A DNA stretch of 64,000 bases from Chromatiales bacterium (GTDB lineage: Bacteria > Pseudomonadota > Gammaproteobacteria > Steroidobacterales > GCA-2729495). The stretch spans positions 757,325-821,324 of the forward strand of contig CP070671.1 in the NCBI GenBank assembly GCA_020351875.1. The letters run 5' to 3'. The position numbers and the translations under genes are program-made. The notes below the pieces were generated by a model that saw only the letters and a program-made list of their open reading frames with translations, was not told the origin of the DNA and did not search any database. This document shows positions 1 to 64,000 of the stretch, piece by piece. How positions within the stretch are numbered: position 1 is the stretch's first letter; every line of letters begins with the position of its first letter.

Positions 1-555
1 GTGGGGCGGAATATTGGTAGCCATGCCCACCGCGATACCGGAGGAACCGTTAACCAGCAGGTTGGGCACCCGTGTGGGTAACACCTCGGGAATCTGCTCG
101 GTACCGTCGTAGTTGTCGACAAAATCGACTGTTTCCTTGTCCAGGTCCGCCAGCAGGTCATGGGAAATCTTGCGCATGCGGATTTCGGTGTAGCGCATGG
201 CCGCGGCGTTGTCGCCGTCGACCGAGCCGAAATTGCCCTGCCCGTCGACGAGCATGTAGCGCAGCGAAAAATCCTGCGCCATGCGCACGATCGTGTCGTA
301 GACCGCCGTGTCGCCGTGCGGGTGGTACTTACCGATCACATCGCCAACCACCCGGGCGGACTTCTTGTAGGGCTTGTTGTAGTCGTTGCCGAGCTCGCGC
401 ATGGCGTAGAGCACGCGCCGGTGCACCGGTTTCAGGCCGTCGCGGACGTCGGGCAGCGCGCGGCCGACGATTACGCTCATGGCGTAATCGAGGTACGACT
501 GCCGCATCTCGTCTTCGAGATTGACAGGCAATACTTCCTGCGCAACTTCTGCCAT
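1..555 (-). CDS. gyrA: DNA gyrase subunit A, N-terminal part (cut by window edge)
   Basis: Type II topoisomerase subunit that cuts and rejoins DNA while GyrB supplies ATP energy. Only the first 185 residues are in the window. The protein starts [17 protein letters not shown] and contains the winged-helix region with [12 protein letters not shown] and the active-site tyrosine in [11 protein letters not shown]. In E. coli numbering, which fits without gaps here, position 83 of the quinolone-resistance region is Thr and 87 is Asp; Thr83 is the natural residue in several gammaproteobacteria, so it does not by itself mean acquired resistance. ATG start at 555. The gene is divergent from mtaD. Confidence 0.97.
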
Positions 556-741
556 GGGTGGTCCGGTCGCTTGGCGAATCAGTCAGGGATAGGGTTCAAA
601 GCCGGCGTTGCGACATGCTGCTGGAGCGGGGCGACGCGCGGCCTGGCCGCCTGTTCTTGCGCCTGTTTTGAGGGCCAAAAATAAGCTGGAAATGGTAGCA
701 CACAGGCCGCTTGCGACCTACCTCGAAAACGCCGGCACGCG

Positions 742-769
742 TTGACAGCCCCACCCGTTCAGGCATCAT
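742..769 (+). promoter_or_regulatory. Candidate sigma-70 promoter for mtaD-ubiG-gph-rmuC
   Basis: TTGACA (742-747), 16-base spacer, CATCAT (764-769), about 33 bases before the mtaD start. The -35 is perfect and the -10 is weak. It lies in the 247-base gap between divergent gyrA and mtaD; no convincing gyrA promoter was found on the other strand. Confidence 0.4.
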
Positions 770-802
770 CCCCGTGCCTGTCGCGGCATCCCTCCGAGGC
801 GC

Positions 803-2125
803 ATGGAAGAGGCCGATCTGCTTATCTCACCCCGCTGGGTCATCCCGGTGGAGCCCCACGGCGCCGTGCTGGAAGATCACGCCGTCGCGGTTGCCGATGG
901 GCGAATCACAGCGGTGCTCCCGGCTGCCGAGGCGGCCCGGCGATTTCCGTCAGCTGAGCGCGTCGACCGCCCTGCTCACGTCCTGCTGCCCGGTCTGGTC
1001 AACGCGCACACGCATGCCGCCATGACCCTGTTCCGGGGGCTGGCCGACGACCTGCCGCTGCAGCAGTGGCTGGGCGAGCACATCTGGCCCGCCGAACAAC
1101 GCTGGGCCAGTTCGGAGTTCGTGCGCGATGGCGCGGAACTGGCCTGCGTCGAAATGCTGCGCGGTGGAACCACGTGCCTGAACGACATGTACTTCTTTCC
1201 CGACCAGACCGCCCAGGTGGCCGCGGACACGGGCATCCGGGCCGTGGTGGGCATGATCGTCATCGAGCAGCCGACGCCCTGGGCCGCTACCGTGGACGAG
1301 TATTTCGACAAGGGCCTGGCGGTGCACGACCAGTTTCGCGGCCACCCGCGGATCCAGACCGCCTTTGCCCCCCACGCGCCTTATACGGTTGGCGATGACT
1401 CGCTCCGGCGGTTGCGCAAGCTGGCCGACGAGCTCGACGTGCAGGTTCACATGCACGTGCACGAGACCGCCAACGAAATCAGCACGGCGGTCGCTGCACA
1501 CGGCCGGAGACCCCTCGCGCGGCTGGCGGAGCTTGGGCTGCTGAGCCCGGCGCTCGCGGCCGTGCACATGACGCAACTGACCCCGGATGAAATCACGACG
1601 CTGGCCGATACCGGGGCCAGCGTGGTGCACTGTCCGGAGTCGAACCTGAAACTGGCCAGCGGCCTGTGCCCGGTGGCCGACCTGCAAGCGGCGGGCGTGA
1701 ACGTGGCGCTGGGGACCGACGGTGCGGCTAGCAACAACGATCTCGACATGTTCGGGGAAATGCGCACCGCTGCGCTGCTCGCGAAGAGCGTGGCCGGCGA
1801 CCCGGCCGCGGTGAGTGCGGCCGACGCGCTGGCCATGGCCACCATCAACGGTGCCCGCGCGCTGGGGGTCGCCGCCGACACCGGTTCGCTGGTCCCGGGC
1901 AAGTCCGCTGACATGATCTGTCTCGACCTGGCTCATCCAGCGACCCAGCCGGTCTATCACCCTGTGTCACAAGTGGTGTACGCGGCAACCCGCGACCAGG
2001 TCACCGACGTGTGGGTGGGTGGCCAGGCACTGATCATGCAAGGTGAACTGCAACTCGCTCACGCGGCCGACCTGGAGGCGCGCGCGGAAGGCTGGCGGGA
2101 ACGGGTGGCACGCACCGATGTCTGA
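803..2125 (+). CDS. mtaD: 5-methylthioadenosine / S-adenosylhomocysteine deaminase family amidohydrolase
   Basis: Zinc-type amidohydrolase of the TRZ/ATZ/MtaD family, 440 aa, the usual length. The metal ligands are visible: HxH at residues 69-71 (NAHTH), the HVHET stretch in mid-barrel, and the late TDGAASNN Asp loop. The likely reaction is deamination of methylthioadenosine or S-adenosylhomocysteine to the inosine form, recycling products of SAM-dependent reactions. The direct overlap with the SAM-dependent methylase gene ubiG supports that role, since ubiG produces S-adenosylhomocysteine. Family members also act on other aminopurines, so the exact substrate is inferred. The ATG at 803 puts the N-terminal beta strand in its normal place. 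Confidence 0.88.
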   Translation: MEEADLLISPRWVIPVEPHGAVLEDHAVAVADGRITAVLPAAEAARRFPSAERVDRPAHVLLPGLVNAHTHAAMTLFRGLADDLPLQQWLGEHIWPAEQRWASSEFVRDGAELACVEMLRGGTTCLNDMYFFPDQTAQVAADTGIRAVVGMIVIEQPTPWAATVDEYFDKGLAVHDQFRGHPRIQTAFAPHAPYTVGDDSLRRLRKLADELDVQVHMHVHETANEISTAVAAHGRRPLARLAELGLLSPALAAVHMTQLTPDEITTLADTGASVVHCPESNLKLASGLCPVADLQAAGVNVALGTDGAASNNDLDMFGEMRTAALLAKSVAGDPAAVSAADALAMATINGARALGVAADTGSLVPGKSADMICLDLAHPATQPVYHPVSQVVYAATRDQVTDVWVGGQALIMQGELQLAHAADLEARAEGWRERVARTDV

Positions 2126-2858
2126 GAATTCAACGATGGAAGCCACCAAGGACCCGAACGCCGACGCCGCCGAACTGGCGCACTTTGCCGCGCTCGCCAA
2201 CAAGTGGTGGGACCCGGGTGGCGAGATGCGGGGCCTGCACCAGATCAATCCGCTGCGCCTGGATTACATCGACGCACAGGCGGGCATCGCCGGCAAGACC
2301 TGCCTGGATGTCGGTTGTGGCGGCGGTCTGCTGAGCGAGGGCCTCGCCAGCCGCGGCGCCGGCTCCGTGCTGGGCATCGACCTGGCGGAAGACATGCTGC
2401 GCGTGGCCCGGCTGCATGCCAGTGCGACGACCCTGGACAACCTCGAGTACCGGTTGGTCGACGCCGATACGCTGGCAGCAGAAGCCCCGGGACACTTCGA
2501 CCTGGTCACCTGCCTGGAGGTGCTGGAACACGTCCCGGATCCGGGCGCCCTCGTGCGCGCACTCGGGCAGCTGGTGGCGCCGGGCGGCAACCTGGTGCTG
2601 GCGACGCTGAACCGCACCCCCAAGGCCTTCGCACTGGCGATCGTCGGTGCGGAATATTTCCTGGGCATGGTCCCGAAGGGCACCCACCAGTACGAACGGT
2701 TCATCCGGCCCTCCGAAATGGATGACTGGGCGCGCGAAGCGGGGCTGGAACTGGCGGGGCTGCGCGGCATCGAATATCAGCCGCTGGCCGGTAATTTCCG
2801 CCTGTCCGACGACGTGGCCGTGAACTACCTCGCGCATTTTCGCCGCGGCGAGCACTGA
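2118..2858 (+). CDS. ubiG: Ubiquinone biosynthesis O-methyltransferase
   Basis: SAM-dependent enzyme that performs both O-methylations of the ubiquinone ring. About 246 aa. SAM motif I is LDVGCGGGLLSEGLA, followed by the acidic GIDLAEDML loop and CLEVLEHVPDP. The family-specific HFAALANKWWDPGGEM near the N-terminus and GTHQYERFI are clear. The ATG at 2118 overlaps the mtaD stop by 8 bases, which points to translational coupling; a second Met at 2136 is possible but less attractive. Next to mtaD and gph, as in many gammaproteobacteria. Confidence 0.95.
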   Translation: MSENSTMEATKDPNADAAELAHFAALANKWWDPGGEMRGLHQINPLRLDYIDAQAGIAGKTCLDVGCGGGLLSEGLASRGAGSVLGIDLAEDMLRVARLHASATTLDNLEYRLVDADTLAAEAPGHFDLVTCLEVLEHVPDPGALVRALGQLVAPGGNLVLATLNRTPKAFALAIVGAEYFLGMVPKGTHQYERFIRPSEMDDWAREAGLELAGLRGIEYQPLAGNFRLSDDVAVNYLAHFRRGEH

Positions 2859-2869
2859 CGCTGTCTGCC

Positions 2870-3541
2870 GTGCTGAAAGCGATCTTTTTCGACCTGGACG
2901 GGACCTTACTCGACACGGCGCCGGACATGATCGCGGCGCTGAATGCGCTGCGCGCGGAGCACGAGCTCGCCCCGACTGACTACGGCGCGGCCCGGGCACA
3001 GGTGTCGAACGGCGCCGCCGGTTTGCTGAAACTCGGCTTCGAGCACCTGGACGATGCCGCGCGCGAAGCGCTGCGCTCCCCGTACCTGGACCGATACGCA
3101 AGCAACCTGGCGGTCGGCACCGCCCCGTTCCCCGGCATGCTCGACGTGCTGGACGCGCTGGATGCGGTTGGGCTGCCGTGGGGCGTGGTCACGAACAAGC
3201 CCGCGTTCCTGACCGAGCCATTGCTCGATGCGCTGGACCTGGCGGCACGCTGCGCCGTCACGATCAGCGGTGATACGCTAGCGCGGCGTAAACCCCACCC
3301 GGAACCCCTGCTGCATGCCGCCGGCAGCCTGGGGCTCAGCAGCGCGCAAACCATGTACGTCGGCGACGCGCCCCGGGACATCGAAGCCGGGCGCTCCGCG
3401 GGCATGATCACGGTAGCCGTCACCTACGGTTACCACGGTCCGGAAGAGGATCCCGGGAACTGGGGTGCGGATCACACGGTGGCAACGCCGGGTGAATTGC
3501 TGCAGCTGCCAGGCCTTGGCCGGACCGCAAAGCCGGAGTAA
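2870..3541 (+). CDS. gph: Phosphoglycolate phosphatase (HAD superfamily)
   Basis: HAD-family phosphatase, 223 aa. Motif I FFDLDGTLLDT carries the nucleophile and acid/base aspartates, motif II is VVTNKP, the motif III Lys sits in RRKPHP, and motif IV is YVGDAPRDIEAG. The helical cap between motifs I and II is the size seen in phosphoglycolate phosphatases. It removes 2-phosphoglycolate formed during DNA repair or by Rubisco. GTG start at 2870, 11 bases after ubiG. The stop shares a base with the rmuC start (TAATG). HAD enzymes overlap in specificity, so the substrate rests on neighbourhood and best resemblance. Confidence 0.85.
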   Translation: MLKAIFFDLDGTLLDTAPDMIAALNALRAEHELAPTDYGAARAQVSNGAAGLLKLGFEHLDDAAREALRSPYLDRYASNLAVGTAPFPGMLDVLDALDAVGLPWGVVTNKPAFLTEPLLDALDLAARCAVTISGDTLARRKPHPEPLLHAAGSLGLSSAQTMYVGDAPRDIEAGRSAGMITVAVTYGYHGPEEDPGNWGADHTVATPGELLQLPGLGRTAKPE

Positions 3542-4896
3542 TGCAAATGGAATTGGACTGGCTCAGCAAGCTCGGTGAGTTGGACCCGAACTGGGTCCTT
3601 GGCGGGACCTTCGCAGCGGGCCTGCTGCTCGGCAGTCTCGTGGTGTTCCTGTGCACCCGGCCCGGGCGACGGCGGCTGGAACACGACATTACCGCGCTGA
3701 ACACGCGGCTGCACTCCGACGCGGCCGTGGCGCAGGAACGCCTGGAAGCCCTGGCCCAGGCCGAACAACGACTGGCCGGGGCCTTTGGCCGCCTGGCCAA
3801 CGATGCACTCGCCCAGCACAGCGACAACTTCCTGCGCCTGGCGCGGGAAAGCCTGGGCAAACACCAGGAACGGGCCGATGCCGCGCTGTCAGCAAAAGAG
3901 CACGCCGTGTCCGAACTCATCAAACCCATCCGCGACGCGCTGACCAAGACCCACGAACAGATCGGCGTGATTGAAAAATCCCGCGCGGAATCCTTCGGCA
4001 GCATCACCGCGCAGCTGGAGGCCATGGCCAACAGCCAGGAGAACCTGCGCCAGGAGACGCATCGCCTGGTAAAGGCCCTGCGCCGGCCCGAGGTTCGCGG
4101 CCAGTGGGGCGAGTTCACGCTGCGCCGAATCGTCGAGCTGGCCGGCATGGTGGAACACTGCGACTTTAACGAGCAGGCCCACACCGAAACCGACAGCGGC
4201 GCGATCCGTCCGGACCTGGTCATTCACCTGCCCGATCACGGCCAGGTGGTCGTGGATGTGAAGACCCCGCTGGATGCCTACCTCGAGGCCACGGAGTCGG
4301 AAGATGAAGAGGCCCGGCGCGCGGCCATGCAACGCCACGCGCGCAACGTGGCGAACCGGGTGAAGGAGCTGGCGGCCAAGGCCTACTGGGCGCAGTTCGA
4401 AAACAGCCCCGAGTTCGTGATCCTGTTCATCCCCGGTGAGCAGTTCCTGTCGGCGGCGCTGACCGCGAACCCGGGCCTGCTGGAGGATGCGCTGCGCCAG
4501 CGCGTGATCCTGTCGACGCCCACGAGCCTGATGGCGCTGCTGAAAGCCATCGCCTATGGCTGGCGAAATCTCGCGCTGGCCGAAGGGGCCCAGGAAATTC
4601 GCCGGCTGGCCATTGACCTGTATGACCGGTTGTCGGTGTTCAGCGGCCACCTGATCAAGGTGGGCAAACAACTCGACGGCAGCATGAAAGCCTATAACCA
4701 GGCCGTGGGTTCCATGGAACGCATGGTGTTGCCCGGAGCGCGGAAATTCACCGAGCTGGGCGTGGATCCGAAGAACCCGCTGCCGGAGCTGCCGGAAATC
4801 GAAACGGCGACCCGGCAACCGGGCGACGTCGCGCCGGCTGCTGCGGAAGAGGCGCCGGCCGACGCCGATGCGGATGAGCGCACCAAGCCCCACTGA
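3541..4896 (+). CDS. rmuC: RmuC family DNA recombination protein
   Basis: 451 aa. One membrane segment around residues 20-38 (FAAGLLLGSLVVFL), then a long helical coiled-coil stretch to about residue 160, then the RmuC nuclease-like domain. Family motifs include RRPEVRGQWGEFTLRRIVE, VDVKTPLDAYLEA, and FIPGEQFLSAAL. In E. coli, rmuC mutants show more inversions at short inverted repeats; a restriction-endonuclease-like fold is assigned to the family. The C-terminal tail is an Ala/Glu/Pro-rich extension. Starts on the last base of the gph stop, so it is translationally coupled. Confidence 0.92.
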   Translation: MQMELDWLSKLGELDPNWVLGGTFAAGLLLGSLVVFLCTRPGRRRLEHDITALNTRLHSDAAVAQERLEALAQAEQRLAGAFGRLANDALAQHSDNFLRLARESLGKHQERADAALSAKEHAVSELIKPIRDALTKTHEQIGVIEKSRAESFGSITAQLEAMANSQENLRQETHRLVKALRRPEVRGQWGEFTLRRIVELAGMVEHCDFNEQAHTETDSGAIRPDLVIHLPDHGQVVVDVKTPLDAYLEATESEDEEARRAAMQRHARNVANRVKELAAKAYWAQFENSPEFVILFIPGEQFLSAALTANPGLLEDALRQRVILSTPTSLMALLKAIAYGWRNLALAEGAQEIRRLAIDLYDRLSVFSGHLIKVGKQLDGSMKAYNQAVGSMERMVLPGARKFTELGVDPKNPLPELPEIETATRQPGDVAPAAAEEAPADADADERTKPH

Positions 4897-4914
4897 CAAC
4901 CAACAAAAGACACG

Positions 4915-5676
4915 ATGGACTTCGACCCGCGAACCTACGAGCCGGCCCCGGACCTGCTGAGCGACCGCGTGATACTCGTCACCGGCGCCGGCAGCGGCAT
5001 CGGTCGGGCGGCGGCGCTGGCCTATGCGGCGTACGGGGCCACCCTGATCCTGTCCGGCAGAGTGGTCAGCAAGCTGGAAAGCGCGCACGACGAAATCCTG
5101 GCACAGGGCGACGCCCAACCCAGCATTGCACCGCTGAACCTGGCCCGGGCGGAGGCGAACGACTACTTCGCGTTGCGCGACCAGGTGCAGGCGCAATACG
5201 GGCGGCTGGACGGGCTGCTGCACAACGCCGGCATCCTCGGCATCCGCACGCCGCTGGAACAATACGACATGAATACGTGGGCCGAGGTCATGCATGTGAA
5301 CGTGACCGCGGCCCTGGCCCTGACGCAGGTGCTGATGCCACAGCTGAATGCGTCGGGGGACGCGTCCGTGGTCTTTACCTCGAGCGGTGTCGGCCGCGTG
5401 GGCCGGGCGTACTGGGGTGCTTACGCGGTCTCCAAGTTTGCGACGGAAGGGCTGATGCAGGTGCTCGCCGACGAAACCAGCAGCGCCGGCCGCATCCGCG
5501 TGAACTGCGTGAACCCGGGTTCGACACGCACCGCGATGCGCGCCGATGCCTACCCGGCGGAAGACCCGCTGACCCTGCCCGAGCCGGCCTCGATCATGGC
5601 CGCCTATCTCTACCTGATGGGGCCTGACAGTCGCGGCGTGACGGGCCAGAGTCTCGATGCCCAGATCAAGAAATAA
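4915..5676 (+). CDS. yciK: YciK-type short-chain dehydrogenase/reductase
   Basis: Classical SDR of 253 aa. The cofactor motif VTGAGSGIGRAA is at about residues 22-33, the NAG motif is in HNAGILG, the catalytic Ser is in FTSSGVGR, and the Tyr/Lys pair is in YAVSKFA. Length and the start FDPRTYEPAPDLLSDRVILVTG match the YciK group of gammaproteobacteria, whose physiological substrate is not settled. Last gene of the mtaD-led plus-strand group, 18 bases after rmuC, with a hairpin directly behind it. Confidence 0.87.
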   Translation: MDFDPRTYEPAPDLLSDRVILVTGAGSGIGRAAALAYAAYGATLILSGRVVSKLESAHDEILAQGDAQPSIAPLNLARAEANDYFALRDQVQAQYGRLDGLLHNAGILGIRTPLEQYDMNTWAEVMHVNVTAALALTQVLMPQLNASGDASVVFTSSGVGRVGRAYWGAYAVSKFATEGLMQVLADETSSAGRIRVNCVNPGSTRTAMRADAYPAEDPLTLPEPASIMAAYLYLMGPDSRGVTGQSLDAQIKK

Positions 5677-5696
5677 CTTGTAGTTCTCTCTACAGG
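5677..5696. terminator. Hairpin between convergent yciK and the glycosylase gene
   Basis: Seven-base stem CTTGTAG / CTACAGG (one T-G pair) with loop TTCTCT. It begins at the yciK stop and includes the stop codon of the minus-strand gene. A T-rich stretch follows on the plus side. Probably a two-way terminator, but the stem is short. Confidence 0.42.
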
Positions 5697-6430
5697 CTAT
5701 TGTTTATAAAAGAACAAAAGTCTCCGACACAGCAGTCTTGGCATCGCGCCTGCGGGCCGCAGTGCTGCTGGCCGTGCAACACGATGGCGGCATGCAAAGC
5801 CTGGAATTCCCCCGGGCTCCACGGCAGGTTTGTCTCGACGTGGCGGCGACAACGCGCGTAAGCGCCCGCCCCGGAACCCGCGTCAAACAGGCCCATGCGA
5901 GCCAGCCAGCGGCGCGCGTACTTGTCGGCGATGAAGACCGGGCGGCCGAAACCATAGAGCAGGATCGCATCGGCGGTTTCTTCACCCACCCCGTGCCAGC
6001 TGCGCAACAATGCCCGGAGGTCGTGCGTCGAGTGACGGGCTAATCGTCGCAGGCCGCCGGCCTGCGCGACGCCGGCGGCCAGGTGGGCCAGGCGGGCCGC
6101 CTTGACCGACTGGCAACCCGCGGGACGGATCACTTCGCCGACGTGATCCACCGGTGTTGCGGCCAGTGCCTCGGGCTGCAGCAGGCGCCTGGCCCGCAGG
6201 GCCGCGATGGCGCGGTGCACGTTCACCCAGCGGGTGTTTTGCACCAGCACCGCCCCGACCATGACCTCGAAGCGGGAGCGCGACGGCCACCAGTTGTCTG
6301 TCGGGTAGCGCGCCAGCAGCAAACGGCCCGCCTGGGCCAGCCGTTCAGCTGCGGTTGCTGCGCCGGCGGTTTGCACGTTGTCCGGTGCGTCGAACTCGCC
6401 GCGCGGCCGTGCGCAGCCCGACGGATTCAT
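5690..6430 (-). CDS. Endonuclease III-like HhH-GPD DNA glycosylase (COG2231 type)
   Basis: Base-excision repair glycosylase fold. The helix-hairpin-helix is seen in SWHGVGEETADAILL, followed by the catalytic Asp in VFIADKYARR. The lysine that gives Nth its lyase activity is replaced (GVGEET against GVGRKT), so it should be a glycosylase without the classical Schiff-base step. A four-cysteine Fe-S loop closes the C-terminus with spacing C-x5-C-x2-C-x5-C. The VLVQNTRWVNVHRAI motif resembles the COG2231 / MagIII side of the superfamily. Start uncertain: ATG 6430 overlaps rluB by 86 bases, GTG 6376 by only 32. The lesion it removes is unknown. Confidence 0.8.
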   Translation of the reverse strand: MNPSGCARPRGEFDAPDNVQTAGAATAAERLAQAGRLLLARYPTDNWWPSRSRFEVMVGAVLVQNTRWVNVHRAIAALRARRLLQPEALAATPVDHVGEVIRPAGCQSVKAARLAHLAAGVAQAGGLRRLARHSTHDLRALLRSWHGVGEETADAILLYGFGRPVFIADKYARRWLARMGLFDAGSGAGAYARCRRHVETNLPWSPGEFQALHAAIVLHGQQHCGPQARCQDCCVGDFCSFINNSL

Positions 6431-7139
6431 ACAAGCGCTGCACGAGTGCACCGTGAATGACGCGATGGCGGCCCCGCGGCAAGTCGCGCGGCAGCTCCAC
6501 CGGGCCATAGCGAACCCGGATCAGCCGGCTGACGCGAGTGCCGACCGTCTCCATCAACCGGCGCACGATGCGATTGCGACCTTCTGCCAGCGTCACCCGG
6601 TACCAGCGGTTGTGGCCTTCGCCACCGCCGGACTCGATGCGAGCGACAGCGGCCGACCCGTCTTCGAACTCGACCCCGGTGCGCAGCCGGCGAATCTGTT
6701 CGGTGTCCAGCTCACCCTCGACACGCACAGCGTATTCACGCTCGACACCGGCGCTGGGGTGCATCAGGCGCGCGGCCAGCTCACCGTCGGTGGTGAACAG
6801 GAGCAAACCGCTGGTCTGCAGGTCCAGCCGCCCGACGCTGATCCAGCGCTGGCCCTTCAGCCGCGGCAACGCATCGAACACGGTGGGCCGGCCTTCGGGA
6901 TCACTGCGGCTGCAGATCACACCGGCGGCCTTGTTCATGATCAGGGTCTGTGGCCGATCCGCGGGCTGGCCGGCCACGGGTTGTCCGTCCAGGCAGACGG
7001 TCTCGCCGCCCTCGACCTTGACGCCCAGGGTGGCCACGCGACCATCGACAGTGAGGCGGCCAGCCTCGATCCAGCCTTCGATTTCACGACGCGAACCGAG
7101 ACCGCGCGCGGCAAGCCATTTCTGCAGCCGCTCGGCCAT
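6345..7139 (-). CDS. rluB: 23S rRNA pseudouridine-2605 synthase
   Basis: 264 aa RsuA/RluB/RluE-family pseudouridine synthase. The N-terminal S4 RNA-binding domain (MAERLQKWLAARGLGSRREI) is followed by the catalytic domain with the active Asp in VGRLDLQTSGLLLFTTDG and the distal motif EGRNRIVRRLMETVG. The basic C-terminal tail is typical of RluB rather than RsuA. Modifies helix 93 of 23S rRNA. Lies just behind scpB, a very common arrangement (scpA-scpB-rluB). The downstream glycosylase gene overlaps its 3' end. Confidence 0.93.
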   Translation of the reverse strand: MAERLQKWLAARGLGSRREIEGWIEAGRLTVDGRVATLGVKVEGGETVCLDGQPVAGQPADRPQTLIMNKAAGVICSRSDPEGRPTVFDALPRLKGQRWISVGRLDLQTSGLLLFTTDGELAARLMHPSAGVEREYAVRVEGELDTEQIRRLRTGVEFEDGSAAVARIESGGGEGHNRWYRVTLAEGRNRIVRRLMETVGTRVSRLIRVRYGPVELPRDLPRGRHRVIHGALVQRLYESVGLRTAARRVRRTGQRANRRRSNRS

Positions 7140-7153
7140 CGGGTGCTGCTTTG

Positions 7154-7891
7154 TTAGTGAGTTTTCAGTTGCACGACGTTGGCGGCGATCGGCAGGTCGT
7201 CTTCGAACTCGTCAGCGACCGGCTCGGGGCCGAATTCGCGCACCGTCCCCGCATCTTCAGAGCCAGCTTGTTCTCCTGCAGCGTCGGGTTGGACGCCCTC
7301 GCTCTCGCCCGCCGCCGGCACCTCTTCCTCGCCCGGCAACTCGAGCTGGATTCGCAGTGATTCCAGGTCGGTGAGAGCCGTGAGTTCGGGCAAATCGTCG
7401 AGCTTCTTCAGCCCGAAGTAGTCGAGGAACTCGCGGGTGGTGCCGAACATCGCCGGGCGACCCGGAACATCACGATGGCCCACCTCTCGAATCCACTCGC
7501 GCTCCAGCAGCGTGCGAATGATGTTCGTGGTCACGCTGACACCGCGGATGTCTTCGATCTCGCCGCGAGTGACAGGCTGGCGGTAAGCGATGATGGCCAG
7601 TGTTTCCATCAGCGCCCGGGAATACCGGGGCGGACGCTGCTCCCATAGCTTGGTCAGCCACGGTGCCAGTTCGGCACGCACCTGGGCGCGAAACCCGCTG
7701 GCGACCTCGCGTATCTCGATGGCCCGATCCTCGCAGTCTTCCTGCAGTTGCGTCAGCGCCGCCCGCAATTCCGGCTTGGTGGGCCCACTGCCGTGCGCAG
7801 CGGCGAGATCGCGCAGCTCGTCCAGCGACAGGGGCCTGCCCGCGGCGAGCAGTGCGGCCTCGACCACCTTCGTCAGTTGCTGGTTGTCCAT
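7154..7891 (-). CDS. scpB: Segregation and condensation protein B
   Basis: 245 aa. Two winged-helix domains: the first holds RPLSLDELRDLAAAHG, the second holds the family hallmark ALMETLAIIAYRQPVTRGEIEDIRGV. Also GRPAMFGTTREFLDYFGL. The Asp/Glu-rich tail after residue 185 is typical of proteobacterial ScpB. Works as a dimer with ScpA and SMC. ATG at 7891 is chosen because it begins the usual ScpB N-terminus; the frame is open further upstream but that would run into scpA. Confidence 0.95.
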   Translation of the reverse strand: MDNQQLTKVVEAALLAAGRPLSLDELRDLAAAHGSGPTKPELRAALTQLQEDCEDRAIEIREVASGFRAQVRAELAPWLTKLWEQRPPRYSRALMETLAIIAYRQPVTRGEIEDIRGVSVTTNIIRTLLEREWIREVGHRDVPGRPAMFGTTREFLDYFGLKKLDDLPELTALTDLESLRIQLELPGEEEVPAAGESEGVQPDAAGEQAGSEDAGTVREFGPEPVADEFEDDLPIAANVVQLKTH

Positions 7892-7916
7892 CGGTTGACT
7901 CCTGAGACGCTGAAGC

Positions 7917-8825
7917 TTAGTCGGGGGCTTGCTGTTCGACGGGTTCTTCCGCCGTCGCGGCACGAATGTGGATGGGTGAATAGGACTCGGCCTGGACGAT
8001 TTCGATTGCCCGTTCGCGCAGTAATTCGAGCAGGGCGATGAAGGTGACAGCCACGCCCATGCGTCCTTCCGCCGGGTCGAACAATTTCTGGAACGAGGTG
8101 AACTGACCGCCCTGCAACTCGAGCAGCATTTGCGACATGCGTTCGCGCACGGACAGCGGCTCACGCTGCACATGCCAGTGCGCATTCATCTCTGCGCGCG
8201 CCAGGACATCCTTGAACGCGACCAGCAGTTCTTTCAGTGTGAGGTCCGGCAGCTGCACGACCACCCGCTTGTCTTGGACCTCGGCCACCGCCTGGTAAGT
8301 GTCGCGCTCCAGCCGGTCGAGGCCATTGATATCTTCCGCCGCCTGCTTGAAACGTTCGTATTCCTGCAAACGACGAATCAGCTCCGCACGCGGGTCTTCC
8401 TCGTCTTCGGCCGCGGATTCCGGGCGTGGCAGCAACATGCGGGATTTGATTTCCGCCAGCATCGCGGCCATCAGCAGATACTCGCCCGCCAGCTCCAGCT
8501 GCAACTCTTTCATGAGTTCGATGTACTCGACGTACTGCCGGGTGATCTCGGCAATCGGGATGTCCAGAATATCGAGGTTCTGCCGCCGAATCAGGTACAG
8601 CAGCAGGTCGAGCGGGCCTTCGAAAGCTTCGAGGAAAACCTCGAGCGCATGCGGCGGGATATAGAGATCCTGGGGCAGCTGCGTGACGGGCTCGCCTTCG
8701 ACGACGGCGAACGGCATTTCGCCCTGGGCAGAATTGGCGCCCGCGGCGTCCTCCGACAACAGCGGGTCTTTGTCCGGCGGCGGAACGACGCGCAATCGGG
8801 TCTGGCCTTCCGAACCTTGAGCCAT
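7917..8825 (-). CDS. scpA: Segregation and condensation protein A (kleisin)
   Basis: 302 aa kleisin that bridges the two SMC heads. Family signature AFEGPLDLLLYLIRRQNLDILDIP lies around residues 64-87 and the C-terminal SMC-head-binding winged helix includes FIALLELLRERAIEI. About 60 residues of charged leader precede it, as in many proteobacterial ScpA. ATG 8825 preferred over TTG 8840 because a GGGGG ribosome site lies at good distance. The SMC partner is at 16742-20230. Confidence 0.95.
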   Translation of the reverse strand: MAQGSEGQTRLRVVPPPDKDPLLSEDAAGANSAQGEMPFAVVEGEPVTQLPQDLYIPPHALEVFLEAFEGPLDLLLYLIRRQNLDILDIPIAEITRQYVEYIELMKELQLELAGEYLLMAAMLAEIKSRMLLPRPESAAEDEEDPRAELIRRLQEYERFKQAAEDINGLDRLERDTYQAVAEVQDKRVVVQLPDLTLKELLVAFKDVLARAEMNAHWHVQREPLSVRERMSQMLLELQGGQFTSFQKLFDPAEGRMGVAVTFIALLELLRERAIEIVQAESYSPIHIRAATAEEPVEQQAPD

Positions 8826-8829
8826 GCTT

Positions 8830-9492
8830 TTATCCCCCAACGCCCACCAATTTGTAGAGCAGGCTTTGCAGGGCAGAGATGGGCGGCCACAGAATCGGGC
8901 CGATCACATTCGCCCACAACAACAACACGAGAATTATAAAGCCGAATGGCTCAATCGCATCCAGACGGCGACCAAGCGCTTCCGGCACCAGTCCCCGCAG
9001 CACCCGCCCCCCGTCCAGAGGCGGTAAAGGAAACAGGTTAAATATAGCCAACAAGCAATTGAAAAATATACCGATTCTTGCCATCTCCATCAGGAACGGT
9101 GCGACCACGCCGTTGCCCCCGAGCACCTTCACCGCGAAGGCAAAAACCAGAGCCCAGCCGAAACCCATGACCAGGTTTGCGGCAGGTCCCGCAGCAGCGA
9201 CAGCCACCATGTCGCGTTTCGGGTCGCGCAGGTTACGAGGATTCACCGGCACGGGCTTCGCCCAGCCGAAAGCCCAACCGGCAAACACGATCAGCAGAAT
9301 CGGCACCAGCACAGTGCCAATGGGATCGATATGTCGCAGGGGATTCAGGGACAGGCGACCGAGCAACTCGGCGGTGCGGTCGCCGTGCCAGCGCGCCATC
9401 CAGCCGTGCGCCACTTCGTGCAAGGTAATGGCCAGCAGCACTGGAATCACGCCGGCCGACAGAACCCGCAGAAGATTATCGAGGTCAGACAT
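8830..9492 (-). CDS. Site-2 protease family (M50) membrane metalloprotease
   Basis: 220 aa protein with about five membrane segments. The zinc motif HEVAH lies in the first segment (ITLHEVAHGWMA), and the second metal ligand is in the conserved NLFPLPPLDGG. There is no PDZ domain, so it is the short SpoIVFB-like COG1994 type rather than RseP. Likely cleaves a membrane-embedded substrate; which one cannot be told. The stop lies 4 bases before the scpA start, so it is in the scpA-scpB-rluB operon, a widespread pairing. Confidence 0.9.
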   Translation of the reverse strand: MSDLDNLLRVLSAGVIPVLLAITLHEVAHGWMARWHGDRTAELLGRLSLNPLRHIDPIGTVLVPILLIVFAGWAFGWAKPVPVNPRNLRDPKRDMVAVAAAGPAANLVMGFGWALVFAFAVKVLGGNGVVAPFLMEMARIGIFFNCLLAIFNLFPLPPLDGGRVLRGLVPEALGRRLDAIEPFGFIILVLLLWANVIGPILWPPISALQSLLYKLVGVGG

Positions 9493-9517
9493 GCGGCCGT
9501 GATTATACGGACCGCTG

Positions 9518-10138
9518 CTATTCGAAGCTTGCCGGATCTCCCTTGCCGGCCCGCAGGACGCGAGCCTGGTCGCCGGTCAGGTCGACCACCGTCGACGGCT
9601 CGATTCCACAAATGCCCGCGTCTACCACCAGGTCTATTTGTCCTGCCAGACGCTCCTGGATCTCGTGCGCCTCCGTCATGGGCAGGTCGCTGTCCGGCAA
9701 CTGCAGTGTGGAACTCAGGATGGGCTCACCGTGCTCTGCCACGATGGCGGTGGGCACGTGATGATCCGGCACCCGAACGCCGACCGTTTTGCGTTTCAGG
9801 TTCTGCAAGCGTCTTGGCACATCGCGCTTGGCGGGCAGTATGAACGTATAAGGTCCGGGCGTATTCGCCTTTAACAGCCGGTAGGCCCAGTTGGCCACTC
9901 GCGCATAATTCGCCACCTCGGCCAGGTCGCGACAGATCAGCGACAGGTCATGCTCCTTCGACATCTGCCGGATACGCTGGATCTTTCGCACCCCATTAGT
10001 GGAGCCCATCGCGCAGCCCAGCGCGTAGCAGGTATCGGTTGGATAGGCGATCACGCCGCCGGCGCGCAGCACATCGGCAACCTGGCGAACCAGCCTGGGC
10101 TGTGGCGCGTCCGGATGCAGTTCTAGCCTCGTGGTCAT
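9518..10138 (-). CDS. YciO/TsaC/Sua5-type L-threonylcarbamoyl-AMP synthase family protein
   Basis: 206 aa. The YrdC/Sua5 fold is evident from AYPTDTCYALGC, the KIQRIRQMSKEHDLSLI stretch, GPYTFILPA, VGVRVPDHHVP and the late STVVDLTGDQARVLRAG. Family enzymes condense threonine, bicarbonate and ATP for the t6A37 modification of tRNA. The sequence looks more like YciO (weakly active or of unclear role) than TsaC, mainly from KRKTVGVRVPDHHVPTAI. Head of the minus-strand group that continues with the M50 protease and scpA. Confidence 0.85.
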   Translation of the reverse strand: MTTRLELHPDAPQPRLVRQVADVLRAGGVIAYPTDTCYALGCAMGSTNGVRKIQRIRQMSKEHDLSLICRDLAEVANYARVANWAYRLLKANTPGPYTFILPAKRDVPRRLQNLKRKTVGVRVPDHHVPTAIVAEHGEPILSSTLQLPDSDLPMTEAHEIQERLAGQIDLVVDAGICGIEPSTVVDLTGDQARVLRAGKGDPASFE

Positions 10139-10235
10139 CTGGCAATCATACCGGTCGCCGTTGCAGCAACCGGAATACCGGATGCCCCACGCGCGGTCCG
10201 GCAGGTAAGCTTTGCCAAACCGGGAGGGACTTCCA

Positions 10236-10535
10236 ATGCTCTACGCCATCATGTCTGAAGACGTTGCCGACAGCGGTCCCCAGCGGGCCGCAGCCGGGCC
10301 GAGACACCTGGAACGTCTAAACGAACTCAGGGACCAGGGCCGCCTGGTGCTCGCAGGACCCCATCCCGCTGTGGATTCCCCGGACCCCGGTGCAGCCGGT
10401 TTCACGGGGAGCCTGGTCGTGGCGGAGTTCGAGAGCCTGGATGCCGCCCAGGCATGGGCTGCTGCAGATCCCTACGTCGAGTCCGGCGCCTATGCGAACG
10501 TCGTGGTCAAGCCATTCAAACTGGTGCTGCCGTGA
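10236..10535 (+). CDS. yciI: YciI family protein
   Basis: 99 aa single-domain ferredoxin-like fold protein. Starts [10 protein letters not shown] and has the conserved [20 protein letters not shown] with the His and Asp/Gly positions of YciI. Biochemical role is unproven; some relatives are small dehydrochlorinase-like enzymes. ATG 10236 is supported by a strong GGGAGGGA ribosome site. Stop overlaps the bolA-type start as GTGA, so the pair is translationally coupled. Confidence 0.86.
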
Positions 10536-10801
10536 ACGAGGATCGTCTGATCGCCATCCGCGAGCGGCTCACCGCAGCCCTGCAACCGACAGAGCTGGAG
10601 ATCATCGACGAAAGCCACCTCCACGCCGGCCACGCGGGCGCCCGGGACGGCCGCGGCCACTTCCGAATCCGCATCGCCTCCCCGCTCTTCGAGGGCCGCC
10701 GCCCCCTGGAACGCCACCGGCTGGTCTACGACGCCCTCGGCGACCTGATGGAGACCGATATTCATGCCGCGGCGATAGAGATTGGCCAAACGCCAAGTTA
10801 A
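10532..10801 (+). CDS. BolA family protein
   Basis: 89 aa. BolA fold with [15 protein letters not shown], the [23 protein letters not shown] core and the closing helix DIHAAAIE. BolA proteins act with monothiol glutaredoxins in Fe-S handling and in some bacteria as regulators. The conserved histidines (HLHAGH and RHR) that help bind shared Fe-S clusters are present. GTG start at 10532 inside the yciI stop. Last gene before the AT-rich island. Confidence 0.9.
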
Positions 10802-10968
10802 CTAAATCCCTAAACGAGCGGCAATTACGTAAGCGATTAATTTCGATAAAGATTTTTTTAACTGCCGTCTTCCGGCAAGTTTCAGCGGCCCCTAACTTAT
10901 TGTTCGGCCAAAAGGTATGGGTTTTGGCATGATCCGGCCGTAACCTACTATTTTTCTAAGTAAAATGC

Positions 10969-10997
10969 TTGACTAGCAACGCGCGCAGCACTATTGT
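10969..10997 (+). promoter_or_regulatory. Sigma-70-type promoter of the DUF6502-repeat gene pair
   Basis: TTGACT (10969-10974), exactly 17 bases, TATTGT (10992-10997). Expected transcript start near 11004, about 19 bases before the gene at 11023. Good fit to consensus in an AT-rich setting. Confidence 0.6.
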
Positions 10998-11022
10998 CTC
11001 GATGTGGGCATTATGTTGAGTA

Positions 11023-11838
11023 ATGGACCTAGACTTGAAGCTCCGCCTCAAGGCGGCATACAGACAACTTTTGCGCCCCCTAGTCCGGATCCTTATTAGG
11101 AACGGGATTGAGGCAAATGAGTTCACTGAGCTTGCCAAGCTCGTCTACGTCGATGTCGCAAGAGCTTCAATACTTCGAGAAGGCAGAGAGGCACAGAATA
11201 AAGAACTAGCCAGCGTAACTGGTTTGCCAGAACACGAAATCGAAAAAATAACTAATAGAAGCGCTAGCGAAACAGGAGAGGACAGCAACCTTGGATTGAT
11301 CACGAAAGTTTTGTCGGGGTGGCACACCGATACTGAGTACACGGGACCGTACGGTTTGCCGCTCGAACTGACTTTTGATGATCCACGCTCCCCGAGCTTT
11401 GCTGCTTTGTGTGCCCGATATGCACCAGCCGCAAATCCAAAGCAGTTGCTATCGGAACTCATACGAATTAGCGCGGTAAAAGAAACAGACGATAACTGGT
11501 TCAAGGTACTAACGAGAACGTACTTACCCAAGTTTGATGACCCCGCCAGTCTTGAACATCTTGGGCAGTCAATTGAAAACTTCGCAAACACAATCGACCA
11601 CAATCGGGCTCACAACGACCCTGAGAGCAAACTGTTCGAGCGCGTCGTTGAGGCAGATGACGGCATACGGCCGGAAGACTTGCCTCGCTTTAAGCAATTT
11701 GTACGTGATAGAGCCCAGCTACTACTGGAAGAAATCGACAACTGGTTGAGCCAGCTGGATACACCTAAGGAAAACAACGACAAAGCGGTAGTGAACACCG
11801 GTTTAGGCATTTATCACTATGTCGAGAAGAAAGACTAA
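11023..11838 (+). CDS. DUF6502 family protein, predicted DNA-binding
   Basis: 271 aa, soluble. I recognise the DUF6502 pattern: a helical N-terminus (YRQLLRPLVRILIRNGIEANEF), then a helix-turn-helix at about residues 58-77 (NKELASVTGLPEHEIEKI), the GWHTD stretch, SPSFAALCARY, and a C-terminal helix with LLLEEIDNWLSQL ending in GLGIYHY. No catalytic motif seen. The function of the family is not known to me; DNA binding is inferred from the HTH. Directly precedes and probably shares a transcript with the octapeptide-repeat gene (39-base gap). A second, divergent relative lies at 12990-13874. Confidence 0.75.
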   Translation: MDLDLKLRLKAAYRQLLRPLVRILIRNGIEANEFTELAKLVYVDVARASILREGREAQNKELASVTGLPEHEIEKITNRSASETGEDSNLGLITKVLSGWHTDTEYTGPYGLPLELTFDDPRSPSFAALCARYAPAANPKQLLSELIRISAVKETDDNWFKVLTRTYLPKFDDPASLEHLGQSIENFANTIDHNRAHNDPESKLFERVVEADDGIRPEDLPRFKQFVRDRAQLLLEEIDNWLSQLDTPKENNDKAVVNTGLGIYHYVEKKD

Positions 11839-11841
11839 CCA

Positions 11842-11860
11842 ACTTGCACTTTATGCAAGT
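11842..11860 (+). repeat. Perfect 7-bp inverted repeat just before the repeat-gene ribosome site
   Basis: ACTTGCA, five-base loop CTTTA, TGCAAGT, followed within four bases by the strong AGGAGAG ribosome site at 11864. It begins a few bases after the stop of the first DUF6502 gene. Could be a short mRNA stem affecting translation, or an operator for a dimeric regulator. Confidence 0.55.
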
Positions 11861-11877
11861 ACCAGGAGAGAACGTCG

Positions 11878-12945
11878 ATGATCAGCCGCGAAATAGGTAA
11901 ACGCGTACTCATTGCCACCAGGCGCGGCGTCCTCGGGATCGCAATTTGCATGTGTACCACCCAGTATGTGCTGAGTGAAACAGTTCTATTGGGGGTTAAT
12001 AGTTCAGGCGTGTTTCTAGTCGATACGCAATCTGCAGCAAGTAGCGAAGGTTTAGCCTCGCCGTCCGTTGCGGTTTCAACGCAGGGCATCCGCGGCAGCG
12101 GTGTGCGCGGAATTAGAGGTAGCGGTGTTCGCAAGGATGGAACCACAGAAACTCAAGGCATCCGCGGCAGTGGGCTCCGAGACGAAACAGAGGATGCGCA
12201 ACAGCAAGATGTCAGCACGGGAGTCCCGCTATTGGCCATCGGACCAGTCACAGGTGTCGGTACTGATTCCATAAGCGTAATGGGTGTTGAGATAGACCTC
12301 ACCGAGACAACGCAGCTTCTAGCAGTCGAGACTTCCGGTGAGGTCACATCCTCGTTGGCTGCCGGAAATGATTCTTCGCTGGGGCTCGGTGACTACGTCG
12401 CCGTTGGCGGTTTTGGCGCGGTTGATGCTAAAGCAGCGAACGTTGTAGTCGTTAGCCCTGTCCCCTATCTAGAGGGATCATCTTCCGTCTTTATCAGGGG
12501 CGCGGTCGCAAACGCAAAGAGAGACATAGCCAAACTGGAAATCGATGGCATGAACGTCGACTACTCTGGCGCTCTTTGGAGCGTGCAGAACGCTGAGGTA
12601 AAAGACGGCGTATTAGCAGAATTTGCAGGCGTTGCACATAGTGGCGTTATCTACGCAACTGAGGGAGAAGTTCTCGATAGCTTCCCGCCTGAAGCCCAGG
12701 CGACTGACGTGACGGCGGTTTCACAGGGCATTCGCGGCAGTGGTGTCCGAGGCATCCGCGGCAGTGGCGTCCGGGGCATCCGCGGCAGCGGTGTCCGAGG
12801 CATCCGCGGCAGTGGTGTCCGGGGCATCCGCGGCAGCGGTGTCCGAGGCATCCGGGGCAGTGGTGTCCGCGGTGATGACGATGCCGAAGCCCTGGGCATT
12901 CGCGGCAGTGGCGTCCGGGGCATCCGCGGCAGCGGTGTCCGCTAA
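11878..12945 (+). CDS. GIRGSGVR octapeptide-repeat protein with DUF5666-like core, probably exported
   Basis: 355 aa. Residues 1-33 look like an export signal: basic start, a twin-arginine TRRGVLG, then a hydrophobic run to about residue 32. Residues 70-101 carry three octapeptides, two GIRGSGVR and one GIRGSGLR, with an 8-residue interruption. Residues 110-275 hold two beta-rich units like the DUF5666 OB-type domain (IGPVTGVGTDSISVMGVEI; FIRGAVANAKRDIAKLEIDG). Residues 284-355 carry eight more GIRGSGVR units, six in a row, an 8-residue acidic break, then two ending exactly at the stop. Strong ribosome site AGGAGAG. I know no described protein with this repeat; function not assigned. Confidence 0.8.
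   Translation: MISREIGKRVLIATRRGVLGIAICMCTTQYVLSETVLLGVNSSGVFLVDTQSAASSEGLASPSVAVSTQGIRGSGVRGIRGSGVRKDGTTETQGIRGSGLRDETEDAQQQDVSTGVPLLAIGPVTGVGTDSISVMGVEIDLTETTQLLAVETSGEVTSSLAAGNDSSLGLGDYVAVGGFGAVDAKAANVVVVSPVPYLEGSSSVFIRGAVANAKRDIAKLEIDGMNVDYSGALWSVQNAEVKDGVLAEFAGVAHSGVIYATEGEVLDSFPPEAQATDVTAVSQGIRGSGVRGIRGSGVRGIRGSGVRGIRGSGVRGIRGSGVRGIRGSGVRGDDDAEALGIRGSGVRGIRGSGVR
12085..12180 (+). repeat. N-terminal 24-bp repeat cluster (three octapeptide units plus one spacer unit)
   Basis: Units at 12085-12108, 12109-12132 and 12157-12180, with a 24-base spacer coding KDGTTETQ. Units one and two encode the same eight residues but differ at several codons: GGC/GGA, ATC/ATT, CGC/AGA, GGC/GGT, GTG/GTT. 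Confidence 0.9.
12727..12942 (+). repeat. C-terminal 24-bp repeat array (six plus two units)
   Basis: Nine consecutive 24-base slots: six repeat units, one slot coding GDDDAEAL (12871-12894), two repeat units. The eight real units differ from each other at only a few third positions, in an alternating pattern (AGT with CGG, then AGC with CGA) that suggests a 48-base higher-order unit. Confidence 0.92.
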
Positions 12946-12957
12946 TTACTCATCGCT

Positions 12958-12975
12958 AGCCAAAACATTTTGGCT
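12958..12975. terminator. Symmetric hairpin between convergent island genes
   Basis: Eight-base perfect inverted repeat AGCCAAAA / TTTTGGCT with CA between, in the 44-base gap between the repeat gene and the convergent DUF6502 gene. Suits a two-way terminator, although the GC part of the stem is only four pairs. Confidence 0.45.
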
Positions 12976-12989
12976 GCTGACAAATTCGC

Positions 12990-13874
12990 TTAGCGTTGGG
13001 CCTCTTTGTGTGATTCGTTTTCGAAGAGGTAAACACCTAGTCCAACTAATCGGTTAGCACTAGGCTGTGGACGATCGCGAGTTGAATCGCCTGTCTCAAT
13101 TTTCTTTGTTTCTCGGTTTCCGATCCACGTATCTAACTCTGCTAGCAATTCAGCAGATTTTTTTTCCGCAAGCAACTTGAATTCTGCGACATCATCATCA
13201 GATAGATGCGTGCTCCAAACGTAACGTTCCATGAGACCTAGATTCTTCAAATCATCAGTGTCGCTGCGGCGGGAATAAGTCGCGTTCGTCATCAGCGTCT
13301 TTGCCAAATTCCCTAAGGAAAAGGCCATCGATCCGATAAATCGCTCGTTGAACACCGTTGGCGTGTAGTACCGGGAGACAGGCCGGATTCTTCCGTCCGA
13401 TGATTCCGAGACAGATCCCGCTCGCCTCAATTCAGCCAGCATCGCGCCAGCGGGTATGTCACCCCCATACCTCTTACATAGATCTGAGAAAGATGGACTT
13501 TTGCCGGTAGGAACTAATGCTTTCGGGTCGCCCTTCTCATCCAGAAAGAGCGGGTCACTGTGCCAAGAATGGAGCACGATCGTGGCAGGATTTAGCCGAT
13601 CGATATCCATTGAAGTATCTGCTTCGGTTGCCTCCTCAGTCTGGCGAATAGACCTGATCTCCTTCCGTGTCAGACCTGTCATGACTGCGACGCGAGATAT
13701 GTTGGTCGGACGACCACGAACGCCGTAAACCTTGCTCGCAACTTGAACGAACTCAGCCTTCGTTATCTGAGAAAACTCCTTAAACCCGACCCCCGCCTCA
13801 AGCAAGAACTGAATGATCGGGCTTACTATGCTTCTAATGGCGGAACGGAGTTGGTCGTGAGAATCAGTAGCCAT
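12990..13874 (-). CDS. Second DUF6502 family protein, predicted DNA-binding
   Basis: 294 aa. Same layout as the protein at 11023 and alignable with it without gaps over the first 76 residues: helical start (IQFLLEAGVGFKEF), HTH at about 56-77 (PTNISRVAVMTGLTRKEI), SWHSD, SPSFSDLCKRY, a late helix with LLAELDTWIG and GLGVYLFE near the end. Identity between the two is low, so they are old paralogues rather than a recent duplication. This copy has the more typical HTH of the family. Convergent with the octapeptide gene. Role unknown; a regulator is inferred. Confidence 0.77.
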   Translation of the reverse strand: MATDSHDQLRSAIRSIVSPIIQFLLEAGVGFKEFSQITKAEFVQVASKVYGVRGRPTNISRVAVMTGLTRKEIRSIRQTEEATEADTSMDIDRLNPATIVLHSWHSDPLFLDEKGDPKALVPTGKSPSFSDLCKRYGGDIPAGAMLAELRRAGSVSESSDGRIRPVSRYYTPTVFNERFIGSMAFSLGNLAKTLMTNATYSRRSDTDDLKNLGLMERYVWSTHLSDDDVAEFKLLAEKKSAELLAELDTWIGNRETKKIETGDSTRDRPQPSANRLVGLGVYLFENESHKEAQR

Positions 13875-13881
13875 TTACGGC

Positions 13882-13910
13882 AATATAGGTATGCCAAGAT
13901 TCCCGGTCAA
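13882..13910 (-). promoter_or_regulatory. Sigma-70-type promoter of the second DUF6502 gene
   Basis: On the minus strand: TTGACC (13910-13905), 17 bases, TATATT (13887-13882). The expected start is at about 13875, right at the ATG at 13874, so the mRNA may have little or no leader. Confidence 0.6.
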
Positions 13911-14041
13911 AGCTTTTCCCAACGAAATCAGCTCGCAGGCATGCGTGAAAGGGTGGATTTCCCTCACAAAAACATAGCCCTACGGCGGAGCTGATTGGAG
14001 GCAGCACTAAGGTGCCCGAATCACCGGAAATGGGTATTGAC

Positions 14042-16728
<2,687 letters not shown>

Positions 16729-16741
16729 GCCCGGGGCTCCG

Positions 16742-19700
16742 CTAGCTGGCTGCGAGCTGAACCGCCTCGTCGATATCTACCGAGACGAGCCTCGACACGC
16801 CGGGTTCGTTCATCGTCACCCCGGTGAGTTGTCGCGCGAGTTCCATGGTGGTCTTGTTGTGCGTAATCACGATGAACTGCACCGTGTCGGCCATTTCCTT
16901 CACGATGTCGCAGAAGCGGCTGACATTCGCATCATCCAGCGGCGCGTCCACCTCGTCGAGCAGGCAGAACGGTGCCGGGTTGAGCTCGAAGATCGAGAAA
17001 ATGAGCGCAACCGCCGTCAATGCCTTCTCGCCCCCGGACAACAGGTGAATGTGGCTGTTGCGCTTGCCCGGAGGCCTGGCCATGACGGTAACGCCGGCAC
17101 TCAGCAAATCGTCGCCATCCAGGCTCAGGTAGGCATGGCCACCGCCGAAGAGCCGGGGAAAGAGTCGCTGCAGCCCTGCATTGACCTGTTCGAAGGTTTC
17201 CTGGAACCGGGTTCGCGTTTCGCGATCAATCTTGCGAATCGCCTTTTCCAGCGTTTCCAGCGCGGCGTTCAGGTCTTCGAACTGCGAGTCGAGGTATTCC
17301 TTGCGCTCGGACTGTTCCTTGAACTCGTCGATGGCCGCGAGGTTGATCGGCCCCAGGCGGTCGATACGCCGTTGTGCCCGGGCAAGCTGCTCTTCCCAGG
17401 CGTCGACGCCGGCATCTTCAGGCAACTCCGCCTTCACCTGGTCGAGGCTTCGGTCGCTGTCGACAAACTGCTCGGCCAGCCCCTCGCGGCGAACTTCGGT
17501 CTCGCGGGCGGACATGCGGTGCTGATCTGCCGCGCCACGCACGTCGGTCACCTTGCGCTCACAATCGGCACGGGCGGTTTCGGCTTCGCGCAAGGCCTGG
17601 TCGGCCTCCTCGAGTGCGCGCCGTCGCGCAGCCAGCTGCTGCTCCACGATGACCTTGCCCGACAGCTGCGCCTCCAGGACCTCTTCCATCTCTGCAATGG
17701 GCGCCTGGCTGCTGGAGATTTTTTCCGTCAGCTCAGCCACGCGCGCCTGCAAGCGCGTCTGCTGGGCCTGGACCCGGGTCAAGGTGGTACTGGCCGATTC
17801 TTTCGACGCCCGGCGGCTTTCAAACTCAATCTGGATGCGCGCCGCGTTCTCGCGATCCAGGTCCGCCTGCTCGCGGGCGCGGTTGTATTCCTCCAGCAGC
17901 TCCTGCTGCTGGCGCTCGAGGGTCGGCCGCCGGTCCGCCATCCGCGTAGTCGCTTCTTCAGCCTGTTCCAGGCGAGCCCTGGCAGCGGCGCTGGCCGACT
18001 CCAGCCCTTCCAGTTCATCGCGCACAGCCTGGCTGTCGGCCGTCAAGGCATCCAGCCGGGTCCGCGCCCGGTCAAGGTCCTGGCGCAGGTTGCTGAGCCG
18101 GGCGCCGGCCTCGGCCAGGTGCCGATTGGCGGCCGTGAGTGCCTCCGCGTTGGCGCCGCGTTCGCGCTCCAGCGTCTCCAGTTGCTGGCGAATGCCGTGG
18201 CGCTCGTCCTGTGACCGGCGCAAGTTGTGCTCGTGATCGCGGATTTCATCCTGCAGCGCCCGAATGTCCTGCTCGCGGGTCAACACCCCACCCGCTTCGC
18301 GATGCCCGCGACTGACCCTGACCCAGCCGTCGCCGAGCCAGACACCGTCGGGTGTAATCACGGATTCTCCGGGTGCCAGGCGGGCCCGGATTCCCAGCGC
18401 CTGGTCCAGGGAGCCGACCACGCGCACGCGGCTGAGCAAGGCAGCCGCCTGGCCGGCGTCCGCCACCTTGGAACTCAGGAACTCAGCGCCGCTCGCCACT
18501 TCGCCACGGTCGTCCAGCAACGCAATGTCGGCTTCCGGCAGGCTGCGCAGGTGCTCCTCCGGTCGGCGCACACAGACTGCCTGCAGGAAATCGCCCAGCA
18601 CGGCTTCCACGGCCTGTTCCCACGGCGCCTCCACCCGCAGGCGCTGCGCGAGCCGCGGCTGGTCGGCGAGCCCGTTGCTCTTGAGCCAGCGATTCGCTGC
18701 CTCCTGGTCGGCGCCGAGTGCGGCAGCCTGCAGGGCCTCGAGCGTCTCTGCCCGGCCACGGCGGCTTTCCAGCTCACCACGCAGGGCCTCGAGCTCCGCA
18801 CCGAGGGTCTGTTCCCGTTCGCGCAAGGCCACGACCTTGCGTTCCAGTTCGTTACCGGCAGCGGTCAAACGCTCCACGTCGGCACCAGCCGCCTTCTCCC
18901 GCCGCTCGTGGTCCAGAAGCATCGCTTCCTGCTGCGACACTGAGATACCGTCGCCTTCTGCCGTCAGGTCAGCCTGGCGCAGTCGCAGGCGTTCAGCCTG
19001 GCTCTCCAGGTGCTCGATGCGCGTCCGTTCCACGTGGCAGGTTTGCTGGTACTCCTTCGCCTCCAGGTTGAAGTCGTGCCAGGTGGTCTGCCAGGAATCC
19101 AGGGCCTCCTCCACGCGCTGCAGGTTGGCGGCGGAAGATTCCTCCATGCCACGCGCCTGCTGCAGGTCGGGCGCCAGCTCTTCCAGCCTCGACACCAGTG
19201 CGTCGAGCTGCTCGCGGTCCTGGCTGATTTCCGATTCGATCTCCGCGAGCTGCTGACTGGCTTCGGCCGTCTCCTGCTCCTGGCGTTCACGATTCTCCCG
19301 GGCGTGGGCCAGGGACTGCTCCAGGCGGGAAATCTCGCTCTGCGCAGCGTAGTAACGCCCCTGGATTTCGTTGAACGCCTCGTTGGCGCCGGTGTGCGCT
19401 TCCCGGCGCTCCGCAATCTGCGCCTCCACGGCGCGCTGCCCGGCAACGGCCGCTTCCACCTGCGTCTCCGCGTGTGCCAGCGCCGCCCGCCGCTGCTCCA
19501 GTTCGCGATCGAGTTCGCCGAGACGAATCACCAGCAGTTCTGCCGACAAGCGGCGCTCGTCGTGCTTCAGGTCCTTGTAGCGCTCGGCCTGGCGGGCCTG
19601 GCGCTGCAGATGCTTGATCTGCTTGTCGACCTCTTCGCGCAGGTCATTCAGCCGGTCGAGGTTGTCGCGCGTGTGTCGAATGCGGTTCTCGGTCTCGCGC

Positions 19701-20230
19701 CGCCGGTCCTTGTACTTGGAAACGCCGGCGGCTTCTTCGATATAAACGCGCATTTCATCGGGCTTCGCCTCGATGAGCCGCGACACCATGCCCTGCTCGA
19801 TAATGGCGTAGCTGCGCGGTCCCAGGCCTGTGCCCAGGAAGATGCTGGTGATGTCCTTGCGCCGGCAGCGGGCATTGTTCAGGAAATACTGCGACGTGCC
19901 GTCCCGCGACACCGTGCGCTTGATGGAAATTTCCGAATAGGCCGCGTACTGGCCGCCTATGGAGCCCTCGGAATTATCGAAACACAATTCGATGGTCGCG
20001 GTGCCGACGGGCTGGCGGCCGGCAGAACCGTTGAAAATGACGTCCGCCATGGAATCGCCGCGCAGGTGCTTGGCCGACGACTCGCCCATGACCCAGCGAA
20101 TGGCATCGATGACATTGGACTTGCCGCAGCCGTTCGGCCCCACCACGCCGACGAGATTGCTCGGCAGCTGAATGGTGGTGGGATCGACAAAGGACTTGAA
20201 GCCGGCCAGTTTGATCTTGCTTAGACGCAT
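16742..20230 (-). CDS. smc: Chromosome segregation protein SMC
   Basis: 1162 aa condensin ATPase. Walker A GPNGCGKSN at residues 31-39, the QGMVSRLIEAKPDE region that precedes the first coiled coil, a hinge at roughly 510-640, second coiled coil, then the signature LSGGEKALTAVALIF and Walker B FCLLDEVDAPLDDANV. The cysteine within Walker A (GCGKS) is common in bacterial SMC. Works with ScpA and ScpB, both encoded 8-12 kb upstream. Presence of SMC-ScpAB instead of MukBEF places the organism outside the enteric/Vibrio group. First gene of smc-zipA-ligA. Confidence 0.98.
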   Translation of the reverse strand: MRLSKIKLAGFKSFVDPTTIQLPSNLVGVVGPNGCGKSNVIDAIRWVMGESSAKHLRGDSMADVIFNGSAGRQPVGTATIELCFDNSEGSIGGQYAAYSEISIKRTVSRDGTSQYFLNNARCRRKDITSIFLGTGLGPRSYAIIEQGMVSRLIEAKPDEMRVYIEEAAGVSKYKDRRRETENRIRHTRDNLDRLNDLREEVDKQIKHLQRQARQAERYKDLKHDERRLSAELLVIRLGELDRELEQRRAALAHAETQVEAAVAGQRAVEAQIAERREAHTGANEAFNEIQGRYYAAQSEISRLEQSLAHARENRERQEQETAEASQQLAEIESEISQDREQLDALVSRLEELAPDLQQARGMEESSAANLQRVEEALDSWQTTWHDFNLEAKEYQQTCHVERTRIEHLESQAERLRLRQADLTAEGDGISVSQQEAMLLDHERREKAAGADVERLTAAGNELERKVVALREREQTLGAELEALRGELESRRGRAETLEALQAAALGADQEAANRWLKSNGLADQPRLAQRLRVEAPWEQAVEAVLGDFLQAVCVRRPEEHLRSLPEADIALLDDRGEVASGAEFLSSKVADAGQAAALLSRVRVVGSLDQALGIRARLAPGESVITPDGVWLGDGWVRVSRGHREAGGVLTREQDIRALQDEIRDHEHNLRRSQDERHGIRQQLETLERERGANAEALTAANRHLAEAGARLSNLRQDLDRARTRLDALTADSQAVRDELEGLESASAAARARLEQAEEATTRMADRRPTLERQQQELLEEYNRAREQADLDRENAARIQIEFESRRASKESASTTLTRVQAQQTRLQARVAELTEKISSSQAPIAEMEEVLEAQLSGKVIVEQQLAARRRALEEADQALREAETARADCERKVTDVRGAADQHRMSARETEVRREGLAEQFVDSDRSLDQVKAELPEDAGVDAWEEQLARAQRRIDRLGPINLAAIDEFKEQSERKEYLDSQFEDLNAALETLEKAIRKIDRETRTRFQETFEQVNAGLQRLFPRLFGGGHAYLSLDGDDLLSAGVTVMARPPGKRNSHIHLLSGGEKALTAVALIFSIFELNPAPFCLLDEVDAPLDDANVSRFCDIVKEMADTVQFIVITHNKTTMELARQLTGVTMNEPGVSRLVSVDIDEAVQLAAS

Positions 20231-20472
20231 TGGATCAGCAGCCCGCGCTCATGAGCCCGGCAGTGCGACGTGGGAAAGCAGAATCCCGAACGCGCAACGC
20301 ATTCCCCCTGTGACCCGCGGCCAGCAGCCCGGCGGGTAACCCGTTTATCACACAATCGTCTGTCCAACACGACACGACGATCTACGCACGCGGGCTAGTG
20401 TAAAGTAAAAAACTGGCAAGAACACCTGTTCACAGGGGTGCGCGGACGCCCCGGAGAGGCTCTGCAAACCCT
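20231..20472. other. Intergenic region between divergent smc and queF
   Basis: No gene. It must hold the smc and queF promoters but no pair close to consensus was found. An imperfect hairpin (CACCTG...CAGGGGTG, around 20425-20442) stands before queF. The A-rich stretch GTAAAAAACTGG loosely recalls a preQ1-I riboswitch tail but lacks a proper first stem (see rejected items). Confidence 0.5.
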
Positions 20473-20877
20473 ATGGAAAAAGATTCTAGAAAGTCATTGG
20501 AAACATTTGAAAACCCTAATATTTCCAGAGACTATACGATACGAATCCGGATCCCCGAGTTCACCTGCTTGTGCCCGAAAACCGGCCAACCGGATTTTGC
20601 CACCCTGCACCTCGAATACATCCCGAACCAGCGTTGTGTCGAACTCAAGGCACTGAAGCAATACGTGTGGAGTTATCGTGACCAGGGCGCATTTCACGAA
20701 GCGGTCACGAACCGGATCCTGGGCGACCTGGTCGCCGTCCTGGCACCCCGCTTTGCCCGGCTGACCGCCAACTTCAATGTGCGCGGCGGCATTTATACGA
20801 CCGTGGTCGCCGAGCACCGCGACCCGGACTGGCAGCCCGCCCCCATCGTGGACCTGCCGCCCGCGGCCGAAAACTGA
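20473..20877 (+). CDS. queF: NADPH-dependent 7-cyano-7-deazaguanine reductase, short (type I) form
   Basis: 134 aa. Reduces preQ0 to preQ1 in queuosine synthesis. The nucleophilic Cys and proton-donating Asp are in [15 protein letters not shown], and the QueF substrate motif is [21 protein letters not shown]. This is the single-domain form as in Bacillus, half the length of the two-domain E. coli QueF. Start ATG 20473, so the protein has about 20 residues before the first strand, somewhat AT-rich in codon use. Confidence 0.95.
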
Positions 20878-20917
20878 GCTGCCTGCGCCAGCCGTGCTCC
20901 AGGACGGCATCCAGGCC

Positions 20918-20946
20918 CTTTTATCCCGCCAGAGCCTATGTATAAT
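20918..20946 (+). promoter_or_regulatory. Probable dksA promoter
   Basis: A perfect TATAAT at 20941-20946, preceded by TATG, about 35 bases before the dksA start. The -35 at 17 bases (CTTTTA, 20918-20923) is poor, so the promoter probably depends on the -10 and upstream contacts. Confidence 0.5.
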
Positions 20947-20980
20947 CCCGCCGGTTTCGACAGACGCATGGGGCGTTTAG

Positions 20981-21973
20981 ATGGCTGGCAAGAAGGCAAC
21001 TTCTCGTAAGCGGTCCACCGCCAGGAGCACACGCTCGGCGGCGAAAAAGCGCACGGCCAAAAAGAAGGCGAGCAGCAAGCGTGCTGCGTCGTCACGGAAG
21101 ACATCGGCCAGAAAGGCCACTAGCAAAGGACGCAAGACCAAGGCCGTGAGCAAGAAGACCACTGCGAAAAAAACCGCCGCGAAAAAGAAGACGAAGAAGA
21201 AAGCCGCGGCCAAGAAATCGACCCGGAAAGCCGTGACCAGGAAGGCCACGGCCAAGAAGGCGAGCAAGAAGAAGGTCGCCAAGAAAAAGGTGGCGAAGAA
21301 GACCGCCGCCAAGAGCAAGGCGAAGAAGGCGGCTGCCAAGCCAAAGCCAAGGACGAAGGCCAAGGCCAAGGCCAAGCCAAAGGCCAAGCCAAAGGCCAAG
21401 GTCAAAAAGGCCGCCCCGAAGAAAGCGGCGAAGAAGCCTGCGGCAAAGAAAGCCGTGGCTGTCAAACGAACTGCAACGGCGGTGGCAAAGCGCAAGCCGG
21501 TGGCCACTGCGAGGCGGCGCAAGGTCAGCACCGATCCCGATGCACTGATTCACGGCATCACGCCATACCACGCCGGTGCCGGCGAAGAGTACATGAGCGA
21601 TACCCAGCTCGAACACTTCCGCGAGATTCTGCTGGCCTGGAAGCGCGAGCTGATGGAAGAGGTCGATCGCACTGTGCACCACATGCAGGACGAGGCTAGC
21701 AATTTCCCGGATCCGAACGACCGGGCCACACAGGAATCGGAATTCGGGCTCGAACTGCGGACCCGTGACCGCGAGCGCAAGTTGCTCAAGAAAATCGAGC
21801 AGGCCCTGCTGCGCATCGAAGACGGCAGCTATGGATTCTGTGAGGAGACCGGCGAAGAAATCGGCCTGAAGCGCCTGGAGGCCCGGCCAGTCGCCACCCT
21901 GTGTGTCGAAGCGCAGGAGCGTCGGGAACTCGCCGAACGCCAGTACCGCGATCGGGACGATCAGTACCGCTGA
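20981..21973 (+). CDS. dksA: DksA-type RNA polymerase-binding regulator with histone H1-like N-terminal arm
   Basis: 330 aa, over twice the length of E. coli DksA. Residues 1 to about 178 are almost only Lys, Ala, Arg, Thr and Ser, like bacterial H1-like proteins. From GEEYMSDTQLEHFREILLAW onward it is a clear DksA: coiled coil with the tip motif DEASNFPDPNDRA and the zinc-finger region. Only two of four zinc cysteines remain: C287-E-E-T290 and C308-V-E-A311, the same C/T/C/A pattern I recall for zinc-independent DksA2 proteins. DksA binds the polymerase secondary channel and works with ppGpp in the stringent response. The basic arm probably binds nucleic acid. Confidence 0.92.
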   Translation: MAGKKATSRKRSTARSTRSAAKKRTAKKKASSKRAASSRKTSARKATSKGRKTKAVSKKTTAKKTAAKKKTKKKAAAKKSTRKAVTRKATAKKASKKKVAKKKVAKKTAAKSKAKKAAAKPKPRTKAKAKAKPKAKPKAKVKKAAPKKAAKKPAAKKAVAVKRTATAVAKRKPVATARRRKVSTDPDALIHGITPYHAGAGEEYMSDTQLEHFREILLAWKRELMEEVDRTVHHMQDEASNFPDPNDRATQESEFGLELRTRDRERKLLKKIEQALLRIEDGSYGFCEETGEEIGLKRLEARPVATLCVEAQERRELAERQYRDRDDQYR

Positions 21974-22898
21974 GCAAGAGGCCCCGGTACCTGCCGCGTA
22001 CCGGGGCCGCTTTGCGCCCTCACCCACCGGCCCCCTGCACCTCGGCTCCCTGGTAGCCGCCACCGCCAGCTACCTGCAAGCGCTGGCGGCCGGTGGCGAA
22101 TGGCTGGTGCGCATCGACGACATCGATCCACCCCGCGAAGCACCCGGTGCTGCGGACGAGATCCTGCGTTGCCTGGAGACCCACGGCTTCTGCTGGGACG
22201 GCGAGGTCCGCTGGCAGAGCCAGCGTGCCGCCTCCCATGCCGCCGGCGTTCGGGCGCTGTTCGACACCGGTCTCGCATTTCGCTGCGACTGCAGCCGGCA
22301 ACAGGTACGCGCCGCCGCGCGCCCGGGCCCGGCCGGCCCGGTCTACCCGGGCACCTGCCGGCACAAGGCCCCGGGAGAAGTGAATCCCGACAATTCAGCC
22401 CTGCGCGTCGCCGTGACCCCGACCCTCATCCGCTTTGTCGACCCTCTCCAGGGGCCACAGCACTGCCGCCTCGACCGGGACCTGGGCGCCTTTGTGATCC
22501 GGCGCCGGGACGGCCTGATGAGCTACGTGCTCGCCACGACCCTGGATGACCACGCCCAGGGCATCACGGAGGTGGTGAGGGGCACGGACCTGCTGACCAT
22601 GACCTTCGCCCAACTCTGGCTCCAGGCGCTGCTCGGCCTGCGTCGACCCGCCTATCTGCACGTCCCGGTAGTGCGCAACGCGGCAGGGCAGAAGCTCAGC
22701 AAGCAGACCGGCGCCCGGCCCCTGGCGAGTGATGCCCCCGGCGCGAACCTGTGCCAGGCGCTGGCCTGCCTGGGCCAGGACGCCCCGGCGGAACTCGAAC
22801 ACGAATCCCCTGCGGAGATCTGGCGCTGGGCCACCAGGCACTGGGAGCCCCGACTGGCGGGCCGGGAAACCGGGGATTTAGTTAAACAGAGAATCTAG
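21903..22898 (+). CDS. gluQ: Glutamyl-Q tRNA(Asp) synthetase
   Basis: Truncated glutamyl-tRNA synthetase that puts glutamate on queuosine of tRNA-Asp. GRFAPSPTGPLHLGSLVAA carries the HIGH-type motif, RIDDIDPPREAP the Glu/ATP site, FRCDCSRQ with YPGTC the zinc site, and KLSKQTGA replaces KMSKS. There is no anticodon-binding domain, as expected. Downstream of dksA as in E. coli, and functionally linked to queF here through queuosine. The only ordinary start found is GTG 21903, which overlaps dksA by 71 bases; a non-standard start near 21960 is also possible. Confidence 0.9.
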   Translation: MSKRRSVGNSPNASTAIGTISTAEQEAPVPAAYRGRFAPSPTGPLHLGSLVAATASYLQALAAGGEWLVRIDDIDPPREAPGAADEILRCLETHGFCWDGEVRWQSQRAASHAAGVRALFDTGLAFRCDCSRQQVRAAARPGPAGPVYPGTCRHKAPGEVNPDNSALRVAVTPTLIRFVDPLQGPQHCRLDRDLGAFVIRRRDGLMSYVLATTLDDHAQGITEVVRGTDLLTMTFAQLWLQALLGLRRPAYLHVPVVRNAAGQKLSKQTGARPLASDAPGANLCQALACLGQDAPAELEHESPAEIWRWATRHWEPRLAGRETGDLVKQRI

Positions 22899-23079
22899 AA
22901 AGCCATTTAGCAATAGCTATCAACCCACTGTTTTTAAAAAATATTACTGGATAACCATTTGCCCCAAATCTTGGCCATTGATTGCTTCAGCGCGTCGAAC
23001 TAGTCTGGATGCCTTGGGTCTAATCCCCCATGGTGCTGCTGTATTGCAGCGGTCAGACTTAAGGATTGAGGATGACGAG

Positions 23080-23430
23080 ATGGGCCAAACCAGAATCATT
23101 CGCAAGTATGTCAATCGACGGCTCTACGACACCACGGAAAGCCGTTACGTGAACCTCGAGGATCTGCGCAGGCTGATTCTCGAGGGCAACGAGATCCGGG
23201 TGACGGATCGCGCCAGTGGTGACGACATCACCACCCCTGTCCTGCTGCAGATCATTGGCGATGCGCAGCGCGGCGGCCATGCAATCTTCAAACCGGAGTT
23301 GCTGTGTGAGCTGGTGCGCCTGCAGGCCGGCAATGAAGATCCGGCGCTGGTGACACGGCTGAACAACGCGTTCCGCGACGCACTGCGGGCGCCTCGCGAA
23401 CACGACACCGCGTTTGCGGCCGGTCAGTAG
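23080..23430 (+). CDS. phaR: Polyhydroxyalkanoate synthesis regulator DNA-binding domain protein
   Basis: 116 aa. Starts RIIRKYVNRRLYDTTESRYVNLEDL, the hallmark of the PHB/PHA accumulation regulator DNA-binding domain, then a second conserved stretch (ILLQIIGDAQ-like, LLQIIGDAQRGGHAIF). Shorter than classical PhaR (about 180 aa) because the C-terminal part is reduced. PhaR represses phasin and PHA genes and binds PHA granules. No other PHA gene is in the window. ATG 23080 has a GAGGA ribosome site; an in-frame start further up is possible but gives an odd leader. Followed by a strong terminator. Confidence 0.85.
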   Translation: MGQTRIIRKYVNRRLYDTTESRYVNLEDLRRLILEGNEIRVTDRASGDDITTPVLLQIIGDAQRGGHAIFKPELLCELVRLQAGNEDPALVTRLNNAFRDALRAPREHDTAFAAGQ

Positions 23431-23444
23431 GAACTGATTTAGCC

Positions 23445-23468
23445 GACCCCCGCCGCCCGGCGGGGGTC
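23445..23468. terminator. Strong two-way terminator between phaR and pnp
   Basis: Perfect ten-base stem GACCCCCGCC / GGCGGGGGTC with loop GCCC, in the gap between convergent phaR and pnp. A short T run follows on the plus side only, so its strength for pnp is less sure. Confidence 0.75.
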
Positions 23469-23485
23469 TTCATGCCTTGCCTCGG

Positions 23486-25576
23486 TCAGGCGGCGTCGTC
23501 CAGGTCGCGCATGCTCAGCCGCACACGGCCCTGGCGATCGACCTCGAGCACCTTCACCCGAATGATGTCGCCCTCGGCCAGCTTGTCGCTGACCCGCTCG
23601 ACGCGCTCTTCGGAGATTTGCGAGATGTGCACCAGACCGTCCTTGCCCGGCAGAATGGTCACGAAGGCGCCAAAATCCATCAGGCGAGCGACACGGCCCT
23701 CGTAGATCCGGCCAACTTCAACGTCCGCCGTGATCATTTCGATGCGGCGCTTGGCTTCCCGACCGGCCGCGCCGTCGACGGACGCGATATTCACGGTGCC
23801 GTCGTTATCAATGTCGATCGTGGCGCCGGTTTCCTCGGTGATTCCCCGGATGGTCGCCCCACCCTTGCCGATCACGTCACGGATCTTCTCCGGATCGATC
23901 TTCATCGAGATGATGGTCGGCGCCCACTCGGACATTTCCTCGCGCGGCTTGTCGATGACCTTGGCCATTTCACCGAGAATGTACAGCCGTGCGTCCTGCG
24001 CCTGGCGCAGTGCATCCGCCATGATGTCGCGGGTAATCCCGTCGATCTTGATATCCATCTGCAGGGCCGTCACACCACTGTCGGTGCCGGCCACCTTGAA
24101 GTCCATGTCGCCGAGATGATCTTCGTCGCCGAGGATATCCGTGAGCACCGAGTGGCGATCACCTTCTTTCACCAGCCCCATGGCCACGCCGGCCACCGGC
24201 GAACTGATGGGTACGCCGGCGTCCATCAGGGCCAGGCTCGTGCCACAGACGCTGGCCATGGAACTCGACCCGTTGGATTCGGTGATTTCCGAGACCACGC
24301 GCACCACATAGGGAAACTTGCTGGCGTCCGGCAGGACCGCCTTGATGCCGCGGCGGGCCAGCCGGCCGTGGCCGATTTCGCGGCGCTTCGGTGAGCCCAT
24401 GAAGCCGGTCTCACCCACACAGTAAGGCGGGAAGTTGTAATGGAGCATGAAGCGGTCGCGGAACTCGCCTTCCAGCGCGTCGATAATCTGCGAATCGCGT
24501 TCGGTGCCCAGTGTTGCGACCACAATGGCCTGGGTTTCACCCCGGGTGAACAAGGCCGAGCCGTGGGTCCTGGGCAACGCGCCGGTTTCAACCGAGATCG
24601 GGCGCACGGTCGTCTGATCGCGGCCGTCAATGCGCGGCTCGCCGCTCAGCACCCGCTCGCGCACAATGTTCTTCTCGAGCTTACCCAGGGCGCCGGCTAC
24701 GCTGGCGTTGTCCCACTGCGCAGACTCACCGCCGGCCAGCTTCTCTGTGACCGCCGACTTGATCTCGCCGATGCGGGCATAGCGCTCCTGCTTTTCGCGA
24801 ATCGTATAGGCCTCCTGGAAGGCTGACGCGGCTTCGGCGGCCACCGCCGCAGCCAGGGCTTCGTCTTCGGGCGCGGCTTCCCAGGTCCAGGCAGGCTTAC
24901 CGGCTTCGGCGGCCAATTCCTGGATCGCGCTGATTGCCACCTGCATCTGGTCGTGGCCGAAGACCACCGAATCGAGCATGACCTGCTCGGACAGCTGCTC
25001 GGCTTCGGATTCCACCATCAGCACAGCGTTGGCAGTGCCCGCCACCACCAGGTTCAGCTGGGACTGCTCAAGCACGTCATTGCTCGGGTTCAGCACATAC
25101 TGCCCGTCGACGTAACCGACACGTGCGGCGCCTATCGGACCGCCAAACGGCATGCCGGAAATGGCCAGCGCCGCCGATGCGCCCAGCAACGCGGGAATGT
25201 CGGGATCAATATTGGGATCGACGGAGATCACCGTCGCAATCACCTGGACCTCATTCTTGAAGCCCTTCGGGAACAGGGGGCGGATCGGCCGGTCGATCAG
25301 GCGCGACGTCAGCGTCTCCTTTTCACTGGGTCGGCCTTCCCGTTTGAAGAACCCACCCGGGATCTTGCCAGCGGCGTAGGTCCGTTCCTGGTAGTTGACT
25401 GTCAGCGGGAAAAAGTCCCGGCCCGGGTCGGCTTCCTTGCGCCCCACGGCCGTGGCAAGCACCACCGTGTCGGCCATGCTGACGAGCACGGCGCCGTCAG
25501 CCTGACGGGCAATGGCGCCCGTCTCGAGCGTGACCTGATGGTCACCATATTGAAAAGTTTTCTTGATAGCTTTCAC
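23486..25576 (-). CDS. pnp: Polyribonucleotide nucleotidyltransferase (PNPase)
   Basis: 696 aa phosphorolytic 3'-5' exoribonuclease. Two RNase PH-like cores are visible (first from [19 protein letters not shown], second from [20 protein letters not shown]), then a KH domain ([20 protein letters not shown]) and an S1 domain ([19 protein letters not shown]). Degrades mRNA and joins the degradosome. GTG start at 25576 with AGGAT upstream. Behind rpsO in the standard rpsO-pnp pair. A little shorter than the E. coli enzyme at the C-terminus because the RNase E-binding tail is missing. Confidence 0.98.
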
Positions 25577-25667
25577 TTTAGGGATCCTGTCGGAAACGGC
25601 AATGCGCCTTGGTCGTCGCGGTCAGCGGCGAACTCAGGCGAGCATGAAACTGGGGATCGTCCTGCGC

Positions 25668-25937
25668 TTAGCGGCGCAGGCCGAGACGTTCGATCAGCTT
25701 GCGATAACGCTCGCTGTCTTTGCTTTTCAGGTAGTCGAGCAGCTTGCGACGCTTGTTGACCATGCGCAGCAGTCCCTGCCGTGAGTGATGGTCTTTCTTG
25801 TGCTTGCTGAAGTGTTCGGTCAGTTCAGTAATGCGTGCAGACAACAGTGCCACCTGCACTTCCGGCGAACCCGTGTCGGCATCGCCCATACCGTAGTCTT
25901 CGATAATCTTGCGCTTTTGCGCCGTCTCAAGAGACAT
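25668..25937 (-). CDS. rpsO: 30S ribosomal protein S15
   Basis: 89 aa, exact family length. Contains [21 protein letters not shown], the [21 protein letters not shown] motif and a basic end. Binds the central domain of 16S rRNA early in assembly. Separate promoter in the 84-base gap after truB; pnp follows 91 bases later and is likely co-transcribed. Confidence 0.98.
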
Positions 25938-25989
25938 TCCCGTGTGCTCCTGTTCGCTAGAACTCTTAAACCCTTGAAAATCGCGCGGT

Positions 25990-25995
25990 ATTGTA
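25990..25995 (-). promoter_or_regulatory. -10 element of a probable rpsO promoter
   Basis: TACAAT on the minus strand, giving a leader of about 45 bases before rpsO. The best -35 at 17 bases (TGTTTT) is weak. Position matches the known separate rpsO promoter of other gammaproteobacteria. Confidence 0.45.
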
Positions 25996-26021
25996 CCCGC
26001 GGCCGACCGTGAAAAACAGCA

Positions 26022-26957
26022 TCAGCCGGCACTCCCGCCGACATTAACAAGCAGGCGCCGCGGGGCCACCCGGCCGTCGCCCAGCGCCTCACCGACACCC
26101 AGGAAGCGATGGCCCTCCCCGTACAGCCGGACCCGGCCCGTCAGGCCCCCGCCGGCGCCCGTGACCGCGTGGCCCTGGCGCAGGTAGAAGGCCTCGTGGG
26201 CGCCCAGTTCCACCGCCGGCCAGTCGGCGATGGCCTCATCGATGGGCCTGAGCAATGCGTCGAGGCTCGCCTGGCCCGCCGCGCTGGCGGCTTCAATCAT
26301 GTCCAGCGTGACCAGCTGGTCTGCCGTGAACGGCCCCACGCCGGTGCGCCGCAGGGCAGCAACATGGCCCAGCGTGCCGCAGGCCCGGGCAAGATCTTCG
26401 ACCAGCGTGCGCACGTAGGTGCCCTTGCTGCAGCGGACCCTGAGCACCGGGCTGGTGGGGTCAAAGCTCTCGATCTCCAGCTCATGGATCACGACCCGCC
26501 GGGGCTCGCGCCCGACCTCCTGGCCTGCCCGGGCGAGTTCGTACAACCGCCGGCCACCGTGCTTCAGCGCGGAGTACATCGGTGGCACCTGCTCGATCTC
26601 GCCGCGAAAACTGGCCAGCGCTTCGCGCAACTGCGTATCGCTCACGGCCGTGATGTCGCTCTGCTCCACGACCGTGCCATCGGCGTCGGCCGTATCCGTG
26701 CGGGCACCGAATCGCGCGGTCACCACGTAGGTCTTCTCCGCATCCAGCAGGAAGGCCGATAACTTCGTGGCCTGGCCCAGGCAGATGGGCAGCAGGCCGC
26801 TGGCCAGCGGATCCAGGCTGCCGGTATGCCCCGCCTTGCGGGCGTTGAACAGCCGTTTCACCCGCTGCAGCGCTGCGTTCGACGTGATCCCGGTAGGTTT
26901 GTCGAGCAACAACAAGCCATCGACGATCCGCCTTCCCTTGCGGTTGTCACGTCCCAT
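26022..26957 (-). CDS. truB: tRNA pseudouridine-55 synthase
   Basis: 311 aa. Makes pseudouridine 55 in the T loop of all tRNAs. Motif I is in KPTGITSNAALQRVKR, the catalytic Asp in GHTGSLDPLASGLLPICLG, the substrate loop in QVPPMYSALKHGGRRLYELA, then CSKGTYVRTLVEDL. The C-terminal PUA-like part is present. ATG 26957 overlaps the rbfA end by 11 bases; further upstream Met codons lie inside rbfA. Confidence 0.97.
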   Translation of the reverse strand: MGRDNRKGRRIVDGLLLLDKPTGITSNAALQRVKRLFNARKAGHTGSLDPLASGLLPICLGQATKLSAFLLDAEKTYVVTARFGARTDTADADGTVVEQSDITAVSDTQLREALASFRGEIEQVPPMYSALKHGGRRLYELARAGQEVGREPRRVVIHELEIESFDPTSPVLRVRCSKGTYVRTLVEDLARACGTLGHVAALRRTGVGPFTADQLVTLDMIEAASAAGQASLDALLRPIDEAIADWPAVELGAHEAFYLRQGHAVTGAGGGLTGRVRLYGEGHRFLGVGEALGDGRVAPRRLLVNVGGSAG

Positions 26958-27336
26958 TCCCAGGCTCCTGTTCGTCTGAATCGGCATCGTGATCGACCAC
27001 CGAATCAATCAGTGCATCCATCTGCGCCGCCCGTTCTGCCGTGTCATCGATCCGAAAGCGAAGTTCCGGCACCTGCCGCACGGACAACTCGCTCGCCACC
27101 GCGCTGCGCAGAAAACCGGCGGCCCGCCGGCAGGCTTCCAGCAGCACATCGCGATCGGCCTCGGCATCCAGGGACGTCACGTACACCCAGGCCACGCTGA
27201 GGTCGCGGGACACCCGCACTTCGGTGATGACCGCGTGATGCAGCGCCGGGTCGCGCGCATCGGTGCGCAGCACATCGCTCAGGATTCGATGAATCTGCTC
27301 CTCGACCCGCCGGCTGCGGGGAAACTCACGCGGCAT
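26947..27336 (-). CDS. rbfA: Ribosome-binding factor A
   Basis: 129 aa KH-type protein needed for 16S rRNA 5'-end maturation and cold adaptation. Starts MPREFPRSRRVEEQIHRILSD and has VSRDLSVAWVYVT and LRFRIDDTAERAAQMDALI. ATG 27336 is chosen because it gives the normal N-terminus and has GGGAG upstream; TTG 27363 would add nine residues. Sits between infB and truB as usual. Confidence 0.95.
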   Translation of the reverse strand: MPREFPRSRRVEEQIHRILSDVLRTDARDPALHHAVITEVRVSRDLSVAWVYVTSLDAEADRDVLLEACRRAAGFLRSAVASELSVRQVPELRFRIDDTAERAAQMDALIDSVVDHDADSDEQEPGNGT

Positions 27337-27386
27337 GGCGCTCAGCTCCCGGCGGGGCCGCAATCATCGCTCAACGGACAGCCCCA

Positions 27387-29882
27387 CTAGGCCGTCCGGG
27401 CGATCTCCACCCGCTCGTAGCATTCAATCTGGTCACCAGCGCGCACGTCGTCGTAGTTCTTGACCGCAATACCGCATTCGGTGCCGGCCCGGACTTCGGC
27501 AACGTCATCCTTGAAGCGGCGCAGCGACTCGAGTTCACCCTCGTAGATCACCACATTCTCACGCAGCACGCGGATCGGGTTATTGCGCTTCACGTAACCG
27601 TCGACTACCAGGCAGCCCGCCACGTCACCGAACTTCGGCGACCGGAACACTTCGCGCACCTCGGCCAGACCGACAATCTCGTCGCGGATTTCCGGCGACA
27701 GCATGCCGGTCATCGCGGCCCGCACGTCGTCGATGGCCTCGTAGATGATCGAGTAATACCGGACCTCGACGCCGGTTTCCTTGATCGCGCCGCGTGCCGA
27801 TGCATCCGCGCGGACATTGAAGCCGATAATGGTCGCGTTCGACGCCGCGGCCAGGTTCACGTCATTCTCCGTGATCCCACCGACGCCGCTGCTGATGACC
27901 TTGATCTCGACTTCGTCGTTGCTCAGCTTCTGCAGCGCATCGCGCAGGGCTTCCGAGCTGCCGTGCACGTCGGCTTTCACGAACAGCTGCAGACTCTTCG
28001 CTTCGCTGGTACCCATCTGGCTGAACACATCGCCCATCTTCTGCGCCTGCTGCTGGGCGAGTTTCACGTCGCGCGACTTGCCCAGCCGGAACTGGGCCAG
28101 CTCGCGGGCCTTGCGCTCGTCTTCCAGCACCACGACATCGTCGCCGGCGCTCGGGGTGCCGGACAGGCCCAGCACCGCCACCGGCGTCGACGGGCCGGCA
28201 ACGTTCACTTCGTTGCCTGACTCGTCCAGCATCCGGCGCACGCGGCCGTATTCCTGGCCGGCCAGCATGACCTGGCCGGGTTCCAGGTGACCGCGCGTCA
28301 CCAGCACCGTCGCCACCGTGCCCCGACCCTTCTCCAGGCTCGATTCGATCACCACCCCCGACGCCGGACCTTCGTCCACCGCCTTCAGGTCGAGGACCTC
28401 GGCCTGCAGCAGGATCGACTCCAGCAACCCGTCGATCCCGTCGCCGGTCTTCGCAGACACGTTCACGAAAATGTTCTCGCCGCCCCATTCCTCCGGGACC
28501 ACCTCCAGCGCCGCGAGCTCGTTACGCACACGCTCGGGGTCGGCATCACTCTTGTCGGTCTTGTTCACCGCCACCACGATGGGTACACCGGCTGCTTTCG
28601 CGTGTTGAACGGCCTCCTCGGTCTGAGGCTTCACCCCATCGTCGGCGGCGACCACCAGGATCACGATATCTGTCACCTGGGCGCCGCGCGCCCGCATGGC
28701 GGTAAACGCTGCGTGACCCGGCGTATCCAGGAAGGTGATTTCACCGCGATCCGTCTTCACGTGATAGGCGCCGATGTGCTGGGTAATACCACCCGCTTCA
28801 CCAGCCGCCACCTTCGTGCGACGAATGTAGTCGAGCAGCGAGGTCTTGCCGTGGTCGACGTGGCCCATGATCGTGACGACCGGCCAGCGCGGCTTCTCGT
28901 CGCCCGTGGCCTCGATGGCCTGGAGAATTTCCTCCTCGAGGCCGGTCTCGGCCACTGCCGTGGCCTCGTGGCCCATCTCCTCGACCACGAGCATCGCCGT
29001 GTCCTGGTCGATCGCCTGGTTGATCGTGGCCATGACGCCCATCGACATCATCTGCTTGATGACCTCGGTGCCCTTCACGGCCATCTGCTGGGCGAGTTCC
29101 GCCACCGTAATGGAGTCGGGTATCTCCACCACGCGCTTGACGGGTTCCGTCGGCCGTTCGAAGCCGTGTTGCGTGTCAACGCTGACCGACGACGGCCGGC
29201 GCCGCGGGCGCTTTTTCCGCCGCCGGGTGCTGATGTCGCCAGCCACGTGGAGCTCTTTGCGCCCGTAGCGGGTGGCCTTGGCTTCGCGTTGGCGTGCCGC
29301 TTCGAGCCTGGCCCGCTCTTCGCGTTCGCGCGCCGCCTGGCGCTCGCGCTCGGTCTGTTCGCGCAGCCGGGCTTCTTCCGCCGCCCGAGCATCGGCCTCC
29401 GCGCGGGCCAAGGCCTCGGCTTCGGCCTGGGCTTCAGCCGCCTTTTGCTCCGCCTCGGCAGCATCTTTTAGCGCCTTCTCTTCGGCCTCAGCCTTCGAGC
29501 GGGCTTCGTCTTCCGCGCGCCGCTTGGCGTCGAGCTCTTCCTGCTGCTGGCGTGCCTCGGCCTCGAGCACATCACGCTTCACATAGGTACGCTTGCGACG
29601 CACCTCCACGTTGACCGTGCGCGAACGGCCCTGGCCACCGGACAGCTTCAGCTCACTCTGGCTGCGGCGTTTCAGCGTGATCTGCCGGGGTGCGCCGGCT
29701 ACCGCTTCGTCCTTGCGCCCGTGACTGCGACGCAGGTAGGTCAGCAGCTCCATCTTCGCGTCATCGCTGATGATGTCGTCCGCGCCCTGCACCGTGATGC
29801 CGGCTTCGTCCAGCTGACTCAGCAGCCGGTCGACGGGCACCTTCAGCACCTCGGCGAATTGTGCAACTGTCACATCGGACAT
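27387..29882 (-). CDS. infB: Translation initiation factor IF-2
   Basis: 831 aa GTPase that delivers fMet-tRNA to the ribosome. N-terminal IF2_N motif ([19 protein letters not shown]), then a long Glu/Ala/Arg-rich helical region to about residue 220 and a basic [11 protein letters not shown] patch. G domain: G1 [12 protein letters not shown]3 DTPGHAAF, G4 [11 protein letters not shown]5 SAKTG. The C1 and C2 domains follow. Its fMet-tRNA partner is encoded 2.2 kb upstream. 27 bases after nusA. Confidence 0.98.
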
Positions 29883-29909
29883 AGGTTCTGCCTCACTCAG
29901 CGCCCGGGC

Positions 29910-31421
29910 CTAGCCCGCGGCCTGTTCCTCGTCTTCGAACCAGTGCGCGCGAGCCTTCATGATCAGCTCGCCCGCGCGCTCCGCTTCCATACCTTCGATT
30001 TCCAGCAGTTCGTCAACCGACTGCTCCGCCAGGTCTTCCCGGGTGACCACGCCCTTTGCGGCCAGCAGGAAAGCTGTCTCGCGCGTCATGCCCTCGAGCT
30101 CCAGCAGGTCGTCGGCCGGCTCGGCTTCGTCGATCTCCTCCTCGCTCGCGATTGCCTGTGTCAGCAGCACGTCGCGGGCGCGATTGCGCAGTTCTTCGAC
30201 AATGCTTTCGTCGAACTCCTCGATCTCGGCCAGCTCGGCGGCGGGTACATAGGCCACTTCTTCGATCGACGAAAAGCCTTCCTGGACCAGGATCAGCGCA
30301 ACCTGTTCGTCCACGTCGAGCTGCTTCATGAACATGCCCAGCAACTCCTTCGCCTCGGACTCACTCTTCTCCTCGGCGTCGGCCTCGTTCATCACGTTCA
30401 GCTCCCAGCCGGACAGCTCGCTGGCGAGACGGATGTTTTGCCCGCCGCGGCCGATGGCCTGCGACAGCTTGTCCTCCTCAACGGCCACGTCCATGCTGTG
30501 CTTGTCCTCGTCCACGACGATAGAGACCACGTCGGCCGGCGACATCGCGTTGATCACGAACTGCGCCGGATTCTCGTCGTGCAGGATGATGTCCACGCGT
30601 TCGCCGGCCAGTTCATTCGACACGGCCTGCACACGCGAACCGCGCATGCCCACGCAGGCACCAACCGGGTCGATGCGCCGGTCGTTGCTCTTCACCGCGA
30701 TCTTCGCGCGCAGGCCCGGGTCGCGGGCGGCACCCAGGATCTCAATCAGGCCCTGGCCCACCTCGGGCACTTCGATCTGGAACAGCGACAGCAGGAACTC
30801 CGGCGATGTCCGGGTCAGGAACAGCTGCGGGCCGCGCGGCTCTGAGCGCACCTCGTAAAGCAGCGCCTTCAGGCGATCCTGCGGCCGGACGGGCTCGCGT
30901 GGAATCATCTGCTCGCGGGGCACGAAACCCTCGGCATTGCCGCCCAGGTCCAGGTACACGCCGTTGCGGTCCACCCGCTTGACCACACCGGCCAGCAATT
31001 CGCCCACGCGATCCTGGTATTCCTCCACCAGTTTCGCGCGCTCGGCCTCGCGCACCTTCTGCACGATTACCTGCTTCGCGGTCTGCGCACCGATGCGACC
31101 GAACTCCACCGACTCGATGGGTTCCTCCACGTACTCGCCAGGCTCGACGTCCGGGTTGTAGTCCACCGCATCGATCATGCGCAGCTCGCGCTCCGGGAAT
31201 TCCAGTTCGTCGGATTCGTCCGCGAACACCAGCCAGCGGCGGAAGGTGTCGTAATCGCCGGACTCGCGGTCGATAGCCACGCGGACATCGATGTCTTCGC
31301 CATAGCGACGGCGCGTCGCCGATGCGAGGGCGGCCTCGATGGCCTCGAAGATGATGTCTTTCTCGACGCCCTTCTCGTTGGACACCGCTTCGACCACCAT
31401 CAGAATCTCTTTACTCATCAT
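29910..31421 (-). CDS. nusA: Transcription termination/antitermination factor NusA
   Basis: 503 aa. N-terminal polymerase-binding domain ([28 protein letters not shown] starts it), S1 domain ([17 protein letters not shown]), two KH domains ([29 protein letters not shown]) and two C-terminal acidic repeats ([38 protein letters not shown]) as in E. coli. The ATG at 31421 overlaps the rimP stop (ATGA); a second ATG follows at once. In E. coli NusA enhances termination in its own leader, and terminator hairpins are indeed present before rimP here. Confidence 0.98.
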
Positions 31422-31915
31422 GACACTGCTCCCCCGGGCCGCTTGCCCGGAGCCTGCACTTCCAGATCGGGCACCAGGCGTGCCACGTCTATCTCGTCCA
31501 TCGGCACCGTCACCGTGTCACCGTCGACCCGGATCAACACCGTGGATCCCTCGCGTGCCAGCAGCGTGCCGCGCAGGCGCCGCCGCTGATCAATCAGCCT
31601 TCTCAATCGCACTTTCACCTCGCATCCGGCGAAGCGATCAAAATGCGCGGGCTTGACCAGTTTCCGGTCGAGCCCCGGGGACGACACCTCGAGGTTGTAG
31701 TCCCCCGGAATCGGGTCTTCGACATCCAGCACGGCCGCCACCTGCCGGCTGACCTGCTCGCAGTCCTCCAGCGTGATGCCGTCCTGCTTGTCGATAAACA
31801 GGCGCAACAAACCGCTACCGTGCCCGAGCCGGCATTCCAGTTCCGCCAGTTCATAACCCATGCCTTGGATGGCGGGCTCCACCAGCTTGCGTATCTGCTC
31901 ACGCGTTACTGTCAC
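31418..31915 (-). CDS. rimP: Ribosome maturation factor RimP
   Basis: 165 aa, needed for 30S subunit maturation. Contains [52 protein letters not shown] and the C-terminal SH3-like part with the RGTLLAREG strand. Start GTG 31915 preceded by AAAGG; the frame stays open upstream through the hairpins but the family N-terminus begins here. First gene of rimP-nusA-infB-rbfA-truB. Confidence 0.95.
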
Positions 31916-31924
31916 GTTGCCTTT

Positions 31925-31939
31925 TGCCCCTGCGGGGCA
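31925..31939 (-). terminator. Hairpin at the rimP ribosome site
   Basis: Six-base stem TGCCCC / GGGGCA with a three-base loop, ending directly before the rimP ribosome site on the minus strand. No T run follows, so it may act on translation of rimP rather than as a terminator. Confidence 0.5.
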
Positions 31940-31940
31940 C

Positions 31941-31961
31941 AAAAAATGGGCCAATGGCCCA
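31941..31961 (-). terminator. Intrinsic terminator upstream of rimP
   Basis: Minus strand: perfect stem TGGGCC / GGCCCA with loop ATT, followed by six T. A textbook terminator placed inside the leader of the nusA operon, so it should act as a partial stop for transcripts from the tRNA-fMet promoter. Confidence 0.8.
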
Positions 31962-32010
31962 CTAAACTTTGGCCCGGCTCGTGAAGCGCCTGCCGGCGCG
32001 GCCAGGGCCC

Positions 32011-32039
32011 GAAAAAGAAATAGCCCCAGCGGGGCTATT
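32011..32039 (-). terminator. tRNA-fMet terminator
   Basis: Minus strand: nine-base perfect stem AATAGCCCC / GGGGCTATT with loop GCT, then TTTCTTTTT. It starts 13 bases after the CCA end of the tRNA. Confidence 0.85.
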
Positions 32040-32051
32040 CCTACCATTCGG

Positions 32052-32128
32052 TGGTAGCGGGGGCAGGATTCGAACCTGCGACCTTCGGGTTATGAGCCCG
32101 ACGAGCTGCCAGACTGCTCCACCCCGCA
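32052..32128 (-). tRNA. Initiator tRNA-fMet (CAU)
   Basis: 77 nt with encoded CCA. Cloverleaf checks out: acceptor, D stem GAGC/GCTC, anticodon loop CTCATAA, T stem GCAGG/CCTGC. Initiator marks: three G-C pairs in the anticodon stem (GGG/CCC), A11-U24 in the D stem, and no pair at 1-72. The unpaired bases here are U1 and U72, where E. coli has C1 and A72. Lies between nuoN and rimP, like metY before rimP in E. coli. Confidence 0.96.
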
Positions 32129-32142
32129 TCCGCGAGGCCGGG

Positions 32143-32171
32143 ATACTAGCCTATCCCCCTGGGGGTCGCAA
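32143..32171 (-). promoter_or_regulatory. Promoter of tRNA-fMet
   Basis: Minus strand: TTGCGA (32171-32166), 17 bases, TAGTAT (32148-32143), then a GC-rich discriminator before the tRNA 5' end at 32128. GC-rich discriminators are typical of ppGpp/DksA-controlled stable RNA promoters. It probably also feeds the rimP-nusA-infB operon by read-through. Confidence 0.65.
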
Positions 32172-32180
32172 CCAACCCAA

Positions 32181-33617
32181 TCAGCCCAGAGCGCGGGCGC
32201 AGAGCTCGATCAGGCCCTCCGGAAAAACGCCCAGGGCCAGCACCAGCAGGCCATTGACGCTAAGCGTCAAACGCAGTGCAGCACCCTGCCGCAGCGGGGC
32301 CTCCCCGGCCGGCGAATCGAAGTACATCAGTTTTACCACCCGCAGGTAATAAAAGGCGCCGACCACCGAAAACAGCACGCCCGCGATGGCCAGCCACAGC
32401 TGCCCGGCATCCAGCAGCGCGGCCAGCACCCACCACTTGGCGTAGAAACCGGCCAGCGGCGGCACACCAATCATGCTGACCATCAGCAGCAGCATCACCA
32501 GCGCAAACCACGGGCTGCGCTGGCTGAGGCCGCGCAGGTCGTCCAGCTCGTCCGCGTCGTCGCCCTGGCGCCCGAGCAGGATCACGATGCCGAAGGCCCC
32601 CGCGGCCATGATCACGTAGACGATCGTGTAGAACAGAGCTGCCTCGATGCCTTCGCGGCTGCCGGCAGCGAAGCCCAGCAGGATGAAACCCACGTGCGCG
32701 ATCGTGGAATAGGCCAGCATGCGGCGCAGGTTGGTCTGCACGATCGCGACGATGTTGCCGATGCCGAGTGACAGCACAGCCAGTACGCCGAGCATCGGCT
32801 CCCAGGTCACGCCGGTCTCGCCCAGGCCTTCCACCAGCACGCGCAGTGCGAGGGCGAAGGCGCCCACCTTCGGCACCGTGCCCACCAGCAGCGTGACGCT
32901 GACCGGCGCGCCTTCGTACACATCCGGCACCCACATGTGGAACGGCACGGCCCCGAACTTGAAGGCAATGCCGACGACGACGAAGGCCACGGCCACCAGT
33001 GTGACCGCATCGTCCGCGCCGCCCGCACGCAGGGCCTGCGCAATCTCGGCCAGCTGCACGGTCCCGGTCACGCCGTACAACAGCGAGATGCCGTACAGCA
33101 GGCACCCGGACGCGATGGCGCCGAGCACGAAGTATTTCATCGCCGCTTCGGCGGCCACCGGCGAATCCCGATTGAAGGCCACCATCGCGTACAGGGCCAG
33201 CGCCTGCATCTCGAGGCCCAGGTACAGGGTCAGCAGGCTGGCCCCGGAAATCATCACCAGGATGCCGAGCGCCGCAAACAGGCCCAGCAGGTAGTACTCG
33301 CCCTTGTTGTAGGTGCTGTCCTGCAGGTAGGCACGGCTGTACACGAACACGGTGGCCAGCGCGGCCAGCACGAAGAGCTTCAGGAAGCTGGCCAGCGGAT
33401 CCGCCACGAAGCTGCCGCCCAGCGCCAGGGTGGTGCCACTCAGGCCAATGTCGCTCACAGCCATTGCCGTGGCCGCCAGCGTGACCAGGGCCAGCAGGTA
33501 GGTCACGTCACGCCAGCGCGCGGGCAGGTACAGGTCTACCAGCAGCACCAGGCAGATGCCCAGGCCGAGCACAGTCTCGGGAAACGCGGGCGCAAACTCG
33601 GTGGGTAGCATTGTCAT
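32181..33617 (-). CDS. nuoN: NADH-quinone oxidoreductase subunit N
   Basis: 478 aa antiporter-like membrane subunit of complex I with about 14 helices. The conserved Glu is in LGLEMQALALY and the Lys in GIAFKFGAVPFHMWVPD, the pair needed for proton movement. ATG at 33617 follows the nuoM stop by 2 bases. Last gene of the nuo operon, ending 10 bases before the tRNA-fMet promoter. Confidence 0.97.
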   Translation of the reverse strand: MTMLPTEFAPAFPETVLGLGICLVLLVDLYLPARWRDVTYLLALVTLAATAMAVSDIGLSGTTLALGGSFVADPLASFLKLFVLAALATVFVYSRAYLQDSTYNKGEYYLLGLFAALGILVMISGASLLTLYLGLEMQALALYAMVAFNRDSPVAAEAAMKYFVLGAIASGCLLYGISLLYGVTGTVQLAEIAQALRAGGADDAVTLVAVAFVVVGIAFKFGAVPFHMWVPDVYEGAPVSVTLLVGTVPKVGAFALALRVLVEGLGETGVTWEPMLGVLAVLSLGIGNIVAIVQTNLRRMLAYSTIAHVGFILLGFAAGSREGIEAALFYTIVYVIMAAGAFGIVILLGRQGDDADELDDLRGLSQRSPWFALVMLLLMVSMIGVPPLAGFYAKWWVLAALLDAGQLWLAIAGVLFSVVGAFYYLRVVKLMYFDSPAGEAPLRQGAALRLTLSVNGLLVLALGVFPEGLIELCARALG

Positions 33618-33619
33618 GA

Positions 33620-35128
33620 TCAGAGCTTCGACTGGGTCACCTGGACCACCAGTTTGTCGACGGACGCAGACATCACGTCCACCAGCGGCGCGGGCCACAG
33701 GCCGATGATCAGCACACCACCGGCCATCAGCGCGAGAATCATGAACTCACGCACGCTCAGGTCCCGCAGGGCGGCCACACCGTCGTTGGCCACTGCACCG
33801 AAGACCACGCGCTTGATCATCCACAGCGTGTAAGCGGCCCCGAGCACCAGCGTGGTGCCGGCCAGCAGCGCGTACCAGAAATTGGCCCGGAAACTCGCGA
33901 GTATCACGAGGAACTCACCGACAAAACCCGACGTGCCCGGCAAGCCCGCGTTGGCCAGCGCAAACAGCACGAAGAACGTGGCGAATATCGGCATCGTATT
34001 CACGACGCCGCCATAGGCGCCGATCTCACGCGTGTGCAGACGGTCGTACAGCACGCCGACGCAAAGGAACAGCGCACCGGATATGAACCCGTGCGACACC
34101 ATCTGCACCATGCCGCCGGTGATACCCATGCCGATGCCGGCCGTATCACCGGTACGCGACAGGATGGCCCACGCGATGAAGAAACCCAGCGTCACGAAGC
34201 CCATATGAGCAATGGACGAGTACGCGATCAGTTTTTTCATGTCCTGCTGGGCGAGCGCCACGAAACCGATGTACACGACGGCCATCAGCGACAGGGCAAT
34301 CATCAGCAGCGCCAGGGTCTGGCTCGCGTCGGGCGTAATGGGCAGGCTGAAGCGCACGAACCCGTAGCCACCCATCTTCAGCAGGATTGCGGCCAGGATG
34401 ACAGAGCCCCCGGTCGGCGCTTCCACGTGGGCATCCGGCAGCCAGGTATGCACCGGCCACATGGGCACCTTCACGGCAAAGGCGAATAAAAAGGCGAGGA
34501 ATATCGGTATCTGTTCGGCCATGCTCAGCGGCACGGCATGGAAGGCGAGAATGTTGTAACTGCCGGTCTGCAGGTACAGGTAGATCAGCGCCAGCAGCAT
34601 GAACACCGAGCCGAGGAAGGTATACAGGAAGAACTTGATCGTGGCGTACACGCGCCGCTCACCGCCCCACACGCCGATGATGAGGAACATCGGCACGAGC
34701 ATGGCTTCCCAGAACACGTAGAACAGCAGGCCGTCCAGCGCGGAGAACACGCCGATCATCAAACCTTCCAGAATCAGGAAGGCGGCAAAATACTGGACCG
34801 GCCGCAGTTTCACGACTTCCCAGCCGGCAAGCACGACGATCGGCGTCAGGAAAGTCGTCAACAGGATCAACGGCATCGACAACCCGTCGATGCCGAGGAA
34901 GTATTCCACCCGGAAGGCCGGGATCCACGGGATGCGCTCCACGAACTGCATGTCCGCCGTGCCGCTGTCGAACCCTGCGTAAAGCGGCACGCTCAGCACG
35001 AAAGTGAACACCGACAACGCCAGCGCGAACCATTGGGAGCCGCCGGACCGCTCGCCAATGATCAGCATCACCGTGCCGCCCAGGATGGGCAGCCAGATCA
35101 GCACGCTCAGCAATCCAAACTCGGGCAC
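33620..35128 (-). CDS. nuoM: NADH-quinone oxidoreductase subunit M
   Basis: 502 aa antiporter-like subunit. Key Glu in YVFWEAMLVPMFLIIG, key Lys in FAVKVPMWPVHTWLPDAH, and the helix-break region AYSSIAHMGFVTLG. GTG start at 35128, 2 bases after the nuoL stop; longer in-frame extensions would run deep into nuoL and lack membrane character. Confidence 0.97.
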   Translation of the reverse strand: MPEFGLLSVLIWLPILGGTVMLIIGERSGGSQWFALALSVFTFVLSVPLYAGFDSGTADMQFVERIPWIPAFRVEYFLGIDGLSMPLILLTTFLTPIVVLAGWEVVKLRPVQYFAAFLILEGLMIGVFSALDGLLFYVFWEAMLVPMFLIIGVWGGERRVYATIKFFLYTFLGSVFMLLALIYLYLQTGSYNILAFHAVPLSMAEQIPIFLAFLFAFAVKVPMWPVHTWLPDAHVEAPTGGSVILAAILLKMGGYGFVRFSLPITPDASQTLALLMIALSLMAVVYIGFVALAQQDMKKLIAYSSIAHMGFVTLGFFIAWAILSRTGDTAGIGMGITGGMVQMVSHGFISGALFLCVGVLYDRLHTREIGAYGGVVNTMPIFATFFVLFALANAGLPGTSGFVGEFLVILASFRANFWYALLAGTTLVLGAAYTLWMIKRVVFGAVANDGVAALRDLSVREFMILALMAGGVLIIGLWPAPLVDVMSASVDKLVVQVTQSKL

Positions 35129-35130
35129 GC

Positions 35131-37092
35131 TCAGCTCCCTCCCGGCCGAATCAGCAACCAGCCGGCCAGCAGCGCCAGCCCGATGACCATCGCGAACGCG
35201 TAGTGGTACAGGTAACCCGTCTGCAGGCGCCGGATCAGTGCGGCACCCCAGCCCACGACCCGCGCGCTGCCGTTCACCAGCCCGCCATCGATCAGGGTCA
35301 CGTCGCCCACCCGCCAGAACGCACCGCCCATCGCACGGCCGGCGGCCGGAATCACCCGTTCGGCGAGCCAGTCGGCGTAGTACTTGTTCTCCAGCAGGCG
35401 ATACACGGCGCCGAACCTGTCGCGGAGCTGGTCGGGCAGGTGTGGCTGGCGCAGGTACAGGAACCAGGCCACTGCGGCACCACCCAGGGCCAGGTACAGC
35501 ACCGGGCTCTGGAAACCGTGAACCAGGAAGGACATCGGCCCGTGCCATTCCTCACCCAGCCTGGCCAGCACGTCGTGTTCGGGCCTGACATACAGGCTGT
35601 CACCGAAGAAGTCGCCGAACACGAGCGGCCCGGTAGCAAACCAGCCCACGATCACCGACGGGATGGCCAGTAACACGAGCGGCAGGGTGACGACCCACGG
35701 TGACTCGTGCAGGTGACTGCGCGCCTCGGCATCCATGCGCTCCGGCCCGTGGAAGACCAGGAAAAACATCCTGAACGTGTACAGCGCCGTGATGAACACG
35801 CCGGCCACGATGCAGAACTCGGCAAAGCCCGCGCCGGCAATGCGCGACAGATCTTCCGCTTCGATCAGCGCATCTTTGGAGAAGAATCCGGCAAACCCCG
35901 GAAAGCCGATCAACGCCAGGCAGCCAACCAGCGACGTCCAGTAGGTCACGGGCATGTACTTGCGCAAGCCGCCCATGCGGCGCATGTCCTGCTCGTGGTG
36001 CAGCGCGATGATCACGGACCCGGCAGCCAGGAACAGCAGTGCCTTGAAGAACGCGTGCGTGGTCAGGTGGAACATGCCCGCCGCATAAGCCGATGCGCCC
36101 TGCGCTACCATCATGTAGCCGAGCTGCGACAGCGTGGAATAAGCCACCACGCGCTTGATGTCGAACTGCACCAGGGCGATCAGGCCGGTAAACAGCGCAG
36201 TAATCGCACCGATCACCAGCACGAAGCTGAGCGCGGCCTCCGCGTACTCGAACACCGGTGACATGCGCGCCACCATGAACACGCCGGCCGTCACCATCGT
36301 CGCGGCGTGGATCAGCGCCGAAATCGGTGTCGGACCTTCCATGGAATCGGGCAACCACACGTGCAGCGGCACCTGCGCCGACTTGCCCATCGCCCCGATA
36401 AACAACAGGATGCACGCCATGCTGAGCGCCGGCCACTGCCAGCTGCCCACGTCGATCGTGGCGTCCTGCAGGCCCGGGGCCGCCGCGAAGACCTCGCGAT
36501 AGTCGAGGCTGCCCGTCAGGTAGAGCAACGCGGCGATGCCCAGCAGGAAGCCGAAATCACCGATCCGGTTCACGAGAAAGGCTTTCAGGTTCGCAAATAT
36601 TGCGCTCGGCCGCGTGTACCAGAAGCCGATCAGCAGGTAGGACACGACGCCCACCGCTTCCCAGCCAAAGAACAGCTGCAGCAGGTTGTTCGACATCACC
36701 AGCATCAGCATGGAGAAGGTGAACAGCGAGATGTAGCTGAAAAAGCGCTGGTAACCCGCGTCGTCGTGCATGTACCCGATGGAATACACGTGCACCATCA
36801 GCGACACGAAGGTGACCACCACCATCATCAGCGCGCTGAGCCGGTCTACCAGGAAGCCGATCTCCATGCGCACGCCGTCGGTGACGAGCCAGGTATAGAC
36901 GCTGACATTGTCCGCAGGGGCGCCGTCCACCACCTGGCGCCACAGGACCGCGGCGGACAGCGCACAGGACACGGCCACACCCAGGATGGTTACCGAGTGC
37001 GCGCCGGCGCGGCCGATCCGCCGGCCGAACAGCCCCGCGATCAGCGCAGCGGCCAGGGGGCTCAGCACGATTGCCAGGTAGGTCGATTCCAC
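35131..37092 (-). CDS. nuoL: NADH-quinone oxidoreductase subunit L
   Basis: 653 aa, the largest antiporter-like subunit, at the far end of the membrane arm. Key Glu in FFGWEAVGVVSYLLIGF, Lys in MGKSAQVPLHVWLPDSMEGP, then AYSTLSQLGYMMVAQG. The C-terminal part contains the long lateral helix that clamps the arm, and a final membrane helix. GTG start. Confidence 0.97.
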   Translation of the reverse strand: MESTYLAIVLSPLAAALIAGLFGRRIGRAGAHSVTILGVAVSCALSAAVLWRQVVDGAPADNVSVYTWLVTDGVRMEIGFLVDRLSALMMVVVTFVSLMVHVYSIGYMHDDAGYQRFFSYISLFTFSMLMLVMSNNLLQLFFGWEAVGVVSYLLIGFWYTRPSAIFANLKAFLVNRIGDFGFLLGIAALLYLTGSLDYREVFAAAPGLQDATIDVGSWQWPALSMACILLFIGAMGKSAQVPLHVWLPDSMEGPTPISALIHAATMVTAGVFMVARMSPVFEYAEAALSFVLVIGAITALFTGLIALVQFDIKRVVAYSTLSQLGYMMVAQGASAYAAGMFHLTTHAFFKALLFLAAGSVIIALHHEQDMRRMGGLRKYMPVTYWTSLVGCLALIGFPGFAGFFSKDALIEAEDLSRIAGAGFAEFCIVAGVFITALYTFRMFFLVFHGPERMDAEARSHLHESPWVVTLPLVLLAIPSVIVGWFATGPLVFGDFFGDSLYVRPEHDVLARLGEEWHGPMSFLVHGFQSPVLYLALGGAAVAWFLYLRQPHLPDQLRDRFGAVYRLLENKYYADWLAERVIPAAGRAMGGAFWRVGDVTLIDGGLVNGSARVVGWGAALIRRLQTGYLYHYAFAMVIGLALLAGWLLIRPGGS

Positions 37093-37094
37093 GG

Positions 37095-37400
37095 CTAGCC
37101 CTTCAACACGTCCAGTTCCTGCACGTTGATGCTGCGCCGGGCCCGGAACAGGACGACCAGGATCGCCAGTCCGATAGCCGCCTCGGCCGCCGCCACGGTC
37201 AGGATGAAAAATACGAATACCTGGCCTGTCGGGTCATCCAGGTACCTGGAGAACGCGATGAAGTTGAAATTAACTGCGAGCAGCAGCAATTCCACGCACA
37301 TCAGCAGCAGGATTACGTTCTTCCGGTTCAGAAAGATGCCCGCGATCGCAATCACGAACAGCAGCGCCGACAGCGTCAGGTAGTGGCCGAGCGTGATCAC
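37095..37400 (-). CDS. nuoK: NADH-quinone oxidoreductase subunit K
   Basis: 101 aa with three membrane helices. The two essential membrane glutamates are in [14 protein letters not shown] and [16 protein letters not shown] start at 37400 overlaps the nuoJ stop as GTGA. Confidence 0.97.
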
Positions 37401-37999
37401 GTGTCGTGCTCGGCTTTCATCTGCACCAGCCGTACCCGGTCTTCCCGGCGCACAGCGACCTGCCGGCTCACGTCCTGCGCCTTCAGGCCCGGCCGGCGGC
37501 GCATGGTCAGCACGATCGCTGCCACGATGGCCAGCAACAGCAGGAATGCGGCCAGCTCAAACGCAAACAGGTGCTCGGTGTAGAGCGCGGTGCCCAGCAT
37601 CTCGGTGTTGCTGTAGTCGGCCGGGCGCGGCGTGGTGGTCGCCGCCATCGGCAAACCGTCGGGCTTCCACCACACGATCGCCAGCAATTCGGCGGCCAGC
37701 ACCGCCGCTACGACGGCGCCGAGCCACGCGTAGCGCGTGAAACCTTCACGCAGTTGCGCCACGTTGACATCGAGCATCATCACCACGAACAGGAACAGCA
37801 CCATCACCGCACCGACGTACACGAGCACGAGCACCACGGCCAGGAACTCAGCCTCGAGCAGCAGCCACAGCACGGAGCTGGTGACAAAACTCAGCACCAG
37901 GAACAGCACCGCGTGCACGGGGTTCCGTGCGGTGATCACGCCCAGGGCCGAGGCAATCAGCACCGCCGACAGCGTGTAGAAAAACAATGTCCCCGCCAT
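37397..37999 (-). CDS. nuoJ: NADH-quinone oxidoreductase subunit J
   Basis: 200 aa with five membrane helices. Conserved [20 protein letters not shown] and [18 protein letters not shown], the latter being the pi-bulge helix that changes shape during turnover. The hydrophilic tail is short. ATG start at 37999, 40 bases after nuoI, the longest gap inside the operon. Confidence 0.96.
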
Positions 38000-38039
38000 T
38001 GTGTTGCAGCCTTCTGCGCAGCCGGCAGCCGCGCGGTTC

Positions 38040-38528
38040 CTACCTGTATTCCGCGTCCGCGGCCTTGTCCGCGGCGATCATCTCAGCGTACTTGTCGCCG
38101 ACCGCCAGCAGCTTGTCCTTGGTCATGATGTTTTCGCCCCGCTGTTCCATGTGGTACTCGAAGATTCGCGTCTCCACGATGGCATCCACCGGGCAGGCTT
38201 CTTCACAGAAGCCGCAATAAATGCACTTGAACAGGTCGATGTCGTAACGCGTGGTGCGCCGTGTCCCGTCGCGTGCCACGTCCGATTCAATGGTGATTGC
38301 AGCCGCCGGGCATACGGCCTGGCACAGCTTGCAGGCGATACAGCGCTCCTCGCCGTTCGGATAACGACGCAGCGCGTGCAGCCCGCGGAAACGCGGCGAC
38401 TGCGGAGTCTTCTCTTCCGGGTACTGAATCGTGACCTTGCGCACGAAAAGATTGCGCAGGGTCACGCGCAGACCGAGCAGCAATTCCCACAGGGAAAAGG
38501 TCTTCAGAATGCTGGTGAAGGAACTCAT
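38040..38528 (-). CDS. nuoI: NADH-quinone oxidoreductase subunit I
   Basis: 162 aa ferredoxin-like subunit. Two full 4Fe-4S motifs: [12 protein letters not shown] and [12 protein letters not shown], clusters N6a and N6b, passing electrons to NuoB. The N-terminal amphipathic helices attach it to NuoH. The ATG shares a base with the nuoH stop. Confidence 0.98.
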
Positions 38529-39577
38529 CAGGCGCTACTCCACGGGCCGACTGCCATTATCGCCATCGCGCCTTCTACGAAGATCCACACGATCGTAATG
38601 GGAATAAACACCTTCCAGCCCAGACGCATGATCTGGTCGTAGCGATACCGCGGGAAGGTGGCCCTGAACCAAAGGAAACAGAACAGAAAGAATGCGACCT
38701 TCACGGCCAGCCAGTGCAGACCGGGTGCTGACAGCCAGCCCAGGTTGAGACCCGCGAACGGCGACTCCCAGCCGCCCATGAACATGACCGCCGTCAGCGC
38801 CGAGATCAGGATCATGTTGGCGTACTCTGCGAGGAAGAATACCGCGAAGGCCACGCCGGAATATTCCACGTGGAAACCGGCCACGATTTCCGACTCTCCC
38901 TCCGCCACGTCGAAGGGTGCCCGGTTGGTTTCGGCGACCCCGGCGATGAAATACACGATGAACAGCGGAAACAGCGGCACCAAAAACCAGTTCAGAAAAC
39001 CGCCGGCCTGTGCCTCGACGATCGCGCCCAGGTTCAGGCTGCGGCTGGCCATCAGTACCCCCACGAGCGCAAAACCCATCGCGATTTCGTAGGCCACGAT
39101 CTGCGCTGCCGAGCGCATCGCTCCCAGCAGCGCGTACTTCGAGTTCGTGGCCCAGCCGGCAATGATGACGCCGTAAACGCCCAGGGAAGTCAGCGCCAGC
39201 ACGAACAACAGGCCCGCATCGATGTCGGCAATGACGAAGCCGGGAAACAGCGGTACCACGGCCCACGCCGCCAGGGCCGGCACGATGGACAACAGTGGTG
39301 CCACCAGGAACAGGAACCGGTTGGACCGCGACGGCAGCACCACCTGCTTCAACAGCAGCTTCAGTACGTCGGCGAAGGGCTGCAACAGGCCGTAGGGACC
39401 GACGCGATTCGGGCCGATGCGATTCTGGATCGCGCCAATGATCTTGCGCTCTGCAAGCGTCAGGTAAGCCACGCACAGAATGATCACGACGACCACGGGC
39501 ACGATGTAAGCCGTGCTGATCAGCACACCCTGCGACAATGGCGACAGCGCCTGCCAGATGGATTCCAGCCAGCCCAT
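38528..39577 (-). CDS. nuoH: NADH-quinone oxidoreductase subunit H
   Basis: 349 aa membrane subunit forming the quinone chamber with NuoB and NuoD. Conserved [21 protein letters not shown] loop, the [13 protein letters not shown] helix and [20 protein letters not shown] (Glu-rich quinone-site loop). ATG 39577 is used; a GTG directly upstream at 39580 is equally possible. Confidence 0.97.
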
Positions 39578-41697
39578 CACGCCGCTTCGTCTCCCGCGTT
39601 TGCCGGTGCACCACCGCCGGCGAGGCCGTCGCTAGTCTGTTGCAGTGACCCCGCACGCCGCACCAGGGCGTCGGCCCGGTAGATTGGCACGTGCAGATTG
39701 TCGTCACCGGCGGCGGCCGGCGGCGGGCCCGGCTTCGCGCTGGCGGCGAGCGCATTGTCGGGCTGCGGCGTGCCGGCGGCGGCCCGCGCGGCATCGAGCA
39801 CTTCGGCGGCCGTTGCGTAGCTGCAGCCGGGCAGCTGCAACAGGTTCCCGAGCACGCGCAGCACCTTCCAGCCCGGCCGACTGTCGCCCACCGCCACGGC
39901 GGCAGCGGCAAAGCTCTGCCAGTCGCCGGCAGCGTTCACGAAGGTGCCTGCGGTCTCGGCAAAGCTTCCGACCGGCAACACGATATCGGCGTGTGCGGCC
40001 ATGCTACCGGCCAGGAATGGCGTGATCGCGATGACGCGCCCGGCCTGCTCGAGCGCACTGGCAGCCGTTGCCACCGCGCAATCGTGCTCCGGCTCGATGC
40101 CGAGCAACACCAGCGTGGACGGCGGCTGGTTCAGCAATTCGCCCGCGTGTCGGCCCGCCGGCCGCGGCTGTCCGCCAGGCCCGCGATGGGGCAAGGCCCC
40201 GATCAGGCTCAGGCCTGCCGCGTTCGCGCCTTCCGGAATGTAGCCGAGCCTGGCGCCCGTGTTCGCTGCGAGCTGTGCAGCCCCTTGCCGCAATTCCGCG
40301 AAGCGCGGGTGACGCATGGCGATCTGCCCGAGCAATACGGCGGCATTGTCGCCCTGCTGCAGGGCCCGGTGCACGTCGTCACCCGCACCCACCTGGTCGA
40401 TTCCCGCCACGAGATCTGCTGCGACCCGCTGGCCCGCCACCGGGAACAGGTAGCGGTAACTTTCCGAGTTCAGGAAGTACACCCTGGCGCCCTGCCTGGC
40501 TGCCTTCCGTACCCGGTGAGCGAGTAGCGGCACTTCCTCACGCAGGTGACTGCCGACGACCAGCAACGCGTCGAGATTCTCCACGTCAGCAACCGTCATA
40601 CCGAGCCACGGGAATACCGGATCGGCATCCTGCGCGCGAAAATCGCGACGCCGGAGTCGATGATCGATGCTGGCCGACCCGAGGTGCCCCAGCAGCTGGG
40701 CGAGCAGGAAGCCCTCCTCGACCGTCGCGTTTGGCGAGACCAGCGCGCCGGTGTCCGCACCGCCTGCCCGCAGCGCGTCCGCCGCCGCTGCCAGGGCTTC
40801 ATCCCAGTCACAGGGCCGCAGCTCACCGTCACGCCGGACCAGCGGCGTCGTCACGCGATCGTCCGCGTAGATACCTTCGTAACTGAAGCGGTCACGATCA
40901 GACGCCCAGGTTTCGTTCAGGGCTTCGTTGCGCTTCGGCACAACGCGCTTCACGCGACCATCGAGCACATGCAGGTGCAGGTTTGCGCCAACGCAATCAT
41001 GCGGGCCGATCGCATCGTGCTGCGTCATCTCCCACGCCCGGGCAGAAAACCGGTAGGGCTTGTTGTTCAGCGCGCCCACCGGGCACAGGTCGATGATATT
41101 GCCGGACAGCTCGTGGTCCACGCTTTGCTGGATGTAGGTGCTGATCTCCATCTTTTCACCGCGGCCGATGGCACCCAGTTCCTGGATGCCCGCCACTTCC
41201 TGGCCGAAGCGCACGCAACGCGTGCAATGAATGCAACGCGTCATGTCGGTGGACACCAGCGGACCGAGGTCCTGGTCGGGTACCGCCCGCTTGCCTTCCG
41301 TGTAGCGGGACACCCCCCGGCCGAAGCCCATGGCAAGATCCTGCAATTCGCACTCACCGCCCTGGTCGCAGATGGGGCAGTCCAGCGGGTGATTGATCAG
41401 CAGGAACTCCATCGTGGCTTTCTGCGCATCGATGGCCCGGTCAGACTTCGTCGACACCTTCATACCGGGCGTCACGGGTGTCGCGCAAGCCGGCAGCGGT
41501 TTCGCGACGTTTTCGACTTCCACCAGGCACATGCGGCAGTTGGCTGCGATCGAAAGGTTCTCGTGGTAGCAGAAACGCGGTATGTAGATGCCCGCCGCGT
41601 CCGTGACCTCGATCAGCATTTGCCCCGGCCGTGCTGTCAGCGTCTGGCCGTTGACTTCAATTTCGATCTGTTCGTCAGTCATGCCGTTGCCCGCCAT
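39577..41697 (-). CDS. nuoG: NADH-quinone oxidoreductase subunit G
   Basis: 706 aa large Fe-S subunit. The 2Fe-2S site lies in [20 protein letters not shown] plus a later ACATPV Cys; the His-ligated cluster is [18 protein letters not shown]; the next 4Fe-4S uses CIHCTRC with CPVGAL. The N7 cysteine set found in E. coli-type NuoG is not seen: only one Cys remains in [13 protein letters not shown]. The molybdopterin-like C-terminal domain is present without cofactor motifs. The tail is Ala/Pro-rich. Confidence 0.96.
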
Positions 41698-43001
41698 CAG
41701 GCCGCCGCGTCCTGAGCCTGCACGATGGACCGGCCACCGTGCTCGATCATGTATTCAAATTCGTGCAGAAAATGCTTCAGGAAACTCTGCACCGGCCACG
41801 CGGCCGCGTCACCGAAGGCGCAAATCGTGTGACCTTCGATCTTGTTGGCGACGTCCAGCAACAGGTCCAGGTCTTCGGCCTGAGCCTCACCGTTTTGCAT
41901 GCGCGTGAGCATGCGATAAAGCCAGCCCGTGCCCTCGCGGCACGGGGTGCACTGCCCGCAGGATTCCTGGTAGTAGAAGCGGGAGATACGCCGAAGCGCA
42001 CTGACCATGCAGGTCGTTTCGTCCATGATGATCATCGCACCCGTACCCAGCGCGGAACCCGCATCACGCAGGGAGTCGTAGTCCAGCCCCAGCTCTTCGA
42101 TGGCGGCTGCCGGCATCACCGGCACGGAACAGCCGCCGGGAATCACCGCCTTCAGGCGCCGGCCGTCGCGAACGCCGCCGCACAGATCCATCAGCTCCCG
42201 GAACGGAATGCCCAGGGGCAGCTCGAAGTTGCCGGGCCGGTTCACGTGGCCCGACACCGAGAAAATCAGGGTACCGCCGGAGTTTTCCGGCCCCAGGGCC
42301 GCGAACCACTCGGGACCGCGACGCAGGATCGTCGGTACGGACGCGAAACTCTGCGTGTTGTTGATCGTGGTGGGTTTGCCGTAGAGGCCAAAGCCGGCCG
42401 GAAACGGCGGCTTGAAGCGTGGCCTGCCGGGCTTGCCTTCCAGCGATTCCAGCAACCCGGTTTCCTCGCCGCAGATGTATGCACCGGCGCCGACGAAGGT
42501 GTGCAAATCGAAATCGATACCCGAGCCCTGGATGTTCTTGCCCAGCAGGCCGGCGTCATAGGCTTCTTTCAGGGCTGCCTCGAAACACGGCACCGGTTCA
42601 TCCATAAACTCGCCGCGGATGTAGTTGTAACCCACGGTGGCACCCATGACGAAGCCACCGATGGCCATGCCCTCGATCACCGCGTGCGGGTTGTAGCGCA
42701 GGATATCCCGGTCGTGACACGTGCCCGGTTCACTCTCGTCCGAGTTGCAGACCACGTACTTCTGCACGTCGCGGTCGCGGGGCATGAAGCCCCACTTCAC
42801 GCCCGTTGGGAAACCTGCACCGCCGCGTCCTCGCAGGCCCGAGGCCTTCACGGCTTCGAGCACCTCCGCCGACTGCAGCTCACCGCGCAGAATCTTATCC
42901 CAGACTTTGTACCCGCCGGTGGCCCGGTAGGTAGCAAGGCTGGCCGGTTTGTCATGGCCCAGCGTGGCGAAACAGACGAGATTTTGTTCTGCCGCGCTCA
43001 T
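41697..43001 (-). CDS. nuoF: NADH-quinone oxidoreductase subunit F
   Basis: 434 aa. Binds NADH and FMN: GRGGAGFPTGVKWGFMP, ICNSDESEPGT-like (VVCNSDESEPGTCHDRD) and GAYICGEETGLLESLEG. Cluster N3 ligands are in ESCGQCTPCREGTGW plus HTICAFGDAAAWP. Entry point of electrons from NADH. ATG shares a base with the nuoE stop. Confidence 0.98.
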   Translation of the reverse strand: MSAAEQNLVCFATLGHDKPASLATYRATGGYKVWDKILRGELQSAEVLEAVKASGLRGRGGAGFPTGVKWGFMPRDRDVQKYVVCNSDESEPGTCHDRDILRYNPHAVIEGMAIGGFVMGATVGYNYIRGEFMDEPVPCFEAALKEAYDAGLLGKNIQGSGIDFDLHTFVGAGAYICGEETGLLESLEGKPGRPRFKPPFPAGFGLYGKPTTINNTQSFASVPTILRRGPEWFAALGPENSGGTLIFSVSGHVNRPGNFELPLGIPFRELMDLCGGVRDGRRLKAVIPGGCSVPVMPAAAIEELGLDYDSLRDAGSALGTGAMIIMDETTCMVSALRRISRFYYQESCGQCTPCREGTGWLYRMLTRMQNGEAQAEDLDLLLDVANKIEGHTICAFGDAAAWPVQSFLKHFLHEFEYMIEHGGRSIVQAQDAAA

Positions 43002-43498
43002 CAATCCAGCCCGTCGAGAATCTCGTCCACCGTGTCCGGTGTCAGGTTCTCGTAATACTTGTGGTCGACCATCATCATCGGGCCCCCCGTGCAGGCCGCG
43101 AGACATTCGTATTCGGCTTTCAGGAACACGCGTCCATCGGGCGTGGTCTGTCCCGGTTCGATGCCGAGCTTGCCCTTAACGTGCTCCAGGATTTCGTCGC
43201 CGCCACAGAGCATGCAGGAAATGTTCGTGCACACCGACACGCTGTGGCGGCCGATGGGTGTAGTTTCGAACATCGAGTAGAACGCGCCCACCTCGAACAC
43301 CTGGATCGGCGGCAGTTCGAGATACGCCGCCACCGCTTCCATCAGCTCGGGCGTCAGGTAGCCTTGCTCATGCTGCACGGCATGCAACGCGGCGATCACG
43401 GCCGAGCGCTGCCGTTCTGCCGGGAACTTCTGCTTCCAGGTGTCGATCTCGGCACGCACGTGTGCCGACAGTGCCGTGCTGTTGGCGGCGCCGGCCAT
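43001..43498 (-). CDS. nuoE: NADH-quinone oxidoreductase subunit E
   Basis: 165 aa thioredoxin-like 2Fe-2S subunit (cluster N1a). The cysteine pairs are in SVCTNISCMLCGG and ECLAACTGGPMMMV. N-terminal helices include HAVQHEQGYLTPELMEAVA. The ATG at 43498 shares a base with the nuoD stop. Confidence 0.97.
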   Translation of the reverse strand: MAGAANSTALSAHVRAEIDTWKQKFPAERQRSAVIAALHAVQHEQGYLTPELMEAVAAYLELPPIQVFEVGAFYSMFETTPIGRHSVSVCTNISCMLCGGDEILEHVKGKLGIEPGQTTPDGRVFLKAEYECLAACTGGPMMMVDHKYYENLTPDTVDEILDGLD

Positions 43499-44751
43499 CA
43501 GCGGTCGATCTCCCCGAACACGATGTCCTGGGTACCGATCACGGCCACGACGTCCGCCAGCATGTGACCTTCGACCATCTCCTGCATGGCCGACAGGTGC
43601 GCAAAGCCGGGCGCCCGCACCTTCACGCGGTAGGGCTTGTTGGCACCGTCCGACACGATGTAAACCCCAAACTCGCCCTTCGGATGCTCGACCGCCGCGT
43701 AAGCCTCGCCCGCGGGTACCGTGTAGCCCTCGGTAAACAGCTTGAAATGGTGAATCAGGGCTTCCATGTCGTCTTTCATGTCTTCCCGGGTGGGCGGGAC
43801 GAACTTCGGATCGTCCCGCATTACCGGGCCCGGATGGGCTCGCAACCACTCCAGGCATTGGCGCATGATGCGGTTGGACTGGCGCATCTCTTCGACCCGG
43901 ACCAGGTAGCGGTCGTAACAGTCGCCGTTCACACCCACGGGAATGTCGAAATCGAGGCCGGCGTAGACCTCGTAGGGCTGCTTCTTGCGCAGGTCCCACT
44001 CGACGCCGGAGCCCCGCAGCATGGGCCCGGTGAACCCCAGTTGCATCGCGCGCTCAGGCGACACCACGCCGATGTTCACCGTGCGCTGCTTCCAGATCCG
44101 ATTGTCCGTGAGCAAAGTTTCGTATTCGTCTACGCAGGCCGGAAAGCGGTTGGTGAAGTCCTCGATGAAATCGAGCATGGAACCTTCGCGGGCTGCGTTC
44201 AGGTTCCGAACCTCTTTCTCGCTGCGCAGTGACGACGCTTCGTAACGCGGCATCTGGGCCGGCAGGTCGCGGTACACGCCACCCGGGCGGTAGTAGGTCG
44301 CGTGCATGCGCGTGCCGGATACTGCCTCGTAGCAATCCATCAAGTCTTCGCGTTCCCGGAAACAGAACAGGAACATGCTCATCGCGCCGATATCCAGACC
44401 GTGCGCTCCGAGCCACATCAGGTGATTGAGGATGCGTGTGATTTCATCGAACAGCACGCGAATGTACTGCGCACGCACGGGTGGCTTGATGCCGAGCAAT
44501 TTTTCGATCGCAAGGACATAGCCGTGCTCGTTGCACATCATGGACACGTAGTCCAGGCGGTCCATGTAGCCGATGCTCTGGTTGAAGGGCTTGCTCTCGG
44601 CCAGCTTTTCGGTGGCCCGGTGCAACAGGCCGATGTGCGGGTCTGCGCGCTGGATGACCTCGCCGTCCATCTCCAGCACCAGGCGCAGCACGCCGTGCGC
44701 CGCCGGATGCTGCGGGCCGAAATTCATCGTGAAATTCTGGATCTCACTCAT
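43498..44751 (-). CDS. nuoD: NADH-quinone oxidoreductase subunit D
   Basis: 417 aa 49-kDa-type subunit. The quinone-site loop is [20 protein letters not shown] and the C-terminal [19 protein letters not shown] stretch and final GEIDR are typical. It is a free protein, not fused to NuoC as in enterics. Start overlaps the nuoC end by 8 bases. Confidence 0.98.
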
Positions 44752-45448
44752 CGCCCGGCTCCGGGCGCAAATCCCGCTCGTAGCGGTTGTCGTCGCGGAT
44801 TACCCGCGGCACGAGGGTGCGGGGCTCGATGCTGACCGGCTCGTAGACCACCCGCCCTTGCTCCGGGTCGTAGCGCATCTCCAGGTTGCCGCTCAGCGGG
44901 AAGTCCTTGCGGAAGGGATGACCGATGAAACCGTAGTCGGTCAGGATCCGACGCAGGTCCGGGTGGCCGTCAAACAGGATACCGAACAGATCGAAAGCCT
45001 CGCGCTCGTACCAGTTTGCCGAACTCCAGACATCCACGACTGACGGCACGATGGGCGGGTTCGCCTCACCCGTGTACGCCTTCAGCCGCATGCGGTGGTT
45101 CAGCGAGACCGACAGCAGGTGGTAGACCACCGCAAAGCGGCGCGGATGCATGGGCTCATCGACATCTGGAATGATGACGTCCGGGATTGCCGCACGGCTG
45201 AAACCGCTGCGCGTCGCGCTGTCCGTCTTCCACTGCGCCTGGCCCTGCGTGAGGTAGTCCACACCACAGAGATCGATCAGCATTTCGAAGCGGAACGCGT
45301 CGTCGTCGCGCAGTGTGGTACCCACCTCAATCAGCGCATCCGGCGCGACCTCGTACGTGAGTTCACCGCAGGTGGACGGTACCGCACGCAAGCGATCGCC
45401 AAAGCGCGCAGCAATTTCCTCCGCAAGGGCGGCATAACGCGTCTTCAC
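44744..45448 (-). CDS. nuoC: NADH-quinone oxidoreductase subunit C
   Basis: 234 aa 30-kDa-type subunit. Conserved [25 protein letters not shown], the signature [29 protein letters not shown] (given as residues about 140-168) and [13 protein letters not shown] 15-residue insert relative to the shortest homologues carries [14 protein letters not shown] start at 45448, 7 bases after nuoB. Confidence 0.96.
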
Positions 45449-45455
45449 CGGTTGT

Positions 45456-45989
45456 TCACCGCGCGATGGTCTGGGTACGGCGGATTTTTTTCTGCAACTG
45501 GATCACACCGTAGAGCAGCGCCTCGGCTGTGGGCGGGCAACCGGGCACATAGACATCCACCGGTACGATGCGGTCGCAACCGCGCACCACCGAGTAGGAA
45601 TAGTGATAGTAGCCCCCACCATTCGCGCAGGAGCCCATCGATATGACCCACTTCGGGTCGGGCATCTGGTCGTAAACCTTGCGCAGCGGCGGCGCCATCT
45701 TGTTGGTCAGCGTGCCGGCCACGATCATCACGTCGGACTGGCGGGGGCTGGGCCGGAAAATCACCCCGAAACGGTCCAGGTCATATCGAGCAGCCCCGGC
45801 CTGCATCATTTCAATCGCGCAGCACGCCAGGCCGAAGGTCATGGGCCACAGCGAACCCGTGCGCGCCCAGTTAATGAGCTTGTCGACGCTCGTGACCACG
45901 AAGCCCCGCTGCTGGAAGGTCTCCGGATCGCCCAGCGGCCAGGCACCGGCAATGTCTTCGCGAGCTGCCAAGTCAGCGCTCAATCCCAT
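45456..45989 (-). CDS. nuoB: NADH-quinone oxidoreductase subunit B
   Basis: 177 aa. Carries the last cluster N2: adjacent cysteines in [14 protein letters not shown], a third in [14 protein letters not shown] and a fourth in [12 protein letters not shown]. Passes electrons to ubiquinone. ATG at 45989 overlaps nuoA by 10 bases. Confidence 0.98.
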
Positions 45990-46336
45990 TCGAGCGCCCC
46001 TTTCTTCCACTCGTAGATGAACCCGACCACCAGCACGGTCAGAAAGATTCCCATGGCCACCAGGCCCGCCAGCCCGATGGAATCCAGGGCCACGGCCCAC
46101 GGAAACAGGAACGCAATCTCGAGGTCGAAAATAATGAACAGGATCGCTACCAGGTAGTAGCGAACATCGAACTGCATGCGGCTGTCTTCAAAAGGCTCGA
46201 AGCCACATTCGTAGGGGGACAACTTCTCTGCATCGGTGCCACTGCGACCAAACACCAGCCCGATAGCCAGCATCACGAGGCCGATACCGAGGGCAATCCC
46301 CAGGAAGACGAGTACTGGCAAGTACGCCTGCAGCAA
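45980..46336 (-). CDS. nuoA: NADH-quinone oxidoreductase subunit A
   Basis: 118 aa with three membrane helices. [20 protein letters not shown] is the conserved loop, followed by [18 protein letters not shown]. The family start fits TTG 46336 ([15 protein letters not shown]) with AAGGGG 8 bases upstream; no ATG or GTG is well placed. First gene of the operon; a TAGAAT at 46363-46368 (minus) is a possible -10, with no good -35. Confidence 0.92.
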
Positions 46337-46435
46337 AACCGGACCCCTTAGATAAGTACGCAATTCTATCAACGTGCACAGCACAGAAGAAATCGAATTT
46401 CGAAAAACTGCGGCAATTACGGAGATGCGCCACGC

Positions 46436-46456
46436 GCCGATGGCCGGACTCGAACC
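46436..46456 (-). repeat. Distal copy of the tRNA-Leu 3' end (21 nt)
   Basis: Identical to the T-loop-to-acceptor part of tRNA-Leu(GAG) at 46698-46782 and in the same orientation, but without any other tRNA part. It begins a unit of about 126 bases related to the next one. With the following copy it fills the 360-base gap between nuoA and tRNA-Leu, which otherwise holds no gene. Confidence 0.85.
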
Positions 46457-46561
46457 CTGCTCCCACCGTGATGTGGCCCAGCCAGGACACCAACAACCCG
46501 CCAAGGCCCTACCCAGCATCCGGCCGTGCCACTGAACGAAGGGTCCTTACAAAGGAAGCGG

Positions 46562-46585
46562 GGTGCCGATGGCCGGACTCGAACC
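46562..46585 (-). repeat. Middle copy of the tRNA-Leu 3' end (24 nt)
   Basis: 24 bases identical to the tRNA-Leu 3' end, including the first two bases of CCA. Beyond this it continues to resemble the distal copy: about 44 of 69 bases match without gaps when the flanks from 46457 and 46586 are laid side by side. Confidence 0.85.
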
Positions 46586-46658
46586 TTGCACCCACCAGGG
46601 CGTGGACCCGCCACGACCTAAGAACCCCACCGTGACCCTGGCGGGCGTCCAGCCCGCT

Positions 46659-46703
46659 GCACCATATGAAAGGGCCCCGCTTAGGGGCCCTTTCATATGG
46701 TGC
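46659..46703 (-). terminator. Perfect 20-bp inverted repeat at the tRNA-Leu 3' end
   Basis: Arms 46659-46678 and 46684-46703 are perfectly complementary with loop of five bases. The arm nearest the tRNA contains its terminal GCACCA, so the stem would begin inside the acceptor end. On the minus strand the second arm includes TTT, so it probably terminates secG-tRNA-Leu transcripts. Confidence 0.75.
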
Positions 46704-46782
46704 CGATGGCCGGACTCGAACCGGCACGGCTTGCGCCACTGCCCCCTCAAGACAGCGTGTCTACCAATTCCACCACATCGGC
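46698..46782 (-). tRNA. tRNA-Leu (GAG)
   Basis: 85 nt with encoded CCA and a long variable arm, as expected for a class II tRNA. 5' GCCGATGTGG pairs with 3' CCATCGGC. D arm GTGGAATTGGTAGACAC, anticodon stem CTGTC/GGCAG around loop TTGAGGG (anticodon GAG). 20 bases behind secG, as leuU follows secG in E. coli. Confidence 0.95.
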
Positions 46783-46802
46783 AAGAGTGAGCGAGCCTGA
46801 CT

Positions 46803-47192
46803 TCAGGGCGCCGGTGCCTCTGGTACTGGCTCGGGCTCCGGCAAATCCGGCAGGGCCGGCAACACGTCCACATCCGCTGATTCTTCAGGCGTGACCGGGA
46901 CGAGCCCCGTTTCGACTTCCACCGGCTCGTCGACGAGACTGCGGCTTACCGGCCGCTGCGCGCCGATATAGGCCAGCGCCAGGCTGCTGACAAAAAACAG
47001 TGTCGCCATCACGGCCGTCGACCGCGACAGAAAGTTGGCCGAGCCCTTGGCACCAAAGACCGTGCCGGAGGCGCCGGCCCCAAAGGCAGCGCCGGCCTCG
47101 GCGCCCTTGCCCTTCTGCAACAGCACCAGGCCAATGATTGCTGCCGACACCACCACGTGTGCGACCAGCAGCAAGGTATGTAGAGTGGTCAT
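46803..47192 (-). CDS. secG: Preprotein translocase subunit SecG
   Basis: 129 aa. Two membrane helices (LLLVAHVVVSAAIIGLVLLQ; STAVMATLFFVSSLALAYIG) joined by the conserved QKGKGAEAGAAFGAG loop. Stabilises SecYEG during export. The last 40 residues are a Pro/Glu/Val-rich acidic tail not present in the E. coli protein. ATG overlaps the tpiA stop. Confidence 0.95.
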   Translation of the reverse strand: MTTLHTLLLVAHVVVSAAIIGLVLLQKGKGAEAGAAFGAGASGTVFGAKGSANFLSRSTAVMATLFFVSSLALAYIGAQRPVSRSLVDEPVEVETGLVPVTPEESADVDVLPALPDLPEPEPVPEAPAP

Positions 47193-47950
47193 GAATCCGT
47201 TCCTGCGGCAGCCTCGCAGATGGCAAGGAACTCCCCGGCTTTCAGGGATGCGCCACCAATCAGGCCACCGTCGATATCCTGCCGTGAGAAAAGATCAGCG
47301 GCATTGGCGCCTTTCACGCTGCCACCGTAAAGAATTCGCGTCCGGTCACCCAGTTTAGCATCGGCCGCGGCGAGCTGAGCCCGGATCGCCGCGTGGACCT
47401 CCTGGGCCTGCTCCGGGGTCGCCGTCTGGCCGGTGCCGATGGCCCAGACCGGCTCGTAAGCGACGATCGCGCCGGCGAAACCGTCTACACCCACCTTGTT
47501 CAGCACGGCCCCCAGCTGCCGGCGGACGACGGCCATCGTGTCACCCGCCTGGCGTTCCTCGAGCGTTTCACCAATACATACGACCGGTTGTACCGACGCC
47601 GCCCGCGCGGCGACGAACTTCGCGGCCACGACGTCGTCCGTATCGCCGAACAGCGTGCGCCGCTCCGAGTGACCGATCAGCGTGTGCGTGCAACCGACGT
47701 CGCGGAGCATGGCGGCCGACACCTCGCCGGTATAGGCGCCCTGGTCCTGCGTCGACACGTCCTGGGCCCCCAGCAGCAAGGTCGTCCCGGCGAGCTCGGC
47801 GGCGGTCGGCGCCAGGTAGACCGCCGGGGGGCAAACCATGACTTCGACACCGGCCGCAGGCAGGCCGGCGATTACGCCTTGCAGCAGTTCGCGATTGGCA
47901 GCAAGACTGCCATTCAGCTTCCAGTTACCGGCAACGAGGGGTAAACGCAT
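47189..47950 (-). CDS. tpiA: Triose-phosphate isomerase
   Basis: 253 aa. Active-site residues: Asn and Lys in AGNWKLNGS, His in LIGHSERRTLFGD, catalytic Glu in VAYEPVWAIGTG, and the phosphate loop GGSVKGANA. Interconverts dihydroxyacetone phosphate and glyceraldehyde 3-phosphate. In the common glmM-tpiA-secG order; 107 bases separate it from glmM. Confidence 0.98.
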   Translation of the reverse strand: MRLPLVAGNWKLNGSLAANRELLQGVIAGLPAAGVEVMVCPPAVYLAPTAAELAGTTLLLGAQDVSTQDQGAYTGEVSAAMLRDVGCTHTLIGHSERRTLFGDTDDVVAAKFVAARAASVQPVVCIGETLEERQAGDTMAVVRRQLGAVLNKVGVDGFAGAIVAYEPVWAIGTGQTATPEQAQEVHAAIRAQLAAADAKLGDRTRILYGGSVKGANAADLFSRQDIDGGLIGGASLKAGEFLAICEAAAGTDS

Positions 47951-48057
47951 GATGTATCCCGAGTGGCCGCCCGGTGGCGGGTTCCGACACTAGCCGGGCC
48001 CCGGGCGCGAGGAGCGCGAAGGTTAGCGGGGCGATTGCGGGAAATCAACGCCGCGGC

Positions 48058-49395
48058 TCACGCCGCCGTGGCCGCCTGGATCGTCTCGGCCAGCGAGCGG
48101 GCGACGGTGTCCACCTCCTGCTCGTTCTCCCCTTCCACCATCACGCGCAGCACCGGTTCCGTGCCCGACGCCCGCACCAGGATGCGGCCCCGGTCGGCCA
48201 GTGCAGCCTCTGCATGGGCCACCGCCGTCTGAATGGGCTCGGACGTGTTCACGTTGACCCGTTGGGCAGTGCGAATGTTGATCAGGGTCTGCGGAAACCT
48301 CGGCATGCCGGCGACCAGGTCGGCCAGTTTGCGCCCGCTTTGCACGATCACGTGCAGCACCTGCAGCGCTGCAACCAGACCGTCTCCGGTGGTGGTCTTG
48401 TCCAGGCACAGCAGGTGCCCGGAGGTTTCCCCGCCCAGCTCGCCGCCGGACTCCCGCAGCATCTCCAGCACATAGCGGTCACCCACGGGGGCCCGCCGGA
48501 ACGCGATTCCCAGGTCCCCGAGGGCCCGCTCCAGGCCCAGGTTGCTCATCAGGGTGCCGACCACCGGACCCTTCAGGGTGCCATCCGTTTTGCGGGCCGA
48601 GGCCAGCAGGTACAACAGCTGATCGCCGTCGACCAGATTCCCGTCGTGATCCACCATCAGCACGCGATCGCCGTCACCGTCCAGGGCCACACCGAGGTGG
48701 GCACGGACACCCTGCACGGTCAGCTTCATCAGTTCCGGGCTGGTGGACCCGCAACCATCGTTGATGTTGCGACCGTTCGGCGAGCACCCGATCGGCACGA
48801 TTTCCGCGCCGAGTTCGCTGAGCACGCGCGGCGCTACCTTGTAGCCCGCGCCGTGCGAGCAATCCAGCACCACCTTCAGGTTGTCCAGGCGGGTATCGGC
48901 GGCAACCGTGCCGAGACAGAATTTCTGATAATCCTCGCGCGCCGAGTCCACGCGTTTTGCACGGCCCAGTTCGCCGGAGTCTCGGGTAATGGCGGGCTCG
49001 CCCAGCAAGGCTTCTATGCGCTCTTCGACCGCATCGGGCAGCTTCGCACCCTGACCGTCGAAGAACTTGATGCCGTTGTCGTAATAAGGATTGTGGGACG
49101 CACTGATCACCACCCCCAGGTCGGCCCCGTGGGCGTGGGTGGCCTGCGCAATACCGGGTGTCGGTAACGGCCCGAGCAGCAGCACGTCCATGCCCGCGGC
49201 CACGAAGCCCGCCTCCAGGGCCGACTCGAACATGTAGCCGGACACCCGCGTGTCCTTGCCGATCACCACGCGGCCCCCGTTCGGCGCCAGCACCCGCGCA
49301 GCCGAACTGGCGAGGCGCAGCGCAAACTCTGCGGTCATCGGGTGGTCGCCTACCCGGCCCCGGATCCCGTCCGTGCCGAAATACTCCCTGGCCAT
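48058..49395 (-). CDS. glmM: Phosphoglucosamine mutase
   Basis: 445 aa. Converts glucosamine 6-phosphate to glucosamine 1-phosphate for peptidoglycan and LPS. Active-site phosphoserine in VVISASHNPYYDNGIKFF, magnesium loop ALDGDGDRVLMVD, sugar loop GETSGHLL and phosphate-binding RASGTEPVLRVMVEG. The start FGTDGIRGRVGDHPM is typical. Next to folP and ftsH as in most gammaproteobacteria. Confidence 0.97.
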   Translation of the reverse strand: MAREYFGTDGIRGRVGDHPMTAEFALRLASSAARVLAPNGGRVVIGKDTRVSGYMFESALEAGFVAAGMDVLLLGPLPTPGIAQATHAHGADLGVVISASHNPYYDNGIKFFDGQGAKLPDAVEERIEALLGEPAITRDSGELGRAKRVDSAREDYQKFCLGTVAADTRLDNLKVVLDCSHGAGYKVAPRVLSELGAEIVPIGCSPNGRNINDGCGSTSPELMKLTVQGVRAHLGVALDGDGDRVLMVDHDGNLVDGDQLLYLLASARKTDGTLKGPVVGTLMSNLGLERALGDLGIAFRRAPVGDRYVLEMLRESGGELGGETSGHLLCLDKTTTGDGLVAALQVLHVIVQSGRKLADLVAGMPRFPQTLINIRTAQRVNVNTSEPIQTAVAHAEAALADRGRILVRASGTEPVLRVMVEGENEQEVDTVARSLAETIQAATAA

Positions 49396-49412
49396 ACCTG
49401 GTCCCTGCTCGA

Positions 49413-50237
49413 CTAATCCCTGGCTGCCGCCAATACTCGCAGGGCATCCACGGTGGGTGCAACGTCGTGGACCCGCAAAATTGCAGCCCCGTTCTGGGCG
49501 GCCAGCACGGCCAGCGCGATGCTGCCGGCCAGCCGCTCCTCCACCGGCCGGCCGGTGAGCTTGCCCAGCAGGGACTTGCGGGACAGGCCGGCCAGCACCG
49601 GGTAGCCCAGCCCCGCGACCTGCGGCAGGCCGCGCAGCAACGCGAGATTGTGCGCCACGGTCTTCCCGAAGCCGAAACCCGGGTCCACGACCACGCCGTC
49701 ACGGGGCACCCCCGCAGCCATCGCGGCGGTTGCCCGTTCGCGCAGGAACGCGGTCACTTCGGCAACCACGTCGTCATAGCTGGGATTGGCCTGCATCGTG
49801 CGCGGCTCGCCCTGCATGTGCATCAGGCACACGGGCACCGCGAGTTCGCCCGCCGCCTGCAGGGCGCCCGGCTCGCCAAGGGCACATACGTCATTGATCA
49901 TCGCGGCACCCGCCGACACCGCTTCACGCATCACCAGGGGTTTACTGGTATCGATGGAAACCGGCACGTCGGTTTCCCGGCACAAGCCTTCGATGACCGG
50001 CATCACGCGGTCCAGTTCCTGCTGGTCTGAAACAGGTCGGGCGCCCGGGCGAGTCGACTCGCCGCCAATGTCGACGATGTCGGCGCCTTCGTCGGCCAGC
50101 CGGCACCCGTGTCGCACGGCGGCCGCCACCGTGGCGTGACGGCCACCGTCGGAAAAGGAGTCGGGGGTAACGTTGACCACGCCCATCACGGCGGGCCGAT
50201 CGTGATGCAGCCAGTGCAGGGTCGGTGACGCGTTCAC
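49413..50237 (-). CDS. folP: Dihydropteroate synthase
   Basis: 274 aa TIM-barrel enzyme of folate synthesis and target of sulfonamides. Conserved VMGVVNVTPDSFSDGG, DIGGESTRPGA, INDVCAL, DPGFGFGKTVAHN and a late IL-RVHDV stretch. GTG start at 50237. No unusual residue was noticed at the known sulfonamide-contact loops. Confidence 0.97.
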   Translation of the reverse strand: MNASPTLHWLHHDRPAVMGVVNVTPDSFSDGGRHATVAAAVRHGCRLADEGADIVDIGGESTRPGARPVSDQQELDRVMPVIEGLCRETDVPVSIDTSKPLVMREAVSAGAAMINDVCALGEPGALQAAGELAVPVCLMHMQGEPRTMQANPSYDDVVAEVTAFLRERATAAMAAGVPRDGVVVDPGFGFGKTVAHNLALLRGLPQVAGLGYPVLAGLSRKSLLGKLTGRPVEERLAGSIALAVLAAQNGAAILRVHDVAPTVDALRVLAAARD

Positions 50238-50273
50238 GTCATGGCCCGGGAACGACTCAGGAAATGACCGGCC

Positions 50274-52190
<1,917 letters not shown>

Positions 52191-52240
52191 TGTCTTGCCT
52201 CAGCCTAACGGCCCTTGGAGCCGGAGTTCATTGGACCCTA

Positions 52241-52861
52241 CTATATCCGGTAGGTTCTGGCTACCAGATAGGTCTCGCGGCTTCCGGGCCGCGAGGATGC
52301 GGGCTTGCGTACGGTCACTGTCTTGAAGTGCCGGCGAACCTCACGCACGAAGTCATCGAAGCCTTCGCCGTGAAACAGCTTGCACACGAAACTGCCCCCG
52401 GGTTTCAGCACGCGCGTCGCCAGGTCCAGGGCCAGTTCCGCGAGCAACATGGCCCGTGGCTGATCAACGGAACGCACTCCACTGATATTGGGTGCCATAT
52501 CGGAAAGTACAAGGTCTGCCCCGCGCTCACCGGTAGCCGCCACCAGGGTGTCGAGTAATTTTTCGTCCCGGAAGTCGCCCCGGATGTACTCCACGCCCGG
52601 TAGCGGATCCATATCGAGCAGATCCAGCGCGATGACCCGGCCCGACTCGCCGACGATCCCGGCGGCAAACTGGCTCCAGCCGCCCGGGGCCGCGCCGAGA
52701 TCCACCACCGTCATGCCGGGCCGCAGCAACTGGTCCCGTTCGTGGATTTCCTGGAGCTTGAAAACGGCACGGGAACGCCAGCCTTCCTCCCGCGCTTTCT
52801 TGACATAAGGGTCGCCGGCCTGCCGTTTCAGCCAGCGCCGGCTGGAAGACTTGCGGGGCAT
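52241..52861 (-). CDS. rlmE: 23S rRNA 2'-O-ribose methyltransferase RlmE
   Basis: 206 aa, modifies U2552 in 23S rRNA. SAM site VVDLGAAPGGWSQFAA. The four catalytic residues K-D-K-E are seen in SRAVFKLQEI, LSDMAPNISG, SFVCKLFHGEG and SRETYLVARTYR. Basic N-terminus. Adjacent to ftsH as in the E. coli heat-shock pair rlmE-ftsH. Confidence 0.97.
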   Translation of the reverse strand: MPRKSSSRRWLKRQAGDPYVKKAREEGWRSRAVFKLQEIHERDQLLRPGMTVVDLGAAPGGWSQFAAGIVGESGRVIALDLLDMDPLPGVEYIRGDFRDEKLLDTLVAATGERGADLVLSDMAPNISGVRSVDQPRAMLLAELALDLATRVLKPGGSFVCKLFHGEGFDDFVREVRRHFKTVTVRKPASSRPGSRETYLVARTYRI

Positions 52862-52889
52862 CGTGGCAATCGGCGCCCGAACCGGCGCC

Positions 52890-53362
52890 TCACACGTAAC
52901 GCACTTCGACGATCTCGAAGCTCTTGCGGCCGCCGGGCGCGTCGACTTCTACCACGTCGCCTTCTTCCCGGCCGATCAGCGCCCGGGCAACGGGTGACGA
53001 CACCGAAACCAGCCCGGCGGCGATGTCCGCCTCGTCTTCGCCGACGATCTGGTAGGTGACTTCGCGCCCATCATCTTCGTCTACGAGGTCGATGGTGGCC
53101 CCGAACACCACGCGGCCGCTCACGGTGAGCTTGGTCACATCGATGATGTCGCAGTTCGACAGCTTCGCTTCCAGCTCCTTGATGCGGCCTTCGAGAAAAC
53201 CCTGCTCTTCTTTCGCCGCATGGTACTCGGCGTTTTCTTTCAGGTCGCCGTGCTCGCGCGCCTCGGCAATCGCTTTCACGATGCGCGGCCGGTCTTCACT
53301 CTTCAGCCGCTTGAGTTCGGCGCGCAGCTTTTCCGCGCCTCGCGCAGTAATGGGCCACCTGG

Positions 53363-53366
<4 letters not shown>
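52890..53366 (-). CDS. greA: Transcription elongation factor GreA
   Basis: 158 aa. The N-terminal coiled coil with the acidic tip ([35 protein letters not shown]) enters the polymerase secondary channel and triggers transcript cleavage; the C-terminal FKBP-like domain ends [22 protein letters not shown] start at 53366 overlaps the carB stop (GTGA). Shares its polymerase site with the DksA encoded at 20981. Confidence 0.97.
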
Positions 53367-56587
<3,221 letters not shown>

Positions 56588-56589
56588 GG

Positions 56590-57753
56590 TCAGCCGGCCT
56601 TCGACTGCAGGCGCTCGGCCTGGCGCTCGCGCATGGCCGCGCTGAAGCGGCCGAACAGTGCGCCGGCCTCGTGGGGCCCCGGACTCGCCTCAGGATGGCC
56701 CTGAAAACCGTATGCAAAACAATCGGTTCTCTCAATTCCTTGAAGTGAATTATCAAACAAGGAACGATGCGTCGGGCGCAGGTTCGGCGGCAGGCTGGCC
56801 TCATCCACTGCAAAGCCATGGTTCTGGCTCGTGATCAGCACACGCCCGGTATCGAGGTCGAGCACCGGGTGATTCGCGCCGTGGTGGCCGAATTTCATCT
56901 TGCTCGTCTGCGCGCCGCTGGCGAGCGCCAGCAACTGGTGGCCCAGGCAGATGCCGAACACCGGCACCTCGGCGGCCAGGATCTCCCGGATCGCCTCGAT
57001 CGCGTAGTCGCAAGGTTCCGGGTCGCCGGGACCGTTGGACAGGAAAACCCCGTCGGGCTTCAGGCCGAGCACTTCCGAAGCCGGCGTCTGGGCCGGCACG
57101 ACGACGACCAGGCAATTTTCCTCGACCAGCAGGCGCAGGATGTTGCGCTTGATGCCAAAGTCATAGGCCACCACGCTGCAGGGATTTACCCGTTTCACGG
57201 GCATCTGCTCCACGTGCGGCCAGTTCTTGCCCATGCTCCACTGGTAGCCCTGCTCGGTGGTCACGACCCGCGCCAGGTCCATGCCCGCCAGGCCGGGAAA
57301 ACGCCGGGCGTGGGCCACTGCGGTGTCGTCATCGGCAGCGCCGGTCATGATGCAGCCGGACATCGCGCCCTTGTCGCGCAGCAGGCGGGTCAGCTGCCGG
57401 GTATCGATGCCGGCGATGGCCACCGTGCCTGCCCGTTGCAGGAAAGCCTGCAGCGGCAGTTCGTCGCGCCAGCTGCTGGCCAGCGCCGGCAAATCGCGAA
57501 TCACCAGGCCAGATGCATACACCTTGCCGCTCTCGTGGTCGAAACTGTTGGTCCCGGTGTTGCCGATGTGGGGAAAGGTCAGCGTGACGATCTGCCGGCA
57601 GTAGGACGGATCGGTCAGGATTTCCTGGTAACCGGTCATCGCCGTGTTGAAGACCACCTCGCCAATGGTCTTGCCCGCAGCGCCGACCGAAATGCCGCGA
57701 AAAATCGTGCCGTCTTCAAGGGCCAGCAGGGCCGGCTCTGTCGCCACAGTCAC
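56590..57753 (-). CDS. carA: Carbamoyl-phosphate synthase small subunit
   Basis: 387 aa glutaminase subunit. N-terminal [18 protein letters not shown], then class I amidotransferase domain with nucleophile Cys in [14 protein letters not shown] and His/Glu in [18 protein letters not shown] start at 57753. A stretch of about 55 bases (56706-56765) coding [19 protein letters not shown] is markedly AT-rich and uses rare-looking codons, but the reading frame and protein are intact. Confidence 0.97.
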
Positions 57754-57843
57754 CTCGAGTCTGCGTTTTGTGCAGGTGCGGTCAACGGAAGGGTGCTGTC
57801 AGGCTCCCTCCCGCTCACGAATGAATAAGCTGGAACCCGAACT

Positions 57844-57872
57844 ATTCTAGCCGCGCCCGGCCCGGCGGCCAA
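57844..57872 (-). promoter_or_regulatory. Probable carAB promoter
   Basis: Minus strand: TTGGCC (57872-57867), 17 bases, TAGAAT (57849-57844), giving a leader of about 84 bases before carA. It lies in the 233-base carA-dapB gap. No clear ArgR box was recognised. Confidence 0.55.
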
Positions 57873-57986
57873 CTGCTTGCTTTGGAATCTGGGGTTAGAG
57901 ACCAGTTTGGGACACGCCGGCGCCACTCAAAGTACTCACCTGGCCCATTGACAATGGCCCCGGACACGACAGCGACGTCAGAAACC

Positions 57987-58796
57987 TTATCGCGTCTTAA
58001 GACCCAGCACTTCGCGCATGGAGTACCGCCCCGGCCCCTGCCCCACGAGCCAGCGGGCCGCCTGCAGTGCGCCCCGGGCGAACACGTCACGGCTCACGGC
58101 ATGGTGACCCAGCTCCAGGATTTCTTCGTCGGCTGCCAGCAGCACGCGATGGTCCCCGGCCAGGCTCCCGGCGCGCAGCGACACGAACCCGATCGCGCCA
58201 GCCGGCCGGGCGCCGGTCTGTCCGTGGCGGGTGTACACCGCCACATCATCCAGCTTGCGATCACGCGCCGCTGCGGCCGCCTCACCAAGTTGCAGCGCCG
58301 TGCCGGACGGTGCGTCGACCTTGTGGCGATGATGGGCCTCAATGATCTCGATGTCGTACTCGGGGCCCAGCGTGCCGGCGGCCAAGCGCACCAGTTCGGT
58401 CAACAGGTTCACGCCCAAGCTCATGTTGCGCCCGTATAGCACCGGGATCTGTGCGGCTGCCGACTCCAGCGCGGCCTGGCCCGCTTCTGTCAGGCCCGTC
58501 GTGCCCATGACCAGCGGCACGCCTGCAGCAGCGCAGGCGCTCGCGTTGCCGGGTGCCGCCGCGGGTAGCGTGAAGTCAATGGCCACGTCGCAGCCGCCGA
58601 GGGCATCGGCGGCCTGGTCCGTAATCACCACGTCGGCGGGCGCCAGGCCAAGGGACGCGTGGGCATCCTGCCCGACGGCCGGGTCGCCGGCTTCGGTCAC
58701 GGCACCGCCGGTTTCCAGGTCCGTTGCCGCGGCCGCCAGGCGCAGCAGCGCCTGTCCCATGCGCCCGGTGGCGCCCAGAATCGCAACTCGCAACAT
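57987..58796 (-). CDS. dapB: 4-hydroxy-tetrahydrodipicolinate reductase
   Basis: 269 aa enzyme of lysine and diaminopimelate synthesis. Nucleotide site VAILGATGRMGQALL, DFTLPAA, MGTTGLTE, and the signature IIEAHHRHKVDAPSGTAL with the catalytic His and Lys. Lies between dnaJ and carAB, a standard order in gammaproteobacteria. Confidence 0.98.
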   Translation of the reverse strand: MLRVAILGATGRMGQALLRLAAAATDLETGGAVTEAGDPAVGQDAHASLGLAPADVVITDQAADALGGCDVAIDFTLPAAAPGNASACAAAGVPLVMGTTGLTEAGQAALESAAAQIPVLYGRNMSLGVNLLTELVRLAAGTLGPEYDIEIIEAHHRHKVDAPSGTALQLGEAAAAARDRKLDDVAVYTRHGQTGARPAGAIGFVSLRAGSLAGDHRVLLAADEEILELGHHAVSRDVFARGALQAARWLVGQGPGRYSMREVLGLKTR

Positions 58797-58816
58797 CTTG
58801 TCCCCCGACCCTGATT

Positions 58817-59950
58817 TCAGGAGGTCATGTTATCGAAGAACCGGCGGACGCCGTCGGTCCACGACGCCCACTTCGGCCGATGCCGGGCGCCATTGTTTTC
58901 CAGCGACTCCTCCAGCTCGCGGAGCAGCTCCTTCTGGCGGGCGTTCAGATTCACCGGGGTTTCCAGGTCGACCCGGCAGTACAGGTCGCCGGTCGCCTGG
59001 CTGCGGACCGGTTTCACACCTTTGCCCCGCAACCGGAACAGCTTGCCGGACTGGGTTTCGGCGGGAATCTTCAGCGTGACCTCGCCGTTCAGCGTCGGTA
59101 CCTGCACCGCGCCCCCCAGCGCCGCGGTCGCAAACCCAATCGGCACCGAACACGCCAGGTCGGCGCCGTCCCGCTCGAACAACGGGTGCGGCTTGATGTG
59201 AATGTCCACATAGAGATCGCCGGGCGGCCCGCCGTTCTGGCCGGCCTCGCCCTCACCGCCCAGGCGAATGCGGTCGCCGTTGTCCACCCCGGGCGGTACC
59301 TTGACTGCCAGGGTCTTCTCCGACCGGACGCGGCCCTCGCCGCGGCACGTCTTGCAGGGGTCTTCGATGATCGCACCCACGCCGCGACATTTCGGGCAGG
59401 TTTGCTGGACGGAGAAAAATCCCTGCTGCATGCGAACCTGGCCGCTGCCGCCGCACGTGGAACAACTGGTTTTGCCGGTACCGGGTTTTGCGCCCGAACC
59501 GTCGCAGGTGTCGCAGGTGTTCAGGGTGGGAATCGTGATGTTGACGGTGTCGCCGAATACCGCGGTCTCGAGATCCAGGTCGAGCTCGTAACGCAGGTCG
59601 GCGCCGCGGAACACGGTGCGGCGACCGCGCCGGCCGCCGCCGCCGAAAATATCGCCGAACACGTCGCCGAAAATGTCGCCGAAGGCGTCACCCGGGCCGA
59701 AGCCGCCACCGCCACCCGCTGCGGCATCGACACCCGCGTGCCCGAACTGATCGTACGCCGCGCGCTTGTCGGCATTGCTGAGGATTTCGTAGGCCTCTTT
59801 GGCCTCCTTGAAATTCGCTTCGGCGTCGGCATCGCCCGGGTTGCGGTCCGGGTGGTGCTTCATCGCGAGGCGCCGGTAAGCCTTCTTCAGCGTCGCATCG
59901 TCGGCCGATCGATCGACGCCCAGCACCTCGTAATAATCGCGCTTGGCCAT
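58817..59950 (-). CDS. dnaJ: Chaperone DnaJ
   Basis: 377 aa Hsp40. J domain with HPD in [14 protein letters not shown], a Gly/Phe region, four CxxCxGxG zinc repeats ([32 protein letters not shown]) and the substrate-binding beta domains. Activates DnaK ATPase. ATG 59950 has an AGGAGG ribosome site; the frame extends seven codons upstream but those are not conserved. Confidence 0.98.
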
Positions 59951-60032
59951 CCGGCCTCCTGTCCGCACCAATGCGTCAGCCCGGCTGGTAGCTCACTACC
60001 CGGGCCCGTGTTGCCGGCAAGTACGCGCCGCG

Positions 60033-61967
60033 TCAGGCGGCGCCGGACTTGCCTTCCTTATCATCAACCTCCTCGAACTCCGCGTCTACGACACCGGAGT
60101 CGTCGGCCTGGCCACCGGTCTGTTCAGCCGCCGCCTCGCCGGTTGCCTGGGCCTGCTCGTAGGCCTGCTGGGCGACGTTCGCCGATGCGGCGCTCAGCGC
60201 CTGCACCTTCGCTTCGATGGCGGCCTTGTCTTCGCCCTTCAGGGCTTCTTTCAGGTCGTTGCAGGCGGCTTCGACGTTGGCACGATCTTCCGCGCTGACC
60301 TTGTCACCGAGATCGGCCAGGGATTTCTCCGCCGCATGAATCAGCCCGTCCGCCTGGTTGCGCACGTCCACCAGTTCACGGAACTTGCGATCTTCTTCCG
60401 CATGGGCTTCGGCATCGTTGACCATTCGGCTGATCTCATCGTCATTCAGGCCACTGGACGCCTTGATCACGATCTTCTGTTCCTTGCCGGTCGCCTTGTC
60501 CTTTGCGGACACGTTCAGGATGCCGTTCGCGTCGATATCGAAGGCAACCTCGATCTGCGGCAAGCCACGCGGCGCCGGCGGGATGTCCGTCAGGTCGAAC
60601 CGGCCCAGCGACTTGTTGTCGCCCGAACGTTCGCGTTCGCCCTGCAGCACGTGAATCGTCACCGCGGTCTGGTTGTCGTCGGCCGTCGAGAACACCTGGT
60701 CCGCCTTGGTCGGAATCGTCGTGTTCTTGTCGATCAGCCGCGTCATGACCCCACCCAGCGTTTCGATACCGAGCGACAGCGGCGTGACGTCGAGCAGCAG
60801 CACGTCTTTCACTTCACCGGACAGCACACCCGCCTGGATCGCGGCGCCGATGGCCACGGCCTCGTCCGGGTTCACGTCCTTGCGCGGCTCGCTGCCGAAG
60901 AAATTCTTCACCGCATCCTGCACCTTCGGCATGCGCGTCTGGCCCCCGACGAGGATCACGTCGTCCACGTCGCCAACTTTCAGACCGGCATCGGCCAACG
61001 CCGTCTTGCACGGACCGATGGTGCGCGTGACGAGATCGTCCACCAGTGACTCGAGCTTTGCCCGCGTCAGCTTGATGTTCAGGTGCTTCGGCCCGCTCGC
61101 GTCCGCCGTGATGTACGGCAGGTTCACTTCGGTCTGCTGGCCGGAGGACAACTCAATCTTGGCTTTTTCGGCCGCCTCCTTCAGGCGCTGCATCGCCAGC
61201 GGATCCTGGCGCACGTCCACGCCGCTCTCTTTCTCGAACCCGCTCGCCAGGTACTCGATGATCCGCAGGTCGAAGTCTTCACCGCCAAGGAAAGTGTCGC
61301 CATTGGTCGCCAGCACTTCGAACTGGTGCTCGCCGTCGATTTCGGCAATCTCGATGATGGAAATATCGAAGGTGCCGCCACCCAGGTCATACACCGCAAT
61401 CTTGCGATCGCCACGGCGCTTGTCCATGCCGTAGGCCAGCGCCGCCGCCGTGGGCTCATTGATGATGCGCTTGACCTCCAGGCCGGCGATCTTGCCGGCA
61501 TCTTTCGTGGCCTGGCGCTGCGAGTCGTTGAAATATGCGGGCACGGTGATCACCGCTTCGGTGACCGGCTCGCCGAGATAATCCTCGGCGGTCTTTTTCA
61601 TTTTCATCAGCACCCGCGCGGAGATTTCCGGCGGCGCCATCTTGTTGCCGTTCACATCCACCCAGGCGTCGCCGTTGTCGGCCTTCACGATGCTGTAGGG
61701 CACCATCTCCATGTCGCGCGCCACGACCTCGTCGTCGAAGCGCCGGCCGATCAGCCGCTTCACGGCAAACAGTGTATTGGCCGGGTTGGTCACCGCCTGG
61801 CGCTTGGCCGGCTGGCCGACCAGGACTTCGTCGTCTTTCGTGAACGCAACGACAGACGGCGTGGTGCGATCGCCCTCGCTGTTTTCGATCACCTTCGCCT
61901 GGTCGCCTTCCATGATGGCGACACAGGAGTTGGTGGTCCCCAGGTCAATACCGATGACTTTGCCCAT
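60033..61967 (-). CDS. dnaK: Chaperone DnaK (Hsp70)
   Basis: 644 aa. Phosphate loop [43 protein letters not shown], the interdomain linker [15 protein letters not shown], and a substrate-binding and lid domain. The tail ends in an acidic [14 protein letters not shown] rather than exactly EEVKDKK. Main heat-shock chaperone. A sigma-32-like promoter lies just upstream (62032-62060). Confidence 0.98.
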
Positions 61968-62031
61968 AACTGTCTCCGTTGGCGCTCGCGCCGTCCCAGC
62001 AAAATTCCGCAGTGTTCGTCGTCAACTTCCG

Positions 62032-62060
62032 ATGTGGGGGAAGCTGGCAACGGTTTCAAG
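62032..62060 (-). promoter_or_regulatory. Sigma-32-type heat-shock promoter of dnaK
   Basis: Minus strand: CTTGAAA (62060-62054), 13-14 bases, CCCCCACAT (62040-62032), close to the sigma-32 consensus CTTGAAA / CCCCATnT. The -35 overlaps the grpE stop codon. Expected leader about 60 bases. Confidence 0.7.
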
Positions 62061-62613
62061 CGTTGTCTGCGCCGCTTCCAGCGTCCGCCGGCGCCGGCGG
62101 TTCGGCCGCGACGATGACCCTGGCCGGTCGCAACAGCCGACCGTTCAGCGTGTAACCCTTTTGCACCACCGTCAGCACGGTGCCCGGCTCCGCGCTGTCC
62201 GAAGGCCGCGTGGCCATGGCCTCGTGGAGCTGCGGGTCGAAAGGTTCACCGAGCGGGTCTACCGGGCCCACGCCGAACTTGTCCAGCGTGGTGAACAGCA
62301 GCCGCAGGGTCGCCTGTCCACCCTCCAGCAGCGCGTCGGCTGTAGCGTCGGCCCCGGCGGACACGCCCATCTCGAGACTGTCCACCACTGCGAGCAGCTC
62401 GCTCGCAAATCGTTCGATACCGTAGGCCCTGGCGTTTTCCACCTCGCGCGCGGAACGCTTGCGCAGGTTGTCCAGTTCGGCGGCGGTGCGCAGGTAGCGA
62501 TCGCGCGCCTGGTCCACCTCCGCCTGCAGCCGCTCGATGTCCGCCGCGGTGACCGCCCCGGCGTCGGGCGCCGGCGCCTCGGCCGCGGCCTTATCGCCCG
62601 AATTCTCGGTCAT
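62056..62613 (-). CDS. grpE: Nucleotide exchange factor GrpE
   Basis: 185 aa. Acidic N-terminus, long helix (ADIERLQAEVDQARDRYLR), the LRTAAELDNLRKRSAREVE stretch, and the C-terminal beta domain with PFDPQLHEAM and VLTVVQKGYTLNGRLLRPA. Releases ADP from DnaK and senses heat. ATG 62613 preferred over an upstream in-frame codon. Confidence 0.97.
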   Translation of the reverse strand: MTENSGDKAAAEAPAPDAGAVTAADIERLQAEVDQARDRYLRTAAELDNLRKRSAREVENARAYGIERFASELLAVVDSLEMGVSAGADATADALLEGGQATLRLLFTTLDKFGVGPVDPLGEPFDPQLHEAMATRPSDSAEPGTVLTVVQKGYTLNGRLLRPARVIVAAEPPAPADAGSGADNA

Positions 62614-62686
62614 GCCGGGTGTCTCCCCAGGGGTCAATGGGCACGCCAAAGCGCGCCGGGTTCAGCGTCTGTCCGAAATCTGGGGG

Positions 62687-63745
62687 CTAGTGCGAGGAAT
62701 TCAAGGCCGCGCCCACGAGCTTGGCCGTGATGTCGACGATGGGGATCACCCGCTCGTAGGCCATGCGCTGGGGCCCGATCACGCCAAGCACCCCAACCAC
62801 CTGGCCGTCCACGGAATAGGCAGAGGTCACGAGGCTGCAGTCATCCAGCAGCTGGTAGCCGGATTCCTCGCCGATAAAGATCTGCACGCCATCAGACACT
62901 ATGCTGCGGTCCAGCAAACGAAGCAGGTCGCGCTGCTCGTTAAAGGCTTCGAACAGCTGTTTCAGCGTGTCGACATTCGACAGCTCATCGCAGTCCATCA
63001 GCTTGGTCTCGCCGGAGATCACGAAGCCGGACTGCTCGAGTTCCAGGTCCAGGGCCTTCTGCGCGATCGCGACCGCATCGATCAGCAGGTCGTTCATGGT
63101 CTCGCGCATGCCATGCAGCCGCTGCACCACGTCGGCCCGGATTTCCCGCAGTTCCCGACCCTGGTAGTGCTCGTTCAGGAAGTTCGCCGCCCGCTGCAGT
63201 TCGTCGGCGGAATGATCGCGCTCCATCTGCAAAATGCGGTTCTGCACTTCCTTGTCGTTGACCACGAGGATGGCGAGCACGCGGCGGTCCGACAGCGGCA
63301 GAAACTCGACCTGCCGCAACTTCATCTGGCTCTGCCGGGGCAGCGTGACGACCGAGGCCAGGCTGGTGATCGCCGACAGCGCACCGGAGGCCCGTGCAGC
63401 CAGCGATTGAGAGCCCGCCGCGCTTTCCTCTTCCAGCTGCGCCTGGAGCCGGTGCAGTTCCCGGCTGCGCAGCGGCTGCAGCTTGACCAGCGTGTCAACG
63501 AAGAAGCGATAACCCTTTGCCGTCGGCACCCGGCCGGCCGACGTGTGCGGGGCAGACACGAAACCGAGCTCTTCCAGGTCCGCCATCACGTTGCGGATGC
63601 TGGCGGGGCTCAGCGACAGACCGGACTGACGCGCCAGGGTGCGCGACCCGACCGGCTGCCCTTCCCGGATGTAATGCTCCACGAGCGCGCGCAAGATGCG
63701 CCGCGCGCGATCTGTCGGCTCACCAATGTCGGGATCGGGAGACAT
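62687..63745 (-). CDS. hrcA: Heat-inducible transcription repressor HrcA
   Basis: 352 aa. N-terminal winged helix (RARRILRALVEHYIREGQPV; SLSPASIRNVMADLEELGF; HTSAGRVPTAKGYRFFVD), GAF-like domain and a dimerisation part with VVNDKEVQNRILQ. Binds CIRCE elements with GroEL as cofactor. No CIRCE was found before hrcA, grpE or dnaK in this window, so its targets may be elsewhere. Confidence 0.97.
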   Translation of the reverse strand: MSPDPDIGEPTDRARRILRALVEHYIREGQPVGSRTLARQSGLSLSPASIRNVMADLEELGFVSAPHTSAGRVPTAKGYRFFVDTLVKLQPLRSRELHRLQAQLEEESAAGSQSLAARASGALSAITSLASVVTLPRQSQMKLRQVEFLPLSDRRVLAILVVNDKEVQNRILQMERDHSADELQRAANFLNEHYQGRELREIRADVVQRLHGMRETMNDLLIDAVAIAQKALDLELEQSGFVISGETKLMDCDELSNVDTLKQLFEAFNEQRDLLRLLDRSIVSDGVQIFIGEESGYQLLDDCSLVTSAYSVDGQVVGVLGVIGPQRMAYERVIPIVDITAKLVGAALNSSH

Positions 63746-63789
63746 GCATCAATTCCGGGCGCAGTTTCGCGCGTGATATGGCTGTTAGG

Positions 63790-63819
63790 AAGCTAGCCAC
63801 GGCGCCGAAAAGCTGTCAA
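63790..63819 (-). promoter_or_regulatory. Candidate promoter of hrcA
   Basis: Minus strand: perfect TTGACA (63819-63814), 18 bases, TAGCTT (63795-63790), about 45 bases before the hrcA start. The -10 is weak. Confidence 0.45.
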
Positions 63820-63927
63820 GACGAACTCCTGGTGCCGACCCCCTTGCCGGGCCGCAGACAGCAGGGCTAATGTTGCCGGGCATGGTGCAATCGGGCATCG
63901 GCGGGCCGCACCGGACATAAGCTGCTC

Positions 63928-64000
63928 ATGGCCAGGTTATTTACCAATATTGCGCTGACCGGGAACTGGCGCGACCCGAAGGCGGGGGAATCCATTGCCA
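63928..64000 (+). CDS. nadK: Probable NAD kinase, first codons (cut by window edge)
   Basis: Only 24 codons are visible. They read MARLFTNIALTGNWRDPKAG, like the IALxGxxxDPRxAES start of gammaproteobacterial NAD kinases. Divergence from the hrcA-grpE block is the usual place of nadK. The call rests on this short stretch and context. The 182-base gap to hrcA holds no other gene. Confidence 0.6.
   Translation, partial: MARLFTNIALTGNWRDPKAGESIA

Follow-up and report, generated by a model that had tools for sequence, protein, structure and literature searches.

Species-specific octapeptide arrays co-vary with the hood-like domain of an adjacent DUF6502 regulator in Gammaproteobacteria

The regulator HetR and RGSGR-type peptides form a textbook prokaryotic Turing system, which spaces specialized cells in filamentous cyanobacteria. 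In the peptide quorum-sensing systems agr and ComQXPA, which have specificity groups, peptide and sensor domain vary in concert and the output domain is constant. The peptide donors of the RRNPPA systems are generally single-copy. RRNPPA proteins are described as cytoplasmic peptide receptors of Firmicutes (PMC9765709). The HetR ligand is given as RGSGR, from PatS and HetN, with PatS6 adding a strand to the hood domain and Glu253 of HetR being indispensable (PMC4649674). HetR is also reported to be controlled by HRGTGR, which is cut by PatP from Sec-exported PatX, and PatX is reported to need export and cutting in order to act (PMC12756182). In the open-access literature, neither a HetR-like system outside the cyanobacteria, nor a paper naming DUF6502, nor GIGGTG as a peptide motif in the sense of a DUF6502 partner was found; DUF5666 is mentioned in some papers.

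The locus described here lies in a stretch of 64,000 nucleotides from a Chromatiales bacterium (contig CP070671.1), referred to here as the window. Its gene order is DUF6502a > repeat gene < DUF6502b < LigA, and the following features are relevant.

10940..10997, + strand: promoter of DUF6502a, with TTGACT at 10969-10974, 17 bp, and TATTGT at 10992-10997.
11023..11838, + strand: DUF6502a, a HetR-like regulator of 271 aa and the proposed octapeptide receptor (PF20112, 131.6 bits; AF2 mean pLDDT 86.6; HetR the best PDB match; coupled to the unit).
11023..11283, + strand: DNA-binding part of DUF6502a (residues 1-87), a helix-turn-helix region whose sigma/HTH matches fall at residues 31-84 of the model; uncoupled from the unit.
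11533..11760, + strand: region of DUF6502a (residues 171-246) corresponding to the HetR hood, with the strongest coupling to the unit.
11638-11640, + strand: DUF6502a Glu206, aligned on HetR Glu253 in a low-confidence alignment.
11878..12945, + strand: repeat protein of 355 aa, the proposed exported multi-copy peptide donor.
11878..11976, + strand: signal-like N-terminus, approximately residues 1-33 (hydrophobic helix 2-30 in the AF2 model).
12085..12132, + strand: octapeptides 1-2 (GIRGSGVR twice), residues 70-77 and 78-85.
12157..12180, + strand: octapeptide 3 (GIRGSGLR), residues 94-101.
12226..12687, + strand: OB-like, DUF5666-like core, residues 117-270 (Pfam 17.3 bits; confident in the AF2 model; OB-fold matches).
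12727..12870, + strand: octapeptides 4-9, residues 284-331.
12895..12942, + strand: octapeptides 10-11, residues 340-355, up to the stop codon.
12990..13874, - strand: DUF6502b, a second HetR-like regulator, convergent (PF20112, 132.4 bits; uncoupled from the unit).

The DUF6502 surroundings that an earlier note on this DNA had reported for the repeat gene were confirmed, both flanking genes matching PF20112. Matches to the repeat protein were present in 21 of 60 relatives, and many more relatives share the architecture with other units, so the case of a non-conserved ORF, which that note had also considered, was not borne out. Of 19 family loci retrieved, 8 repeat the order DUF6502a > repeat gene < DUF6502b and 11 are interrupted by a contig end. 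LigA is found on the DUF6502b side in 12 of the 19 and YciI/BolA/TsaC on the other side in 8, with both in 3. None of the BolA-side genes of the window was found at the loci of genus g4, and synteny on that side is therefore not universal. Because the LigA and YciI/BolA neighbors are kept in relatives, the locus is chromosomal, inherited and common to the family rather than the “small DUF6502 island” first suggested, and a mobile island was rejected on synteny.

Nine further loci, selected for two DUF6502 matches facing each other, each contained a signal-bearing repeat protein between the pair, and at three loci the order was DUF6502-DUF6502-repeat, all in one direction. Wherever both types could be classed, the gene directly upstream of the array on the same strand was of the “a” type. 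Two adjacent “b”-type DUF6502 genes stand beside the array in G024 (L057, 265-1931, - strand). Elsewhere in the genome of the window (approximately 1206919-1209500; L008, L051), the gene after a second DUF6502 gene encodes a lipoprotein that has five DUF5666 domains and the motif GIERLGV but no array. The window also holds tandem repeats at 21254-21406 coding for lysine, alanine and proline in the manner of a histone-H1-like tail and a 12-bp tandem repeat, CGCCGAAAATGT, at 59641-59683 in 3.6 copies.

Inspection of the repeat protein reveals three octapeptides before and eight after the core. The eleven units counted in the earlier note, with eight ending at the stop codon, are present, ten of them being GIRGSGVR and the third GIRGSGLR. 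The eleven units are written in ten different 24-base sequences, yet encode only these two peptides. The array gave a tandem-repeat score of 253-288 (TRF), and the octapeptide DNA pattern matched its own genome 10 times, always inside the repeat gene, with 0 matches for the reverse pattern and 0 for the control. A signal-like start and a beta-rich, DUF5666-like core had been described beforehand. The N-terminus is exported-looking as judged by a hydrophobicity rule and the predicted AF2 helix, and the core is OB-like, but its DUF5666 score of 17.3 bits is under the Pfam cut-off of 27. DUF5666 was matched at E <= 0.1 in 20 of 30 aligned relatives (best 5.7e-10), with 42.1 bits for L179. The AlphaFold check of the core that the earlier note had proposed yielded a model (30 relatives) in which residues ~117-270 are confident and the array is mostly at pLDDT <50, as a monomer only. 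The nearest folds to the core were OB folds (Foldseek best 3tdq, PilY2, E 7.5e-3, with no match at E 0.001; best VIA Z 7.0), and the profile of the repeat protein matched LpqH among PDB sequences at E 0.035-0.04. No plasmid homologues were found at E 0.01.

The units are uniform inside one gene and different between species. In relatives they read GITGSGVK, GIHGSGLK, GINGSGMR, GISGSGAK, GIAGTGLN, AIRGSGVR, GQRGTGLR, GLKGSGVR and AIGGTNVQ, and further SIGGGDSPL, SLSGGSGV, GLRGSSGIR, AKGISGSGIR, STKGIDGSGA, GINTGDVL, GIDQADVL and others, with 21 distinct units in 24 family species and 30 in 31 loci of a second genus. Among 54 array rows, in which some contigs are counted twice, the period is 8 in 42 and 6, 9, 10 or 11 in the others; spacers vary too, and the longest array, that of L186, has up to about 44 octads. 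In L142, 13 units differ by 262 synonymous and 0 nonsynonymous codon changes, and the codon comparison therefore indicates that selection acts at the protein level on the repeat peptide. Codon counts were confined to L142 and the hand-listed units of the window because a loose pattern took in off-phase octads, with a nonsynonymous share of up to 0.83.

It had been proposed that basic, disordered repeat tails bind something negatively charged, such as LPS, DNA or another anion. The unit of the window and those of several relatives do carry a net charge of +2, but the charge per unit extends to -2 (GIDQADVL), and of the 54 rows 32 have positive, 8 nearly neutral and 14 negative units. Given that 22 acidic or neutral rows stand at the same locus with the same partner, anion binding fails as an explanation for the family; it could hold only as a local trait and is considered highly implausible.

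Pfam matches to a Gp5-type beta-helix, to collagen, to fibrinogen-binding proteins and to the prion octarepeat were rejected as repeat-driven and mutually unrelated. Gp5_trimer_C (PF22178) was matched at E <= 0.1 in 4 of 30 relatives, with L164 at 24.9 bits against a cut-off of 30.9, and was not matched in Pfam by the repeat protein of the window. These matches, the likeness of the octads to fibre repeats and the length of the L186 array would suit a structural or adhesive protein, in which the glycine-rich octapeptides would assemble into a fibre, beta-helix or matrix, with DUF6502a only controlling expression. Against such a role stand the low pLDDT of the array (in the monomer), the varying spacers and periods and the disparity of the repeat-rich Pfam matches. 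It also leaves the coupling to the regulator hood (below) unexplained and is regarded as improbable.

An alignment search with DUF6502a returned 193 relatives, mostly from uncultured Gammaproteobacteria but also from Nitrospira and others, of which the best 80 were kept. The genes downstream of DUF6502 in these best 80 of 193 were either arrays or lipoproteins with a single GIGGTG between the lipobox and DUF5666. At 13 of the 80 loci the hydrophobicity rule found no exported-looking ORF, and 67 partners were thus scorable. The motif [IVLM]xG[ST]G was present in 45 of these 67, against 18.5 expected from shuffles, and occurred anywhere in 45 of 363 other ORFs of at least 300 aa. The 22 partners without the strict motif were mostly arrays with degenerate units. 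Across the class to which the window belongs, DUF6502 was found in 76 of 274 genomes, and 40 of the 76 were sampled independently of arrays. The next gene was exported-looking and carried G[ILV]xG[STA]G in 28 of the 40 (19 by script and 9 by eye, the latter from a pre-filtered print), a looser motif (for instance ETGTG) in 7, whereas in the other 5 it was missing or undecided; a laxer script alone gave 29 of 40, four of them unconfirmed by eye. Among the other signal-like ORFs of this sample, the count was 0 of 93.

The partner of DUF6502 need not contain DUF5666, as L299, L302 and L295 have partners of 93, 90 and 77 aa. These tiny exported-looking proteins, with GIVGTG, GIGGTG or DVGTGK, are the most PatX-like of the partners. 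In L117 (5209-5562, + strand), a lipoprotein-like partner of 96 aa has KIIKNG repeats in place of the glycine motif. The DUF6502-DUF5666 lipoprotein pairs (PF20112, PF18914) are made up of the same two families in the same order as in the window, with a single GIGGTG motif; the window protein differs in having an array, no lipobox and a degenerate DUF5666 core.

The predicted fold of DUF6502a resembles that of HetR weakly but over its full length. In a Foldseek search of the PDB with the AF2 model, HetR ranked 1-3 (E 2.7e-3, 1.5e-2 and 5e-2), the best match being 4j00 (prob 0.99, TM 0.34), with no PDB match reaching E 0.001. With five HetR entries, VIA-align matched residues 6-269 of the model to 9-301 of the chain, 212-226 residues being aligned at Z 7.2-7.8, a range (Z <8) that according to the tool may reflect mere common arrangement, and with an rmsd of ~10, because of which the domains are taken to sit differently. 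Among the 50 VIA-align entries listed, HetR alone exceeded 200 aligned residues, other proteins reaching at most 99; sigma/HTH fragments scored up to Z 8.6, above HetR.

Sequence homology to HetR was non-significant. Neither DUF6502a nor DUF6502b matched the Pfam HetR families PF03574 and PF18460 (the HetR_C hood), their only matches being PF20112 and a spurious RNA_pol at E 0.14, and HetR matched PF03574 and PF18460 but not PF20112 at E <= 10. Since these models do not cross-match, DUF6502 is proposed here to work like HetR and is not classed as a member of the HetR family. In an HMM search, HetR ranked 1 and 2 of the 1243 non-DUF6502 entries reported, at non-significant E values of 0.22 and 0.58, and hhalign of HetR with DUF6502 gave a local P of 0.021, a probability of 2.2% and no global alignment. 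Seventy-two DUF6502 representatives, which are not independent of one another, outscored 596 decoys (p 5e-5 and 2e-10; reversed query, p 0.25 and 0.41), whereas in pairwise comparisons with Anabaena HetR as query each single representative was outscored by the shuffle and decoys. The register varies from one pairwise alignment to the next, offsets of 30-50 being the commonest (12 of 50 and 17 of 60). The HMM alignment places Glu206 of DUF6502a on HetR Glu253 with a posterior of ~0.5. Array partners mostly have Glu at this position; one clade has Asp, and Gln occurs alongside single-copy GIGGTG partners, a distribution confounded by phylogeny. The DUF6502 profile gave one weak, unrelated match among PDB sequences (E 0.14). 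No HetR was found in plasmids, and a single pattern match in viral contigs was not a relative.

Compared with HetR and its peptides PatS, HetN and PatX (PMC4649674, PMC12756182, PMC7761841), DUF6502a appears to show the same domain order, with the DNA-binding part first, a middle domain next and a hood-like part at the C-terminus. The peptide donor would also be exported, G[S/T]G lies at the heart of the peptide, as in RGSGVR of the window beside RGSGR, and DUF6502 partners can, like PatX, be tiny. The HetR ligand RG[S/T]GR itself is absent here, the window unit being RGSG-V-R, in which the final Arg is preceded by an additional residue, and the units of many species have no Arg (TGSGVK, GGTNVQ, NTGDVL etc.). 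Unlike HetR and PatX, this system has two DUF6502 genes at each locus and a donor that contains an OB-like domain and carries the peptide many times, and its hosts are not cyanobacteria.

The relationship between unit and regulator was quantified by Mantel tests, for which the family units were set by hand, the 9-mer of G019 and the 10-mers of G027 and G011 being cut to octamers. Across 24 family species, unit distance followed the distance of DUF6502a residues 171-235 given residues 1-87 with a partial r of 0.81 (p 0.0002). The value was 0.66 (p 0.0002) for the 18 species with octamers only, that is, with G019, G027, G011 and the AIGGT group left out, and 0.56 (p 0.0002) for 31 of 38 loci of the second genus, seven loci that were cut or had no readable unit being dropped. 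Descent was controlled with LigA in 15 of the 24 species (G001, G005, G008, G027, G030, G035, G036, G060 and G062 were dropped, LigA or DUF6502b being missing on the stretch). Given LigA, the hood remained coupled to the unit (0.65, p 0.0014), whereas the DNA-binding part (-0.15) and the hood of DUF6502b (-0.08) did not; residues 88-170 of DUF6502a, given LigA and residues 1-87, gave 0.13. The repeat-protein core is encoded between the receptor gene and the array; it was likewise uncoupled given LigA (0.06, p 0.38), and the hood given LigA and this core gave 0.73 (p 0.0002). In these alignments, the unit therefore co-varies after LigA correction with the hood of DUF6502a, while the DNA-binding part of that protein, DUF6502b and the repeat-protein core do not follow it. 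In the second genus, compared without LigA correction, the N-terminal part of DUF6502a also tracked the unit (r 0.49; still 0.15, p 0.04, given residues 171-235). The hood is on average not more diverged than the N-terminal part (mean identity 51% and 46%).

Because the LigA and core controls were negative, linkage and descent do not explain the coupling in this sample. The same controls, together with that of DUF6502b, argue against an explanation at the DNA level, by which the repeats are DUF6502 sites inside the gene or products of replication slippage and the covariation stems from shared ancestry. Arrays are indeed homogenized within a genome, and tandem repeats slip; however, variation under a constant peptide is synonymous in L142 and the window and the period varies from 24 to 30 bp, and this explanation is judged very unlikely. 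The proposed ligand and the proposed sensor part co-vary and the output part does not, as is characteristic of agr-like specificity-group systems.

A comparison of two species, G014 and G036, is also instructive. Over 5.4 kb upstream, their DNA is 97-100% identical per 100-bp bin, and codons 1-87 of DUF6502a are identical. Identity then drops to 68-91% in bins over codons ~88-235, with 65 synonymous and 28 nonsynonymous differences in codons 88-271, most up to ~222, and with amino acid changes densest at residues 201-220 (8 of 20). The signal and core of the repeat protein return to 96-100% identity (6 of 579 nt and 2 of 193 aa differ), and the array reads GINGSGMR in 17 of 17 units of one species versus GITGSGMR or GITGSGIR in 13 of 13 of the other (G014 being listed first). 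The alignment indicates that only two tracts, the hood-bearing part of DUF6502a and the array, were exchanged, with conserved DNA between them. The effector tract of G036 is barely nearer than that of G014 to GITG-bearing species (61/59, 64/61 and 67/64%), and only one such close pair was found.

The contigs of five family MAGs (G034, G031, G003, G023 and G022) end inside DUF6502a at model positions 74-94. These are five of the six cut family copies, and the ends fall where the G014 and G036 alleles start to differ; strain diversity breaking the assemblies is a possible cause, which would hint at more than one specificity group in a single species. The clustering was given little weight because it is absent from the second genus, where contig ends lie at 84, 142, 193 and 248.

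Upstream of DUF6502a, TTGAC and TA...T spaced 16-19 bp apart were present in 20 of 21 family loci, the -10 end lying 22-31 bp from the start codon in 19. Upstream of the promoter in the window stands GTAACC..CTAAGTAA, which resembles TAAGC..CTTATGTAA found in relatives. TAAG-N12-CTTA was found upstream of DUF6502a in 5 of 21 family loci, against at most 3 in 30 shuffles. No palindrome with a 5-mer arm common to more than 2 of the 21 loci was detected, as in shuffles. The loosely shared element is a possible operator, and DUF6502a may regulate its own gene.

The following model is the favored account and appears more likely than not: a peptide and receptor module like that of HetR and PatX, in which an exported donor would supply many copies of a species-specific peptide and the hood-like domain of DUF6502a would be the receptor. 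The product of the repeat gene would be exported as a multi-copy octapeptide donor and the exported array cut into octapeptides. The earlier idea of a precursor from which octapeptides are cut is thus favored, with cleavage itself presumed. By analogy with PatX, the octapeptides would re-enter the cytoplasm, where the peptide (GIRGSGVR here) may bind the C-terminal hood-like domain of DUF6502a and change its grip on DNA, probably at its own promoter. With receptor domain and peptide changing together, each species, and perhaps each strain, would answer to its own peptide. DUF6502b, uncoupled from the unit, may be a second output or a partner.

The main rival, considered unlikely, is internal feedback with no intercellular signal, in which DUF6502a binds the motif of the unexported precursor and so gauges the export or lipoprotein load of its operon partner. 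The constant gene order DUF6502a > partner and the place of the single-copy motif directly behind the signal peptide or lipobox are consistent with such feedback, which would yield the same covariation. It does not predict 8 to 40 copies, nor almost as many units as species (21 different ones among 24; 30 among 31), and its analogue PatX is reported to act only after export and cutting (PMC12756182).

Set beside other peptide systems, the proposed module shares with RRNPPA a cytoplasmic regulator that would read a short exported peptide but differs in phyla and in that no TPR fold was seen in DUF6502a. The agr and ComQXPA systems use a membrane histidine kinase as receptor and a modified peptide, whereas a cytoplasmic one-component regulator is proposed here. 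Its principle makes the proposed system a variant among peptide-controlled regulators, while its family, its range and its multi-copy donor appear to be undescribed.

More broadly, and at about even chances, DUF6502 proteins may be HetR-like peptide receptors that are widespread in Proteobacteria and Nitrospirota, with exported GIGGTG-type partners as their donors. In some lineages the donor would be a tandem array, each species having its own peptide read by a co-evolving hood, and the principle, perhaps the ancestry, would be common to cyanobacterial patterning. If DUF6502 is a counterpart of HetR, a testable role can be assigned to two functionally uncharacterized families, and the origin of the cyanobacterial system can be approached by comparison. 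Gram-negative bacteria would gain a peptide-signaling family with ligands readable from the genome, and the unit-to-hood code, with at least 50 species-level pairs, would make specificity directly testable with synthetic octapeptides.
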